Below, in pieces: positions 1 to 64,000 of a stretch of 64,000 nt of DNA (position 1 is the stretch's first letter; the number at the start of each line of letters is the position of its first letter). The stretch lies in the NCBI RefSeq assembly GCF_030717995.2, contig NZ_CP157743.1, forward strand, positions 1,178,001-1,242,000, given 5' to 3'. Below the pieces are notes generated by a model that did no database searches, was not told where the DNA came from, and saw only the letters and a list, made by a program, of their open reading frames with translations. The translations under genes were made by a program, and so were the position numbers. Source of the stretch: Methylomarinum sp. Ch1-1. GTDB taxonomy: Bacteria; Pseudomonadota; Gammaproteobacteria; Methylococcales; Methylomonadaceae.

Positions 1-3000
1 TGATTTCGCGGTGATAGAAACTCCAGCGCGAGACGTTATAGCCGATCCAGTCGTCGAACTGGAACCACCAGGCGCCCCCGGCCATCGCCCTTTCGCCTTT
101 AGCGGCGTCGACGCCGGAGGCTGTGGCCAGATCGCGGTTGACCGGTTCCAGTCCGCCCGGCACCGGATCTTCGACGACGACGAAATGCCTGGCCGCCGGC
201 AGCGACAGATATAGGTCGACCCGCACCAGTTCGCCCCGGCTTATGTTCGTCACGCTGTCGGCATGGGGGTCGCGGCTATCCAGCAGCAGCCATCGACCAT
301 TGCGCTCGACGCTGTATTCCCGGCGCAGGTCGATGCCGGCGTTGATCGGCTGACTTATGCCTTCACGCGGCGCATAGGATAAGCGGGTGCTGTGATAAAG
401 GCGCCCGCGTCCTTGTCGGGTTATCGTCACCGTTCGCGCTTGACCGAGCATGTCTTCGTGCAGCGGCAGGGTCAGCGTCTTGGCCCGATCGCGCCGGTCG
501 TCAAAGGCGACGTCGCCGAGGGGCTCGTTTTCGACAGCGACGCTGACTTCCAAGGCCGGTTGCTCACTTTCGTAACGCCGGCTGTAATCGGTCAGCGCCT
601 GCATGCAAAACAGGTTTTCTTGGGTGTTTTCCCAGTGATCGCGCTTGCCCCGGGCCTGAGTGATCGTTCTGACCAGCTTGAACGGACTGTCGCCGGGCTG
701 CTTGCTTTGGATCAATGCCGACAGGATCGCACAATTGGCCCGCAACGGCGTCGCTAATATGCGTGTATAGCTGTCGTCCAGCTCCTCGTTGAAGGAAAGC
801 TTGCCGCCCGACTGCTGGGCGTGGCTGATGATCATGTCGCGGACCTCGGCCACGAGCCGTTCTCCGCCTTGGACGGCCAAGGCCGCCTGCAGATAATGGG
901 CCTTGCCGAACAAGCTCATGTAGGGGACATGAGGGCGATAGCGGCGTAGGTCGGACAGGCCGACCTTGCCCTGAGCGCTCAAGGCAGCCAGCGCGACCGC
1001 ACGCACGGTCGCGGCCATGCCCTTGCTGTAGAAAGTCGGCGAGGCATCCTTGCGTAACAAGGTCTGCAGATAAGCATGCAACTGCCGTTCGACGGGGGCC
1101 GGGATATCATGGCCGGCGTCGCGCAGCCAGTTGAAGGCGAGCGCCGTGTAGGCGCTCAGATAGGGACTGACATAGTCGTTTTGCGGGAGGTAATAAGTCA
1201 TGCCGCCGTTCGGCGCCTGAAAGTCGGCCGCCCGGGCCAGTATTTCTCGCGGCAGTCCGGCGCTTTCCGGCCAGCTGAGCTCATCCGGCAAATAATCGTG
1301 TAGGCGCTGGAAATGCGCCGCCATCACCGCTTGGCTGAGCTGCTGCTCCCAACAATGATAAGGGTAATCGCGCAGATAGCGGAATGCGCCGCCGATATTG
1401 CCGATCACCGAAGGCGACAATTCGACGCTGATGTCGCCGATATCCGGATGGATTTGTTTCGGCACGGCTAGTGCGGCTGTGACTTGATCGTCGCGAGTGC
1501 TGCCATAATCGGCGGCGGTGATCAGCGCGCGCCGTTTCAATATCGGGATGGCATGCCGCAGTGCGTCGCCGTCCCGTTCGTCGACAGCGGTGACGTTGAA
1601 ACGGATTTCGTCCTGATCGAGATCGCGGCTCAGTTTGATCGATGAAGCAAGGGTTTCGGCATAAACGGTCTGGCGTTGATAAGCATCCAACTCCAGCGTT
1701 TTGGTCAGGCTGAACGCCTTGTCGAGATCGCCTTCGGCGCTGATGACGACCTGGATGCTGCGCTTTTGATCGCTGCGGTTCATGATGCTGAAACCGGCCA
1801 TGAAGCGGTCGCCTTCGCTGACCTGGTTGGGCATGACCGGGCGGATCTCGGTCGGCTGATTGACCTTGAAGCTTTGTTGCCCTAGCCCCATGCGGTCGCC
1901 GGGGGTGACCGCCAGCGCCAGGATGCGCCAGCCGGTCAAATTATCCGGTAAGGTGAATTCGATGTCCGCATTGCCAGCGTCGTCGGTTTTGATGGATGGG
2001 TTCCAGTAACTGACGTATTTGAACAGCGAACGCATGCTCAAGGCTCCGCCGCCGTCACCGCCGCTGCTGGCGCCTTTCTTTTCGAACTTCTGGCGCCCCA
2101 GCAATCGAGTCAACAAGCTGTAGTTTTTGACATCCAGCGCTTCCAGACGATAGAAGCCCCGATAGGGGGCGAAATAACGGCTACCGCCGGCGATCAAGTC
2201 CAGCACCGCTTCGTCCAGCACCACGACGGCGAGCTCTATCGGCTGGTTGCCGTCAGGATTTCTGGGCTTGGCCTGCAGATGCGCCTTGACCTTGGCTCCC
2301 GGCTTGTAGATTTCGGCATCCGTTTCGATCGCCACGTCGATTTCTTTCCACGGATCTCTGACCGGAACCTTCAGGTAACCGATTTTGAAGGCCGGTTTGC
2401 CTAAGTCGATCTTGCCGTCGCCCAGCGGTTTTTCGACCCGTGGCGACATCACCACGACCGAAAAATAAAACCCGGGCAACAGCTCTTCATCGATGTCGAA
2501 CTCGATGACCGGCGTGCTTGCCGTGAGTTTCTGCCGCCATTGTTTGATCACGCCGTAACGCTCCAGCGTGACCAGCGCATCGGCGCCGGGATAAGGATTC
2601 TTGACCAGGTAGCGGGCGGTGTCGCCTACCTGATATTCGGTTTTTTCCGGGATGAGCTGCAGGCTGTTGTCATTCGGCTGTCGCCAAACCACCCGGCCTT
2701 TGCCGGCCACCCAGACCGTCAGCACCGTTGTATGAGGCTTGCCTTGACTGTCCTTGATCGTGGCGGTGATCTTATAGTTGCCGGGTTGATCGGGGATGAA
2801 TTCGCAGCTTGACGACTGTTGTTGCGAAACGCCTTGGCAGTGTCCAGCGTCGAGCCAGCGACTGCTGAACTGGCTGACATAGGCGTTGCCGGCGCCCTTG
2901 ACTCGGGCCGAAACCGTTTCTTCACGTTGTATCGTCAACGATACCGGCGTTCCCGCCGCCGGCTTGCCGGCGGCATCGACGACCAGATAGTCGATAACGG

Positions 3001-5650
3001 CCGGCTCATCTTCGTTGAACAACCATTGCGTGCTTTTCAGGCCGACCAGACGGTCGACCGCCAGATAGTCGGCCGAGGTGACGGCGGCGATATATTTACC
3101 GCGTTCATCCCGGACGCTGCTTTCAACCGTTAATTTGCCATAGATGATGTCGGTATCCGGCAATTCCATGCTCACCTGGGTTTCGCCTCGATCATCGAGC
3201 GCTTGCGTTTGTTGCAACAGTTGTCGGTCGTTTTGCCCCCGATAGCTGTCGAAGTGAAAGCCGCGGGCCAGGGGGTGGGCCGAATTGAACTGGCGCGACG
3301 CTAAATCGATGCTCACCCTGGCTTGGGCGTCTTGATAGGCGCCGCCGGAATGCAGTCGGGCCAGGGTGTGAAGGCGCAGTTCGTCGCCGGCATGGAAACG
3401 GTCGCCGTTCAGTTCGTTGCTAACCTTGAACGGCGACGGCGTGAAATCGCTGACCAAGACCTTGAGGGGCTGCCATTGACGGGAAGTGAACGCCGCCTTC
3501 AGCCGAAAACGATACCAGCCGATCGTCGCGCTTTGCGGGATTTTATAGGCGCCATGATAGGCGCCGAATTCGGATAATTCAAGTTCGTCTATTTGATGCA
3601 CGGTCTTCCCGGCAGGGTCGATGATTTCCAGTCGATAACCCTGGCGGGGCGGCGGGACAAAGGTCTGTTTGTCCTGATTGCGCAGATAAAGTTTGAACTG
3701 CATCGTATCGCCGGCGCGGTATATGCCTTGCGCCGTCGTGCCCCAGGCGTGTATATGGCCGAATTCCTGTTGCTGCGAGGCATAGACCGAATAGGAAGAG
3801 GCCCGATAGGTATTGACCTCGAAATGATGGTTCAGCGGCATCAAAGCCATCTGGCCTTGTTTTTCGACTTTGACGAACAAACGCTGACAATTGTCCTGAT
3901 GACAGCGCCAACCGAAGGTTTGCAGCTTGGGGTCCAACTTATCGCTACCCGGCAGCAGGGTGACGCCGTCCCGGTCGGTGACGCCTTGCGCGAGCATCGT
4001 CGGGTCGGCCTGCAGCTTGGTGAGCGCATCCTTATAGATTGACACCTTGGCGTCGGCGACCGGTTCGCCTGTGGCGAAATCGGTCACCCAAACCAGGCTG
4101 TTGAAGTGTCCCAGTTTGACATGCAGCTGATAAGGCGAAACCTGGGAAAAGAAAACCCTGGCCTGGCGGTCTTTGGCGACGGCCGGTGTGGAATCGATTG
4201 CGCCGTAAACGGCTCCGCTTTCGCCGTTCAGCAGCTGTCTTATTGTCAACGGTATGGCGAAGGAAACGTCTTCGGCCTGCGGCACATCGAGCCGTACCGA
4301 TTGGTTTTCTTGTCCGCCCCGCGGCGTCAGCGTGCGGTAGTTTAACGTGATTTTGTCCAGGTTGGTGACATAGAGCGGCAGCTCCGAATCGGTTTGCTGC
4401 TCCAGCACCGAGTGCCGGTAGACTCGGGTGAAATCCGGTTTGCGATGGTCGGTCCAAAAAGTCATGTTTATAGCGGTGTCTAGTTCTCGGCCGAATTCAT
4501 CGTTCAGCCTCATCCCCTCTTTAACCCGAACCCGGTACTGCTGCGCGGCCTTTAACGTTTCCGGCAGCCATACCAGGTAGTTTTGGCCTTTTTTATGCGT
4601 CCAACTCAAACGGGAATAATCACCAACATTGGCCCAAGGATCGTAATCCTTCCGTTCTCCAGCCAGGTCCGGGGTGATCGATAGTTTGTCTTTGACTTCG
4701 GAATTCAGCAGCGGCGAGGAAAAACTCAAGGCGATGCGTTCCAGCGGATTGCATAGTCTGGCAGCGTCGGAATTTTCCGGCGTGATCAACAGTGTTTCGT
4801 TAGCGTTGGAACGGCATGAGATGCCGTTAAATCGGAACTCGGGAAAGGTGTCGAAGCTTACCAGCGTCCTGGATGCTATTCCCCGTTCTTCACCGAATGC
4901 CGAGACCAGGCCGGGTTCCGATTTAAGTTGTACCGGGCTGTTCAGCGGCAATTCGCTGGCAGGGCTCAGTAACCAGACCCGTCGGGCTTCCAGCGTTCCG
5001 GTGAGTGTTGCTTCGTCGTCCACTCTGCGGCTTTGTTGTTTGCCGAAATCGAGCGACGTCTTTTCACCGGGGAGAGTTAGCAAGCGCGGCGCTTGATGAG
5101 CATCGGGATCGGCCTTGGCGATCAGCGCAATCCTCGTCGATGTCTGAGCAGTCGGCGCCGAAAAATACAGATGTCGTTGTACCGAGTCGCGGCTGACCGG
5201 CTGATTGAAAGTCGCCTGCAACAGCGGATGACCCGGTGCTTGCCAGGTTTTAAAACGAACATGCCTAACCCTGGGGCGTTCGGTGATGAATTGGTGCACG
5301 AAAGGTTGTTCGATGAGGGAACCGTCCTGGGCTTTGAGGCCGGGCCAGACGGTCAAGGCGTAGCGGGTCGCCTGTTGCATGGCCGCTTTCTCGCCCAGTT
5401 GGCAGGCCAGTGAGGAGCGGTCCAGCCAGCGCCATTGGCAATCCAGATGGGGAGAGAGGGTGATCGCGACTTCTTCTGGAGTTCGCTCCATCCGGCCGAT
5501 AGGGACGACGGCTCTATCGAACTGAATGACGATCTGGCGACCGGCCGGAACGTCTTCGCCGGATGGATGGATGCTGAGTATTTTCAGCCCTTCATCGCCC
5601 GATGTGACAGTAGAGAGAAATAATAGCGTGAAAAAAATCGTTAGCTTCAT
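1..5650 (-). CDS. Bacterial alpha-2-macroglobulin family protein, 3' end outside window
   Basis: The minus strand is open from an ATG at 5650 through the window edge, about 1,880 codons. The product begins with a signal peptide (MKLTIFFTLLFLSTVTSG) that lacks a lipobox Cys, so a soluble periplasmic form is inferred rather than a lipoprotein like E. coli YfhM. Bacterial macroglobulins trap attacking proteases through an internal thioester. The thioester motif Cys-Trp-Glu-Gln, in the context YPYHCWEQ, is encoded at 1343-1354. Upstream of it are the repeated beta-sandwich MG domains, with a stretch typical of the MG7/CUB region around 2000-2400; downstream is an alpha-helical (toroid) domain. 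No neighbouring pbpC is seen; the usual penicillin-binding protein partner could lie beyond base 1. The family call is secure; the exact C-terminus is unseen. Confidence 0.9.
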   Translation of the reverse strand, partial: MKLTIFFTLLFLSTVTSGDEGLKILSIHPSGEDVPAGRQIVIQFDRAVVPIGRMERTPEEVAITLSPHLDCQWRWLDRSSLACQLGEKAAMQQATRYALTVWPGLKAQDGSLIEQPFVHQFITERPRVRHVRFKTWQAPGHPLLQATFNQPVSRDSVQRHLYFSAPTAQTSTRIALIAKADPDAHQAPRLLTLPGEKTSLDFGKQQSRRVDDEATLTGTLEARRVWLLSPASELPLNSPVQLKSEPGLVSAFGEERGIASRTLVSFDTFPEFRFNGISCRSNANETLLITPENSDAARLCNPLERIALSFSSPLLNSEVKDKLSITPDLAGERKDYDPWANVGDYSRLSWTHKKGQNYLVWLPETLKAAQQYRVRVKEGMRLNDEFGRELDTAINMTFWTDHRKPDFTRVYRHSVLEQQTDSELPLYVTNLDKITLNYRTLTPRGGQENQSVRLDVPQAEDVSFAIPLTIRQLLNGESGAVYGAIDSTPAVAKDRQARVFFSQVSPYQLHVKLGHFNSLVWVTDFATGEPVADAKVSIYKDALTKLQADPTMLAQGVTDRDGVTLLPGSDKLDPKLQTFGWRCHQDNCQRLFVKVEKQGQMALMPLNHHFEVNTYRASSYSVYASQQQEFGHIHAWGTTAQGIYRAGDTMQFKLYLRNQDKQTFVPPPRQGYRLEIIDPAGKTVHQIDELELSEFGAYHGAYKIPQSATIGWYRFRLKAAFTSRQWQPLKVLVSDFTPSPFKVSNELNGDRFHAGDELRLHTLARLHSGGAYQDAQARVSIDLASRQFNSAHPLARGFHFDSYRGQNDRQLLQQTQALDDRGETQVSMELPDTDIIYGKLTVESSVRDERGKYIAAVTSADYLAVDRLVGLKSTQWLFNEDEPAVIDYLVVDAAGKPAAGTPVSLTIQREETVSARVKGAGNAYVSQFSSRWLDAGHCQGVSQQQSSSCEFIPDQPGNYKITATIKDSQGKPHTTVLTVWVAGKGRVVWRQPNDNSLQLIPEKTEYQVGDTARYLVKNPYPGADALVTLERYGVIKQWRQKLTASTPVIEFDIDEELLPGFYFSVVVMSPRVEKPLGDGKIDLGKPAFKIGYLKVPVRDPWKEIDVAIETDAEIYKPGAKVKAHLQAKPRNPDGNQPIELAVVVLDEAVLDLIAGGSRYFAPYRGFYRLEALDVKNYSLLTRLLGRQKFEKKGASSGGDGGGALSMRSLFKYVSYWNPSIKTDDAGNADIEFTLPDNLTGWRILALAVTPGDRMGLGQQSFKVNQPTEIRPVMPNQVSEGDRFMAGFSIMNRSDQKRSIQVVISAEGDLDKAFSLTKTLELDAYQRQTVYAETLASSIKLSRDLDQDEIRFNVTAVDERDGDALRHAIPILKRRALITAADYGSTRDDQVTAALAVPKQIHPDIGDISVELSPSVIGNIGGAFRYLRDYPYHCWEQQLSQAVMAAHFQRLHDYLPDELSWPESAGLPREILARAADFQAPNGGMTYYLPQNDYVSPYLSAYTALAFNWLRDAGHDIPAPVERQLHAYLQTLLRKDASPTFYSKGMAATVRAVALAALSAQGKVGLSDLRRYRPHVPYMSLFGKAHYLQAALAVQGGERLVAEVRDMIISHAQQSGGKLSFNEELDDSYTRILATPLRANCAILSALIQSKQPGDSPFKLVRTITQARGKRDHWENTQENLFCMQALTDYSRRYESEQPALEVSVAVENEPLGDVAFDDRRDRAKTLTLPLHEDMLGQARTVTITRQGRGRLYHSTRLSYAPREGISQPINAGIDLRREYSVERNGRWLLLDSRDPHADSVTNISRGELVRVDLYLSLPAARHFVVVEDPVPGGLEPVNRDLATASGVDAAKGERAMAGGAWWFQFDDWIGYNVSRWSFYHREI

Positions 5651-5715
5651 TGCTGCCCCCAGACCAAGATTGCAGTCTGAAACATAACATCAGTTGACGG
5701 GGTAAAGGTAGTTAT

Positions 5716-6008
5716 TTGTCGGCTGATAGGGATAGCCAAACCGAGGTGACCGATCAAAAACAGATGGACAGCGCCTTTGCCGATGTCTTCAGCGAATACA
5801 AGTTGGAAGAGCGGCTGGATATTTTGGGTTACGGCTCGCGCGATGCCTATCTGGACGCTGAATCGACCATTGCCGAGAGCTTGCGCATCTGTTGGAAGCG
5901 AATCACACGCCACGGTTTTGGAATATTGTTCGGGCCCAGACCCCCAATATGGATAAGGCGAAGCAATGGCTGCGCAAGCATGGCCAGATTCTTGAGGAGG
6001 ATATTTGA
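5716..6008 (+). pseudogene. Frameshifted short gene relic of unknown function
   Basis: One frame from 5716 reads a plausible acidic helical stretch (ADVFSEYKLEERLDILGYG at about residues 22-40) up to about 5880. There a second frame takes over sensibly and reads FWNIVRAQTPNMDKAKQWL and then a stop at 6006-6008. Joining the two frames gives a compact protein of about 97 residues, so I read this as a gene broken by a one- or two-base indel near 5876-5884. I do not recognise the family. It lies next to other gene fragments and REP palindromes, which fits decay in a recombination-prone spot. It could also be chance reading in a non-coding stretch. Confidence 0.35.
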
Positions 6009-6048
6009 TCTTGGCTGAATGATCCGTTCTGCCAGAATTGCAGGACGC

Positions 6049-6114
6049 TTAAAGTATGATTTCCGCGTCGGCATGGCTGAGCAAAGGGGCGTATCCGGGG
6101 TTCTGCTGCTCCAG
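6049..6114 (-). pseudogene. Relic of the 3' end of the DUF6880-like gene
   Basis: Read on the minus strand this gives LEQQNPGYAPLLSHADAEIIL and a stop, matching the C-terminal part LDQQNPEYAPLISHADYEQQL of the intact gene at 8938-10320. Only about 20 codons remain, ending at a REP palindrome. It is therefore a second, truncated copy of that gene's tail, about 2.9 kb away on the same strand. The two copies bracket the transposase and the AT-rich genes. Confidence 0.7.
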
Positions 6115-6120
6115 TGCTGT

Positions 6121-6170
6121 TTCCCAAAGCTCGAGCTTGGGAAACCAAACCGGGAAGCTCCAGCTTCCCG
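6121..6170. repeat. Pair of REP-type palindromes beside the RAYT gene
   Basis: Two hairpins sit side by side: 6121-6143 (core AAGCTCGAGCTT) and 6151-6170 (GGGAAGCT-CC-AGCTTCCC). The second lies 5 bp beyond the stop codon of the tyrosine transposase at 6176-6709. Related palindromes with the same AAGCTCCAGCTT core recur on the other side of that gene, the usual arrangement of a REP-associated transposase and its substrates. Confidence 0.75.
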
Positions 6171-6175
6171 AACTC

Positions 6176-6709
6176 TCACCACTCTCGAACAACATCGATC
6201 AATCCCGGCTGCCCCAAATAATTCCGCGCACTGGAATAACGCCAATGTTCCGGTCGGTCGACATAACCGCGTTTCACGGGATTCTGATGAATATACTCTA
6301 ACTTCTGCCGCATTACCGACTCGGATTCGATCATTTTCGGATGGCTGCCTTCCTCCCAAATTTGATAGCGACTTTCCGTCTTATGAGCACGCTTAAAAAA
6401 AGCCAGTAATCCTAACAGCCGTTCGGCATTTTGTTGTTCTAAGTGAGCGATGATCTGTTTCGCCGTGTAAGACTTGAAGCGTTGCATATCACGACTTAAA
6501 TCGTCCGATGCGGCAATCAGATGCAAATGATTTTCCAGAATCACATAGCCGTATAACTTGAATTTGCCGGAGTTCTGCAGAAATCGCCAGGAATCTAAAA
6601 CGATATCGACAGTCTGCGGCTGAGTGAATAGCGGCAGCCAAGCGTTGACCGTTGCCGTCAGGAAATGCGGGCAGGGGTTCATCAGGACACGGTAGCTGCT
6701 TTTTGTCAT
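6176..6709 (-). CDS. REP-associated tyrosine transposase (RAYT, IS200-like Y1 family)
   Basis: This 177-residue protein has the two hallmarks of Y1 transposases: a His-hydrophobic-His motif (ENHLHLI, His61 and His63) that binds the metal ion, and a downstream tyrosine (Tyr81 in RFKSYTAKQ) that attacks single-stranded DNA. Length and motif spacing fit RAYT/TnpAREP proteins, which are thought to move or maintain REP hairpins rather than a conventional IS. REP palindromes flank the gene on both sides (6121-6170 and 6735-6834), which supports that role. The start at 6709 is the first ATG in frame. The motifs look intact, so the enzyme may be active. A relic of a second copy lies just upstream at 6844-6903. 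Confidence 0.88.
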   Translation of the reverse strand: MTKSSYRVLMNPCPHFLTATVNAWLPLFTQPQTVDIVLDSWRFLQNSGKFKLYGYVILENHLHLIAASDDLSRDMQRFKSYTAKQIIAHLEQQNAERLLGLLAFFKRAHKTESRYQIWEEGSHPKMIESESVMRQKLEYIHQNPVKRGYVDRPEHWRYSSARNYLGQPGLIDVVREW

Positions 6710-6734
6710 TTTGGCTTTCCTGCGGGTTTAATCA

Positions 6735-6834
6735 GGAAGCTGGAGCTTCCGAGTCTTATTATCCAAGCCGGAGCTTGGATAACAGAGTGCTGTTTATAGA
6801 GCTAATTTCGCTGCTTTCCAAGCTCCAGCTTCCC
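6735..6834. repeat. Three REP-type palindromes upstream of the RAYT gene
   Basis: Hairpins at 6735-6750 (GGAAGCT-GG-AGCTTCC), 6761-6780 (ATCCAAGC-CGG-GCTTGGAT type) and 6816-6834 (CCAAGCTCCAGCTTCCC) share the core of the pair at 6121-6170. They form a small REP cluster around the transposase gene. Confidence 0.7.
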
Positions 6835-6843
6835 AAATACTTA

Positions 6844-6903
6844 CTACTTAAGGGTAATATAGATCAAATCCATCTGCCTCAGATAATTACGAGAACAGGA
6901 AAA
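6844..6903 (-). pseudogene. Relic of a second RAYT gene (C-terminal end only)
   Basis: The minus strand reads SRNYLRQMDLIYITLK and a stop, which matches the C-terminus SARNYLGQPGLIDVV of the intact RAYT at 6176-6709. Base-level similarity ends abruptly at about 6905, where the AT-rich sequence begins. This is the truncated end of another transposase copy and marks the left edge of the AT-rich insert. Confidence 0.7.
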
Positions 6904-6924
6904 GGTTCTTATTGTGAGCGTCTT

Positions 6925-7359
6925 ATGGGAATTGCTGTTTGTGACATTGCAACAAACGTTCTTTTCAAGACAGTTGGCCAATCAAGCACTAGATACGCAT
7001 CAGATGGAAAAGACTATTCTTACGACTTGGAAAGATACAAAGTAGGACTTTCATCAAAAGATAACGAATTAGACTTAGGTCACATTAAAAATGGAAAAAT
7101 CAGTTTAGACTTCTCTCCTGCTTTAGACTTTATTGCCAAAAGCAAAACTGAAAAAGGCTTTTTCAGTTACACAATTAAAACCGGCAATGATGTCTTCAAA
7201 ACTGGAAAAATAACTTTTAATGTAAACTCTCCAGGAAAAACTGGAAGTTGTGGCGAAGAAATACTTAATGATGTTTATGGAGGAACTGATAATCCTCCTG
7301 AAAGTGAAGAAGATAAGGGAGACGAAAATCAAGAATTAGACTCTTATAATAATAAATAA
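6925..7359 (+). CDS. Hypothetical protein in AT-rich island
   Basis: An open frame of 144 codons starts at an ATG (6925) shortly after the RAYT relic. The frame stays open further upstream, but those codons run through REP and relic sequence and are not believable protein. The product is hydrophilic: a central part rich in Lys, Asp and Ser, then a very acidic, Asn-rich tail (PPESEEDKGDENQELD near the C-terminus). I see no signal peptide, membrane segment or family motif, and I do not recognise it. Base composition is far richer in A and T than the neighbouring genes. No good ribosome binding site precedes the ATG, so the N-terminus may have been lost when the island joined the relic. It converges with the broken gene at 7372-8238. 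Confidence 0.45.
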   Translation: MGIAVCDIATNVLFKTVGQSSTRYASDGKDYSYDLERYKVGLSSKDNELDLGHIKNGKISLDFSPALDFIAKSKTEKGFFSYTIKTGNDVFKTGKITFNVNSPGKTGSCGEEILNDVYGGTDNPPESEEDKGDENQELDSYNNK

Positions 7360-7371
7360 GACTTAATTATT

Positions 7372-8238
7372 TTAAAAGTTTAATTTTGAATCAAAAGTGC
7401 TTAATTTTAATTTTTTTTTTGAAAGTTGGTATAAATTACTATCAATTAAGTTTTGAGCAAATTCTCTTTTACCTTGTAATGCTAAATCCATCCCTAGAAT
7501 TCCAGCCGCCTGATAAGTCAAATAAGCATCGTTACATGGGTCCTCTTTCCCATCATATATATGTTCTATATGAATTTCTTTAGGTATTTTTTTAGCTATT
7601 TCATCTAAAACTGCTTTCATTTGTTGTGGCGACATTTTTAAAAATCTGTCTGCCAATATTCTTCTATCTGTTTCTGTTTAATATCCAAGTTTTTGTGCAT
7701 ATCCAAACATTGCATTTGCAAGTAAAGGTTGTGCATGAGAATAACTTCCATCTAAAAACATATAATATCCATGAACTAAATCTCCAAGTAGTGGATTTTC
7801 TCTTTTTAAAGCATATGGACTTGGCCTATCCTTGAATTTAGCTGCCACAATATATCCTGGAAAATTTTTTTCTCTAATTTCATTATTTTTACTATAAAAA
7901 ACATTATCAAATTTTCTAATTGCATTTGGTCTACTCTCAAAATTAAAATTTGCCTCATATTCGGTCCAAATATCAAATAAAAAACGATTTCCTCTAACAA
8001 CATCGGGGATATTTTTAATTTCTTTAGCATCCGCCTCATTAAATCCCGCCTTAACAACATATTCTGTAAGTGGTCCTTTCTGTCCAGTCATTTCGTTATT
8101 TTCCTGTTTATGAACAGAAACATTCCCCAACATCAGTGGAAGTGAAACTAAAGCTGCTCCCACTTTTTTCAAAATTCCTTTCTTAGTATTATCCATGTAA
8201 ACTAAGCTATCTTCTAATCCCATTTTAAAATTGTTCAT
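7372..8238 (-). pseudogene. AT-rich gene of unknown function with an in-frame stop
   Basis: Two open stretches (8238-7678, 186 codons; 7656-7372, 94 codons) lie in the same frame and are separated by a single TAA at 7678-7680. Reading across gives about 288 residues of even character. After the stop the frame continues TETDRRILADRFLKMSP, and the second stretch has no ATG at its head (TTG at 7656), so it looks like the second half of one gene. Residues 19-37 (KKGILKKVGAALVSLPLML) resemble a signal anchor or an uncleaved signal peptide. The rest is hydrophilic and helical. I recognise no family. Either it is a pseudogene, or the stop is read through, or these are two genes. The AT-rich codons match the gene at 6925-7359 and no other gene here, so horizontal acquisition is inferred. 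Confidence 0.5.
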
Positions 8239-8496
8239 AGCATTCTCGAAATTAATATAATTAAAACAGTTAAAATATTGTTATGAAATTAAGGAATAAG
8301 CCAATTCAGATAAAAATAGTATCAACGAGAAATCACAGCAGATACATACAACAAGATAATATTGTTATCAGCGACTAATTAGCAGAAGCATGGCCTAAAT
8401 ATAACGCCGAGTTATCGTCTTATCAAGAAGAGATTGCTATAGTCCTGTCTACCAAACCGAAGCTAAGGCAACTGAGGAGCTAGAGTGGCTCTGTTT

Positions 8497-8809
8497 CCCA
8501 AGCTCCAGTTCATCGTTATACATAAGTCAAAAAAACCAATGCGCTTTCTATATTGTCACAGGATTGATTGATAAGATGTATTCCGATCGGCGTAAAGAGT
8601 GAGCGTTCCGTTGGAGATTGATGGGATTCAATGTTGATGGATGTCCTCACAAGCATGCCTGTGCTCTGTGCCGGAATGCTCCCGGGAGTGCAAAAGCTTG
8701 AGCTTTTGCTTAAAAAAGCTCAAGCTTTTTTACTCCGACGTCATTGCGCATGAGGCTCAACGCGATGTCGAGACAAGATGTGTATAACGATGAGAGCAAG
8801 AGCTTGGGA
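8497..8809. repeat. MITE-like unit with long terminal inverted repeats (D1)
   Basis: Left end CCCAAGCTCCAGTTCATCGT continues TATACAT (8497-8525). The right end (8778-8809) is its inverted counterpart, ATGTGTATAACGATGA followed by GAGCTTGGG. Inside, at 8690-8741, is a double hairpin built on CAAAAGCTTGAGCTTTTG and AAAAAAGCTCAAGCTTTTTT. The same inverted core CATCGTTATACA recurs at 15069-15242. No coding frame is credible between 8239 and 8937. Confidence 0.55.
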
Positions 8810-8937
8810 TACAGAGAAGCCGGAGCGTGGATCACAGAAAGGATGTCTTTCGGTGTTCAAAAGCCTGATCGCCGAGGGTGTTTTGGGTTGAGAGTGATGT
8901 CATGCCGGCTCTCGCCTTACGTTATACTGTAGGTTGG

Positions 8938-10320
8938 TTAGTTGTTATCCACTAAAGGCCAGAAGCTTCGTTTTCGTCCATGTTGTTCGCGTAACTGTTG
9001 TTCATAGTCGGCATGGCTAATCAAAGGCGCGTATTCGGGATTCTGCTGATCCAGTGTGCGCAGTTTCTTCAGATAGTCTGCGGCATGCCGATAAGCTTGG
9101 GACTTGCCTCGATTCAGAATGTCGTCAAGCAGGCAGCGCTGTAACACGATACGGACATGTATTGCTGCGGCCGGCGTCAACTCCAGCAAACGGGTCAATG
9201 TCGCATAATGGCACTGCGCCAGTTCTTTCTGGTCCGCCACGACGCTTTCACGCGCCAGTTCGAACTCTTCCAATCTGAGTAGCAATTCCAGTTTGGCGAC
9301 TGCGGAATTTTTTTGCATGACCAAATCGATTGCCTGTTGGCGTAGGCGTGTCGCTTCGTCCTTGGTGACCAGGGGAATGAGCGCCTGCAGATTTTCGAAG
9401 GTCGGACTGAGTTCGAGACGCGATCTTAAGGCTTCCAGTTGTTGTTGCGGTTGCTGTAGCGCTTGGCGGCATTGCGCCAGTAAAGACAAACGTTCGATAT
9501 TTTCATCTCGCCAAGCAGTCGTTGGCCAAGGTTCGGTCAACCACTGTAAAGCCCCTTGATAATCTTCACAGCGCATATAGAAGCGCGCCAGATCTTCGAG
9601 CTGCATGGGGTTTGGTTGCGAACTGGCCAAGAGGACTGCGCGCCGATATAAGTCCGTATCTTTCAAGGCTTCGGCGATTGCTAGGAGATTGACTTTCCAG
9701 CTCAAATACCTCAGGTCTTCTGCGCCTTGATCCAACGCCTTGCGCAGCCCCGTTTCGTAATAGAAAGCCAGCTGGCGCAACTCATCTTTGCTTAACAGCA
9801 AATGGGCATTGGGCAGTAAGGGATCGAAAATGGCGTAATCGTTGTCATTGGCCATGCGTTTGACCCGCTCCAACCATCCTTCCGGTGGCTCTGGGCTGCG
9901 CTTGGCTGCTTGCAACCATAACAGACAAGCTTGTTGATACAGATCGCCGACATAACCGTTGGAGTCATCGCATCGCTCCAGGCTGTTGGCTGCGGTATTC
10001 AGAAATGCATCCAGCAGCGCGAATGCCTGCTCGGGAGACTTTGGCAGAATATGTTGTTCAATTTCGGCAAGCAGTTGTTGAATTTCATCGCCAAAGGCGT
10101 CGGTTTCGTAATAATCGTAAAACTTTCTTCCCCGTTTCAGGCTCGTGATTTGTTTTCGCAATGATTTTTCCAAGGCATCGCAATCTTCTATTAAGAGGAG
10201 GCGCTCGATGCGTTGGTCAATGCTCTTATCTATGGCGCCATGCAAACTGGCGGTGAACTCCGCCAGCACGTCTTTGTTTAGTTCAGCCAGGTTGGCCTGT
10301 AAAGAGTCTTTCTCATTCAT
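8938..10320 (-). CDS. DUF6880-like helical protein of unknown function
   Basis: The product has 460 residues and is almost entirely predicted helical, with repeated Leu/Ala-rich segments reminiscent of TPR or HEAT arrays (for example residues 205-330). It contains no catalytic motif that I can see. It resembles the C-terminal region of the SWIM-zinc-finger-associated DUF6880 family, but no SWIM Cys/His motif is present. The start is an ATG at 10320. The gene lies downstream of purD on the same strand, 171 bp away, beyond an inverted repeat. Its 3' end exists as a second truncated copy at 6049-6114, evidence of local duplication. The family name is tentative; the coding call is firm because of its length and codon use. 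Confidence 0.7.
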   Translation of the reverse strand: MNEKDSLQANLAELNKDVLAEFTASLHGAIDKSIDQRIERLLLIEDCDALEKSLRKQITSLKRGRKFYDYYETDAFGDEIQQLLAEIEQHILPKSPEQAFALLDAFLNTAANSLERCDDSNGYVGDLYQQACLLWLQAAKRSPEPPEGWLERVKRMANDNDYAIFDPLLPNAHLLLSKDELRQLAFYYETGLRKALDQGAEDLRYLSWKVNLLAIAEALKDTDLYRRAVLLASSQPNPMQLEDLARFYMRCEDYQGALQWLTEPWPTTAWRDENIERLSLLAQCRQALQQPQQQLEALRSRLELSPTFENLQALIPLVTKDEATRLRQQAIDLVMQKNSAVAKLELLLRLEEFELARESVVADQKELAQCHYATLTRLLELTPAAAIHVRIVLQRCLLDDILNRGKSQAYRHAADYLKKLRTLDQQNPEYAPLISHADYEQQLREQHGRKRSFWPLVDNN

Positions 10321-10450
10321 CGAAGGTATCTCGCAGTCAGGTCAGGATACGTCATAACCGATGCCCGATTGAAGAAAGGGCTAGGGTGCGTTGTTCCGCA
10401 TTCCGCAAGGCTTCATGCGGGCTACTTGCTTCTGCTTCTATCAGTGTCGG

Positions 10451-10474
10451 TCGGGTTAGGAATGCCTAACCCGA
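10451..10474. repeat. Inverted repeat between purD and the DUF6880-like gene
   Basis: TCGGGTTAGG at 10451-10460 pairs with CCTAACCCGA at 10465-10474 around a 4-base loop. It lies 17 bp beyond the purD stop. No T-run follows on the minus strand, so it is not a classical intrinsic terminator, although it could pause or stabilise the purD transcript. Confidence 0.5.
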
Positions 10475-10491
10475 CAAATTAATCATACAGA

Positions 10492-11772
10492 TCAACCCGC
10501 TTTAATTGCCTTAAAGCCGATGTCGGTGCGGTAATAGACGCCGTCCCAGCTGATTTGCCGGGTCAATTGATAGGCTTTGTCTTGCGCGTCGGCGATGCTG
10601 TTGCCCAAGGCGGTGGCGCACAGCACGCGGCCGCCGGCGGTGACGACGCCTTGTTCGCTTTGTTGGGTGCCGGCATGGAATACCTTGCTGTCGGCAGTTT
10701 CCTGTTCAGGCAGGCCTGAAATAACATCACCCTTGCGGTAGTTGTCGGGATAGCCGCCGGCCGCCAATACCACGCCCAATGCGGGGCGTTGGTCCCACTG
10801 CGTTTCGGTTTTATCCAGGCTCTGGTCCAGGGCCGCCTGACACAGATCGACCAGGTCGCTTTGAAGGCGCATCATGATCGGCTGGGTTTCCGGATCGCCG
10901 AAGCGGCAGTTGTATTCCAGCACCTTGATCGAGCCATCTTTGTTGATCATCAGACCGGCATAGAGGAAGCCGGTATATGGGTGGCCGTCTTCGCGCATGC
11001 CTTGCAGCGTCGGGTTGATGACTTCATTCATCACGCGTTGGTAGATTTCGTCGGTGACCACCGGCGCCGGCGAATACGCGCCCATGCCGCCGGTGTTCGG
11101 GCCGGCGTCGCCGTTGTCGCGGGCCTTGTGGTCTTGCGAGGTCGCCATCGGCAGCGCATGCTCTCCGTCGGCGATGACGATGAAGCTGGCTTCCTCGCCG
11201 TCGAGGAATTCCTCGATCACGACGCGGTGGCCGGCTTCGCCGAAGCTGTTGCCGGACAGCATGTCTTCGACCGCGTCTGTCGCCTCTTGTTCGCTTTGCG
11301 CGACGATCACGCCTTTACCGGCCGCTAGGCCGTCGGCTTTGACCACGATAGGCGCGCCCTTGGTTTTAATATAATCGATGGCCGCCCGGGTATCGGTGAA
11401 GGTCTGGTATTCGGCGGTCGGAATATTGTGGCGGGCCATGAAATCCTTACAGAAGGCTTTGGAGCCTTCCAGTTGCGCGGCGGCGGCTGATGGGCCGAAG
11501 CAGGCTAAACCTGCGGCCTGAAAGCTGTCGACGATGCCGGCGACCAGCGGCGCTTCCGGGCCGATGATAGTCAGGCCGATTTGTTCTTGCTGGGCGAATT
11601 CGACTAGAGCGGGAATGTCGTCGACGCCGATCGCGACGTTTTCGATGCCGTCTTCCAACGCGGTGCCGGCGTTGCCGGGCGCGACATAGACGCGGCTGAC
11701 TTTGCTTGATTGTTTCGCTTTCCAGGCCAGTGCATGTTCACGGCCGCCACTGCCAACGATGAGGATTTTCAT
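10492..11772 (-). CDS. purD: Phosphoribosylamine--glycine ligase (GARS)
   Basis: Full-length 426-residue PurD. It makes glycinamide ribonucleotide from phosphoribosylamine, glycine and ATP, the second step of purine synthesis, in the cytosol. The N-terminal nucleotide-binding motif GSGGREHALAWK spans residues 7-18. The ATP-grasp fold follows, with the loop PIVVKADGLAAGKGV, and the metal and glycine-binding segment GPNTGGMGAYSP is present. The ATG at 11772 gives the normal family length. It follows purH on the same strand, the usual gammaproteobacterial fis-purH-purD order, but with 119 bp and a palindromic repeat (11806-11883) in between. That makes tight coupling to purH less certain. Confidence 0.97.
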   Translation of the reverse strand: MKILIVGSGGREHALAWKAKQSSKVSRVYVAPGNAGTALEDGIENVAIGVDDIPALVEFAQQEQIGLTIIGPEAPLVAGIVDSFQAAGLACFGPSAAAAQLEGSKAFCKDFMARHNIPTAEYQTFTDTRAAIDYIKTKGAPIVVKADGLAAGKGVIVAQSEQEATDAVEDMLSGNSFGEAGHRVVIEEFLDGEEASFIVIADGEHALPMATSQDHKARDNGDAGPNTGGMGAYSPAPVVTDEIYQRVMNEVINPTLQGMREDGHPYTGFLYAGLMINKDGSIKVLEYNCRFGDPETQPIMMRLQSDLVDLCQAALDQSLDKTETQWDQRPALGVVLAAGGYPDNYRKGDVISGLPEQETADSKVFHAGTQQSEQGVVTAGGRVLCATALGNSIADAQDKAYQLTRQISWDGVYYRTDIGFKAIKAG

Positions 11773-11805
11773 GAGTATCTTTGCGGGCTGAAGTTGAATT
11801 ATCTA

Positions 11806-11883
11806 TTGTAGGATGTGCTGAACAAAGTGAAGCGCATCGTTGAATTACGATCGATGCGCTTCCTATCGTCAGCACATCCTACA
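11806..11883. repeat. Dispersed palindromic repeat, family C copy 1
   Basis: The unit TGTAGGATGTGCTGA ... GAAGCGCATCG is answered by CGATGCGCTTC ... TCAGCACATCCTACA, giving a long imperfect hairpin between purH and purD. A second copy with the same GATGTGCTGAAC and CGCTTCCTATCGTCAGCACA blocks is at 39427-39492. It is non-coding and intergenic. Confidence 0.7.
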
Positions 11884-11891
11884 GAAAGGGA

Positions 11892-13451
11892 TTAATGACG
11901 GAAATGACGCATGCCGGTCAATACCATCGCTAGGCCGTGTTCGTCGGCGGCGGCGATGACTTCCTCGTCGCGCATCGAGCCGCCCGGATGAATGACTGCG
12001 GTGACGCCGGCAGCGGCGGCGGCGTCGATGCCATCGCGGAACGGGAAGAAGGCGTCCGAAGCCATCACCGAGCCGGGCACTTCCAGGCCTTCGTCGGCCG
12101 CCTTGATGCCGGCGATCTTGGCCGAATAGACTCGGCTCATTTGGCCGGCGCCGACGCCGATCGTGCGTCCGCCTTTGCCGTAGACGATCGCATTGGACTT
12201 GACGAACTTGGCGACTTTCCAAGTAAACAACAAGTCGTTCATTTCCTGTTCCGTTGGCGCCCGTTTGCTGACGACCTTGACTTCGGCGGCGCTGATGCTG
12301 CCATAATCCTTGTCTTGCACCAGCAGACCGCCGGAGACGCGTTTGAAATCCAGCGCGGGGGCATGGCCGCTGTTCCATAGGCCGGCTTCCAGCACGCGCA
12401 CGTTTTGTTTGGCTGCCAGCACCTGTTGCGCGGCCGGGGTCACGGTCGGGGCGATGATCACTTCGACGAATTGGCGCTTGATGATTTCGGCCGCGGTTTG
12501 TTCGTCCAATTCGCGGTTGAAGGCGATGATGCCGCCGAACGCGGAAGTCGGGTCGGTCGCGTAAGCCAGGTCATAGGCCGTGAAAATATCGTCGGCAATC
12601 GCCACGCCGCAGGGGTTGGCGTGTTTGACGATGACGCAGGCCGCCTGTTCGTCGAATTCCTTAACGCATTCCAGCGCGGCGTCGGCGTCGGCAATGTTGT
12701 TATAGGACAGTTCCTTGCCTTGCAATTGTTTGGCCGCCGAAATGGTGCCGGATTGCGCATCTTTTTCCCGGTAGAACGCCGCTTTTTGATGAGGATTCTC
12801 GCCATAGCGCATCGTCTGTAGGCGATGAAACTGCAGATTCAACGTATCGGGGAAGGCTTGCTGATTGACGCCGGCCAAATAGGCGGAAATCGCTGTATCA
12901 TAACGGGCGGTGTGTTCGAAGCCTTTCAGCGCCAGATCGAAACGTGTTTGCTGACTCAGGCTGACGTCATTGGCCTGCAGTTCGCTCAGGATGGCTTGAT
13001 AATCGTCAGGATTGACGACGACGGCGACATCGGCGTGATTCTTGGCCGCCGCGCGCAGCATCGTCGGACCGCCGATATCGATGTTTTCGATCGCCGTTTC
13101 CAGGTCGCAATCGGGATTCGCGACGGTTTGCTCGAAGGGATAGAGGTTGACGACCACCATATCGATGGCTTTGATATCGTTAGCCGCCATCACTTCATCA
13201 TCGATGCCGCGACGCCCGAGTATGCCGCCATGGACCTTCGGATGTAGGGTCTTGACCCGGCCGGCCATCATTTCAGGAAAGCCTGTGTAATCGGACACTT
13301 CGGTGACGGCGACTTGGTTTTGCTGCAGCAGTTTGGCGGTACCGCCTGTCGACAGCAATTCTATGCCCAGTTGCGTCAGCTGCTGGCAAAATTCAAGCAC
13401 GCCGGTTTTGTCCGAGACGCTGACCAGGGCGCGGGTAACTTTTTTCTTCAT
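11892..13451 (-). CDS. purH: Bifunctional AICAR formyltransferase / IMP cyclohydrolase
   Basis: 519 residues, the usual size. It carries out the last two steps of IMP synthesis: formyl transfer to AICAR, then ring closure. The N-terminal MGS-like cyclohydrolase domain contains STGGTAK at residues 34-40. The C-terminal transformylase domain contains the catalytic Lys-His pair at 276-277 (VKHANPCG). The start is the ATG at 13451. It lies 29 bp downstream of fis and heads toward purD, all on the minus strand, so dusB-fis-purH probably form one transcript. Nothing looks damaged. A PurR operator could not be picked out with confidence. Confidence 0.97.
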
Positions 13452-13480
13452 GTAAACAAACCTCAGGGGATTTTTTAAAA

Positions 13481-13765
13481 TTAACTGATGCCGTATTGGT
13501 CCAGCTTTTTGCGCAATGTGCTGCGGCTCAGACCCAAGATTTTGGCGGTTTTGGTCTGATTATAATTGGCGTGCTTGAGCGCGGTTTCCAGCAACGGTTT
13601 TTCAACTTCGGCCAGCACCAAGGCGTATAGGCCGGAGGAATCGTGGCCATTGAGCTGGGAAAAATAGCCGTCGACGGCATAGCGGACATGCTCGGATAAC
13701 GGCCGGGTGCTGTCGTTGGCGGAGCTGATAGGTATACTGTCTTTGTCAATTTGGGGTGCGATCAT
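13481..13765 (-). CDS. fis: Fis-family nucleoid protein / transcriptional regulator
   Basis: 94 residues, close to E. coli Fis (98). Fis dimers bend DNA and activate rRNA and other growth-linked promoters. The C-terminal helix-turn-helix is clear: [20 protein letters not shown] at about residues 67-86, which is nearly invariant in the family. The N-terminal third is variable, as usual. It starts 3 bp after the dusB stop, so translation is probably coupled, as in the E. coli dusB-fis operon. Here purH follows directly, the arrangement found in pseudomonads and methanotrophs. Confidence 0.95.
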
Positions 13766-13768
13766 TAT

Positions 13769-14749
13769 TCAAGCTGTATTGTGCGTGATGTCGTTGAACG
13801 ATAAATTAACCAGCGCCAGTTGAGCTGCCGGGAGTTGCGCCTGATTAATCTCTTGTTTGCGGGCCGCGGGAAGAGAGCCCAGTTTGTCAAAATACCAGCC
13901 GATATGCTTGCGCGCTATTCTAACACCGCTGATATTCCCGTAGAAGCTGTATAAGTTTTCCAGATGATTATTAATTATCGATTGAGCTTCGCTCCGCGTT
14001 GGCATAGCGTAGTGTGCCGAAGCATCGAGTCGATTCTGTATTTCCTGAAATATCCAAGGCTTGCCTTGTGCCGCACGGCCGATCATGACGGCATCGGCGC
14101 CGGTTTCGTGCAGGACTTTTTTGGCTTTCTCGGCGGAGTCGATATCGCCATTGGCGATGACCGGAATGGCGACCGTTTGTTTAACCCGCTTGATCGTGTC
14201 ATATTCCGCTGCGCCATTGAATTTACAGGCCCTGGTGCGGCCATGGATCGCTAAGGCTTGTATGCCGCAGTTTTCGGCTATTTTGGCGATGGCCAGCGCA
14301 TTGCGGTTTTGTTTGTCCCATCCTGTGCGTATCTTCAGCGTGACCGGAACGGACACGGCGTCGACGACACGAGTCAGGATTTTTTCCACCAGGGCTTCGT
14401 CTCTTAACAAGGCCGAGCCGGCCGCGACCGAACAGACCTTTTTCGCCGGACAGCCCATGTTGATGTCGATGATATGCGCGCCACGGGCGACATTGATTGT
14501 TGCCGCGGCGGCCATTTGTTCGGGGTCGGTGCCGAGTATCTGTACCGAACGCAAACCGCTGTCGCCGCTATGGTCGGTTTTTTGCAAGGTTCTTTTGTGA
14601 TTTTGCAGCTGAGGGCTGGAGGCGACCATTTCCGAGACCGTCAGGCCCGCGCCGAATTGCTTGCACAGCTCCCTGAACGGGCGGTCGGTAATGCCCGCCA
14701 TCGGCGCAAGGATCAGGTTGTTAGCGAGTTTATACGGGCCGATCTGCAT
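13769..14749 (-). CDS. dusB: tRNA-dihydrouridine synthase B
   Basis: 326 residues. It reduces uridine to dihydrouridine at position 17 of tRNAs, using FMN and NADPH. The flavin-binding TIM barrel starts with LAPMAGITDRPFREL (residues 15-29). The catalytic Cys is in NMGCPAKKVCSVAAGSALL at about residues 97-115. The phosphate-binding loop lies in DAVMIGRAAQGKPWIF. It is the first gene of the dusB-fis-purH run. In many relatives dusB follows prmA directly. Here a repeat cluster (14810-15242) and three other genes separate them, so the ancestral operon has been split. Confidence 0.96.
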   Translation of the reverse strand: MQIGPYKLANNLILAPMAGITDRPFRELCKQFGAGLTVSEMVASSPQLQNHKRTLQKTDHSGDSGLRSVQILGTDPEQMAAAATINVARGAHIIDINMGCPAKKVCSVAAGSALLRDEALVEKILTRVVDAVSVPVTLKIRTGWDKQNRNALAIAKIAENCGIQALAIHGRTRACKFNGAAEYDTIKRVKQTVAIPVIANGDIDSAEKAKKVLHETGADAVMIGRAAQGKPWIFQEIQNRLDASAHYAMPTRSEAQSIINNHLENLYSFYGNISGVRIARKHIGWYFDKLGSLPAARKQEINQAQLPAAQLALVNLSFNDITHNTA

Positions 14750-14809
14750 GTGCGTAGGGTGCTGCGAAAAGGTCGGCTATTCTACCTAAAAACGCCGAAA
14801 GGTGAAAGG

Positions 14810-14974
14810 CATCAGTTTGGCGTTCAAAAAGGGCATGGGATGTGTTTGGCGAGGATGTCGGCAGCAAGGATGCTGCCGTCAAGCCCCCAGGGATGGGTTT
14901 ACGGCGCTCCTCGACAGACACATCCCAAGCCCTACTAAACACCGCTAAAACGTTCAAACTGATGGGAGTTGCTG
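14810..14974. mobile_element. Family A mini-element, copy A1
   Basis: A 165-bp non-coding palindromic element with the internal dyad GGCAGCA-AGGA-TGCTGCC and the inverted blocks GGGCATGGGATGTGT and ACACATCCCAAGCCC. Target duplications GGTGAAAGG (14801-14809) and GGTGACAGG (14975-14983) match at 8 of 9 bases. The right end is the usual GGGAGTTGCTG. The left end begins at CATCAGTTTGG and lacks the outer CAGCAATTCC block. It lies 60 bp upstream of the dusB start codon and may affect its promoter. Confidence 0.8.
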
Positions 14975-14989
14975 GGTGACAGGGCGTTT

Positions 14990-15242
14990 CATCATTCCCG
15001 CGCTCTGCGCGGGAATGATATCTGAACCGTTCTGCGGTTCGGGACGCGGGAGCGTCCCTGACCGGGCTTCCACGCAGAGCGCTCATCGTTATACACATCT
15101 TTATGTGAACCATGTCATTCCGGCAGGGATTGCCGAAATCCAGGCTACAAGGATGTATTTGGCTTGTCATCCTTGACTCTGGATACCCGCTCCCGGCGGG
15201 TATGACGAGACTTATGTATAACGATGAGCGCAGAGCGTGGGA
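14990..15242. repeat. Compound palindromic repeat cluster including MITE-like unit D2
   Basis: 14992-15018 is a hairpin (CATTCCCGCG-CTCTG-CGCGGGAATG). 15069-15242 is a unit bounded by inverted repeats with the shared core GCTCATCGTTATACA (left 15069-15098, right 15214-15242). Between them lie two further common palindromic blocks, GGCAGGGATTGCCG at about 15121-15134 and CCCGCTCCCGGCGGG at 15187-15201. No gene is credible here. Confidence 0.6.
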
Positions 15243-15256
15243 GCCATAACGTAACG

Positions 15257-15811
15257 TTATTTTTCAGGCGTTTGTTGTGTTTCCTGTTTTTCCGGAGTTT
15301 CGGTGAAAATCGGGTTGTTTTTATCGTCTTCGTGCAGTTTGGCTTTATCACCCGGGTAAATATGCCAGAAAGACTGGTCGATAGCGCCATCGGTATAGCC
15401 GTCTTTACGCGAGTGAGTGAACGGGCACCACCAGTTCTCGACGACTTTTACCAAATAGGCATGCCACTCGAACAGCGCGACGCTGTAAGGACAATACCAA
15501 GTGCAGTTCAGAATCCAGTACAGTTTCGATTGCGCCAGGCTCAGTTTGAAGGTGCCGTCCATAGTCACCTGGCTTTTTAGGTCGTAACGGTGACTGGCGC
15601 GGTCGGGCAGGAAGTCGCCCCAGGTCTTGACGTTTTCGGCGCCGACCAGCTTCAGACTGAAATAGGTCAGATAGGCGCTGGTGATGACGAAGGGCAGCGT
15701 CAAGATGGGCAGATAAATAAACAGCAGGCCTATGGCCCGTGACAGCACCGGCATTTTTTTATGGTTGCAGCCAATTTTGACTCGTTCTGAACAGGATTCG
15801 CAGGCTTTCAT
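15257..15811 (-). CDS. Membrane protein of unknown function with Cys-rich ends
   Basis: 184 residues. The N-terminus has CESC at residues 4-7 and CNH near residue 15, a possible metal or thiol site. One long hydrophobic region (IGLLFIYLPILTLPFVITSA at about 27-46) can form one membrane segment and possibly a hairpin with what follows. A soluble part follows with more Cys and Trp (LNCTWYCPYSVALFEWH at about 100-116, NWWCPFTHSRKDGY at about 125-138), then a polar tail. I do not recognise the family. Its ATG overlaps the stop of the 57-residue metal-site protein upstream (ATGA), so the two are probably translated together and may act together on a metal or a cofactor. Confidence 0.65.
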   Translation of the reverse strand: MKACESCSERVKIGCNHKKMPVLSRAIGLLFIYLPILTLPFVITSAYLTYFSLKLVGAENVKTWGDFLPDRASHRYDLKSQVTMDGTFKLSLAQSKLYWILNCTWYCPYSVALFEWHAYLVKVVENWWCPFTHSRKDGYTDGAIDQSFWHIYPGDKAKLHEDDKNNPIFTETPEKQETQQTPEK

Positions 15812-15981
15812 TTTTTCTCCTCTGGTGGATGGGATGGTAATTGGTCTTCATTAAGTAAGCGATAGATACACAGGCAGCCTTCACAACAGAAATGTTTTTC
15901 ATCATTCTGGTCGGTTAAGCTGAAACCGGTAATGACGACCGGTTCGCCGCATAGGGCGCAGGGTTCGTTGTTTTCAGCCAT
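15808..15981 (-). CDS. Small Cys-rich protein with metal-binding domain of P-type ATPase type
   Basis: The minus strand encodes 57 residues from an ATG at 15981 to a TGA at 15808-15810. It has a CALCGEP motif (Cys8, Cys11) and, about 20 residues later, HFCCEGCLCIY (Cys32, Cys33, Cys36, Cys38). The CxxC ... FCCxGC pattern is that of the short domain at the N-terminus of some heavy-metal P-type ATPases and of stand-alone cytochrome oxidase maturation factors. A role in copper handling is inferred, not shown. It sits 7 bp after the rRNA methyltransferase gene and overlaps the next gene by ATGA. Confidence 0.75.
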   Translation of the reverse strand: MAENNEPCALCGEPVVITGFSLTDQNDEKHFCCEGCLCIYRLLNEDQLPSHPPEEKK

Positions 15982-15988
15982 GATGCGC

Positions 15989-17185
15989 CTATAAGCTGGG
16001 GGACACCGAACAGAAAAAGGTTTTTAAATAATCCGTTTCCATCACTGCCGGGTGAATGGGGTGGTCCGGTCCTTGGCCGCCGTCGGCAAAGAATATCAGG
16101 TGGCGATCGATATGGCGGGCGGAAGAGCGCAGAATCTCGTGAAGGTTTGCGCGGCTCAGGTGGTGCGAACAAGAAGCCGATACCAGGATGCCGTTTCTTT
16201 CCAGCACTTGCAACGCTAGGTGGTTCAATCGTCGATAAGCTTCGTAGCCGGCCTTGAAATCTTTCTTACGTTTGATTAATGCCGGCGGGTCCAATACCAC
16301 GATGTCATAATGCTCGTTTTGTTCCCGCGCCTGGCGGAGAAAGTCAAACACGTCGCTGCGGACAAGGCGCAGGATGTCGCCGACACCGTTTAATTCCGCG
16401 CTGCTGGCGGCCATTGCCAGCGCCGATTCGGAACTGTCGACACAGGTGACTTCGGAAGCCCCCGCCATTGCCGCTGGTATGCCCCATGCGCCCGAATAGG
16501 AAAATAAGTCCAGCACCTTCAGGCCGCGCGATAATGCGGCCAATCTGGCGCGACTATCGCGGTGATCGTAAAACCAGCCGGTTTTTTGTCCCGCCAGGAT
16601 GGAGATGTTGAAGCGGGCCTTGTTTTCCTCGATGATCAATGCCTCGGGGACTTTGCCGTAGACGATTTCCGGTTCCAGCGACAGGTTTTCCAGTTGCCTC
16701 TGGCCGTTGTCGTTTTTTAATAGGATGGCCTCGGGTTGCAGCAATTCGATTAAACAGGAAATCAGCACCTCTTTGTGTTTTTCGATGCCGGCGGTGGTGA
16801 TCTGCACCGACAGCACGGAGCCGAAGCGGTCTATGACCAGGCCGGGAAGACCGTCGCTCTCGCCAAACACCAGGCGGTAATAGGGTTTGTCAAATAGCCG
16901 CTCTCGTAAGGTCAGCGCGGTGGCCAGGCGTGATTTAAAGAAGTTCGCCCCTACTTTGAGGTTCGCTTTTCTGGACAAGAGGCGGGCGCAGATCAGCGTA
17001 TTGGGGTTGACATAGGCGGCGCCTAACGCCTTGCCGGCGTGATCCTTGACGACAGCTAGATCGCCGGGCGCAAATTGTTCCAAAGGGCTGCGTTTATTAT
17101 CGACCTCATTGCTGAACACCCATAGATGGCCTTTGCGAAGACGCTTGTCTTCATGTTTTTTTAACAATAATTCAGGAATGGACAT
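15989..17185 (-). CDS. rlmI: 23S rRNA (cytosine-C5) methyltransferase, RlmI family
   Basis: 398 residues, as in E. coli RlmI (396), which methylates C1962 of 23S rRNA. An N-terminal PUA domain (about residues 5-75, GHLWVFSNEVDN) is followed by a Rossmann methyltransferase. SAM-binding motif I is KVLDLFSYSGAWGIPAAMAGA at about residues 224-244; motif IV is VVLDPPALIKRKKDF, and the catalytic Cys is in SASCSHHLS. The ATG at 17185 is 5 bp downstream of the DUF3426 gene. Its place inside an accBC-prmA-dusB neighbourhood is unusual and suggests insertion of this three-gene block. Confidence 0.92.
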   Translation of the reverse strand: MSIPELLLKKHEDKRLRKGHLWVFSNEVDNKRSPLEQFAPGDLAVVKDHAGKALGAAYVNPNTLICARLLSRKANLKVGANFFKSRLATALTLRERLFDKPYYRLVFGESDGLPGLVIDRFGSVLSVQITTAGIEKHKEVLISCLIELLQPEAILLKNDNGQRQLENLSLEPEIVYGKVPEALIIEENKARFNISILAGQKTGWFYDHRDSRARLAALSRGLKVLDLFSYSGAWGIPAAMAGASEVTCVDSSESALAMAASSAELNGVGDILRLVRSDVFDFLRQAREQNEHYDIVVLDPPALIKRKKDFKAGYEAYRRLNHLALQVLERNGILVSASCSHHLSRANLHEILRSSARHIDRHLIFFADGGQGPDHPIHPAVMETDYLKTFFCSVSPSL

Positions 17186-17190
17186 GATGG

Positions 17191-17838
17191 TTAGCGTAAC
17201 TTGAAAGTGTAGCCGCCGATTTTATGACTCGGGGCGGCGATATCGAACACGATTTCCGCGCTTTCGTCGACGGCAAGTGGGGCGCCGGAAGACTGATAGT
17301 GTCGGGCGGAAAACACTCTTTCCGCGAAGGGCTCGCCGGTAAAGTTGAGCAGGGTCAATTGAATGTCCGGATAGGCTTGGGCAAACCCGGCCTGATTGAC
17401 GATGATCGCTTTGAAGCGGTAGCTGTATTCGCCGTTGGCCTCCAGTGTTCCATGCATTATACTAATTTCATTGGGGTTTTTATAGTCGGGTAGCTGGCAA
17501 TCGAACGTTTGACATGTTTTCAACAGCCAAGGGCGCAGCGCTGGATCTTGGCTTAAGTGATAAGCTTCGAAATAGAAAAACTGGCCAAGCAAGATCATTA
17601 GTCCCAGTAGAAAACCGAACAGCCATAACTTGGTGCGCGGTTTAGCGCCTTCATCGCTGGCGGAGAAGGGTTGGATGCTTTGTCGTTGCCGCTCATCTGT
17701 TATCGGTTGGTCGCTGATGTATTCCAGCGCGTCAAACATCGTCGCGCAGTTGCTGCATTTCATCATGCCTCGGCAAGCGCGCAAATCTTCGGTGCTAACG
17801 ATATGCTGGCTTTTGCATTCCGGGCATTGGGTAAACAT
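17191..17838 (-). CDS. Zinc-ribbon, DUF3426 membrane protein
   Basis: 215 residues. The N-terminal zinc ribbon has CPEC at residues 5-8 and CSNC at about 28-31. A disordered linker and one transmembrane helix follow (LWLFGFLLGLMILLGQFFYF, about 72-91). The C-terminal periplasmic beta domain is DUF3426, in which a Cys pair (LLKTCQTFDCQLP) could form a disulfide. The function of the family is unknown. The gene directly follows prmA with a 3-bp gap, a pairing widespread in Gamma- and Betaproteobacteria. Confidence 0.85.
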   Translation of the reverse strand: MFTQCPECKSQHIVSTEDLRACRGMMKCSNCATMFDALEYISDQPITDERQRQSIQPFSASDEGAKPRTKLWLFGFLLGLMILLGQFFYFEAYHLSQDPALRPWLLKTCQTFDCQLPDYKNPNEISIMHGTLEANGEYSYRFKAIIVNQAGFAQAYPDIQLTLLNFTGEPFAERVFSARHYQSSGAPLAVDESAEIVFDIAAPSHKIGGYTFKLR

Positions 17839-17841
17839 GAT

Positions 17842-18723
17842 TTAGTTTTTCATGCCATCCAGGCGGCACCAGTCTTCCCGGCTGACCGGTGAGCTGATCT
17901 GCAGGCCTTGTTGTCGGTAGGCGGCGGCGACCGAGTCGGCTTGTTCATTCAGTATCCCGGATAACACCAACTGACCGCCCGGCTTTACCAGAGCGCTGAT
18001 CGGCTTGGACAGTTCGACCAAGGGTTTCGCCAGAATATTGGCCAACACCACATCGCCGGGCTGCGGCGAAAATTGTTTCGGTAGATAAGTGGAAATGCGA
18101 TCTTGGACGCCATTTTTTAGCGCATTGCTTTGCGTCGCTTCCAATGCTTGAGGATCGATGTCGATACAATAGGCGTGTTTCGTTCCCAGCAATAAGGCGG
18201 CCACGGCCAGAATGCCGGAACCGCAACCGTAATCGACGATGACTTGATCGCGAATGGCATGGCTGGCAAGCCACTCAAGACATAAGGCGGTCGTCGGATG
18301 AGTGCCGGTGCCGAACGCCAAGCCGGGATCCAGCGTCATGCAGACGCAGCCGGGTTCGTGTTGTTCCTGGCCGGTGGGACAAACCCATAGCCGTTCGCCG
18401 AATTTCATCGGCTGGTAATGTTCCATCCAGGCCCGTTCCCAGGCTTGATCCTCGATCAATTCCTCAGACCAATCCAACAACAGTTGTTCGTTGAACTGAG
18501 CGAAAATCAGGGTTTTGATCTGCTCCGCCTCGATCTCCAGCTCAAACAAGGCAATGACTTTGGTTCGATTCCAGATGCGAGTTTCACCGGGCGGAGGTTC
18601 ATAGACCGGTTGATCCTCTGCGTCCATGTAAGTCACGGAAACGGCGCCCAGGTTGCTGAAAAAATCCGACAAGTCGGGCGCTGTTTTTGGGTCGGTGATC
18701 ACCGAGAGTTGATGCCAGGCCAT
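17842..18723 (-). CDS. prmA: Ribosomal protein L11 methyltransferase
   Basis: The minus-strand frame is open further upstream, but the ATG at 18723 (MAWHQLSV) gives the family's usual 293 residues. The product trimethylates ribosomal protein L11 at several sites. The N-terminal substrate-recognition domain ends near residue 90. SAM-binding motif I is VIVDYGCGSGILAVAALLLG, and motif IV is DVVLANILAKPLVEL. It lies 58 bp after accC on the same strand, an order conserved in pseudomonads and relatives. Confidence 0.95.
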   Translation of the reverse strand: MAWHQLSVITDPKTAPDLSDFFSNLGAVSVTYMDAEDQPVYEPPPGETRIWNRTKVIALFELEIEAEQIKTLIFAQFNEQLLLDWSEELIEDQAWERAWMEHYQPMKFGERLWVCPTGQEQHEPGCVCMTLDPGLAFGTGTHPTTALCLEWLASHAIRDQVIVDYGCGSGILAVAALLLGTKHAYCIDIDPQALEATQSNALKNGVQDRISTYLPKQFSPQPGDVVLANILAKPLVELSKPISALVKPGGQLVLSGILNEQADSVAAAYRQQGLQISSPVSREDWCRLDGMKN

Positions 18724-18781
18724 AGTCTGTTCGAAATTGCTAGGCCGGGTTTCCGCGGTCACTTTCGGAAACCCGGGGGGC

Positions 18782-20128
18782 TTATTTATTGGTACCCAGT
18801 TTCTTTTCCAGGTAATGGATATTTTGACAGCCCTGAGCAAAGGCGCTGTCGGCCATAATATCCTGCTGCAATGGGATATTGGTCTTGATGCCGTCGATCA
18901 CCATTTCACTCAAGGCCGTCTTCATGCGGGCAATGGCGCTTTGCCGATCGTCCCCATGGGCAATCAGTTTGCCGATCATCGAATCATAGAAGGGCGGTAC
19001 TTTGTAGCCGTTGTAAATATGGGTTTCACAGCGGATTCCCGGTCCGCCCGGCATATGAAATTGATCGATGGTGCCCGGGCTAGGCATGAACGTTTTAGGA
19101 TCTTCGGCGTTCAGTCGACACTCGATGGCGTGGCCGGTGAAGGTGACTTGGTCTTGGCTGATCGATAACGGTTCGCCGGCGGCAATGCGCAATTGCTCTT
19201 TGACGATGTCGAAGCTGGTAATCATTTCGGTGACCGGGTGTTCAACCTGTACCCGGGTGTTCATCTCAATGAAATAGAACTCGCCTTTTTCATACAGGAA
19301 TTCGAAGGTGCCGGCGCCTAAATAACCGATGTCGACACAGGCCTTCGCGCACTGTTCGCCCATTCGGTTGCGCTCTTCTTCGGTGATGCCGGGGGCCGGC
19401 GCTTCTTCGACGACTTTTTGATGGCGTCGTTGCATCGAACAGTCGCGCTCTCCCAGGTGGATGGCGTTGCCATGGGCATCGGCCAGCACTTGAAATTCTA
19501 TGTGGCGCGGATCCTCCAGGAACTTTTCCATATAGACCGTGCCGTTACCGAACGCAGAGGATGCTTCGGCCTTGGTCATCGTGATCGCGTTGATCAGCGC
19601 CGCTTCGGTGTGTACGGTGCGCATGCCGCGACCGCCACCGCCGCCGGCAGCCTTGATGATGACCGGGTAGCCTATTTCCTGAGCCATTTTCAGATTGGTG
19701 GCGTTATCGTTGCCCAGCGGTTCGCCGTTGCCCGGGACACAAGGGATGCCGGCGGCTATCATGGCTTTCTTGGCGGCGATCTTATCGCCCATAATGCGGA
19801 TGGTTTCGGCTCTCGGACCGATGAAGGTGAAGCCGCTCTGGCTGACTTTTTCGGCAAAGTCGGCGTTTTCGGATAAAAACCCATAGCCAGGATGAATCGC
19901 CTCCGCGTCGGTGACTTCGGCGGCGCTGATGATAGCCGGGATGTTCAGGTAGCTATCCGCCGATGCGGCCGGGCCGATGCAGACGGCTTCGTCCGCTAGG
20001 CGCACATGTTTAAGGTCGCGATCGGCGACGGAATGAACGGCTACGGCTTTGACGCCCAATTCTCGGCAGGCGCGTAATATGCGTAGTGCGATCTCGCCTC
20101 GGTTGGCGATGACAATTTTATCGAACAT
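18782..20128 (-). CDS. accC: Acetyl-CoA carboxylase, biotin carboxylase subunit
   Basis: 448 residues, the usual length. It carboxylates the biotin on BCCP (AccB) with ATP and bicarbonate, the first half-reaction of fatty acid synthesis. Clear features are the N-terminal [17 protein letters not shown], the ATP-grasp Gly-rich loop [13 protein letters not shown] at about residues 159-171, and the active-site segment [14 protein letters not shown]. It follows accB by 17 bp. It is intact, unlike the accB reading frame beside it. Confidence 0.97.
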
Positions 20129-20145
20129 GATTCTTCACCTATAAG

Positions 20146-20597
20146 TTATTCGATGATGAATAAAGGTTGGTCATATTCGACAGGCTGCGCATTTTCAACC
20201 AGAATCTGTTTGATCGTGCCGCTTTTGTCCGCTTCAATTTGATTGAGAATTTTCATCGCTTCAATGATGCACAATGTATCGCCGACCGTGACCGACTGTC
20301 CCAGCTCGACAAAGGCTTTGGCGCCGGGTGATGCCGCGCGGTAGAAGGTGCCGACCATCGGCGATTTAACCGCATGACCGCTGATTGTTGGTTCCTCAGC
20401 CGCGGCGGCAGGAGCCGCTTCTGTGCCGGCAGGCGCGGCAGGCGCCGCGGCGACGGGGCGGCGACGGCGACTTGTGGTGGGTTGATGGATGAAAGTCGGC
20501 TGATTCTGACCGATTCTTCGCCTTCGCTAATTTCCAGTTCGGCGATGTCAGAATCCTCGATGATTTCAATCAGTTTTTTTATTTTTCTAATATCCAT
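20146..20597 (-). CDS. accB: Biotin carboxyl carrier protein, apparent one-base frameshift
   Basis: Residues 1-50 read normally from the ATG at 20597 ([20 protein letters not shown]), then the frame breaks in the Ala/Pro linker. The C-terminal biotinyl domain continues in another frame with [10 protein letters not shown] and the biotinylation site [11 protein letters not shown]. Adding one base to the C4 run (GGGG on the plus strand at 20455-20458) restores one frame, with a linker of Ala-Pro repeats and a total of 150 residues, close to the usual 150-156. Since AccB is essential and accC is intact, a homopolymer sequencing error is the likeliest reason. A recent mutation or programmed slippage is less likely. 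The gene lies between aroQ (4-bp gap) and accC (17-bp gap). Confidence 0.9.
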
Positions 20598-20601
20598 GGT
20601 G

Positions 20602-21048
20602 TTAGTTTCTCTCTGCTAATATCTGATGAGCGGCTTGTAACGCAAGTTCATAGCCGCTCGCCCCCAGTCCGCAAATAACGCCTTCGGCGATATCGGATAA
20701 ATAGGAATGTTTTCTGAATGGCTCACGCGCATGAACGTTTGATAAATGCACTTCAATAAAGGGAATTTTACTGGCCAATAGGGCATCCCGGATGGCAACG
20801 CTGGTGTGAGTGAATGCCGCCGGATTGATGATGATGAAATCGGCCTGGTTATGCAAGGCACCGTGTATATGCTCGACAATTTCATGTTCGGCATTGTTTT
20901 GGTGGAAATCGAGTCGATGGCCTAGGTCTTCGGCCATTAATTCCAGTGAGTTCTGGATATCTTCGAGTGTTTTTGTTCCATAATGTCCTGGTTCGCGGAC
21001 GCCTAACAGGTTTAGGTTCGGGCCGTTTAGAATAATTATTGTTGCCAT
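20602..21048 (-). CDS. aroQ: 3-dehydroquinate dehydratase, type II
   Basis: 148 residues, typical of the dodecameric type II enzyme, which dehydrates 3-dehydroquinate in the shikimate pathway. The N-terminus [21 protein letters not shown] (residues 4-24) holds the catalytic Tyr; the active-site His is in [16 protein letters not shown], and the substrate loop [18 protein letters not shown] is intact. It is the first gene of aroQ-accB-accC-prmA, an order common in Gammaproteobacteria. Confidence 0.96.
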
Positions 21049-21404
21049 TAGGTTGTTGAATCGAAAATACTCAAGGTCGATAATTTTGCCTAATTTGCGA
21101 GGTTTTGTCCAGATATATGTGGTTTCATGTCAGATAGCGGCAGAAACTTCAATTTTATGTCGCTTTAATCGGAATTTAATGGTTTTTTAACGCAGCGGCC
21201 GAATTGCTGGCCAGCGCGATAAAACCGAGTGCATCGGGAGGCGAGAGGTCTGTTAGGCAAACGAAGGATCAAGCCATCTCCGGGCCTTTCGGCGGTCGCT
21301 CGGCGACGAAGCGGTTTGCCGCTTGCTTACACAATGAATGACTTGGGGTCCACCGATGCAATATATGGCTCATTTATCCCGAACTGAGGTGAATTAGCGT
21401 TTCC
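21049..21404. other. Intergenic region upstream of aroQ-accB-accC
   Basis: The 356 bp between the sdaA stop and the aroQ start hold no credible gene. The part next to aroQ (21060-21200) is AT-rich and is where the operon promoter would be expected; I cannot single out a confident -35/-10 pair. The rest shows no repeat matching the other families. Confidence 0.5.
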
Positions 21405-22772
<1,368 letters not shown>

Positions 22773-22847
22773 TAAGATCACCTTGTTGTCTATTGCAAAT
22801 CATTGAACTATCGACCCTGAACTTTGTTTCAAGGTTCAGCGGGGGCG

Positions 22848-23366
22848 CTACAGCAAGGGCTTTAAGATCTGAAGCAGCTTGGTCCGGTCTAATTCACCTG
22901 GATGTCTATGGATGATTTGGCCTTGTTGATTGACGATGACGGTGTAAGGGACGGCGCCGATGATGTTGCCCAGCTGCTGCGACAAGCTAATACCGGCATC
23001 ACCGCCGATCAGTATCGGGTAATTGATCGTATGGCTGTTGAGAAATTCCGCGACCGGTTCTTTTTCCTCGATGGCGACGCCGATAAACTGGACGTCTCGA
23101 ACACCTAGCTGTTCCTGCAGTTTAATGAATTCGGGAATTTCTTTCAAACAAGGGGGGCACCACGTGGCCCAGAAGTTGACGATCAGAATCTTGCCCCGCC
23201 ATTCCTCGATGTTGCGCACCGTCCCGGATATGTCGGGCAGGCTGAAATCTAAACCGTTCTCGGTCTGTGTCGAAGGGCCGGCGGAAACAGCCGTTATGTT
23301 TTGTACCGCGACGCCGCCCGCTAAGGCGAACAGGGCGACGATGGCGATGATCAGGTTTTGTTTCAT
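22848..23366 (-). CDS. TlpA-type periplasmic thioredoxin-like protein
   Basis: 172 residues with an N-terminal signal peptide or anchor (residues 1-28). The thioredoxin-fold domain carries the active site WCPPC at Cys70/Cys73, and the cis-Pro loop is GAVPYTVIVN. Such proteins reduce disulfides in the periplasm, for example during cytochrome c maturation, and take electrons from DsbD. The ATG at 23366 overlaps the dsbD stop (ATGA), so the two are translationally coupled. That makes DsbD its likely electron donor. Confidence 0.9.
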   Translation of the reverse strand: MKQNLIIAIVALFALAGGVAVQNITAVSAGPSTQTENGLDFSLPDISGTVRNIEEWRGKILIVNFWATWCPPCLKEIPEFIKLQEQLGVRDVQFIGVAIEEKEPVAEFLNSHTINYPILIGGDAGISLSQQLGNIIGAVPYTVIVNQQGQIIHRHPGELDRTKLLQILKPLL

Positions 23367-25567
23367 AGCTTGCTTAATGTCTGACTGAAGGTTGCGGCGT
23401 CCTGATAGCCGATGACCCTGGCGTGGATGATTTCACGCTGGTCGCTATCGAAAAATATAATGCCCGGCGGACCGATCAGATTGAATTGTTTTAAGAGAGC
23501 CTGGTCGGCCTCATCGTTTGCCGTGACATCGGCCTGCAGCAGCATGAAATCGGCCAATTGTCGTTTGATGGCCGGGTCGCTGAAGGTATAGGCCTCCATT
23601 TCCTTGCAGGAAATGCACCAATCGGCATAAAAATCTAGCATCACCATCTGGTGCTGGGCGTCGGCTAGGCGCAGCTGCCGATGCAGATCCTCGGTGGTTT
23701 TGATGCGTTGGAAGGGTAGGCTTTCCTGCTCCGGCGCTGCGCTATGACTGGCCAGACCGCGCAAAGGCTGTAGTGGGTTGTCGTTGCCGGCGCTGACGCC
23801 GATCAGCAGCAACACCCCGTAGACCAGCATGATCAGGCCGAGGCCTTTCCATAGCCGGCGCCAGTTCGAGGCTTCCTGCGGCAGCGGATCGATGGCGTTC
23901 AGATAGATGGCCGGGATGATCAGCAACATCGACCATAACACCATCGTCACCGAACCCGGCAGTATACGGTCCAACATCCAGACGGCGACCGCCAACATGA
24001 TCACGCCAAACACCGCTTTGGTGGAATTGAGCCAGTGTCCGGCTCTAGGCAACAGCCTGCCGGCGGAGGCGCCGAGCAATAGTAATGGCGCTCCCATGCC
24101 CAGGCCCATCACGAACAAGGCCGAGCCACCCAGCAGCGCATCGCCGGTCTGGCCGATATAAACCAGCGCCGCGGCCAGCGGCGCAGCTACGCAAGGGCCG
24201 ACGATCAGCGACGATAGGGCTCCCATGATGAAGGCGCCGGCATAAGAGCCGTCTCGGTGCTTATCGCTGGATTGATGCAGACGGCTCTGTATCGACTTCG
24301 GCATTTCCAGGTTATAGAAGCCGAACATCGACAGCGACAATAAGATGAATATGCCGCTGAACAGCGCGATGACCCAGGGCTCCTGGAAGATGGCCTGGAG
24401 ATTGCTGCCGAACAGTGCGGCGAGGATGCCGAATGCGGTATAAGTCAATGCCGAGGCCAGCACATAACTGAGCGATAGCAGGAAGGCCTTGCGCTGGGTC
24501 ATTTCCTTGCCATGGCCGACGATGATGCCGGAGAGTATCGGAATCATCGGGAAAACGCAGGGAGTGAATGCCAACAGCAGACCAAAACCGAAGAAACTGA
24601 TTAGGGTCAGCGGCAAGGTGTCTTGTTGCAGAGAGTTGACGATCTGATCCTGTTCCGAAAGAGCCGGTGCGGTGGAGTCGGTCAGTGTCTGTGCGGCCGG
24701 TAAGGCTAAATCGATGCTCGATTGCATCGGCGGATAACAGACCCCGCGCTCAGCGCAACCTTGATAGTTGGCGGTCAAGCGCAGGGTTTGCGCTGCTTTA
24801 TCCAGGCGTTGCAGCGGGATATCAAAGCTCAGTTCGCGGTGGAAAATTTCCACCTGGCCGAATTCTGCGTCGCGATAGGGTTCGCCGCGGGGTATCTGAA
24901 ACCGACCCAGGCGGGTGTTAGGATTCTCTTGTAGGTGTAATTGGATCTTGTCGCGGTACAGATAGTAACCCTCGGCGATGATCCAGTTGACATGCAGGGT
25001 GTGAGCATCCTTGACGCTGGCGTAAAAGCGAAAGGCTTGTTCAGCCGGCAGCAATTCGTCTTCGAACAGATTCAAGGCCATGCCCTTGACGCCTTTCAGT
25101 AGCTGTCCGATGGCATCGTCGGCCGGGTTTTGTCGTCTAGGCAGGTCGATTTCCAAGACGGTCTTCTGCGGTGGATAGCAGACGCCGATATCGGCGCAGC
25201 CTTGATATTTGACTAGCAGCCGTAACTGGGTTTGTTGTTGAACGCCGGTGAGCGGCAGAATGACTTTGAGGTGGTCGCGGTAAATTTCGACATCGCCAAA
25301 AAACTCATCATGCTTGATTTTGCCGCCCGGCAGTTCGGCGGTTTCGGCCGCGATGCCGTCGCTTTGCGAGGCGAAAGCCAATTTGTTGCGATATAGATAA
25401 TAGCCCTCGTGTATTTCCCAGTTCAGTTCGATTCGGTTTTTGGACAAGGCCTGGGCTGACAACTTGAAGGCCTGTTCCGGGGGGAGTAATTCTTCAGCGG
25501 TGATGGCGGCAAGTTGTTGACTGAAAAAAGTCAATAAAAACGCAACAATTAAGAAGCAACGAGACAT
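23363..25567 (-). CDS. dsbD: Protein-disulfide reductase DsbD with two N-terminal domains
   Basis: 734 residues from the ATG at 25567 (MSRCFLIVAF), much longer than E. coli DsbD (565). It passes electrons from cytosolic thioredoxin to periplasmic thiol proteins. After a signal peptide there are two similar nDsbD-alpha domains in tandem, each with the repeat EGYYLYR(N/D)K and a Cys pair (GCADIGVCYPP near residue 125; GCAERGVCYPP near residue 265). Next come eight or so membrane helices with the Cys in FTPCVFPMIPIL and VGPCVAAPLAA. A C-terminal thioredoxin domain follows, with WCISCKEME. The duplication of the N-terminal domain is the oddity. It lies between cutA and tlpA, overlapping both. Confidence 0.94.
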   Translation of the reverse strand: MSRCFLIVAFLLTFFSQQLAAITAEELLPPEQAFKLSAQALSKNRIELNWEIHEGYYLYRNKLAFASQSDGIAAETAELPGGKIKHDEFFGDVEIYRDHLKVILPLTGVQQQTQLRLLVKYQGCADIGVCYPPQKTVLEIDLPRRQNPADDAIGQLLKGVKGMALNLFEDELLPAEQAFRFYASVKDAHTLHVNWIIAEGYYLYRDKIQLHLQENPNTRLGRFQIPRGEPYRDAEFGQVEIFHRELSFDIPLQRLDKAAQTLRLTANYQGCAERGVCYPPMQSSIDLALPAAQTLTDSTAPALSEQDQIVNSLQQDTLPLTLISFFGFGLLLAFTPCVFPMIPILSGIIVGHGKEMTQRKAFLLSLSYVLASALTYTAFGILAALFGSNLQAIFQEPWVIALFSGIFILLSLSMFGFYNLEMPKSIQSRLHQSSDKHRDGSYAGAFIMGALSSLIVGPCVAAPLAAALVYIGQTGDALLGGSALFVMGLGMGAPLLLLGASAGRLLPRAGHWLNSTKAVFGVIMLAVAVWMLDRILPGSVTMVLWSMLLIIPAIYLNAIDPLPQEASNWRRLWKGLGLIMLVYGVLLLIGVSAGNDNPLQPLRGLASHSAAPEQESLPFQRIKTTEDLHRQLRLADAQHQMVMLDFYADWCISCKEMEAYTFSDPAIKRQLADFMLLQADVTANDEADQALLKQFNLIGPPGIIFFDSDQREIIHARVIGYQDAATFSQTLSKL

Positions 25568-25866
25568 GAGTCTATCCATTTCAAATAGTCGGGGAGGCCA
25601 CGGTCGATTGAGACTGCGATGATCTCCGGAAGTTCATAGGGGTGCAGAGCCTTGATTTGACGCTCCAGTTCCGGGTATTGCCCGCTATGTGATTTGATCA
25701 GCAACAGCTGTTCCTGTTCGGTTTCGACCTTTCCTTGCCAAAGATAGACCGAGGTTACCGATGGCAGGATGTTGATGCAGGCCGCTAGCTGCGCTTCTAT
25801 CAGATGACTGGCGATTTTTTTCGCCGTGCATTGGTCTGGACAGGAGCAAAGAATAATTTGGTGCAT
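25549..25866 (-). CDS. cutA: Divalent-cation tolerance protein CutA
   Basis: 105 residues, the usual size of this small trimeric PII-like protein linked to copper tolerance; its exact activity is unsettled. Family motifs are CPDQCTAKKIASHLIEAQLA (residues 9-28), AACINILPSVTSVYLWQGKV and HPYELPEIIAV near the C-terminus. The 3' end overlaps the dsbD start by about 19 bases, and cutA-dsbD is a conserved pair. Confidence 0.95.
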   Translation of the reverse strand: MHQIILCSCPDQCTAKKIASHLIEAQLAACINILPSVTSVYLWQGKVETEQEQLLLIKSHSGQYPELERQIKALHPYELPEIIAVSIDRGLPDYLKWIDSCLVAS

Positions 25867-25995
25867 GGTTCAATGTTACATTGTTTGTCATATTATCCTG
25901 GAAATTCGGGCCGGATGCCCATACTATTGAACTAATGTCGTCGGAAATTAGCATGACTAGTCTGACGTTAATTCAATTTTTATCGAGTATACTAA

Positions 25996-26439
25996 ATGAA
26001 GATCGTGCAAATCATTTTCTTGTTTTTCCTGATTGTACCGTTTGTGGAAATTTATCTGTTGCTGCAAATCGGCGGGGTGATCGGGGTGTTTCCGACCGTG
26101 TTCATGGTCGTGTTTACCGCGGTGCTGGGCGCCTGGTTATTGCGTAAGCAAGGCTTGGCGACTTGGCAGCGCTTTCAGGCCAACCTGAATCAGGGAGCGA
26201 TTCCGGCCTATGAAATGATCGAAGGACCGATGCTGCTGGTCGGCGGGGCGCTACTGCTGACCCCCGGTTTTTTTACCGATGTGCTGGGCTTTGCCTGTTT
26301 AGTGCCAAAGCTACGCAGAAAAATAGCTCGATATGTGATCGAAAACCACCTGATCGTCGCGCACGGCGGTTCGCCTTTCCAGCGCCGTGACAGGGCGGCG
26401 CCAGACGTCATCGAAGGCGAATATAAGAAAGAAGATTGA
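25996..26439 (+). CDS. fxsA: FxsA cytoplasmic membrane protein
   Basis: 147 residues. FxsA is an inner-membrane protein whose overproduction in E. coli relieves exclusion of phage T7 by the F plasmid; its normal job is unknown. Membrane segments are at about 4-24 (IIFLFFLIVPFVEIYLLLQIG), 27-47 and 75-95 (LLVGGALLLTPGFFTDVLG). The GGALLLTPGFFTD motif is diagnostic. A charged cytosolic tail follows. In many relatives fxsA precedes groES-groEL; here DUF3422 follows on the other strand, 2 bp away tail to tail. Confidence 0.93.
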   Translation: MKIVQIIFLFFLIVPFVEIYLLLQIGGVIGVFPTVFMVVFTAVLGAWLLRKQGLATWQRFQANLNQGAIPAYEMIEGPMLLVGGALLLTPGFFTDVLGFACLVPKLRRKIARYVIENHLIVAHGGSPFQRRDRAAPDVIEGEYKKED

Positions 26440-26441
26440 GT

Positions 26442-27740
26442 TCAATCCTCGTCTATTTTTTGAATCAATTTATGTATGCGGCGCACGCCGATGGCGACGA
26501 CCGTCAGCACAAATGGGATCGAAATGCCGATGACCAACGGCGGATTAACATCCCAATCGGCCGATTTCATCGCCTGCGCGATCGAACCGATCAGGCTGAC
26601 CGCGTAACTGGTGATTGCGAAAATAGACACGCCTTCCACGGTTCCTTGCAGGCGCACCTGCATTTTGGCGTGGGTGCTCACCGATTTCAATAAGTCCTGG
26701 TTTTGACGTTCGATCGAAATGTCGACGCGGGTGCGTAACAGTTCGCCGGCGTTACTGATGCGTTCGGACAGCAAATTAAAGCGTTTAGCGGTGGATTGGC
26801 AGGTGTTGATCGCCGGCTCCAGGCGTCTGCCCATGAATTCGCTGAACGTCTGCAAGCCCTGGATGCGTTTTTCGCGTAAATCCTCGATACGCTGGTTGAC
26901 CAGGTTATAATAGGCGCTGGCGGCGCCAAAACGGTAATGGTTGCAGGAAATATGATTTTCCACCTCGGCGGCCAGCGTGGTCAGTTCGTCGAGCAATTTG
27001 CCGTCGTCGCAACCGGCTTCCGCCATCGCCGCGGTAATGGCGATCAGCTGGTGGTCGGCCTTGATCAAGACAGGCGTCAGTTTGCGGGCGATCGGGAAAG
27101 CCAGCAGGGCCATGACCCGATAGACTTCGATTTCAAACAGGCGTTGCAGCAGGCGGCCGGCCTGGGCGTTTTTCAGATGATCATCGACGATCAGAAAACG
27201 GCTGAAACCGTCGATATGTATCCTGAAGTCGGTATAGGCTTGGGCGGCGCCGCCGCTGACCTTGGCGCCAATCAGCGCATTACCGGCGAAAAAATGCGCC
27301 ATCGCTTCAATGTCGTCGGTCGTTTCAGAGGCAGGAATAATGGCGGCGTGCGCCGCGACGATCACTTTGCCCACCAGCTGCGCCATCCAGTCCACCGGAA
27401 CGCTTTTCAGCGCCGGCTCCTTGAAGGGGTCTGACTGCTGCTGCTTATGCACATAGAAGGTGTAGGTGGTAAATTCGCCGTGCTGTTCCCAGCGCAACTG
27501 AAAATTATCGTAACGGGCGCTGAAATGGTTGGCGTCCTGTTTGGGAGGCGTGACGCCGAAACGTTCGCATAGCTCAATCAGATGAATGCGGTCTTGTTTT
27601 TTCTCGTCACTGCTCTGCATCAAGGTGAGATGGGAGGCGCTTACCGGGAGATCCAGGATCACCGAGGAGCGAGCATGAACCTCATTGTGTAACTTGAATC
27701 GTTGCGGATGATTGTCTGGCAGGGGGAAGAGCGTGGTCAC
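26442..27740 (-). CDS. DUF3422 family membrane-anchored protein
   Basis: 432 residues that fit the DUF3422 family: the N-terminal motif HPQRFKLHNEVHARSS at about residues 10-25, a long helical middle with coiled-coil character, and two transmembrane helices near the C-terminus (VEGVSIFAITSYAVSLIGSI at about 370-390 and PLVIGISIPFVLTVVAIGVR at about 402-421). The function of the family is not known. It is found alone or beside varied genes, so its context gives no lead. It ends 2 bp from the fxsA stop. Confidence 0.88.
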   Translation of the reverse strand: MTTLFPLPDNHPQRFKLHNEVHARSSVILDLPVSASHLTLMQSSDEKKQDRIHLIELCERFGVTPPKQDANHFSARYDNFQLRWEQHGEFTTYTFYVHKQQQSDPFKEPALKSVPVDWMAQLVGKVIVAAHAAIIPASETTDDIEAMAHFFAGNALIGAKVSGGAAQAYTDFRIHIDGFSRFLIVDDHLKNAQAGRLLQRLFEIEVYRVMALLAFPIARKLTPVLIKADHQLIAITAAMAEAGCDDGKLLDELTTLAAEVENHISCNHYRFGAASAYYNLVNQRIEDLREKRIQGLQTFSEFMGRRLEPAINTCQSTAKRFNLLSERISNAGELLRTRVDISIERQNQDLLKSVSTHAKMQVRLQGTVEGVSIFAITSYAVSLIGSIAQAMKSADWDVNPPLVIGISIPFVLTVVAIGVRRIHKLIQKIDED

Positions 27741-27948
27741 AAGTGGTAATGGCGCTGGGTTATTTTACAGGTGCTGTTTCTGACGACTTGCTCGAAAACA
27801 AGCGCTAGCCGACTAGGGGCCGTTTCGAAACAGCGGAGCGATTAAAATCCGGCTAGACCGGCATCGTTTTGCTCGTCATAATAGGCGGTTGTGCTGAGCC
27901 CATGCCTGAACTTTTATGCTTCGACATGGACTCAGAGATGTTCGCTGA

Positions 27949-28185
27949 TTAATTCTCGGCGCCTTTTTCATGTTCCTCGAGGGAGTTTCTTTCCAGGCCT
28001 GAATAAGCCGGGCACCAGCCGGAATAACCGGTTGCGACCAGGACGACGCCCAGAAGCAGCAATATTATGCTAGCGGTGAAAAGAGAAATCAGCAGTAGGG
28101 CCGCTCCGGCCGCCAGGCGAATTTTTTTTTCTTTTTCACCGACGTTATGTTCAAATTTAATCATACGTTTTACATCAAAGCTCAT
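27949..28185 (-). CDS. Small DUF2892 membrane protein
   Basis: 78 residues from the ATG at 28185. The sequence has an N-terminal polar part, GEKEKKIRLAAGAALLLISL, and a second hydrophobic helix, IILLLLGVVLVATGYSGWCP, which together form a helical hairpin. The pattern NVGxxEKxIRLxxG ... TGxxGxCPxY is that of DUF2892 (YgaP C-terminal-like) inner-membrane proteins. Family members often occur with rhodanese domains; here it stands alone. A GAGGG stretch 12 bases upstream could serve as ribosome binding site. Confidence 0.85.
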   Translation of the reverse strand: MSFDVKRMIKFEHNVGEKEKKIRLAAGAALLLISLFTASIILLLLGVVLVATGYSGWCPAYSGLERNSLEEHEKGAEN

Positions 28186-28290
28186 CTTCAAACCCTCGTT
28201 ATGTCGTTATTATTATGCCGTCCTGATTAAAGGCATTTTACCGTAAACAGCAAATATACACAGCTCCTAGAAATGTGCAAGTTATAAAAG

Positions 28291-30453
28291 ATGGAAATAA
28301 GTTCAATAATCAATTCCCTTAACGATGCTCAGCGTGTCGCCGTTTCGGCGCCGGGACAGGCTATGCTGGTTTTGGCCGGCGCCGGTAGCGGCAAGACTCG
28401 GGTGCTGGTGCACCGTATCGCCTGGCATATTCAAGTCGACGGCGTGTCGCCGCATAATATCCTGGCGGTGACCTTCACCAACAAGGCGGCGACCGAAATG
28501 CGTGGTCGCATCGAGGAGCTGTTAAATATCTCCGCCCGTTCGATGTGGATAGGCACTTTTCACGGTCTGGCGCATCGCCTACTGAGGCGTCACGCCAAAC
28601 AGGCCGGTTTGACGGAGTCCTTTCAAGTGATCGATGCCGATGACCAGCTGCGCCTGATCAAACGATTGCTTAAAAACCTTAGTCTGGACGAGGCGAAATG
28701 GCCGCCGAAGCAGGCGCAGTGGTTCATCAATGCGCAGAAGGATGAAGGTGTCCGGGCTAAGCATATGTTGGATTCCGGGGATTTTTATCAACGCCAGATG
28801 ATTGCGATTTATCGCGCCTACGAAGAAGTATGCGAGCGCTCCAGCTTGGTCGATTTCGCCGAATTGCTGCTTAGGGCGCATGAATTGCTGCGTGACAACG
28901 AGGATGTGTTGGCCTTCTATCAACAGCGTTTTCGCTTCGTCCATGTCGATGAGTTTCAGGATACCAACACGATTCAGTATGCTTGGTTGCGTTTGTTGAC
29001 CGAGGGTCGCGACAACCTGTTCGTCGTCGGCGATGACGATCAGTCCATCTATGGCTGGCGTGGCGCGAAAATAGAAAATATTTATAATTTTCAGTCCCAT
29101 TACCCCAATCATAAGGTGGTGCGATTGGAGCAGAATTATCGCTCCAGCGGACAGATTCTGAAGGCGGCGAACAGCTTGATCGCCAATAACGACGGTCGGA
29201 TGGGCAAGGAGTTGTGGACGGACGCCGGCGATGGCGAGCCGATCTCGCTATATACCGCCTTCAACGAGCAGGACGAAGCCTATTTCGTCGTGGAAAAAAT
29301 TCGCCAATGGGTTAACGATGGCGGCAGGCGCAGCGATGTCGCGATTCTTTACCGCTCCAACGCCCAGTCGCGCCAATTCGAGGAAAAATTGATGAGCACC
29401 GGCACACCCTACCGGGTTTATGGTGGCTTGCGTTTTTTCGAGCGGATGGAAATCAAAAATGCGCTGGCTTATTTGCGCTTGATGAGCAACCGCCATGACG
29501 ATGCCTCGTTTGAACGGGTGGTCAATACGCCTGCCCGAGGCCTCGGCGCGAAAACGCTGGACGATATCCGAGCGTTGGCGAGGGGGCAGGGGATTTCGTT
29601 GTGGCAGGCGGCCGCCGAGTCGATTGCGCAGGGCAAGCTATCCGCGCGAGCGGCCAACGCCATGAAGGGCTTCATGGCGCTGATCAAGCAGCTGGCCGAT
29701 GAGGTCGAAGACAAGGAGTTGTTTGAAAAGGTCAAGGCGGTCGTCGAACACAGTGGCCTGATCGGATTATATAAAAAGGAGAAGGGTGATAAGGGCGAAG
29801 CCCGGGTGGAAAACCTGGAAGAACTGGTTAATGCGGCGAGGTTGTTCGATTATGACGACGATAACGGAGAAAATCTCGGTGAGCTGGACATGTTTCTAGC
29901 CCATGCCGCATTGGAGGCCGGCGACATGCAGGGCGACGATTACGAGGACTGTGTGCAGCTGATGACCCTGCACTCGGCGAAAGGATTGGAGTTCAAACAG
30001 GTGTTCCTGGTCGGTTTGGAGGATGGGCTGTTTCCGTCGCTGCAATCGACCGAGGACCCCGCTCGCCTGGAGGAAGAAAGGCGCCTCTGTTATGTCGGCA
30101 TTACCCGGGCCATGGAGCAATTGTATCTGACCCATGCCGAATCCAGGCGTCTGTACGGCAAGGAAAGTTATCCACGCCCCTCCCGTTTCATTCGTGAAAT
30201 TCCGCCCGAATTTATCCAGGAAATTCGCCTGCGCGCCAATGTGAGTCGTCCGGTGACGGCGACGGTGCAGCCCCGTTCATCGATGCTGGGCGGCAGCTAT
30301 AAACTCGGCCAACGCGTCAGCCACGCTAAATTCGGCGAGGGCGTGGTATTGCAGATGGAAGGAGAGGGCGCCCAGGAGCGGGTGCAGATCAATTTCCACG
30401 AGGTCGGCTTGAAATGGCTGATGGTGTCTTACGCCAAGCTGGAAGCCTTATGA
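28291..30453 (+). CDS. uvrD: DNA helicase II
   Basis: 720 residues, identical in length to E. coli UvrD, a 3'-5' superfamily 1 helicase in mismatch and nucleotide excision repair. Walker A GAGSGKT is at residues 30-36. Motif Ia AVTFTNKAA, Walker B VDEFQDTN, motif III GDDDQSIYGWRG, motif IV EQNYRS and motifs V-VI TLHSAKGLEF ... VGITRAM are all present. The C-terminal segment GQRVSHAKFGEGVVLQME is the UvrD/PcrA Tudor-like tail that binds RNA polymerase. It is transcribed alone on the plus strand and converges with tkt. Confidence 0.97.
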   Translation: MEISSIINSLNDAQRVAVSAPGQAMLVLAGAGSGKTRVLVHRIAWHIQVDGVSPHNILAVTFTNKAATEMRGRIEELLNISARSMWIGTFHGLAHRLLRRHAKQAGLTESFQVIDADDQLRLIKRLLKNLSLDEAKWPPKQAQWFINAQKDEGVRAKHMLDSGDFYQRQMIAIYRAYEEVCERSSLVDFAELLLRAHELLRDNEDVLAFYQQRFRFVHVDEFQDTNTIQYAWLRLLTEGRDNLFVVGDDDQSIYGWRGAKIENIYNFQSHYPNHKVVRLEQNYRSSGQILKAANSLIANNDGRMGKELWTDAGDGEPISLYTAFNEQDEAYFVVEKIRQWVNDGGRRSDVAILYRSNAQSRQFEEKLMSTGTPYRVYGGLRFFERMEIKNALAYLRLMSNRHDDASFERVVNTPARGLGAKTLDDIRALARGQGISLWQAAAESIAQGKLSARAANAMKGFMALIKQLADEVEDKELFEKVKAVVEHSGLIGLYKKEKGDKGEARVENLEELVNAARLFDYDDDNGENLGELDMFLAHAALEAGDMQGDDYEDCVQLMTLHSAKGLEFKQVFLVGLEDGLFPSLQSTEDPARLEEERRLCYVGITRAMEQLYLTHAESRRLYGKESYPRPSRFIREIPPEFIQEIRLRANVSRPVTATVQPRSSMLGGSYKLGQRVSHAKFGEGVVLQMEGEGAQERVQINFHEVGLKWLMVSYAKLEAL

Positions 30454-30524
30454 GATCGGCGCGGCTCGGCAGCACCGGTATGGGATAGCGGGACTGCCGA
30501 GCGTAAGTCCCGCCATTCTGGTCC

Positions 30525-32522
30525 TTATTTAACCAGCGACTTAACCGCCTCGACGACATGTTTGGCGGTGAGGCCGAATTCTTCGAATAATTGTTGCGCC
30601 GGGGCCGATTCACCGAAACGATCGATGCCGACGACCTTGCCGTGCAGGCCGACATACTGTCGCCAGAAAGGGGTGACGCCGGCTTCCACCGCGACGCGTG
30701 CGCTGAGTTCCGCCGGTAAAACGTGTTCCTGATAAGCAGGGTCCTGGGCGTCGAATACCGAGGTGCTAGGCATCGAGACGACGCGCACCGGAATGCGGCG
30801 GCGTCCCAGCATGCTGGCCGCTTCCATCGCGATTTCGACTTCTGAGCCGGTGGCGATGATGATCGCCTTCGGCGCCTTGTTGGGCTCTTTCAAGATATAG
30901 GCGCCGCGCTTGATATCGGCAAGTTGTTGCTGGTTCCGTTTTTGATGGGCCAGGGCCTGGCGCGAGAAAATCAGGCAGCTCGGGCCCTCCTGTCGTTCGA
31001 TCGCGGCCTGCCAGGCGACGGCCGATTCGACCGCGTCACAAGGACGCCAGACCGCCATATTCGGAATCATGCGCAAGGTAGCGGTTTGCTCGATGGGTTG
31101 GTGGGTTGGGCCGTCCTCGCCCAAGCCGATGGAGTCGTGAGTGAAGACGTTGATGGTGCGAATTTTCATCAACGCCGACATGCGAATGGCGTTGCGGGCG
31201 TATTCCGAGAACATCAGGAAGGTGGCGCCGTACGGAATGAAGCCGCCATGCACGGCTATGCCGTTCATGATCGCGGTCATGCCGAATTCGCGGACACCAT
31301 AATAAATGTAATTGCCGGCATGATCATCTTTGTTGACATCCTTGCTGCCTTCCCACAGCGTCAGGTTTGAACCGGCTAGGTCGGCCGAGCCTCCGATAAT
31401 TTCAGGCAACAAGGGGCCGAAGGCGTTCAAGCTGTTTTGCGAGGCCTTGCGGCTGGCGATATTTTCCGCCTTGGAATTGACCTCTGCAATGAATGCGGCC
31501 GATTTTTCCGACCATTCCGCCGGCAGTTCGCCCCGCAGGCGTCGTTCGAATTCCTCGGCCAATTTAGGGTAAGCGTTGCGATAGGTGTCGTAACGCTGCT
31601 GCCAGTCCTGTTCCATATGCGCGCCTTTTGCTTGGGCGTCCCAGCCCTGGCGGATGTCGTCCGGAATTTCAAAGGCCGGATGCGGCCAGTTCAGCAGTTT
31701 TTTCGTCAAGGCGATTTCTTCTTCGCCCAAGGGCGCGCCGTGACAGGATTCCTGTCCTTGTTTATTGGGCGAGCCATAGCCGATCGTGGTCTTGCAGATG
31801 ATCAATGAGGGTTTATTCGTGACCGATCTGGCCTCTTCGATCGCGGCCCGGATTGCCTCGGGGTTATGACCATCGACTCGGGCGATGACGTGCCAGTTAT
31901 AGGCGTCAAATCGTTTCACCGTGTTGTCGGTGAACCAGCCTCTGACTTCGCCATCGATCGAAATGCCGTTGGCGTCGTAGAATGCAATCAGTTTGCCGAG
32001 GCCCATCGTGCCGGCCAATGAACAGGTCTCATGAGACACGCCTTCCATCAGGCAGCCGTCGCCGAGAAAGGCATAGGTGTAATGATCGACGATGGTATGG
32101 TCATGGCGGTTGAACTGGGCCGCTAACGTCCTTTCCGCCAGCGCCATGCCCACCGCATTGCTGATGCCCTGGCCCAACGGCCCGGTCGTCGTTTCGACGC
32201 CGGGCGTGTAGCCTAATTCAGGGTGGCCCGGGGTCTTGGAATGCAATTGTCTGAAGTTTTTCAGGTCATCGATGCTGACGTCATATCCGCTCAGATGGAG
32301 CAGCGAGTAGAGCAGCATCGAGCCGTGGCCGTTTGATAGGACGAAGCGGTCTCGATCCGGCCAGGAAGGATTGGTCGGGTTATGTCTTAAAAAATCGTTC
32401 CACAATACTTCGGCGATATCCGCCATGCCCATAGGGGCTCCGGGGTGTCCTGAATTGGCCTTTTGCACGGCATCCATCGATAAGGCGCGAATCGCATTAG
32501 CAAAATCACGGCGGCTAGGCAT
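30525..32522 (-). CDS. tkt: Transketolase
   Basis: 665 residues from the ATG at 32522 ([10 protein letters not shown]), preceded by TTTGGAG. It moves two-carbon ketol units between sugar phosphates with thiamine diphosphate, in the pentose phosphate and, in methanotrophs, the ribulose monophosphate cycles. Motifs: [18 protein letters not shown] at about residues 23-40, the ThDP motif [12 protein letters not shown] near 155 continuing to DANGISIDG, and [11 protein letters not shown] near 470. It runs with gap and pyk on the same strand, but a family A element and the pyk terminator separate it from them. Confidence 0.97.
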
Positions 32523-32603
32523 AGTAATCTCCAAAGACTGGTTTCAATAATGTTTTTATTATAACCAAATATGGCATGAAACTAGGAATAGGTTGTTTAC
32601 CTG

Positions 32604-32769
32604 CAGCAATTCCCACTTTGGCGTTCAAAAAGGGCATGGGGTGTGTTTGGCGAGGATGTCGGCAGCAAGGATGCTGCCGTCAAGCCCCCAGGGATGGGTT
32701 TACGGCGCTCCTCGACAGACACACCCCATGCCCTAAACCCCGCAAAAATACTCAAACTGGGAATTGCTG
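32604..32769. mobile_element. Family A mini-element, copy A2 (complete)
   Basis: The best reference copy: 166 bp from CAGCAATTCCCACTTTGG to CTCAAACTGGGAATTGCTG, with terminal inverted repeats, inner inverted blocks GGGCATGGGGTGTGT / ACACACCCCATGCCC and a central GGCAGCA-AGGA-TGCTGCC dyad. A perfect 9-bp duplication GTTTACCTG flanks it (32595-32603 and 32770-32778). It has no coding frame. It sits between tkt and the terminator of pyk. Confidence 0.9.
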
Positions 32770-32801
32770 GTTTACCTGAATGAAACAGTAAAGAAGAGGG
32801 T

Positions 32802-32841
32802 AAAAAAAACGCCGTATTCGATATTTATCGAATACGGCGTT
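32802..32841 (-). terminator. Intrinsic terminator of the gap-pyk transcript
   Basis: A 15-bp perfect stem (ACGCCGTATTCGATA at 32809-32823 pairing with TATCGAATACGGCGT at 32826-32840) is followed on the minus strand by a run of eight T. It lies 49 bp beyond the pyk stop codon. Confidence 0.93.
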
Positions 32842-32889
32842 GATCATTCAAGCTCTGACCCGGCGCGTACGCCGATGGGCGATTGATTG

Positions 32890-34329
32890 CTAAGGCGTTA
32901 GGCCTTCGCCTACGATGACAACCTTCAGGGCGTTGGTGCCGCCGGCTTGGCCGGTCAGGTCGCCCTTGGTGATGATGAACTGATCGCCTTGTTTGGCCTG
33001 GCCACGCTCTTTCAGCTTATTGATGATGTCGCGGTTGACCTCGGCATGATCGGCGGCCTGAAATTCGAACGGCACCGGGAAAACGCCGCGATAAAGCGTG
33101 ACCTTACCCAAGGTCTCTTCGTGATTGCTGAAGGCGAAAATCGGTATGCCCGATCTGACCCGTGACATCCACAACGGCGTGGAGCCGGACTCCGTCAACG
33201 CGGCGATGCCGGCGATCTTGGTGTGGTTGGCCAAATACATGGTCGACATCGCAATCGCCTCATCGACGCGTTCAAAGTTTTCCGAGACGCGATGTGTAGA
33301 GGTTCTGACGCTGGGCTGTTTTTCCGTTTCCTGGCAGATGCGCACCATCGCCTCGACCGCTTTGACCGGGTAGCGGCCGGAAGCCGTTTCGGCCGACAGC
33401 ATGATCGCATCGGTTCCGTCAACGATGGCGTTGGCGACGTCGAAGACCTCGGCGCGGGTCGGAATCGGATTTTCAATCATCGATTCCATCATCTGCGTCG
33501 CGGTAATGACCGCTCTTTTCAGCTCTCTCGAGCGTTTGATCAGATGTTTTTGCGCTTCAGGGAGTCGGGCGTCGCCGATTTCCACACCCAGGTCGCCACG
33601 AGCGACCATGATAACGTCGGAAGCCAGGATGATTTCATCGATCACTTCCATCGCTTCGGCGCGCTCCACCTTGGCTACGATGCCGGCGGTGCTGCCTACG
33701 GCTTCGAGCAAGCGGCGCGCCTCATGCAAATCTTCGGCGCAACGCGGGAAGGATACCGCTACGAAATCGGCCTTGATTTTGCCGATCGTTTTAATATCCT
33801 CCTTGTCCTTTTCGGTCAGCGCGGCGGCGGAAAGCCCTCCGCCTAGCAAGTTAATGCCCTTGTTGTTGGATAAATCGCCGCCGACCACGACGGTGCAATT
33901 GACGCGTTTGCCATCGGTATCGACCACGTCTAAAACGACGCGGCCGTCATCCAGCAATAGTCGGCTGCCGGGTTTTACTTCTTGCGCCAACGGTTCGTAA
34001 GTGATGCCGACTTGAGTGTTGTCGCCATCGTTCTCACCTAGATTGATATCCAATGCAAAGGCCTGGCCTTCCTCCAGCCTAACTTTAGTGTCTTTGAAGC
34101 GGGCGATACGGATTTTAGGTCCTTGCAGGTCGCAGAGGATACCGACCCGACGGCCGGTTGTCCTGCTCAATTCACGAACCCTGTTAGCTCGGTCAATGTG
34201 ATCCTGGGCTGAACCATGAGAAAAGTTCATGCGCACCACGTCCAGACCGGCGTCAAATAAACCTTCCAGTACGCCAGGTTTATCGGTAGCCGGGCCCAGT
34301 GTAGCCAGGATTTTGGTTCTTCGTAACAT
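32890..34329 (-). CDS. pyk: Pyruvate kinase
   Basis: 479 residues. It converts phosphoenolpyruvate and ADP to pyruvate and ATP. The N-terminal RRTKILATLGPATDKPGVLE and MNFSHGS mark the barrel, KVERAEAMEVIDEIILASD carries the catalytic Lys, MVARGDLGVEIG the metal site, and ETASGRYPVKAVEAM follows; the C-terminal domain ends near 479. Its start is 23 bp after the gap stop, and no clear Shine-Dalgarno sequence precedes the ATG, so translation may depend on gap. A strong terminator follows. Confidence 0.97.
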   Translation of the reverse strand: MLRRTKILATLGPATDKPGVLEGLFDAGLDVVRMNFSHGSAQDHIDRANRVRELSRTTGRRVGILCDLQGPKIRIARFKDTKVRLEEGQAFALDINLGENDGDNTQVGITYEPLAQEVKPGSRLLLDDGRVVLDVVDTDGKRVNCTVVVGGDLSNNKGINLLGGGLSAAALTEKDKEDIKTIGKIKADFVAVSFPRCAEDLHEARRLLEAVGSTAGIVAKVERAEAMEVIDEIILASDVIMVARGDLGVEIGDARLPEAQKHLIKRSRELKRAVITATQMMESMIENPIPTRAEVFDVANAIVDGTDAIMLSAETASGRYPVKAVEAMVRICQETEKQPSVRTSTHRVSENFERVDEAIAMSTMYLANHTKIAGIAALTESGSTPLWMSRVRSGIPIFAFSNHEETLGKVTLYRGVFPVPFEFQAADHAEVNRDIINKLKERGQAKQGDQFIITKGDLTGQAGGTNALKVVIVGEGLTP

Positions 34330-34352
34330 AGATTATTTGAATTATTTAAGGG

Positions 34353-35366
34353 TTATTTAGCGTTAACTAAGGCAACAGTGGTGTCCAGCATGCGGTTTGA
34401 GAAACCCCATTCGTTGTCGTACCAGGACAGCACTTTGATGAAGTTACCGTTGATGACTTTCGTTAACGATTTGTCATAAGTTGAAGAGGCCGGGTTGTGG
34501 TTGAAGTCGATTGAAACCAGTGGTTTCGCATTGATGTCCAGGATACCTTTCAACGGACCTTCGGATGCCGCAGTCAGAATTTCGTCGATTTCTTCTTTGC
34601 TGGTGGCGCGACTGGCGGTGAAGGTCAAGTCGACGACAGAGACGTTGATGGTTGGTACGCGAATCGCGAAACCATCCAGTTTGCCGGCCATCTCTGGCAA
34701 TACCAGGCCCACGGCTGCCGCTGCGCCGGTTTTGGTTGGAATCATCGATTGTGTCGCCGAACGGGCGCGACGCAGGTCGGAGTGATAAACGTCGGTTAGA
34801 ACTTGGTCGTTGGTGTATGAGTGAATGGTCGTCATCAGGCCTTGTTCAATACCGATGGTATCGATCAGCGGTTTGACCAGCGGGGCCAGACAGTTGGTTG
34901 TGCAAGACGCATTGGAAATAACGGTGTCGGATGCTTTTAGGGTCTCATGGTTGACGCCGTAGACGATGGTGGCGTCGACATCGCTGCCGCCAGGCGCCGA
35001 GATGATCACTTTTTTCGCGCCGGCATCGAGGTGGGCTGAAGCCTTGGCTTTGTTGGCGAAAAAGCCGGTGCATTCATGCACGACATCGACGTCCAGTTCG
35101 GCCCAAGGTAGTTTGGAGGGGTCTCTTTCCGCCAAAACTTTGATTTTGTCGCCGTTGATTACCAGGTATTCACCTTCAACGCTGACTTCTCCAGGGAATT
35201 TGCCGTGAGCGGAGTCGTATTGAGTCAAGTGAGCATTGGTCTCCGCATCGCCCAGATCGTTGATTGCAACAATCTGAATCTCATCGGTGCGACCTGATTC
35301 GTACAATGCGCGAACGACGTTACGTCCAATACGGCCATAGCCATTGATTGCAACTTTAATTGCCAT
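34353..35366 (-). CDS. gap: Glyceraldehyde-3-phosphate dehydrogenase, type I
   Basis: 337 residues. It oxidises glyceraldehyde 3-phosphate to 1,3-bisphosphoglycerate. The Rossmann motif [17 protein letters not shown] is at residues 7-23. The catalytic Cys155 lies in [12 protein letters not shown], and the catalytic His in [26 protein letters not shown] near the C-terminus is standard. CTCCGGAG just upstream gives a good ribosome binding site for the ATG at 35366. It heads a gap-pyk pair; pgk and fba are not next to it. Confidence 0.97.
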
Positions 35367-35434
35367 AGAATGTTCTCCGGAGTGAAAGTGAAAAGCATTA
35401 GGAATGTGCCGGAAGGCACTTGAAAAATCGCTTT

Positions 35435-35464
35435 ACTATAGCAAATTAATAGGGTATTCGTCTA
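35435..35464 (-). promoter_or_regulatory. Probable sigma-70 promoter of gap
   Basis: On the minus strand TAGACG (35459-35464) and TATAGT (35435-35440) are spaced by 18 bp, 69 bp upstream of the gap start codon. A small hairpin in the leader (GTGCC-TTCC-GGCAC, about 35405-35420) follows. A family A element ends 17 bp upstream of the -35 box, so it may influence expression. Confidence 0.55.
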
Positions 35465-35480
35465 TAACTAAGCAAAGGTT

Positions 35481-35719
35481 CAGCAATTCCCACTTTGGCG
35501 TTCAAAAAGGGCATGGGGTGTGTTTGGCGAGGATGTCGGCAGCAAGGATGCTGCCGTCAAGCCCCCAGGGATGGGTTTACCCAGCACCTAAATTCCATGG
35601 CTACTGGACTATATTTTACATTCCAGGATAATTTAGGGGCTGGGTGAACGGCGCTCCTCGACAGACACACCCCATGCCCCTAAACCCTGCAAAAATACTC
35701 AAACTGATGGGAATTGCTG
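35481..35719. mobile_element. Family A element with nested B module, copy A3
   Basis: Ends CAGCAATTCCCACTTTGG and GATGGGAATTGCTG. Flanks are GCAAAGGTT (35472-35480) and GCAAAGGCT (35720-35728), 8 of 9 identical. The A sequence is interrupted after GGATGGGTTTAC by 69 bp (35581-35649) with inverted ends CCAGCACCTAAATT / AATTTAGGGGCTGGG, after which A resumes at GGCGCTCC. It occupies the gap promoter side of the region between gap and the TRAP gene. Confidence 0.88.
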
Positions 35720-35818
35720 GCAAAGGCTAGGCCGGTTAACAGTTGCCAATAAAAGCTGAACTGCCTTAGCATGAAGAAAAAAATAACAAATAACTATGAT
35801 TTTCCAGTGAGAGGAACT

Positions 35819-36901
35819 ATGAAAAGGCGTGAATTTATTTGTAAGGCAGGCTCAGGTTCGTTGATGGCGGGAGCGGCGCTGGCTACGCCCGGCATCGCGA
35901 GGGCGGCAAGCGAATTTAAATGGAAGATGGTCACGGCTTGGCCGAAAAATTTTCCTGGCTTAGGCACTAATGCCAATTTATTGGCTGAAATGATTACCGA
36001 GATGAGCGGCGGCCGTATCAACGTCAAAGTCTACGGCGCTAGAGAATTAGTACCGGCTTTTGAGGTATTTGATGCAGTGGCGAAGGGCACGGCCGAGATG
36101 GGCCATGCCGGCGCCTATTATTGGAAAGGCAAATCGGAGGCGACGCAGTTTTTTTCCGCGGTGCCGTTCGGTTTGACGGCACAGGAAATGAATGCCTGGT
36201 TGTATTACGGCGGCGGCCTGGAATTATGGCGGGAGCTCTATAAGCCTTTCGGCATTATCCCCGCGCCCACCGGCAATTCCGGCGTGCAAATGGCGGGGTG
36301 GTTTAACCGTGAAATTAACAACGTCGATGACCTGAAAGGCTTGAAAATGCGCATACCAGGCTTAGGTGGCGAGGTGCTGCGCAGAGCCGGAGGCACCACC
36401 GTCAATATGCCGGGCGGTGAATTGTTTACTTCGCTGCAATCCGGTGCGCTGGACGCCACCGAGTGGGTCGGACCCTATAACGATCTGGCCTTCGGCCTGC
36501 ATAAGGTGGCCAAGTATTACTATTATCCGGGCTGGCATGAGCCGGGTTCAACGATGGAGGCCTTGATTAACGAAAAGGCTTTTAACGCGTTGCCCAAGGA
36601 TTTGCAGCAAATCGTTCTGGTCGCTTGCAAGGCGGCGAATATGGATATGATTTCGGAATATACCGCGCGTAACAATCAGGCCTTGGATACCTTGATCAAT
36701 AAGCACAAGGTCAAAGTCATGCCGTTACCTGACGAGGTGTTGAAAACCTTGCGTCAATTGTCCGACCAAGTCGTGCAGGAACTATCGGAGAAGGATGCGC
36801 AGGCGAAAAAGATTTATGATTCGGTGATGCGATTTCGTCAGCAGGTCTCGCAGTGGGGGAGGGTTTCGGAACAGGCGTTTTTAAAGGCTCGGATGTTATG
36901 A
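35819..36901 (+). CDS. TRAP transporter substrate-binding protein (DctP/TakP type), orphan
   Basis: 360 residues from the ATG at 35819, which follows GAGAGG; the frame is open for 16 codons upstream. The N-terminus MKRREFICKAGSGS ... GIARA has a twin-arginine signal, so Tat export of a folded protein is inferred. The mature part fits the DctP family: FKWKMVTAWPKNFPGLGTNA, VFDAVAKGTAEMGHAGAYYW, the solute-contact Arg region LKGLKMRIPGLGGEV (about residues 163-177), and WVGPYNDLAFGLHKVAKYYY. The last motifs match TakP-like proteins that bind 2-oxo acids. No dctQ or dctM membrane genes lie nearby, so it either serves a transporter encoded elsewhere or works otherwise. Confidence 0.9.
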   Translation: MKRREFICKAGSGSLMAGAALATPGIARAASEFKWKMVTAWPKNFPGLGTNANLLAEMITEMSGGRINVKVYGARELVPAFEVFDAVAKGTAEMGHAGAYYWKGKSEATQFFSAVPFGLTAQEMNAWLYYGGGLELWRELYKPFGIIPAPTGNSGVQMAGWFNREINNVDDLKGLKMRIPGLGGEVLRRAGGTTVNMPGGELFTSLQSGALDATEWVGPYNDLAFGLHKVAKYYYYPGWHEPGSTMEALINEKAFNALPKDLQQIVLVACKAANMDMISEYTARNNQALDTLINKHKVKVMPLPDEVLKTLRQLSDQVVQELSEKDAQAKKIYDSVMRFRQQVSQWGRVSEQAFLKARML

Positions 36902-36963
36902 TGAAGTGAGTCGAAAGGGGCTGCTAAGGTATTAACAGCCTCCGCGAGGCTTGGCGTCTTGCT

Positions 36964-37326
36964 TTAGAATTGAACTGATTGTTCGGCCAGTCTGATGCAT
37001 TCAAACATCAAGTTGTCGACACTCTGTTCGGTATGGTCGGCGGCGAATTGCAGGCCATATTCATAGGGCTCGTTAATGTATTTGACGAGGCCGTGAATTG
37101 AAATCGGAATACCGGACTGCGGCATGATGATGGCAATCTTGATGTTGCAGTGGTCAATTTCGGTATGTAACGGACTTCTCAGTCTTATCTTGATGCCGCT
37201 ATAACTCAAATTGACGATATCGCCTTCCACGACGATTTCTTCCTCGGGAGCTGGCGGTTCGATGATGACGTCGGCGAACAGGTCCTTCGGCAGAAATCGA
37301 GGGTGAACGCGTTTTTCTTGGTCCAT
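36964..37326 (-). CDS. PilZ-domain protein, probable c-di-GMP receptor
   Basis: 120 residues made up of a single PilZ domain. The c-di-GMP binding signature is intact: Arg6 and Arg10 in KRVHPRF (RxxxR) and Asn39-x-Ser41-x-x-Gly44 in NLSYSGIKIR. Free-standing PilZ proteins relay c-di-GMP levels to pili, flagella or polysaccharide synthesis; the partner here is unknown. It is transcribed away from the repeat-rich region at 37380-39260. Confidence 0.9.
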   Translation of the reverse strand: MDQEKRVHPRFLPKDLFADVIIEPPAPEEEIVVEGDIVNLSYSGIKIRLRSPLHTEIDHCNIKIAIIMPQSGIPISIHGLVKYINEPYEYGLQFAADHTEQSVDNLMFECIRLAEQSVQF

Positions 37327-37450
37327 TTTTGTCCCCTTGATCTGACTAGCGTGTTGAGTATAGGCGTTAATTCCTAATCGGGTAAAGTTTATTTGTAACT
37401 ATTCAGTGTCTTTCAAGATTTAGGCAGTAGGTCATTGATTTCTCAGGACG

Positions 37451-37526
37451 CGTTCATCCAGCACCTAAATAAACGACGATTATTAATCATAGCCAAGAGT
37501 CTATGGTATTTAGGCGCTGGGTGAAT
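37451..37526. repeat. Stand-alone B-type inverted-repeat module
   Basis: GTTCATCCAGCACCTAAATA and its inverted partner TATTTAGGCGCTGGGTGAAT bound a spacer that differs from the B modules nested in family A. An inner block CTATGGTATTTAGG matches the relic at 42665-42690. It lies 30 bp from the left target duplication of copy A4. Confidence 0.6.
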
Positions 37527-37861
37527 ACATCTCTGGCAGCTAATGTATCCCTGGGCAGCAATTCCCAGTTTGAGCATTTTTGCTGTGTTTAGGGCATGGG
37601 GTGTGTCTGTCGAGGAGCGCCGTTCACCCAGCACCTAAATTATCCTGGAATGTAAAATATAGTCCAGTAACTATGGAATTTAGGTGCTGGGTAAACCCAT
37701 CCCTGGGGGCTTGACGGCAGCATCCTTGCTGCCGACATCCTCGCCAAACACACCCCATGCCCTTTTTGAATGCCAAAGTGATGATATGGACTCCTCTCCA
37801 CCCTCTAACGGTGTCACAATACACCTACTAACAACTTAAACAGAACAAAGAGGAGTTCGAG

Positions 37862-38875
37862 ATGAATCTTAACGTAGTGGGTTTAGATATTGCAAAACTA
37901 GTGTTTCATATGTTCATGATGCAAGACGGCAAAGCAAAGAAAAAGAAATTGAAACGGTCGGAACTGTTGGCCTTTGTGGCTCAGATGCCGGTGAGCGTGA
38001 TCGCGATGGAAGCCTGCGGCGGCGCTCATCATTGGGCCCGGGCATTTCAGGCCCTGGGCCACGAAGTAGTGCTGTTGAATACTCGCTTCGTGAAGGCATT
38101 CGTGGTTGGCAATAAAAACGATTACAACGACGCCGAGGCGATTTACACGGCGGCCTGCCAGCCGAACAAACGCAGCGTGGCGATCAAAGGCATTGAGCAG
38201 CAAGACTTAGCCATGCTGCAAGGTGTCCGGCGAGGTAAGGTGGACGAACGCACGGCCTTGGTCAATCAAATGCGCGGTTATCTGGCTGAACGAGGCATCG
38301 TGCTGCCGCGTAGCGTGAATCAGTTCAGAAAACAACTGCCCAGTATTCTGGAGGACGGGGAAAATGACCTCAGCACGCTGAGCCGGAAGCTGTTTGCCGA
38401 GCAGTATCAAGCGCTGAAAGCCTTGGACGAAGCGATCCGGGCTCTGGACCGGGAAATTACGGCAGTATGCCAAAACAATGCCTTAGCCCGACGATTGCTT
38501 GACATACCGGGTATCGGTCCTTTGACCGCCATTTTGGCCACGGCTGACGTCGGCGATGGCAAGGGTTATGATTCGAGCCGAGATTACGCGGCCAGCTTGG
38601 GGGTGGTGCCAAGGCAGCACAGCAGCGGCGATAAGCAGGTATTACTGGGTATCAGTAAACGCGGCAACCGCCAATTGCGCACATCCTTGATTCACGGGGC
38701 AAGAGCGGTGCTGAAATACTGCGGTGACAAGAGCGACCCCTTGAGCCTGTGGCTCAAAGGCTTGATTGAACGGCGAGGCTTCAACAAAGCGGCCGTGGCT
38801 TTGGCCAACAAGAACGCCCGGATCATTTGGGCGCTGGCAACGCGTGGCGGCGATTACGTGCCACAAATGGCCTAA
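37862..38875 (+). CDS. IS110/IS1111-family DEDD transposase
   Basis: 337 residues. The N-terminal RuvC-like domain has the DEDD residues Asp9 (VVGLDIAK), Glu50 (AMEACGG), Asp87 and Asp90 (KNDYNDAEAI). The C-terminal Transposase_20 domain begins with LLDIPGIGPLTAILATADVG and contains the conserved Ser region RQHSSGDKQ followed by ISKRGNRQLRTSLIHGAR. GAGGAG stands 6 bases before the ATG. These recombinases use a serine in the C-terminal domain and an element-encoded guide RNA. The frame is complete, so the IS may be active. Confidence 0.95.
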   Translation: MNLNVVGLDIAKLVFHMFMMQDGKAKKKKLKRSELLAFVAQMPVSVIAMEACGGAHHWARAFQALGHEVVLLNTRFVKAFVVGNKNDYNDAEAIYTAACQPNKRSVAIKGIEQQDLAMLQGVRRGKVDERTALVNQMRGYLAERGIVLPRSVNQFRKQLPSILEDGENDLSTLSRKLFAEQYQALKALDEAIRALDREITAVCQNNALARRLLDIPGIGPLTAILATADVGDGKGYDSSRDYAASLGVVPRQHSSGDKQVLLGISKRGNRQLRTSLIHGARAVLKYCGDKSDPLSLWLKGLIERRGFNKAAVALANKNARIIWALATRGGDYVPQMA

Positions 38876-38879
38876 GCCG

Positions 38880-39229
38880 ATGAAAACCGGGTTATCCTCC
38901 CTTTGCCCACAAGCTCCGAGCACGATTGAAGGGCTCTACGCATGTGGACAAAGCGTGGATAACCCTAACAACACTGTAGTAAACGAGTTCAACCAAATTG
39001 CGGAGGCAAGACTCTCAAAGTGATGACATTCAACAGGTCAGACCGGCGCTTTTAAAATCCGTTATTCCCGAAGATTCCTTGAAATCGGCAAAGTGATAGA
39101 GATAAAAGCGCGCGGATAGCTTCATCAGGGCCCGAAGGTCGATAAATACCTTCATCAAGAGGCCGAATATATGGCGGCAATCTCGATCTCTGTTGGAAAC
39201 ATCATTTTTGAACAATCTTGGCTTGCAAT
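38880..39229 (+). ncRNA. Candidate seekRNA/bridge RNA region of the IS1111-type element
   Basis: The 350 bp between the transposase stop and the right inverted repeat hold no gene. They open with a strong stem: GGGTTATCC (38889-38897) pairs with GGATAACCC (38957-38965), and CTTTGCCCACA (38901-38911) with TGTGGACAAAG (38943-38953). Further on, CAAAGTGATGA (39016-39026) is identical to the left junction of the inserted IS (37774-37784), CAAAGTGAT recurs at 39089-39097, and ATATATGG at 39167-39174 matches the right junction. In IS1111 elements the guide RNA is encoded 3' of the transposase, so location and matches agree. RNA limits are unknown. Confidence 0.6.
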
Positions 39230-39268
39230 TGGAGAGGAGTCCATATATGGGAATTGCTGATCCCTGGG

Positions 39269-39757
39269 CGAGGCGAGTTATTTAACCCGCCTTAAACGTT
39301 TAGCTTACTCTAATTACAGCTGAACCGTTTAGGACCTCGTTGTCCTGCATGTCGCATAGCGAACATGCAGGCTACTTGCTTTTCGCGCCGAGGGCGGCGC
39401 TCCTACGCAAAGCACCGTTTTGCATTCGGATGTGCTGAACTGCGTGAAGCGCATCAAAAACCGGTGCGCTTCCTATCGTCAGCACACCCTACCCACATTC
39501 GTGAGATGGATCGCGCGCAGCGGATCGGCTAAAATCATTCAATGCACGCGGGGCGGGTTATTTAACACGCCCTAAACGTTTAACTTACTTTAGGCGTAAT
39601 TATTAAGGAAGCGCTGAATAAATTCATCCTGGATTTCTCTGCGCCCGGTTAAGGAAAAGGCGATTTCTCTTGATCTCACAAAATCTATCGCTTATTGCGA
39701 TCGATTTTGATCGTGCATCCCGGAACTCCAGGAAATTCTGAAGTAATCAGCCTTTCC
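39269..39757. repeat. Non-coding region with direct repeats and family C palindrome
   Basis: No gene is credible here. A block of about 45 bp (GTTATTTAACCCGCCTTAAA and the following CGTTTAGCTTACT, about 39271-39305) recurs at about 39556-39590 as GTTATTTAACACGCCCTAAA and CGTTTAACTTACT. Between them lies family C copy 2 (39427-39492), the same palindrome as at 11806-11883. The sequence CATGCAGGCTACTTGCTT near 39354 also resembles CATGCGGGCTACTTGCTT at 10414. Confidence 0.6.
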
Positions 39758-42568
39758 TTAATTCAATAAACGGGATTCGATTTTTTGTTTGTATTGTAAA
39801 AAATGGACGGTGTGTGCTTGGCTGAGGCTGGCGACGCCGAGGATGTGGGGGGGAACGTCGATTTCATTGATATGGAAGGGGTAATCGTCATGACCGCTTC
39901 TGAATGCCAGTATATGTTTCCTGACATCGGTAAATAGCTTGTCGTTGCTGGACGATGAGAATTTGTGGTCATTGCAGAATATCACGATAGGGTTGCGCCG
40001 GTTCGGGGTTGTTTTGGCGGTAATGCGGATGTTCAGCGCCATCAACGATAATCGAGGTTTTACTTTGATGGCCTGGCAGGAGACGACGCCAGCCGAATTC
40101 TTGTGAATTTCAAAAAAGCGGATGTATATATCATTAGGCACTTTGGCTTGGTCGACCAGGCCATGCAGAAAGGCGGCATAGTTGCTCAGGATTTGTTCCG
40201 GTTTGGTATTGACGTGTTGTCGGGTAAACAGCGCTGCCTTTTCATCGATGATATAGAGGGCGACATGTTTTTTCCCGACATGGTAGAAAACCTGAATGGT
40301 GTTGGCCTTGATTTGGCCGTATAAGTAGGGAATATAAGTGTCGCTGAGCACATGGTCATCAAAATGTACCGGGGCGAAATGTTGCTGAGTTGCGGAGAGT
40401 TCCTGCAGTAGCAAATCATTGCTCTCCAGGCGGCAAAGAGTTAACTGCTGGTCCCGCCGGGTAAAGACAAGATAACCGTTCTGGGCGGGCAAAATATAAC
40501 GCCAGTTTGATTGCGGATGATTGAAAAGCTTTAACAGTCGATTGAAGATGGTTTGGATGCGCAAGACGATGCTTTTCGCCCTTAATGGGGTATGACAAAC
40601 TAACTGCAGGCTATCGGCTGTCAGTGGCGCCTCGGTGTTATTGAAAATTTCGCTGAGGCAATGGAAAAAACCTTCGATGCCCTGGTATTTCGCCGTCGTG
40701 ACTTCCCCCCAAGTGGATAACGAAACCCGGTCGATGCGTTGCACGAAACATTGGCGATTCTCGCCATAGCTCAATGGGTCGGAACGGTGGCTCATGATCA
40801 CTTGGTCGTCATCGCGCCTCTCTTGTAGCGTTTCGCCTAGATTGATGAATAGTAGCGACGCACGTAAACGATTCGGGTGATTATAAACCGCCAATGAATC
40901 GGCGGACGAATGCTGAATCGTGGAAAAAAACTCCTGCAATCGCTTCAATATTTGTAGCGTTTCCGCTTCATTAACGTTCAGGTTGTTGGACTGCAGATGT
41001 ATCTTCAGCTTAGTCTGATACAGGCCGTTAATTACCACCCAGGAGAGAATTTCCAGCAAGCTTTCGCCTTCGGTCACGGCGCTTGCCGCCGCCACTTTGT
41101 TGCGCTCGACATAACCGCAGTATAGCCGCCAGAGCGGCTCGGCGTGTTCCTGGTCGATCTCGATCACCGACAACAGCTCTTCTTTTTTATGAATGCTGGC
41201 GCAGGTGGTGATGATTTCGATCTTGCCCGGCTTATATTCCAAAAAGGCATGTAATTTTCTGCCGATTAGTTTCAGGTCGTTATTGTCGTGATAATTTCCT
41301 TGAGCATGTTGGCCGGCAAAGCGCAAAATCATGCGTAGGCACTGCTTCAATTGATCGCGAATAATGGCGTGTTCGTGCTTGGCTTTGTTGATGTCCCAAT
41401 ACCGGTGTTTGCTGAATTTTTCCAGCATATCGCCGGGCCAACGCCATTGTTCGGCTATGTTCTGCAAGTAATGTTCGCGTAGCGCACGCGACCTGGGGTC
41501 CAGGGACTTCGGGGAGGAGCCGATGATTTTCAGATAAAAGCATTGTCGCGATAGCGCCAGGCGTTTTCGTGAGGCGACCAAGTGCAGGTAGTCTTCGACC
41601 TTTTCGTAGATCAACAGGTAGGGGTCCAGTTTATCGATATCGAATTGGCCTTGATAAATGGCGCGTTTAAGACTCCAGCTAATCCATTGGGGATGCGGAT
41701 ATTCGCTGGCATAGCATTCCATCAAAAAAAGTTTCAGCAGCGATTTATAGGGCGAAGCTAATGATTTATAGATATGCCACAGCGTGGCGCTGATGAATTC
41801 TTCGGCGGGGACCGCTTGTAGGCTGCCGAAATCGATGACTTCATGAGCCGATATGAAGCGGTTTTCCAGTAAATGATTGACATAGCCGGTGTAATTGTGT
41901 TCCTGGTGCGGAGGGACTGCCCACCAGGCGGGAACTTTGCCGGCCAGATAAATCGCAGTTCGGTAAAACTCCTCCAACAGCAGATAATGTTGGGTTTTGC
42001 CGCTGCTTTCCGTGGAAATCGGGGCATTTTCGCCGCGTCGGAATTGTTCGCTGTTGATGAGAAAAAAATGCGCCTCGATATTCAATGACTGCGCCCATTT
42101 TTCCACCGCGATGGCTTTTTGTTGCAGTTCCTCGATGGCTGTGCTATCCAGCTTAGAGGAATGACAAAGCCAGATATCCATGTCGCTGGTTTTGGAAAAG
42201 GCGATGCTGCCGACGCTGCCCATCAGGAAAATCCCTTCGATGGGATAATCGCGCAGCGCCTTGCGGGTATAGCGAAAACTCTTGGAAAATTGTTTCGCCG
42301 CCTGCAGACTGGTTTTGTTCGGCGCGTAGTCGGGAATGCCGGCCGGTGTTTCGGTGGATATGAAGCCGGGCAGCAAGGGGAGGTTTTGATGAAAAATGAG
42401 CGGCAGCAGGTGCAGAAAGTTCCGCTGTCTCGGCTGCAGAAAGTTTTGCACGTTGAGCAGCCGATACTGATTCAGGTTCTTGAAGCGCTGAATAATGGCG
42501 TGCAGATCTTTGGTGCTGATGTCTTCGCCGGGTGAACCGAGCGTGATGGGAAGGTAATTTTTTTTCAA
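39758..42568 (-). CDS. cyaA: Class I adenylate cyclase
   Basis: 936 residues, somewhat longer than E. coli CyaA (848). It makes cAMP from ATP in the cytosol. The nucleotidyltransferase signature GSVGSIAFSKTSDMDIWLCH is at about residues 116-135, with Asp-x-Asp as metal ligands. VPAWWAVPPHQEHNYTGYV follows near 215. The long C-terminal part is the regulatory region, without the extra His-rich tail I would need to name a PTS interaction site. It is a single gene: repeats lie on both sides and no partner such as crp is nearby. Confidence 0.93.
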   Translation of the reverse strand: MKKNYLPITLGSPGEDISTKDLHAIIQRFKNLNQYRLLNVQNFLQPRQRNFLHLLPLIFHQNLPLLPGFISTETPAGIPDYAPNKTSLQAAKQFSKSFRYTRKALRDYPIEGIFLMGSVGSIAFSKTSDMDIWLCHSSKLDSTAIEELQQKAIAVEKWAQSLNIEAHFFLINSEQFRRGENAPISTESSGKTQHYLLLEEFYRTAIYLAGKVPAWWAVPPHQEHNYTGYVNHLLENRFISAHEVIDFGSLQAVPAEEFISATLWHIYKSLASPYKSLLKLFLMECYASEYPHPQWISWSLKRAIYQGQFDIDKLDPYLLIYEKVEDYLHLVASRKRLALSRQCFYLKIIGSSPKSLDPRSRALREHYLQNIAEQWRWPGDMLEKFSKHRYWDINKAKHEHAIIRDQLKQCLRMILRFAGQHAQGNYHDNNDLKLIGRKLHAFLEYKPGKIEIITTCASIHKKEELLSVIEIDQEHAEPLWRLYCGYVERNKVAAASAVTEGESLLEILSWVVINGLYQTKLKIHLQSNNLNVNEAETLQILKRLQEFFSTIQHSSADSLAVYNHPNRLRASLLFINLGETLQERRDDDQVIMSHRSDPLSYGENRQCFVQRIDRVSLSTWGEVTTAKYQGIEGFFHCLSEIFNNTEAPLTADSLQLVCHTPLRAKSIVLRIQTIFNRLLKLFNHPQSNWRYILPAQNGYLVFTRRDQQLTLCRLESNDLLLQELSATQQHFAPVHFDDHVLSDTYIPYLYGQIKANTIQVFYHVGKKHVALYIIDEKAALFTRQHVNTKPEQILSNYAAFLHGLVDQAKVPNDIYIRFFEIHKNSAGVVSCQAIKVKPRLSLMALNIRITAKTTPNRRNPIVIFCNDHKFSSSSNDKLFTDVRKHILAFRSGHDDYPFHINEIDVPPHILGVASLSQAHTVHFLQYKQKIESRLLN

Positions 42569-42632
42569 GACAGCTTAGGCAAAGAGAATCGTTTAGTTAA
42601 GTATATACCTCGGTTCGGTTAAGAAACGTAAA

Positions 42633-42726
42633 GAGTATCAGGCGGCGATTCCAGAAGACGCCGTTCACCCAGCACCTAAATACCATAGGCTATTGATTAT
42701 ACTTCTTCCATCAACGCCTGATACTC
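42633..42726. repeat. Inverted repeat enclosing a truncated B end
   Basis: GAGTATCAGGCG (42633-42644) and its perfect reverse complement CGCCTGATACTC (42715-42726) enclose 70 bp. That spacer includes CGCCGTTCACCCAGCACC and then TAAATACCATAG at 42659-42690, one end of a B-type module. It lies between cyaA and the histidine phosphatase gene, and no gene is present. Confidence 0.5.
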
Positions 42727-42785
42727 ATGTCTCTCAACCAGTTGGGCATTTGTTTATTCCGAATGTAGATTAAGTATAGAAAAAA

Positions 42786-43382
42786 TTACAGCGGCTTGTG
42801 CAAGATTAACTGGGTATAGGTATCGCTTGTTTGATGATAACAGTTCAAGCGACTCAAGCAGGCGTGGCCGATGCCGATTTGAAAACTCTGTCTGAATGGG
42901 ATGCCCAGCAGCTGTGACAATAAGGTGCGAATCACGCCGGCATGCGTGACGACTAACAGATGTTGTTCAGGATAGCGACTTAGCAATGCTTGCCAGGCGC
43001 GGTCCACCCGTCGACTAAAATCGGCGTGTTTTTCGCCATGCGGCGGCGTGTTGCCGCATGGGTCGGCATAATAGCGTGTCAGGGCTGCTGGCGATCGCTG
43101 TTCGATTTGCGCGGCGGTCTTGCCGTCCCAATCACCGAAATCGATTTCTTGCCAGCGCGCGTCGACGTGTAACGGAAGATTTTTCTGCTTAGCCAATTGC
43201 TTCGCGAAATCATGACAACGGGCTAATGGTGAACTGATGATACGATCCCAGCATTGGTCTGCGGTCTGCCGCTGCATTTGTCGCCACCCAAGCGGCGTCA
43301 GCGGGTCATCGGTGCGGCCACGATAACAGGCTCCGCCCAGGGCTTCCCCATGGCGGAGCAGGTCGATCGTCGTCGTTTTCAC
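42786..43382 (-). CDS. Histidine phosphatase family protein (CobC/phosphoglycerate mutase-like)
   Basis: 198 residues. The catalytic phospho-His motif is LLRHGEA (Arg10, His11, Gly12), the second histidine lies in [12 protein letters not shown] near residue 145, and the Glu of [10 protein letters not shown] is typical. The sequence resembles alpha-ribazole phosphatase (CobC), which removes a phosphate late in cobalamin assembly, but no other cobalamin gene is nearby and family members vary in substrate. The start is a GTG at 43382 whose bases overlap the argH stop (GTGA), so translation is probably coupled to argH. Confidence 0.85.
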
Positions 43383-44773
43383 GATCCCTGCAATTGCGCT
43401 CTAGCGGCTTCAATCGCCGCCCTGACCGATGCCGGCGCGGTGCCGCCGATATGATTGCGGGCGGCGACCGAACCTTCCAGTTTCAAGATGTCGAACACGT
43501 CGTCGCCGATCTGGCTGGAAAACTGTTGCAGTTCGGTCAGCGAAATCTCGGACAGGTCGCGCTGTGTTTCGATGCCTAATCGCACCGCTAATCCGACCAC
43601 CTCATGGGCGTCGCGGAACGGCATGCCTTTGCGAACCAGGTAATCGGCCAGATCGGTAGCGGTCGCATAACCCTGCTTCGCGGCTTGATACATATTATCT
43701 TTTTTGGCGCGTATGTTCGGCATCATGTCGGCAAAGGCGCGTAGGCAATTGATCAATGTGTCCGCGGTATCGAACAACGGTTCTTTGTCTTCCTGGTTGT
43801 CCTTGTTATAGGCTAGCGGCTGGCTTTTCATCAGCATTAACAAGGAAACCAGGTGGCCGGTGACTCGTCCCGATTTGCCGCGCACCAGTTCCGGAACATC
43901 GGGGTTCTTTTTTTGTGGCATGATCGATGAACCGGTGCAGAAGGCGTCAGGCATGTCGATGAAATCGAATTGGGCGCTGGACCAAAGTATCAGTTCTTCG
44001 GAGAAACGCGACAAGTGGAGCATGATCAGGCTGGCGGCGGCGCAGAATTCGATGGCGAAATCACGGTCGCTGACCGAATCCAGAGAATTGTTTGACGGTC
44101 TGCTGAAACCCAGCAATTCGGCGGTCATCTGGCGATCGATTGGATAGCTGGTGCCGGCCAGCGCGGCGGCGCCCAGCGGCATGACGTTGACGCGTTTGCA
44201 GCAGTCCTGCAGGCGCTCCCGGTCGCGGCTCAACATTTCGAACCAGGCCATTAGATGATGGCCGAAGGTGACCGGCTGGGCGACTTGCAGGTGGGTGAAG
44301 CCGGGCATGATGGTGTCGGCTTCTCGTTCCGCCAAAACCAGCAAGGCGTTTTGTAGGCGAGTTAATTGGGCTTCGATAGTGCCTATTTCGCTGCGCAGAT
44401 AGAGGCGGATATCGGTTGCGACCTGGTCATTGCGGGAGCGGCCGGTATGCAGTTTTTTGCCGGCGACGCCGATCAGTTCGGTCAGTCGCGCCTCGATATT
44501 CATATGCACATCTTCCTGTTTGATCGACCAGTTAAAGTCGCCGCCGGCGATTTCCTCGGCGATCTGCGTCAGGCCGCGCTTGATATCGTTCAATTCCTCG
44601 GCGCTTAGAATACCGATTTTTGCCAGCATTTCGGCATGCGCCAGCGATCCCTGAATATCTTGCTGGGCCATGCGCTGGTCAAAATCAACAGAAGCGGTAA
44701 ATACTTCAACAAAGGCATCCGTTGCTTCGGCAAAACGGGCGCTGGAAAGCTTTTCGGTATTAACTGTGGTCAT
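43379..44773 (-). CDS. argH: Argininosuccinate lyase
   Basis: 464 residues. It splits argininosuccinate into arginine and fumarate, the last step of arginine synthesis. The fumarase/aspartase superfamily signature [20 protein letters not shown] sits near residues 281-300. The His-containing segment [20 protein letters not shown] is near 105-124, and [16 protein letters not shown] is near 158-173. It is the upstream gene of a two-gene unit with the overlapping histidine phosphatase. Family A copy A5 sits 79 bp upstream of its start. Confidence 0.97.
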
Positions 44774-44851
44774 AAGCGATGGTCAATAAAGAGATTAAAA
44801 GTCGAAATTATACCGGGAAATGATTCTTTTTTGTTTTGCGGTCAAATCCGC

Positions 44852-45010
44852 CAGCAATTCCCACTTTGGCGTTCAAAAAGGGCATGGGGTGTGTTTGGCG
44901 AGGATGTCGGCAGCAAGGATGCTGCCGTCAAGCCCCCAGGGATGGGTTTACGGCACTCCTCGACAGACACACCCCATGCCCTAAACCCCGCAAAAATACT
45001 CAAACTGATG
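44852..45010. mobile_element. Family A mini-element, copy A5
   Basis: Starts with CAGCAATTCCCACTTTGG and ends at CTCAAACTGATG, so the last 10 bp of the usual right end are absent. It is nevertheless flanked by a perfect 9-bp duplication CAAATCCGC (44843-44851 and 45011-45019). No B module is present. It lies between argH and the 53-residue membrane protein gene, upstream of argH. Confidence 0.88.
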
Positions 45011-45027
45011 CAAATCCGCCTTAGGGC

Positions 45028-45189
45028 TCAGTAAATGTTGTCGATCATTTGCATGAACCAGCGCGGACGGAATAACACGACATAGAGACCTATTAACGCC
45101 GTCACCGGAATGGGACTGACGTCGATCAGCATCAACAGCAAAAAAATGATGATGTATTTGAACCTGGAAACTAAATGGTTTTGACTCAT
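45028..45189 (-). CDS. Small membrane protein of unknown function (53 residues)
   Basis: The minus strand encodes 53 residues from the ATG at 45189 to a TGA at 45028-45030. The middle (YIIIFLLLMLIDVSPIPVTA and on to LIGLYVVLF) forms one long or two short membrane helices. The end FRPRWFMQMIDNIY is basic and aromatic, which places it on the cytosolic side by the positive-inside rule. I do not recognise the family. Its stop is 18 bp from the end of family A copy A5, and it is divergent from the DUF4136 gene. Confidence 0.6.
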   Translation of the reverse strand: MSQNHLVSRFKYIIIFLLLMLIDVSPIPVTALIGLYVVLFRPRWFMQMIDNIY

Positions 45190-45271
45190 AAGGCGTCGAT
45201 TGGAAATTAGCCAGAATTTGCAGTTTATTATGTACCGAGTGCAAATATTAATCTAATCTTTACCATATAAT

Positions 45272-45376
45272 CAGTCATTCCCATATATGGGCGTTTTTGC
45301 GCTGTTTACGGTCTGGAGTGTGTCTGTCGAGGAACACACCTCGAGCCTTCTTTGTTATCCACATTGGAAATTGCTG
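45272..45376. mobile_element. Short, diverged family A element, copy A8
   Basis: 105 bp: CAGTCATTCCCATATATGGG at the left, TTGGAAATTGCTG at the right, with the block GTGTGTCTGTCGAGG in between; the central dyad of the full element is missing. Flanks CCATATAAT (45263-45271) and CCATATAGT (45377-45385) match at 8 of 9. It lies 84 bp upstream of the DUF4136 lipoprotein gene. Confidence 0.75.
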
Positions 45377-45460
45377 CCATATAGTGATTGACTCAGCATG
45401 CCGTTATGGAACTGCTGGGCAGGCTGTTTAGTCTCATGAAAAACGCAATAGGAGACCATC

Positions 45461-46060
45461 GTGAATAGGAAAGCATTGCTGATCTTCCCCTTATTTTTGT
45501 TGCTCAGTTCCTGTGCGACGGTCAAAGTCGATGTCGATTATGATGGCGCCGCCGATTTCAGTCAGCTGAAAAGATACGCTTGGCTGGAAGAGAAGCCGCC
45601 GTCTTCCGGTAACACCCTGCTCGATACCAATAACTTGTTGCACGACCGGATACACCAGGGGATCGATGCTTGGTTTGCCCGGCATGGTTACCGAAAAACT
45701 GAAGTCGATGAGGCCGATTTCCTGGTGCTTTACCGAGTGGTGGTGGAAAACAAAACTCGAGTGACGGTGTTGAGTCCTTATTATGATTATCCCTACAGCT
45801 GGCGCTTCGGTTATCACCGTTATTATTATAGTTCTTTTAGTTCTTTCGCCTGGAGCTATTATCCTGAGCATCGTGTCTATGAATATCAACGCGGCACCTT
45901 GATCATCGATATCGTCGATCCGAAAAGCAAGAAACTGCTATGGCGCGGCATGGCTTATGAGGACATCAGCCCCCACACCACGCAGGAAAAGAAACAGCGC
46001 TATGTGGGCCGCGCCATTAAATCGATACTGGCGAAATTTCCGCCGGGTGATGACGATTAA
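45461..46060 (+). CDS. DUF4136 family lipoprotein
   Basis: 199 residues from a GTG start at 45461, chosen because GGAG lies 8 bases upstream and because it yields a lipoprotein signal (LLLSSC, Cys18). The mature part is a DUF4136 domain: VDVDYDGAADFSQLKRYAW at about 22-40, and GTLIIDIVDPKSKKLLWRG near 146. A Tyr-rich stretch (YYDYPYSWRFGYHRYYYSSF, about 107-126) is unusual. Ala2-Ser-type outer-membrane retention is inferred, because the residue after Cys is Ala rather than Asp. The function of the family is unknown. Family A elements lie on both sides (A8 before, A6 directly at the stop codon). Confidence 0.88.
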   Translation: MNRKALLIFPLFLLLSSCATVKVDVDYDGAADFSQLKRYAWLEEKPPSSGNTLLDTNNLLHDRIHQGIDAWFARHGYRKTEVDEADFLVLYRVVVENKTRVTVLSPYYDYPYSWRFGYHRYYYSSFSSFAWSYYPEHRVYEYQRGTLIIDIVDPKSKKLLWRGMAYEDISPHTTQEKKQRYVGRAIKSILAKFPPGDDD

Positions 46061-46062
46061 CC

Positions 46063-46196
46063 CAGCACCTAAATTCCATGGTTACTGGACTATATTTTAC
46101 ATTCCAGGATAATTTAGGTGCTGGGTGAACGGCGCTCCTCGACAGACACACCCCATGCCCTAAACCCCGCAAAAATACTCAAATTGGGAATTGCTG
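46063..46196. mobile_element. Truncated family A element starting at the B end, copy A6
   Basis: Begins with the B terminus CAGCACCTAAATTCC, runs through B (to 46130), then the right part of A (GGCGCTCCTCGACAG onward) to GGGAATTGCTG. The left 100 bp of A are absent. A perfect 9-bp duplication CGATTAACC (46054-46062 and 46197-46205) flanks it, and the left copy contains the TAA of the DUF4136 gene, which is therefore preserved. Confidence 0.85.
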
Positions 46197-46205
46197 CGAT
46201 TAACC

Positions 46206-46401
46206 TGATTGCGTTACTCGTTCGACAAAACGTCTAACCATCAGTTTTTGGCTACCCTACTTAACAGGAATGGTGTGATGGTTCGGAGGCTGGGTGTAAT
46301 CTGATTGTCATATTCGCCTTGTATACTGAACCGCCTAGCAGGGCGGTGCTTACCGGCCTACATCATTAACCGGCATTGCGGTCTGTTCAGGAACCAAACG
46401 A
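46206..46401. other. Leader region of the EAL gene
   Basis: Between copy A6 and the EAL gene lie about 200 bp without a coding frame. A TATACT (46321-46326) could be a -10 box, but no well-spaced -35 box precedes it. No terminator for the DUF4136 gene was found other than the palindromic A6 itself. Confidence 0.35.
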
Positions 46402-47268
46402 ATGCATGAGCTTCATGACCATTTGATAACGATTATTCGGCATCACCAATTAACCTCGCTGTTTCAACCGATTGTAGACCTGAAAGGGAAAAGTATTTTT
46501 GCTCATGAGGCGCTGATCAGAGGACCGTCGGGCAGTCCATTGCATAAGCCTATCAATTTGTTCGCCGCTGCCGACCGGCTACAACAGTCGCTGGCATTGG
46601 AGCACGCCTGCCGTAAAGTCAGCATCAGGCAGTTTGCCGCACAAGGCTTGCCGCAAAAACTTTTTTTGAATGTTAGGCCGGCGGTGCTGATGGATCCGGC
46701 TTTCAAAAAAGGCAAGACCCTGGCATTTCTTCGTCAGGCCGGCATCGATGCCGGCCGCATCGTCATCGAAATTACCGAGCAACAACCCACCGATAATTTC
46801 CCGTTAATGCGTGATGCAGTCAGTCATTATCGCGGCATGGGCTTCGAGATTGCGTTGGATGATCTGGGCGCAGGTTATTCCGGCTTACGCTTATGGACCG
46901 AATTGTTGCCTGATTATGTCAAAATCGACCGACATTTTATTCAGGATATAGACAAAGATGCAGTAAAGCTGAAGTTCGTTCGCTCCCTGCAAAGCATGGC
47001 GGCGGCGACTCATTGTCGGGTCATCGCCGAGGGGGTGGAAACCGCGGGCGAATATCATGTCGTTCAAGCGCTAGGGCTTGATCTTGCCCAGGGCTATTAT
47101 TTCGCCCGTCCGTCGGCCCAGGCGGTCACCGAAATATCCGCATCGCTATTCAACGAAAAAAGACAGAGCAATCCTTATCTTATCAACCGTTGCCCGTCTG
47201 TTCGGAAAAACATCGATCAGAACTCTCGTCAGGATCCTGAACAAGGGCCGCTTAAAGTCGCCGGATAA
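46402..47268 (+). CDS. EAL-domain c-di-GMP phosphodiesterase
   Basis: 288 residues consisting of a single EAL domain with no sensor or GGDEF part. The catalytic residues look intact: EALIRG (Glu36) first, then [29 protein letters not shown] (DD motif), VKIDRHFI, and [11 protein letters not shown]. This suggests that it breaks c-di-GMP to pGpG. The C-terminal 30 residues are polar and of unknown role. The chemoreceptor gene starts 14 bp later on the same strand, so the two are likely co-transcribed, which links c-di-GMP turnover with a sensory receptor. Confidence 0.92.
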
Positions 47269-47282
47269 TCTTAATCGTTTCA

Positions 47283-49274
47283 ATGAATAGGGATCGTGGA
47301 GTGAAAATTATTCATATTTCACGCTGGATGGCGGTCATGCTGGCCGTCGCTATGGTTATATTTATCAGCGCCCTCGCCTGGTCGTTGAATCATCTGAGCC
47401 GCGCATTTCAGGGTGTGGAGCGATATGGGCAGCTAAAGGAGCAGGTGACTCGCCGCGTTCATGTGCCGATCAATGCCTATCTTGATTCCGGCGATGCGGC
47501 TTTATTGGTTGATATCGAAGAGAATATTCAGCGCTTGACGGCCGATGTCCGGCATGATCGGGCCTTGTCGGATAAGGCGCGTGCGGTTTTTGTTCGGCTG
47601 CTGGAGACGATTAACGAGGCGGTGGTCATTGATTTGCGGGCCGCCGGCAAATTGGCCGATCCGCAAGTTTTATTGGTCAACAATGAGAATCAGCTGGCCG
47701 ATGAAATCGCCATGTTGTTCGCCTATGTCGAGCAGTCAACGGCGGTGAGCGCTCAAACCAAGCAGCAATATTTTGTGATTCTGGGCAAGTTGCAGCGAGC
47801 GCTGCAGCGTTTGGCCGCCACCCGACGGAATTATTTTGTCAGCTCGAACGAGGCGACGTTGCAAACCATTGCATCCTATCACCAGGAGTTGACCGATAGG
47901 GCGGCTGAATTGAGCGCCTATCCTCCGCTTGCCATCTATAGTCGGCAGGAACGTGACAATGATATGGCGCAATTGTTGGGCTGGGACGACGAGTCCGTTG
48001 AAAAGGTAGACAAGAGCGCTGAGCATGTTGCCGAAGTGTCTTCGCTGATCAAACGCTATCCTAAAGAGCTGCGAAACGCCCGGCGTTTCATCGAGCAGAA
48101 AAAAGCCGGTCGTCAAAAAACGGCAGAGCAAATGGTCGAGATACAACAGCGACTGCAGCGATTGGGGCAAAGCATCTCGACGGATTATCAGGCGACTGAA
48201 AATAAATTATATGGCCTGGTCTCCGTTTGTTTGCTTCTAATCGTGGCGGTGGGCGTGGCGTTGGTGTTGTTGCTGCGACATATCGCGATGATCATTAATC
48301 AAAGCGCTGAATACTTGCTTAAATTGGCTTCCGGAGATTTATGCGGATCGTTTCGCTTATCGAGCAAGGTCACCGAAGCCAATCAGCTACAACAGGCCAT
48401 TGCCCAACTGCGAGAATATTTCAAGGTGCTGATCAGCAACATCGATCGAGAAACGGCGACCCTCGATAAATGTCAGCAGGCTGTGGTGAGCGGCACACAA
48501 AATATGAAAAGCATCGTCGCCGATCAGCAGCAATTGAGCGTGATTTCCGCCGAGCAAATGCAACAATTGTCGCTGTCGTTTCAAGAGGTTGCGGGCAATG
48601 CCGCGGAAACCCGAAATGCGACGACTTCGGCGCAGGAAAACATCGAGGAAGGCGTAAAAAAAATGCGCAATACCCGCGATCAGGTCGACGAGCTTTCCGC
48701 GGTGATCAATAATACCTCGGCGGCGCTGATGGCGCTGCAGGAAGACGCTAAAGCCATCGAAGGTGTGTTGGGCGTCATCGAGGGCTTTACCGAACAGACC
48801 AATTTGCTGGCCCTGAATGCAGCGATTGAAGCGGCGCGCGCCGGAGAGCACGGGCGCGGCTTTGCCGTGGTGGCCGATGAAGTGCGAAAACTGGCGTCGC
48901 ATACCGCTGCGTCGGCAAGCGAAATTCATCTACTGGTCGAAAAGCTGAACAGCGCCACTCGGCAGACGGTGGCGCTGATGCAGGCGCAGCAGCAAACGGC
49001 CGGACAGACGACGCAGGCCGTCGAAGACATCGACCGGGTGTTCGCCGGCATTCATGCCTCGATCGTCGATATACACGAAAAGAGCGCACTGATCGCGGCG
49101 GCGGTCGAACAGCAGTCCGCAGTCACCGCGGAAGTCACCGAAGGTATAGGAAAGACCGCCGCCGCGGCCGGGGATTCCTTACAGGAGGCGCAGAATAACA
49201 AGACCAGCGCCGACGATCTCACGGTCGTCAGCGACAATCTACAGGCCTTAGTTAGGCAGTTTACCTTGCCATAG
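47283..49274 (+). CDS. Methyl-accepting chemotaxis protein
   Basis: 663 residues. A first membrane helix ([20 protein letters not shown], about 16-35) is followed by a helical periplasmic sensor domain of some 280 residues, a second helix ([20 protein letters not shown], about 309-328) and a HAMP-like linker. The cytosolic signalling domain has the hairpin tip [20 protein letters not shown], the contact site for CheA and CheW, and long coiled coils on both sides. No CheR-tethering pentapeptide is seen at the C-terminus. The ligand is unknown. It follows the EAL gene closely. The ATG at 47283 is used; a GTG 18 bases later is an alternative start. Confidence 0.92.
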
Positions 49275-49399
49275 TCGCGGTTAACGTTTCTGCGCGAGTC
49301 GTTTAAGTCTTCTGCGTTTAATCGAATATTAGGCCGAGTGAATAACGGGATGAATCAAGGGTATAATTGCGCTGTTAGCAAACGCCCGGTGAATTAACC

Positions 49400-51037
49400 A
49401 TGTCTTCGGAACAAACCTGCAGTCGTCTCGATTTTGCCTTCGCCCGCTTTCTCGGCGGACGTTCCGCGCTGTCCGGCGCCCAGCGGGAGGCGCTGGAGGC
49501 GCTAGCCGCGCATTTGTCGGCCCAGCAGGCGAGCGGCCATAGTTGTATCCGCGTCGATCGCGGCGCTAAGGATTTGCTGCGCGCTTCGGGCTTGCTGTCC
49601 GATTCGGCCACGGCGCCGCTGGTGTTGGAGCGGGACAGGCTCTATACCCAGCGTTATTGGCATTATGAGCAGCAGCTAGCGACGCAGATCAAACGTTTGT
49701 GCGCCTTGCATTTCGAGGCGGGCGATTCGACCGCGCTGATCGATCGTTATTTTCCCGTCTCGGGTGATCGGCCCGATTGGCAGAAGTTGGCGGCGGAAAA
49801 AGCGCTGACCCAGGCCTTCTGTATCATCACCGGCGGGCCCGGCACCGGCAAGACCACGACGGTAGTGAAAATCCTCGGGCTGTTGCAGGCCTTGGCCGAG
49901 CGGCCGTTGCATATTGCGCTGGCGGCGCCGACCGGGAAGGCGGCGATGCGCCTGCAGGAGTCCATCGGCGCGAGCAAGCCAGGGCTGCCTTGCGCAGAGC
50001 AGATCAAAGACCATATCCCTGAGAAAGTCACGACCATCCACCATTTGCTGGGCGCGCAACCACCTTCGCCTTATTTTAGGCATGATGCTGCATCGCCGCT
50101 GCCTTTCGATCTGTTGGTCATCGATGAGGCCTCGATGATTGATCTCGCCCTGATGAGTAAGTTGCTCGACGCCTTGAAGCCGGGAGCCCGACTGATCTTA
50201 TTGGGGGATAAGGATCAATTGGCCTCGGTCGAGTCCGGCGCAGTGCTGGCCGATCTGACCGCCAGTCTGCCGGATCATACGGTGGAGCTGCGCAAGTCCC
50301 ATCGCTTCCAAGGCGAGATCAAGGCGCTAGCCGAAGCGGTTAATCGCCAACAGGGCGAGCGGGCTTGGGAGTTGTTGCGGCAAGAAAGTTCGTCGACGGC
50401 ATTGTTGGCCGGTGACCTAGTGACTTTTATTGCAGCCCAATACCGTCGATATCTGCAGCTGATTGCCGAAGGGGCTGATTTTAAGCGGGTGCTTGCAGAA
50501 TTCAGCCGCTTTCAGGCGCTGTGCTCCAACCGCAACGGGCCGCGCTCGGTGAGCGATATCAATCATCGGGTGGAGCAAAGGCTGGCCGAACAGGGGGATA
50601 TTCAGCCGCATGGGCGCTGGTATGTCGGCAGGCCGGTGATGGTGAGTGAAAATAATGCGGCGATGCAGCTCTATAATGGCGATATCGGCTTGTGTCTGGC
50701 CGATGCCGAGTCCGGTCAGTTACGCGTCTATTTTTTGCGCCCGGATGGCGGCGTCAAAACGGTGTTGCCCGGTCGATTGCCGCGCTGTGAAACGGTTTAT
50801 GCGATGACGATACATAAAAGCCAAGGCTCGGAATTCGATCAGGTATTGCTCGTGCTGGCCGAGCAATTGAACCCGGTGTTGACCAAGGAGTTGCTCTATA
50901 CCGGCATTACCCGGGCGCGATCCCTGGTTCGGGTCATGGCCTCCAAGTCGGTTTTTATCGAGGCTGTCGAGCAAAAGGTGATGCGGGACAGTGGTTTGAC
51001 GGCAAAATTAATGTTGGCCGATGAGCCGGCGTGCTGA
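49400..51037 (+). CDS. recD: Exodeoxyribonuclease V alpha subunit
   Basis: 545 residues, at the short end for RecD (608 in E. coli). RecD is the fast 5'-3' helicase of the RecBCD enzyme. Walker A GGPGTGKTT is at residues 145-153, Walker B with the family Ser/Met pattern is VIDEASMIDLALMSKLLDAL, motif III is LILLGDKDQLASVESGAVL, and the C-terminal motifs MTIHKSQGSEFDQVLLVL and LYTGITRARSLVRV close the second RecA fold. RecD normally follows recC-recB; here the gene upstream is a chemoreceptor, so recD stands apart from its partners. Confidence 0.95.
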   Translation: MSSEQTCSRLDFAFARFLGGRSALSGAQREALEALAAHLSAQQASGHSCIRVDRGAKDLLRASGLLSDSATAPLVLERDRLYTQRYWHYEQQLATQIKRLCALHFEAGDSTALIDRYFPVSGDRPDWQKLAAEKALTQAFCIITGGPGTGKTTTVVKILGLLQALAERPLHIALAAPTGKAAMRLQESIGASKPGLPCAEQIKDHIPEKVTTIHHLLGAQPPSPYFRHDAASPLPFDLLVIDEASMIDLALMSKLLDALKPGARLILLGDKDQLASVESGAVLADLTASLPDHTVELRKSHRFQGEIKALAEAVNRQQGERAWELLRQESSSTALLAGDLVTFIAAQYRRYLQLIAEGADFKRVLAEFSRFQALCSNRNGPRSVSDINHRVEQRLAEQGDIQPHGRWYVGRPVMVSENNAAMQLYNGDIGLCLADAESGQLRVYFLRPDGGVKTVLPGRLPRCETVYAMTIHKSQGSEFDQVLLVLAEQLNPVLTKELLYTGITRARSLVRVMASKSVFIEAVEQKVMRDSGLTAKLMLADEPAC

Positions 51038-51063
51038 TGGGTCGTCAGGACAGCACTGACGCC

Positions 51064-52068
51064 TTAGTGGTCCCGCTGCACCGAAAAACGGGCTAACTGT
51101 TCCAGCGCTTGTTTGTATTCGGAATCAGGCAAGCAGGCCAGGGCGTCGATGGCCTTTTGCGCGGCGTCATCGGCGCATTTTTCGGTGTATTCGATCGCGT
51201 TCGTCGCCTTGACGATTTCATAGACTTCGGCAAACGCTTCGCGGGAGCCTTGTTTGATCGCGTTCGTGACCGTGGCGGCTTGTTCCGGTGTGCCGTGCTG
51301 TATCGCATGGATTAACGGCAGTGTCGGTTTGCCTTCGGCTAGGTCGTCGCCGAGGTTCTTGCCGAGTTCTTCGGCGTTGGCCTTGTAATCCAATGCATCG
51401 TCGATCAATTGGAAGGCGACGCCGAGTTCCTGGCCGTAGGTCGCCAATGCTTCCTCGGTTTGCGCATCGGCGTCGGAAAGCACTGCGGCCAAGCGAGTGG
51501 CTGCGCTGAACAGGATCGCCGTTTTGCGGGCGATGACCTCCAGGTATTTTTGTTCGGTCGTTTCCGGATTGTTGCAGTTTAATAACTGCAGCACTTCGCC
51601 TTCGGCGATGGCCGTGGTGGTCTTGGACAGGATTTCCATGACGCGCATATTGTTGGTGCGCACCATCATTTCGAAAGCGCTGGAGTAAAGATAATCGCCG
51701 ACCAGTACGCTGGCGGCGTTGCCCCAGACCGCGTTGGCGGAGTCTTTGCCGCGTCGCAGATCCGATTCGTCGACGACATCATCATGCAGCAGCGTCGCGG
51801 TATGAATGAATTCAATCACTGCGGCCAGGACCAGATGATCATGGCGGGTTTCGCCCAGGGCCTTGGCAGCGAGCAATAACAGCATCGGCCGTAATCTCTT
51901 GCCGCCGCTGCCGATGATGTAATGGCCCATTTGATTGATGAGCACGACATCGGAGCTCAGTTCATCCAGGATCAGGCGATCAACAGCTTTGGCTTCCGCT
52001 GTAGTCAGGTTTTTTATTGAATTAAAATCAATTGGTGCCGAAGCGTTGAATGAATCTTCTACTGCCAT
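51064..52068 (-). CDS. ispB: Polyprenyl diphosphate synthase (octaprenyl type)
   Basis: 334 residues. It builds the side chain of ubiquinone by adding isopentenyl units to farnesyl diphosphate. The first Asp-rich motif is LLHDDVVDESDLRRG (DDxxD at about 95-99), and the second is LIDDALDYKANAEELGKNLG near 222. GGKRLRPMLLLLAAKAL binds the diphosphate. It is divergent from rplU-rpmA, the same arrangement as in E. coli and Pseudomonas. Confidence 0.95.
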   Translation of the reverse strand: MAVEDSFNASAPIDFNSIKNLTTAEAKAVDRLILDELSSDVVLINQMGHYIIGSGGKRLRPMLLLLAAKALGETRHDHLVLAAVIEFIHTATLLHDDVVDESDLRRGKDSANAVWGNAASVLVGDYLYSSAFEMMVRTNNMRVMEILSKTTTAIAEGEVLQLLNCNNPETTEQKYLEVIARKTAILFSAATRLAAVLSDADAQTEEALATYGQELGVAFQLIDDALDYKANAEELGKNLGDDLAEGKPTLPLIHAIQHGTPEQAATVTNAIKQGSREAFAEVYEIVKATNAIEYTEKCADDAAQKAIDALACLPDSEYKQALEQLARFSVQRDH

Positions 52069-52201
52069 TTTTTAGTCGAGGTTCGGTATTCCATTAGGGA
52101 ATATTAAAATAACCCGCCATGCTATTTAAAAACAGGGGGTGGTGTCAATGACTTTGTTGTGCTATTTTATGCCTAATTCATCTTGCCGTCTAAATTAAAG
52201 T

Positions 52202-52230
52202 TTGACGGCATATTTTTTTATAAATATAAT
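52202..52230 (+). promoter_or_regulatory. Sigma-70 promoter of rplU-rpmA
   Basis: TTGACG (52202-52207) and a perfect TATAAT (52225-52230) are spaced by exactly 17 bp in an AT-rich stretch, 47 bp upstream of the rplU start. This is the clearest promoter in the window and fits a ribosomal protein gene. Confidence 0.85.
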
Positions 52231-52277
52231 TATCTGTTCACTTTTAACAGATTAAATGCTTGATGGAGCTTGCGCTG

Positions 52278-52589
52278 ATGTATGCGGTAATTCAAACAGG
52301 TGGTAAACAGTACCGAGTCGAAGAAGGTGCGACCTTAAAAATAGAGAAACTTGAACTGGGAACAGGCGACAGCATTGAGTTTGACAAAGTGCTGATGGTG
52401 AAATCAGACAGTGCTGTTAAGGTCGGTCAACCTTATGTCGATGGCGGCAAGGTGACGGCGGAGGTCGTTTCCCAAGGTAGACACAAGAAAGTAAAAATTA
52501 TTAAATTTAAACGACGTAAGCACCACATGAAGCAAATGGGTCATCGTCAGTACTATACAGAAGTCAAGATTACTGGTATTTCTGCATAA
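52278..52589 (+). CDS. rplU: 50S ribosomal protein L21
   Basis: 103 residues from the ATG at 52278 ([17 protein letters not shown]), the family's invariant N-terminus; the open frame six codons upstream is ignored. The C-terminus [20 protein letters not shown] contains the L21 signature. L21 binds 23S rRNA in the large subunit. It is the first gene of the rplU-rpmA operon, 18 bp from rpmA, with GGAG as ribosome binding site. Confidence 0.98.
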
Positions 52590-52607
52590 CATAAAGGGGT
52601 TGGAAAA

Positions 52608-52865
52608 ATGGCTCATAAGAAAGCGGGTGGTAGTACCCGGAACGGACGTGATTCGAATGCTCAGCGACTGGGCGTAAAGCGCTTTGGCGGCCAGGAAGTC
52701 AAGGCGGGCAATATTTTAGTTCGCCAGCGCGGCACTAAATTCCATGCCGGTTCTAATGTCGGCATCGGTAAGGACCATACTTTGTTCGCAACGGCTGACG
52801 GAAAAGTGGTTTTTGAGGTGAAAGGTCCAAAAAACCGCAAATACATCAGTATTGCCGCTGCATAA
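52608..52865 (+). CDS. rpmA: 50S ribosomal protein L27
   Basis: 85 residues, the standard length. The N-terminus [16 protein letters not shown] reaches the peptidyl transferase centre in the ribosome. [19 protein letters not shown] is the family signature. It is preceded by AAGGGGTTGG as ribosome binding site. It ends 40 bp before a terminator-like hairpin that separates it from obgE. Confidence 0.98.
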
Positions 52866-52875
52866 GATTTTTTAG

Positions 52876-55102
<2,227 letters not shown>

Positions 55103-55125
55103 GTTTTTGCGCTTGTGTCGCGCAT

Positions 55126-55160
55126 AAAAAAGCCGCCGGCGATGCCGAGCGGCTTTTTTT
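55126..55160. terminator. Bidirectional terminator between proB and rpsT
   Basis: AAAAAAGCCGC (55126-55136) pairs with GCGGCTTTTTT (55149-55159). The A-run and T-run on both sides let the hairpin end transcripts arriving from either strand, which suits the convergent proB and rpsT. Confidence 0.9.
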
Positions 55161-55181
55161 GAGTTCGAGCAGGGCCTTGCC

Positions 55182-55445
55182 TTAAGCCATGCTGCGAACT
55201 TTGGCGTTCAATCTGCTTTTGCTGCGCGCGGCTTTGTTTTTGTGGATCAAGCCTTTGTTTACAGCCGAATCGATAATGGGCACTGCTTTTCTGAACGCCG
55301 CTTGTGCTTGCTCTTTATCGCCCGCTTCGACTGCCGCGGAGACTCTTTTTGTGAAAGTGCGCAAGTTGCTGCGTTGTCCCGCGTTGCGAACACGGCTCTT
55401 CTCAGCCTGGCGCGCTCTTTTTCTAGCTTGTGGTGAATTAGCCAT
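55182..55445 (-). CDS. rpsT: 30S ribosomal protein S20
   Basis: 87 residues, very basic: [20 protein letters not shown] at the N-terminus and [20 protein letters not shown] at the C-terminus are the family's most conserved parts. S20 binds 16S rRNA early in assembly. It is transcribed alone and divergently from murJ, the normal arrangement. A strong promoter lies at 55485-55513. Confidence 0.98.
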
Positions 55446-55484
55446 GGTATATCAATTCTAATCTGTGTTAATTAAGAACCCAGT

Positions 55485-55513
55485 ATTATCTGTTTAAATG
55501 TTATTATTGTCAA
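55485..55513 (-). promoter_or_regulatory. Sigma-70 promoter of rpsT
   Basis: On the minus strand a perfect TTGACA (55508-55513) and GATAAT (55485-55490) are spaced by 17 bp, 40 bp upstream of the rpsT start codon. Confidence 0.85.
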
Positions 55514-55541
55514 ATTTATTAGCCATTGATGGAGCAAGACA

Positions 55542-57074
55542 TTGAGCAGGCAGCTGTTTAAGTCCACCGCGATCGTCAGCAGCATGACGATGATTTCTCG
55601 TATTCTCGGCTTCATCCGGGATATGTTGTTTGCCCGCATTTTTGGCGTCGATTCGGCTACCGATGCGTTCTTCGTCGCCTTTAAGATCCCCAATTTTTTA
55701 CGCCGCTTGTTCGCCGAAGGCGCCTTTGCCCAGGCTTTTGTGCCGGTGTTGTCGGATTACAAGGAGCAAGGCAGTCGGGAGGCGCTTAAATTGTTTATCG
55801 ACCGAACTGGCGGGACGCTGGCTTTGGTGTTGATGATGGTGACGGTGGTCGGTGTGGTCGCGGCGCCGGTGCTCATTACGCTGTTCGCGCCAGGCTTCTT
55901 GTGGGAAGACAGGCAGTATGAGCTGGCCGTACAGATGTTGCGTATCACCTTTCCCTATCTGTTTTTTATTTCGTCGGTGGCGTTTGCCGGCGGCATCTTG
56001 AACGCCCATGGCAAGTTCGCCGTTCCGGCGTTCACCCCGGTTTTTCTCAATCTCTGCTTGATCGCGGCCGCACTCTGGCTGGCGCCGCTAATGCCCGATC
56101 CGGTTGTGGCCTTGGCTTGGGGCGTATTCGCCGCCGGCTTGGTGCAGTTGCTGTTTCAATTTCCGGCATTGATGCGATTAGGTTTGCTGCCCAGACTCAG
56201 GTTCGGTTTCATCGATGCCGGGGTGAAGCGTATAATGAAATTGATGTTGCCGGCTATTTTTGGCGTCTCGGTCACCCAGATCAATCTGTTGCTGGATACG
56301 CTGATCGCTTCGTTTTTGGCCGCCGGCAGCGTGTCGTGGCTTTATTATTCAGACCGGCTGGTGGAATTTCCGCTAGGGGTCTTCGGCATCGCGCTGGCCA
56401 CGGTGATTTTGCCGAGTCTGTCGAAAAACCATGCCGTCGCCGATACCGAGACCTTTTCGCGTTCGTTGGATTGGGGGTTGCGTCTGGTCTTGTTGATCGG
56501 CGCGCCGGCTTCGCTGGGCTTGTTGTTGTTGGCCGAACCGATGCTGTCGACCTTGTTCCAATATGACGAATTTGCCGTCGAAGACGTGCGCTTGGCCGGA
56601 CAAAGTCTGAAGGCGTATGCCGTCGGCTTGCTGGGCTTCATCCTGGTCAAGGTGCTGGTGCCGGGCTTTACTTCACGCAAAGATACCAAGACGCCGGTGC
56701 GTTTCGGCATTTATGCGATGCTGGTTAATATGCTGTTGAATGTCGCCTTGGTCTTTCCGCTGGCGCATGCCGGTTTGGCGTTGGCGACTTCGCTGGGCGC
56801 CTTTTTCAACGCCTCGTTATTATTGGCTAAGTTGCTGAAAGACCGTATCTATCGGCCGGGCAAGCAGTGGCGAGTCTTTATTCTGCGGATCATCCTCGCC
56901 AATGAAATCATGGCGGTGTTTCTTCATCACGTTGTCGAGCTGATATGGCAATATGATTGGCAGGCGCAGCAGCGCATCATCAATCTGGCGCTGATCATCG
57001 CAACGGGCGCGTTGGTTTACGGGCTGGCTTTGTTGTTATCCGGTTTTCGCGTCAGGCATTTGTCGGGGCGATAG
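55542..57074 (+). CDS. murJ: Lipid II flippase MurJ
   Basis: 510 residues from a TTG start at 55542, chosen because GGAG lies upstream and because the family's N-terminal MSRQLFKSTAIVSSMTMISR begins exactly there. MurJ flips the peptidoglycan precursor lipid II across the inner membrane. About 14 hydrophobic helices are visible; RILGFIRDMLFARIFG, FKIPNFLRRLFAEGAFAQAF and the Arg in SRKDTKTPVRFG are conserved. Usually ribF-ileS follow; here family A copy A7 and proC come next, a break in synteny. Confidence 0.95.
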   Translation: MSRQLFKSTAIVSSMTMISRILGFIRDMLFARIFGVDSATDAFFVAFKIPNFLRRLFAEGAFAQAFVPVLSDYKEQGSREALKLFIDRTGGTLALVLMMVTVVGVVAAPVLITLFAPGFLWEDRQYELAVQMLRITFPYLFFISSVAFAGGILNAHGKFAVPAFTPVFLNLCLIAAALWLAPLMPDPVVALAWGVFAAGLVQLLFQFPALMRLGLLPRLRFGFIDAGVKRIMKLMLPAIFGVSVTQINLLLDTLIASFLAAGSVSWLYYSDRLVEFPLGVFGIALATVILPSLSKNHAVADTETFSRSLDWGLRLVLLIGAPASLGLLLLAEPMLSTLFQYDEFAVEDVRLAGQSLKAYAVGLLGFILVKVLVPGFTSRKDTKTPVRFGIYAMLVNMLLNVALVFPLAHAGLALATSLGAFFNASLLLAKLLKDRIYRPGKQWRVFILRIILANEIMAVFLHHVVELIWQYDWQAQQRIINLALIIATGALVYGLALLLSGFRVRHLSGR

Positions 57075-57085
57075 GGCGAAAAACG

Positions 57086-57320
57086 TAGCAATTCAGTTTG
57101 AGCATTCTTGCTGTGTTTAGGGCATGGGGTGTGTTTGTCGAGGAGCGCCGTTCACCCAGCACCTAAATTATCCTGGAATGTAAAATATAGTCCAGTAACC
57201 ATGGAATTTAGGTGCTGGGTAAACCCATCCCTAGGGGCCTTGACGGCCGCATCCTTGCTGCCGACATCCTCGCCAAACACACCCCATGCCCTTTTTGAAC
57301 GCCATATATGGGAATTGTTG
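57086..57320. mobile_element. Family A element with B module, copy A7 (complete)
   Basis: 235 bp in the inverted orientation: TAGCAATTCAGTTTGAG at the left, CCATATATGGGAATTGTTG at the right. B occupies 57152-57220 (69 bp), at the same position within A as in A3 and A4. A perfect 9-bp duplication CGAAAAACG (57077-57085 and 57321-57329) flanks the whole. It starts 12 bp after the murJ stop. Confidence 0.9.
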
Positions 57321-57484
57321 CGAAAAACGACGGGATCGATGTCGGCATAGTTTTGTCACAGCACCTATTAGTTAAGGTAGAATAGCGCAGGGTTTTGCGA
57401 AAGTTTCGCTAATTTTCAGCTTTTTCAGAATATTATGCTGAAAAGTCGAGTTTTCTTTTTACAAGTATATTGACATTGACAGGT

Positions 57485-58312
57485 ATGAAGACAAAAGCAA
57501 TTGGATTTATCGGAGGCGGCAATATGGCCGCCAGTTTAATCACCGGTTTGATCGAAAGTGGGCATTCACCTAAGCAGATATGGGTTTCCGATATCAATGA
57601 GGAGCTACTGCAATCGCTTGCGGCTAAGTTGAAGATTAACGTCACCATCAATAATGAAACGGTGATTAATGAATCTGATGTCGTGGTGATGGCGGTTAAA
57701 CCTCAGGTGTTGCGACAAGTGGCGAGCCAAGTCGCGGACGCGGTGCAGCGCAACAAGGTGCTGTTGGTGTCGATTGCCGCCGGCATCAGCCAACAAAGCC
57801 TATCGCAATGGTTGGGACAGCAGGTGCCGATCGTGCGATGCATGCCGAATACGCCGGCGTTGGTGCTGAGCGGCGCGACTGCCTTGCACGCCAATGTCAA
57901 GGTCAACGACGAGCAGAAAGATCTGGCGGAAAATATTTTGCGCGCCGTCGGTTTGACGTTGTGGGTGGAACAGGAATCCGAGCTGGATGCGGTCACGGCC
58001 GTTTCCGGCAGCGGCCCGGCTTATTATTTCTTGTTGATGGAGGCGATGGAAAAGGCTGCCCAGGAGCTCGGGCTCAGCGAAGGTACCGCCAGGCTGCTGG
58101 TTCAGCAAACCGCGTTGGGGGCGGCTAAGATTGCGTTGGAATCTGAAGAGTCGCCGGCGCAACTCCGGGCTCGAGTCACGTCACCGGGGGGCACGACCCA
58201 ACAGGCTATCGAAACTTTTCAGCAAGGCGAATTCGTTCAGTTAGTATCGAAAGCGATGCATGCCGCCAGAGATAGGTCGGTCAAAATGTCTAAAGAATTA
58301 GGGGAACAATAA
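57485..58312 (+). CDS. proC: Pyrroline-5-carboxylate reductase
   Basis: 275 residues from the ATG at 57485 (MKTKAIGFIGGGNMAASLITG); a TTG five codons upstream is less likely. It reduces pyrroline-5-carboxylate to proline. The Rossmann motif GFIGGGNMA is at residues 7-15. The active-site regions are RCMPNTPALVLSGATAL and TAVSGSGPAYYFLLMEAM; the C-terminal SPGGTTQQAIETF is standard. Its last base overlaps the first of yggT (TAATG). In relatives yggS precedes proC; here the region upstream is family A copy A7 and a hairpin (57414-57444). Confidence 0.97.
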   Translation: MKTKAIGFIGGGNMAASLITGLIESGHSPKQIWVSDINEELLQSLAAKLKINVTINNETVINESDVVVMAVKPQVLRQVASQVADAVQRNKVLLVSIAAGISQQSLSQWLGQQVPIVRCMPNTPALVLSGATALHANVKVNDEQKDLAENILRAVGLTLWVEQESELDAVTAVSGSGPAYYFLLMEAMEKAAQELGLSEGTARLLVQQTALGAAKIALESEESPAQLRARVTSPGGTTQQAIETFQQGEFVQLVSKAMHAARDRSVKMSKELGEQ

Positions 58313-58887
58313 TGGGCAGCGCATATATGACCAATCCGGTGATCTTCTTGATCGATACCTTGTTCTCATTATATATCCTGGCGGTGGTGTTGCGATTTTT
58401 GCTGCAGTGGACCAATGCCGACTTCTATAATCCGATTTCGCAGTTTCTGGTCAAAATCACTCATCCGCCATTGAAGATGTTGCGACGTTTCGTGCCTTCG
58501 GTCGGTAGAATCGATACTTCATCGTTAGTCTTGGTCGTGCTATTGCAGATAATTGCCGATTTCTCCATCTTGGCGCTGAAAGGCTTGATGATTAGTTTGC
58601 CGGCTTTGATGATTTTGTCGCTGAGCCAGCTGGTCTCGTTATTTCTCAATGTCTTTATCTTCGCTATCTTTGCCCGGGCAATTCTCAGTTGGTTCGATCC
58701 CGGCCACTATAATACCGCCTCGTCGATCCTATATAGCTTGACCGAGCCGGTGCTGAATATATGCCGAAAAATCGTACCGGACATGGGCGGGATAGACTTA
58801 TCGCCCCTGGTGGGCTTGGTGTTGCTGCAATTGGCGAAGATGATGATACTCCCGCCTTTACAGCAACTAGCCAGTCTGATTGGTTGA
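58312..58887 (+). CDS. yggT: YggT family membrane protein
   Basis: 191 residues with four hydrophobic helices in two similar halves, each with the YggT signature (FYNPISQFLVKITHPPLKML near 43-62 and HYNTASSILYSLTEPVLNIC near 133-152). The ATG shares a base with the proC stop codon, so translation is coupled. YggT is implicated in osmotic or division functions in different bacteria; its exact activity is not known. proC-yggT is a widely conserved pair. Confidence 0.92.
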   Translation: MGSAYMTNPVIFLIDTLFSLYILAVVLRFLLQWTNADFYNPISQFLVKITHPPLKMLRRFVPSVGRIDTSSLVLVVLLQIIADFSILALKGLMISLPALMILSLSQLVSLFLNVFIFAIFARAILSWFDPGHYNTASSILYSLTEPVLNICRKIVPDMGGIDLSPLVGLVLLQLAKMMILPPLQQLASLIG

Positions 58888-58934
58888 TGATGGCTCGTCG
58901 AGATTTAATCACGTCTATTGATTCAGGTAGCCAG

Positions 58935-60869
<1,935 letters not shown>

Positions 60870-60894
60870 TTAGAACCCCTGGCGCAAAGTCGAG

Positions 60895-63390
60895 CTAAAA
60901 GGGGAGGGTCAGATCCGGTTTGATTCTCAGCATCAGGTTCTTGAACTGCGTCTGTATCCGTGTCAGCGCCTCCTGAGTGTCCGCTTCAAAGCGCAGCACC
61001 AACGATGGCGTCGTATTCGACGCCCTGACCAGCCCCCAGCCGTCATCGAAATCGACGCGCATGCCGTCGATATGGAGGATGCTGCCGTCGTGAAAATCGG
61101 CATGTTCAAGCAGCTGTTCGACAAAGCGCTGGTTCTCGCCTTCGGCCATCGTCACCGTCAGTTCCGGCGTGTTGACGCTATCCGGTAGATCGGCAAACAC
61201 CTCGTTGCTAGGCCGGCTGTCGGCCGATAAAATCTCGATCATTCGGGCGGCGGCGTAAAGGCCGTCGTCGAAGCCGAACCAACGGTCGTAAAAGATGATA
61301 TGGCCGCTCATTTCCCCGGCCAGCGGCGCGCCGGTTTCCTTCAGCTTGGCCTTCAACAGGGCATGGCCTGTTTTCCACATCAGCGGTCGGCCGCCGTTCT
61401 TGATGATCTGTTCGCCAAGGTGGCGGGAACATTTGACGTCGAAGATGATTTCCGCGCCTGGTTTGGCCGATAGCACGTCTTTTGCGAACAGCATCAGTTG
61501 TCTGTCGGGCCAGATGATCTTGCCATTGCAATCGACGATGCCGAGGCGATCGCCGTCACCGTCGAGGGCGATACCGACATCGGCTTGATGATGTTTCACC
61601 GAGGCGATCAGGTCGTCGAGGTTTTCCGGTTTACTCGGGTCCGGATGGTGATTCGGAAAGTTGCCGTCGACATCGCAATACAATTCGACGACCTCACAGC
61701 CAATGGTTCTCAACAGCACCGGCGCCAGTTCCCCGGCTGCGCCGTTGCCGCAGTCGAGGACGATTTTCATCGGTCGGACGATATGAATGTCCTCGGAGAT
61801 GAGGCCGATATACTCATTGGTAAACATCGTGTTTTGTTCGATCGAGCCGCGCTCGCCGCTGGCTATATCGCCGCGATCGATGCGTTGTTTCAGTCCTTGG
61901 ATTTTTTTTTCGGCTAGCGTCTCGCCGTTCAACATCATTTTGATGCCATTGTAATTGGGCGGGTTGTGGCTGCCGGTCACCATCACGCCCGAGCGGCCTG
62001 CGCTGTGATGGGCGACGAAATACAGCATCGGCGTCGGGATCAGGCCTATATCCAAGACATCGCAACCACTGGTGACGATGCCTTCGGCCAATGATTTGGC
62101 AAAAGTCCGGCTGGAAGGACGGCCATCCCGGCCTAGCACGATGGTCTTAATGTTTAAGGCTTTGGCTTCACTGGCAAATGCCTGGCCGATTTTAAAAACG
62201 ATGTCCGGGGTCAAAGTTTGGTCGACAATGCCGCGAATATCATAAGCCCTGAAGATTGCGTCCGTGTCAGCAGAGGTCTTGATGGGCAACGGACTGGACG
62301 GTTTGCTAGCCGGATTATTTGCCTTAGGTTTGGGCGTTATAGCCTCGACAGCCGGTGTTTTTTGTTCGTTGTCCGGCTCAGTGCCTTGGTCCAGAAATTC
62401 GGTGTCCAGGCCCTCATCGAAGAAGCCGTCGTCGAAGTCGACTTCGCTGGAGCTATTGATTTCCTCCTCGTTGTCGATGACGCGTTTAAACTGAATCAGT
62501 GTGGTGATTATCGCCTTCATTTCCTGCAATTGCACCGGGTAGTTGCCGGCTATTTTGCCCGCCAACAGGTCTTTGGCGACTTTGGTAATGCTGCCTTGGT
62601 CCTCTCGGAGATAGCCGGCCAGTTTTCGATAGCCGATGAAAAAAGCCAGGCAGGCGCTCAGTCCACATAGGGCGATGGTCGATAAGATCAGGGTTAACTC
62701 ATTGCTGCCGATTTGTTGGTCAGGCCAGTACAGAATTTGCCAGGCGGAATGGGGAATGGGGATTTTATACGCCGGTTCGGCCATATTTTTCACGTTTCCG
62801 GCGCTGATAAGAACGTTGCGTTGTTGTTTGATTTTTATCAAGCCCTCATCGATGGCGGCATGTCTGACGGCGTCGTTAACAAAGTCGAATCTTAGACTGG
62901 CCAACAACACCCCTAGCGCTTTCCCATCCTGGCTGACCAAACTGGTGATGGCCAGATGGCGGTTTGGGCCTTGTCCTTGAATCATCGCCGGTTGTTTCTC
63001 GGCCAAGGTGGCCTTTACCATCTCCAGGTCGGCAAAGCCCATGTGAGGGACGGAGGACTGGTCGGTTTCTCTGACATGGGGGGGCAATAGACGCAGTTTC
63101 TGCGCTTTAGGCATCAGCGGCTCCAGCTGAGCCGCTAGCTTTTCTAATTCGGCGTCATTGCCGCGCTGCAGCGCATCGATTACTTCCGGATTATGCGCCA
63201 AGCCATCGAGGCTTTGTTGAAGCATGTCCAGTTGGCTGGAAATAGCGAGCGAAATGCCTTTGGCCATGGCCCGGGTCGTGTTCTGTTTCGCCTGTCTGAT
63301 ATCCGGCAGTGAAAACCAGTAGACGCTGGCGCCGACGAGCAAAATCAGCGTCACGGCAATGACTGATAATAATGTGAAGATGCGGGCCAT
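60895..63390 (-). CDS. algC: Phosphomannomutase/phosphoglucomutase with membrane-anchored N-terminal region
   Basis: 831 residues from the ATG at 63390 (MARIFTLLSV). The C-terminal 460 or so form a complete AlgC-type alpha-D-phosphohexomutase: the phospho-Ser loop VMVTGSHNPPNYNGIK, the metal loop ALDGDGDRLGIVD, sugar loop GEMSGHIIF, and phosphate loop RASNTTPSLVLRFE. The N-terminal 370 residues have two membrane helices (about 5-24 and 240-260) around a periplasmic sensor-like domain and then a disordered acidic linker. Such long forms occur in Pseudomonas species; the role of the extra part is unknown. It lies between dut and argB. Confidence 0.94.
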   Translation of the reverse strand: MARIFTLLSVIAVTLILLVGASVYWFSLPDIRQAKQNTTRAMAKGISLAISSQLDMLQQSLDGLAHNPEVIDALQRGNDAELEKLAAQLEPLMPKAQKLRLLPPHVRETDQSSVPHMGFADLEMVKATLAEKQPAMIQGQGPNRHLAITSLVSQDGKALGVLLASLRFDFVNDAVRHAAIDEGLIKIKQQRNVLISAGNVKNMAEPAYKIPIPHSAWQILYWPDQQIGSNELTLILSTIALCGLSACLAFFIGYRKLAGYLREDQGSITKVAKDLLAGKIAGNYPVQLQEMKAIITTLIQFKRVIDNEEEINSSSEVDFDDGFFDEGLDTEFLDQGTEPDNEQKTPAVEAITPKPKANNPASKPSSPLPIKTSADTDAIFRAYDIRGIVDQTLTPDIVFKIGQAFASEAKALNIKTIVLGRDGRPSSRTFAKSLAEGIVTSGCDVLDIGLIPTPMLYFVAHHSAGRSGVMVTGSHNPPNYNGIKMMLNGETLAEKKIQGLKQRIDRGDIASGERGSIEQNTMFTNEYIGLISEDIHIVRPMKIVLDCGNGAAGELAPVLLRTIGCEVVELYCDVDGNFPNHHPDPSKPENLDDLIASVKHHQADVGIALDGDGDRLGIVDCNGKIIWPDRQLMLFAKDVLSAKPGAEIIFDVKCSRHLGEQIIKNGGRPLMWKTGHALLKAKLKETGAPLAGEMSGHIIFYDRWFGFDDGLYAAARMIEILSADSRPSNEVFADLPDSVNTPELTVTMAEGENQRFVEQLLEHADFHDGSILHIDGMRVDFDDGWGLVRASNTTPSLVLRFEADTQEALTRIQTQFKNLMLRIKPDLTLPF

Positions 63391-63412
63391 GCTGTTCTCC
63401 CTGTTAATCCGG

Positions 63413-63871
63413 CTAGTGGCGGCCGCTATGGCCAAACCCGCCTTCGCCGCGATGACTCTGGTCAAACTCGTTGACGCATTCAAATTCCGCCTGCACCACC
63501 GGCACGAACACCATTTGCGCGATGCGTTCACCTATCTCAATGGTAAAAGGCTTATCGCCGCGGTTCCAGCAGGATACGAAAACCTGGCCCTGATAATCAG
63601 AATCGATCAGGCCGACCAAGTTGCCCAGCACCACGCCATGTTTGTGGCCCAGGCCGGAGCGCGGTAACAAAACCGCGGCCAGGCCCGGATCATCGATATG
63701 TATCGCGAGTCCGGTGGGGATCAACAGCGTTTCGCCGGGCTTTAGGGTGGCAGCTTCATCGAGGCAGGCTCTCAAATCGAGGCCAGCCGAGCCCGCGGTG
63801 GCGTATTCGGGCAAGGGTATTTCATTGCCCAGGCGCTTATCCAGTCTCTTAAGCTGTATTTTTTTCATCAA
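63413..63871 (-). CDS. dut: Deoxyuridine triphosphatase (dUTPase)
   Basis: 152 residues, like E. coli Dut. The trimeric enzyme hydrolyses dUTP to dUMP. The five conserved motifs are present: [10 protein letters not shown] at residues 26-35, [10 protein letters not shown] near 70, [13 protein letters not shown] near 82-94 with the catalytic Asp, GERIAQMVF near 115, and [11 protein letters not shown] at the C-terminus. Two ATG codons in a row (63871 and 63868) could start it. The beginning overlaps the coaBC end by 23 bases. Confidence 0.97.
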
Positions 63872-64000
63872 TCCTCTCTGCTATCAAAGCTATCAGCTGT
63901 TCCGCCAATTGTTGTTTGTCGGTCATCGCCAATGTTTTACCGCCATCGGGCCAGAAGACCTTCAGGGCGTTCAGATCGCTATCGAAACCGCCAGTTAGCT
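63849..64000 (-). CDS. coaBC: CoaBC C-terminal end, 5' part outside window
   Basis: The minus strand from the window edge reads [20 protein letters not shown] and on to [19 protein letters not shown] with a TAA at 63849-63851. The pattern GFDSxxNAL...FW..G and the final helix match the end of phosphopantothenoylcysteine synthetase (CoaB part of CoaBC), in the coenzyme A pathway. Its place before dut agrees with the conserved coaBC-dut order. Only about 50 codons are visible. Confidence 0.85.

Follow-up and report, generated by a model that had tools for sequence, protein, structure and literature searches.

How did a stretch of AT-rich DNA come to lie among REP palindromes and transposase relics in Methylomarinum sp. 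Ch1-1, and is it foreign? We analyzed a window, the whole 64,000-nucleotide stretch of DNA that contains this locus. A sequence-only reading had seen the base composition drop sharply from about 6905 to 8300 and had proposed a foreign island in a place that has recombined repeatedly. We found that the GC content is 30.9% at 6905-8380 versus 53.1% for the whole window, which bears out the drop. In 300-bp windows, the GC fraction goes down to 0.27-0.35 from about 6900 to about 8400. At the 1,500-bp scale (50-bp steps), the island is the sole spot in the window with less than 45% GC; at the 300-bp scale, there are three shallower dips elsewhere, at 42551-42850 (0.393), 51951-52450 (0.347), and 57401-57700 (0.397). 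We conclude, with a probability of roughly 0.78, that the island is a decaying remnant that was horizontally acquired from an AT-rich donor outside the collections searched and that it sits in a REP/RAYT hot spot of a strain-specific 12.8-kb block. The features of the locus are given below from left to right and are followed by purD.

Ends at 5650: alpha-2-macroglobulin gene, recognized by its domains.
5716-6018: broken frame, not assigned to any gene, between the alpha-2-macroglobulin gene and the DUF6880-like tail relic.
6056-6116, minus strand: tail relic of a DUF6880-like gene; it abuts the REP at 6117, and its frame reads ETALEQQNPGYAPLLSHAD...
6117-6171, no strand: REP palindromes flanking RAYT1 at its 3' end; inverted partner at 6732-6776.
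6176-6709, minus strand: RAYT1, an intact REP-associated tyrosine transposase of 177 aa (NCBIfam NF047646, REP_Tyr_transpos).
6732-6833, no strand: REP palindromes from RAYT1 to the second RAYT relic (inverted repeats I1, I3, and I11).
6834-6904, minus strand: remnant of the tail of a second RAYT, directly followed by the island.
6905-8380, no strand: AT-rich island, 30.9% GC.
6925-7359, plus strand: cargo gene A, with an acidic C terminus; translation from the first internal ATG gives 144 aa.
7372-8238, minus strand: cargo gene B, 288 codons plus stop, with a hydrophobic stretch near the N terminus.
8381-8488, no strand: stretch of intermediate GC content (45.4%) between the island and the REP.
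8489-8508, no strand: left half of a REP palindrome; inverted partner at 8800-8816.
8509-8794, no strand: MITE of 286 bp, with ends CTCATCGTTATACACATCTT and (TTC in this copy) TTCATCGTTATACATAAGTC.
8795-8838, no strand: remaining half of the split REP, then another REP (inverted repeat I6, direct repeat D2).
8938-10320, minus strand: intact DUF6880 gene, 460 aa (PF21810).

The island carries a coding signal. Its longest stop-free run is 200 codons, versus a maximum of 148 in 500 dinucleotide shuffles, and a run that passes one stop reaches 301 codons, versus a shuffle maximum of 174. Promoter-like sites in 6800-8950 numbered 11 and were not clearly above chance (mean, 7.3; standard deviation, 2.3). 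Two or three genes of unknown family had been proposed here. The lack of a family match stood, and the count came to two. Genes A and B lie tail to tail with 12 bp between them, and B contains one in-frame TAA, at 7678-7680. To its left, the frame of gene A continues without a stop into the RAYT relic (235 codons, counted from 6652). The start at 6925 is therefore provisional, and A may be truncated. With a stop in B and a start possibly missing from A, the cargo has most likely lost its function. Decay is demonstrated for B only, by a single stop for which sequencing error or readthrough could account.

Codon choice in A and B is coherent and differs from that of host genes in its preference for GGA and AGA. 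Gene B uses AGA for 9 of 11 Arg codons and GGA for 14 of 18 Gly codons, with a base content by codon position of 0.44, 0.30, and 0.18 and a GC3 of 0.18; gene A uses GGA for 10 of 15 Gly codons. For comparison, purD uses CGC for 12 of 15 Arg codons and GGC for 40 of 46 Gly codons, and its GC3 is 0.74. Thus, both GC content and codon use are unlike those of the host, as is expected of a horizontally acquired island.

We then asked where else A and B are found. Neither had a significant match in PHROGs, NCBIfam, Pfam, PADLOC, or the PDB sequences. The weak family matches, to DUF6179 (E = 0.064), three PHROGs (E = 0.12 to 0.16), and PptT (E = 0.078), were judged to be chance. Alignment-free structure prediction gave mean pLDDT values of 41.9 for B (TAA read as Y) and 38.8 for A and was of no use. 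Against phages and plasmids, tblastn with A and B gave nothing better than an E value of 1, and a DNA-level search of the phage and plasmid collections gave no match. Pattern scans found no relative, either in viral contigs (queried with A, with whole B, and with three fragments of it) or in genome contigs (queried with B); these single-protein scans used exact 8-residue patterns, whose reach is limited to close relatives.

The cargo was not a general presence at this locus among relatives. The window genome was the sole match for B among 41 relatives and for A among 101 relatives. This absence from the other relatives searched, together with composition and codon use, supports the view of a foreign island amid transposase and REP relics in a recombining place. 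A Pseudomonadota origin was set aside, as B matched nothing but the window genome among 398 genomes of that phylum. For archaea, the query was B alone. It had no match among 35 genomes picked by way of loci, nearly all archaeal except one labeled Campylobacteraceae, or among 371 genomes from the DPANN phylum to which G042, a Woesearchaeota genome, belongs, and a DPANN or other archaeal origin was set aside as well. A few archaeal loci overlap A and B in codon use, with no group singled out (19 loci chosen, 18 with data), and the GGA/AGA habit is compatible with DPANN archaea (for example, L117 or L093) and also with other AT-rich lineages. Since no donor or homologue was identified in the collections searched, the case for horizontal transfer rests on composition and on absence from relatives. 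A more specific origin, in which A and B came from an AT-rich cell or virus lineage outside these collections, such as an episymbiont or a host virus, so that the islet would be the fossil trace of such contact, is a speculation to which we give a small chance.

The left flank is as the sequence-only reading had described it: a DUF6880-like tail relic, REPs, an intact RAYT, REPs, and a second RAYT tail, each borne out by repeat, profile, or DNA matches. RAYT1 scored 103.4 bits against NF047646 (cut-off, 80) and 17.8 against Pfam Y1_Tnp, under the cut-off of 23. It lies between two inverted REPs, at 6127-6171 and 6732-6776, that are 78% complementary. RAYT1 is thus a RAYT both by protein model and by its flanking REPs, and copies 81 to 85% identical to it are present in G001 and G004. 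The second RAYT is truncated. We found that 6820-6904 matches the 3' part of a G001 RAYT (76%; E = 3e-11) and that the tail is 72% identical to RAYT1's own, with no trace of the 5' part in 6720-8940 by tblastn with RAYT1, whose best match there (E = 0.17) was to the tail itself. On the left, the island is sharply bounded by the end of this truncated tail, at 6904. Its right edge is at 8380 or somewhere within 8381-8488. The locus resembles known RAYT/REP (BIME) loci (for example, PMC2817692) in having an intact RAYT between inverted REPs and a degraded second RAYT adjoining it; it differs from them in that AT-rich foreign DNA lies where the second RAYT should have its 5' part.

The island had also been placed between two copies of a DUF6880-like gene tail. 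The duplication exists: 6067-6116 matches 9007-9056 (88% over 50 nt; E = 9e-12), and the intact gene at the right scored 151.5 bits against PF21810 (cut-off, 27.3). We rejected the tails as the island's own boundaries. The relic stops against the REP at the 6116/6117 junction, about 790 bp from the island, which starts at 6905 beyond the intact RAYT; its nearest flanking features are the truncated second RAYT, on the left, and the MITE-split REP, on the right. In addition, the whole block from the alkB-like gene to purD is missing in G001 and G002. The distance between these two genes is 12,831 bp in the window genome, where the block holds pbpC, the alpha-2-macroglobulin gene, REP/RAYT, the island, and DUF6880. 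It is 13 bp in G001 (same genus) and 67 bp in G002. In G001, a single contig gives the order YfiR-like, GGDEF/EAL, TonB receptor, alkB-like, purD, purH, and dusB (names read from translations; alkB-like and purD by Pfam).

Thus, two close relatives, G001 and G002, show an empty site for the 12.8-kb block as a whole and not for the island itself: in no relative was the block present with just the island missing. The G003 contig stops 267 nt past purD, and G004 has two small genes and then a contig end that is too close to show an empty site. In G005, a different gene follows purD, with no empty site as such. Because G001 and G002 are without the block and DUF6880 is present in 6 of 41 relatives (window genome counted) and at another locus in G001 (a gene 76% identical, beside apparent parAB), both the block and DUF6880 are accessory. 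The alpha-2-macroglobulin gene is present in two of six genus genomes, the window genome and G004 (44% identity).

On the right, a MITE-like unit followed by the intact DUF6880 gene had been proposed, and we found that the unit at 8509-8794, which splits a REP palindrome, is a member of a repeated family. With at most one mismatch, its end pattern occurs at 36 sites in the window genome (reversed-pattern control, 0), 6 in G001, 1 in G002, and none in G003 to G005. From the 30 loci among the matches listed plus the window, at least 14 distinct elements were paired, 11 in the window genome and 3 in G001 (identical sequences counted once; two further listed pairs left out). The end sites L169, L173, L188, and L197 had no partner end. 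The elements are 147 to 148, 206 to 210, 285 to 296, or 393 bp long. As repeated, short, geneless units with inverted ends, these elements qualify as MITEs. A perfect 9-bp target duplication flanks 7 of the 14, and most copies (10 of 14) match at 8 or more of the 9 positions (random 9-mers, 2 of 3,000). The duplication is thus a property of the family and is lacking in the window copy (1 of 9 positions matching) and likewise in L171, L181, and L186. Seven of the 14 elements sit in palindromes at or above the 99th percentile of 3,000 random places, a count in which L193 and L198 have near-identical flanks and are not independent. The palindrome of the window copy is the best of all examined (score, 14).

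PMC1525189 describes a similar case in ISRm22 (IS4 family), which also inserts in the middle of a REP palindrome and has some copies without matching direct repeats; there, such REP-inserted copies are explained by recombination between copies. The MITE described here is nonautonomous and has 9-bp duplications, whereas those of ISRm22 are of six, and 7 of its 14 examined copies, rather than all of them, lie in palindromes by our test. Compared with the Tn5/IS50 ends given in PMC3347997, one MITE end agrees with ME and the other with OE, each in 14 of 19 positions. The differences fall at positions 3 to 7, and TTATACACATCT is identical to the Tn5 ME. Because 7 other places in the window, with both strands counted, match the Tn5 ends at 13 or more of 19 positions, the apparent resemblance is suggestive only. 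Tn5 is known for 9-bp target duplications, as are found in the MITE family. Searches of full-text literature on MITEs with IS50 and on methanotroph REPs, RAYTs, and MITEs gave no report of this family among the matches listed.

Taken together, these data suggest how the locus may have been assembled. Two REP-RAYT-REP units would have stood side by side after the DUF6880-like tail. A foreign piece would then have replaced the 5' part of the second RAYT, and the second unit would have been left with its 3' tail (6834-6904) and its right-hand REP (8817-8838), which is 91% identical to the REP at 6765-6786. A MITE with ends suggestive of Tn5/IS50 sits in the right-hand REP. Both this order and the route of entry are inferred, and the order is not unique, because the island has no target duplication at its ends and the adjoining MITE is likewise without one.

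The orphan status of the cargo would also fit an old resident of the lineage, a fast-evolving AT-rich ORFan locus rather than a transfer, for no homologue was found beyond the window genome in the sets searched. We consider this improbable: the codon use of A and B is coherent and unlike that of the neighbors, G001 and G002 are without the whole block, and the left edge cuts a RAYT. Still less probable is that the island traveled as cargo of the repeat units, RAYT/REP or a parent transposon of the MITE, within a composite unit spanning 6117-8838. The DNA at 6900-8400 has a single match in its own genome (4.77 Mb, 3 contigs) and hence no second copy, the left flank has no MITE copy, and there is no target duplication. 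An assembly artefact or a contaminant joined into the chromosome is just as hard to credit. The island is orphan and AT-rich and lies between repeats, where assemblers err, but the contig that holds it is 4.44 Mb long and belongs to a 3-contig genome listed as 100% complete with 1.28% contamination, and its edges are old decayed repeats rather than clean joins.

Small horizontally acquired ORFan islets are known in bacterial genomes. The island described here shares with them that it is AT-rich, short, and strain specific and carries orphan genes, with no categorical difference. It is ordinary in kind, and its orphan cargo and REP-associated MITE are of modest interest. The locus is a small but clear example of foreign DNA lodged amid REP/RAYT repeats, and it marks the interval from the alkB-like gene to purD as a hot spot for accessory DNA in this genus. 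The MITE family, with its apparently Tn5-like ends and with half of the copies examined lying in palindromes, gives the question of why transposons home to REPs a system in which cases can be counted. The donor of the island, if found, would name a gene-transfer partner of this organism.

Repeats with ends suggestive of Tn5/IS50 mark a MITE family that is spread genome-wide in Methylomarinum sp. Ch1-1 (for example, at loci L172-L198 of those fetched for comparison). Size classes of the family include one of about 147 bp and one of 286-296 bp. We examined 14 copies, each a distinct element paired from both ends, 11 from this genome and 3 from the same-genus relative G001, and found that palindromes hold half of them. 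No autonomous parent of the family was seen among these 14 copies. In the window, the MITE at 8509-8794, beside the AT-rich island, contains a strong hairpin (8685-8736; 23-nt arms, 91% complementary). DNA folding of the hairpin region (8670-8760) gave -22.8 kcal/mol, with a z score of -4.7. The window also holds a second copy, which is enclosed by a REP-like palindrome:

15082-15228, second MITE-family member, 147 bp, with a perfect 9-bp duplication, CGCAGAGCG

Possible gene scraps were observed on both sides of the island. The frame at 5716-6018 resembles the 3' part of a broken gene and runs on in another frame to ...ILEEDI*; a Pfam search with the 5716-6018 frame gave no match. The strip at 8381-8488 (108 nt, intermediate GC) contains a broken frame (LAEAWPKYNAELSSYQEEIAIVLS...), which is perhaps a scrap of another gene.

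To the right lies the intact DUF6880 gene (8938-10320, minus strand). A search for DUF6880 by name found no paper in the literature collection covered. We found that its protein weakly matches the PADLOC candidate PDC-S62 over nearly its full length (E value, 2.5e-5; 21 bits) and that a DarT/macro-domain pair (L009, 10353-12054) lies near its relative in G001.
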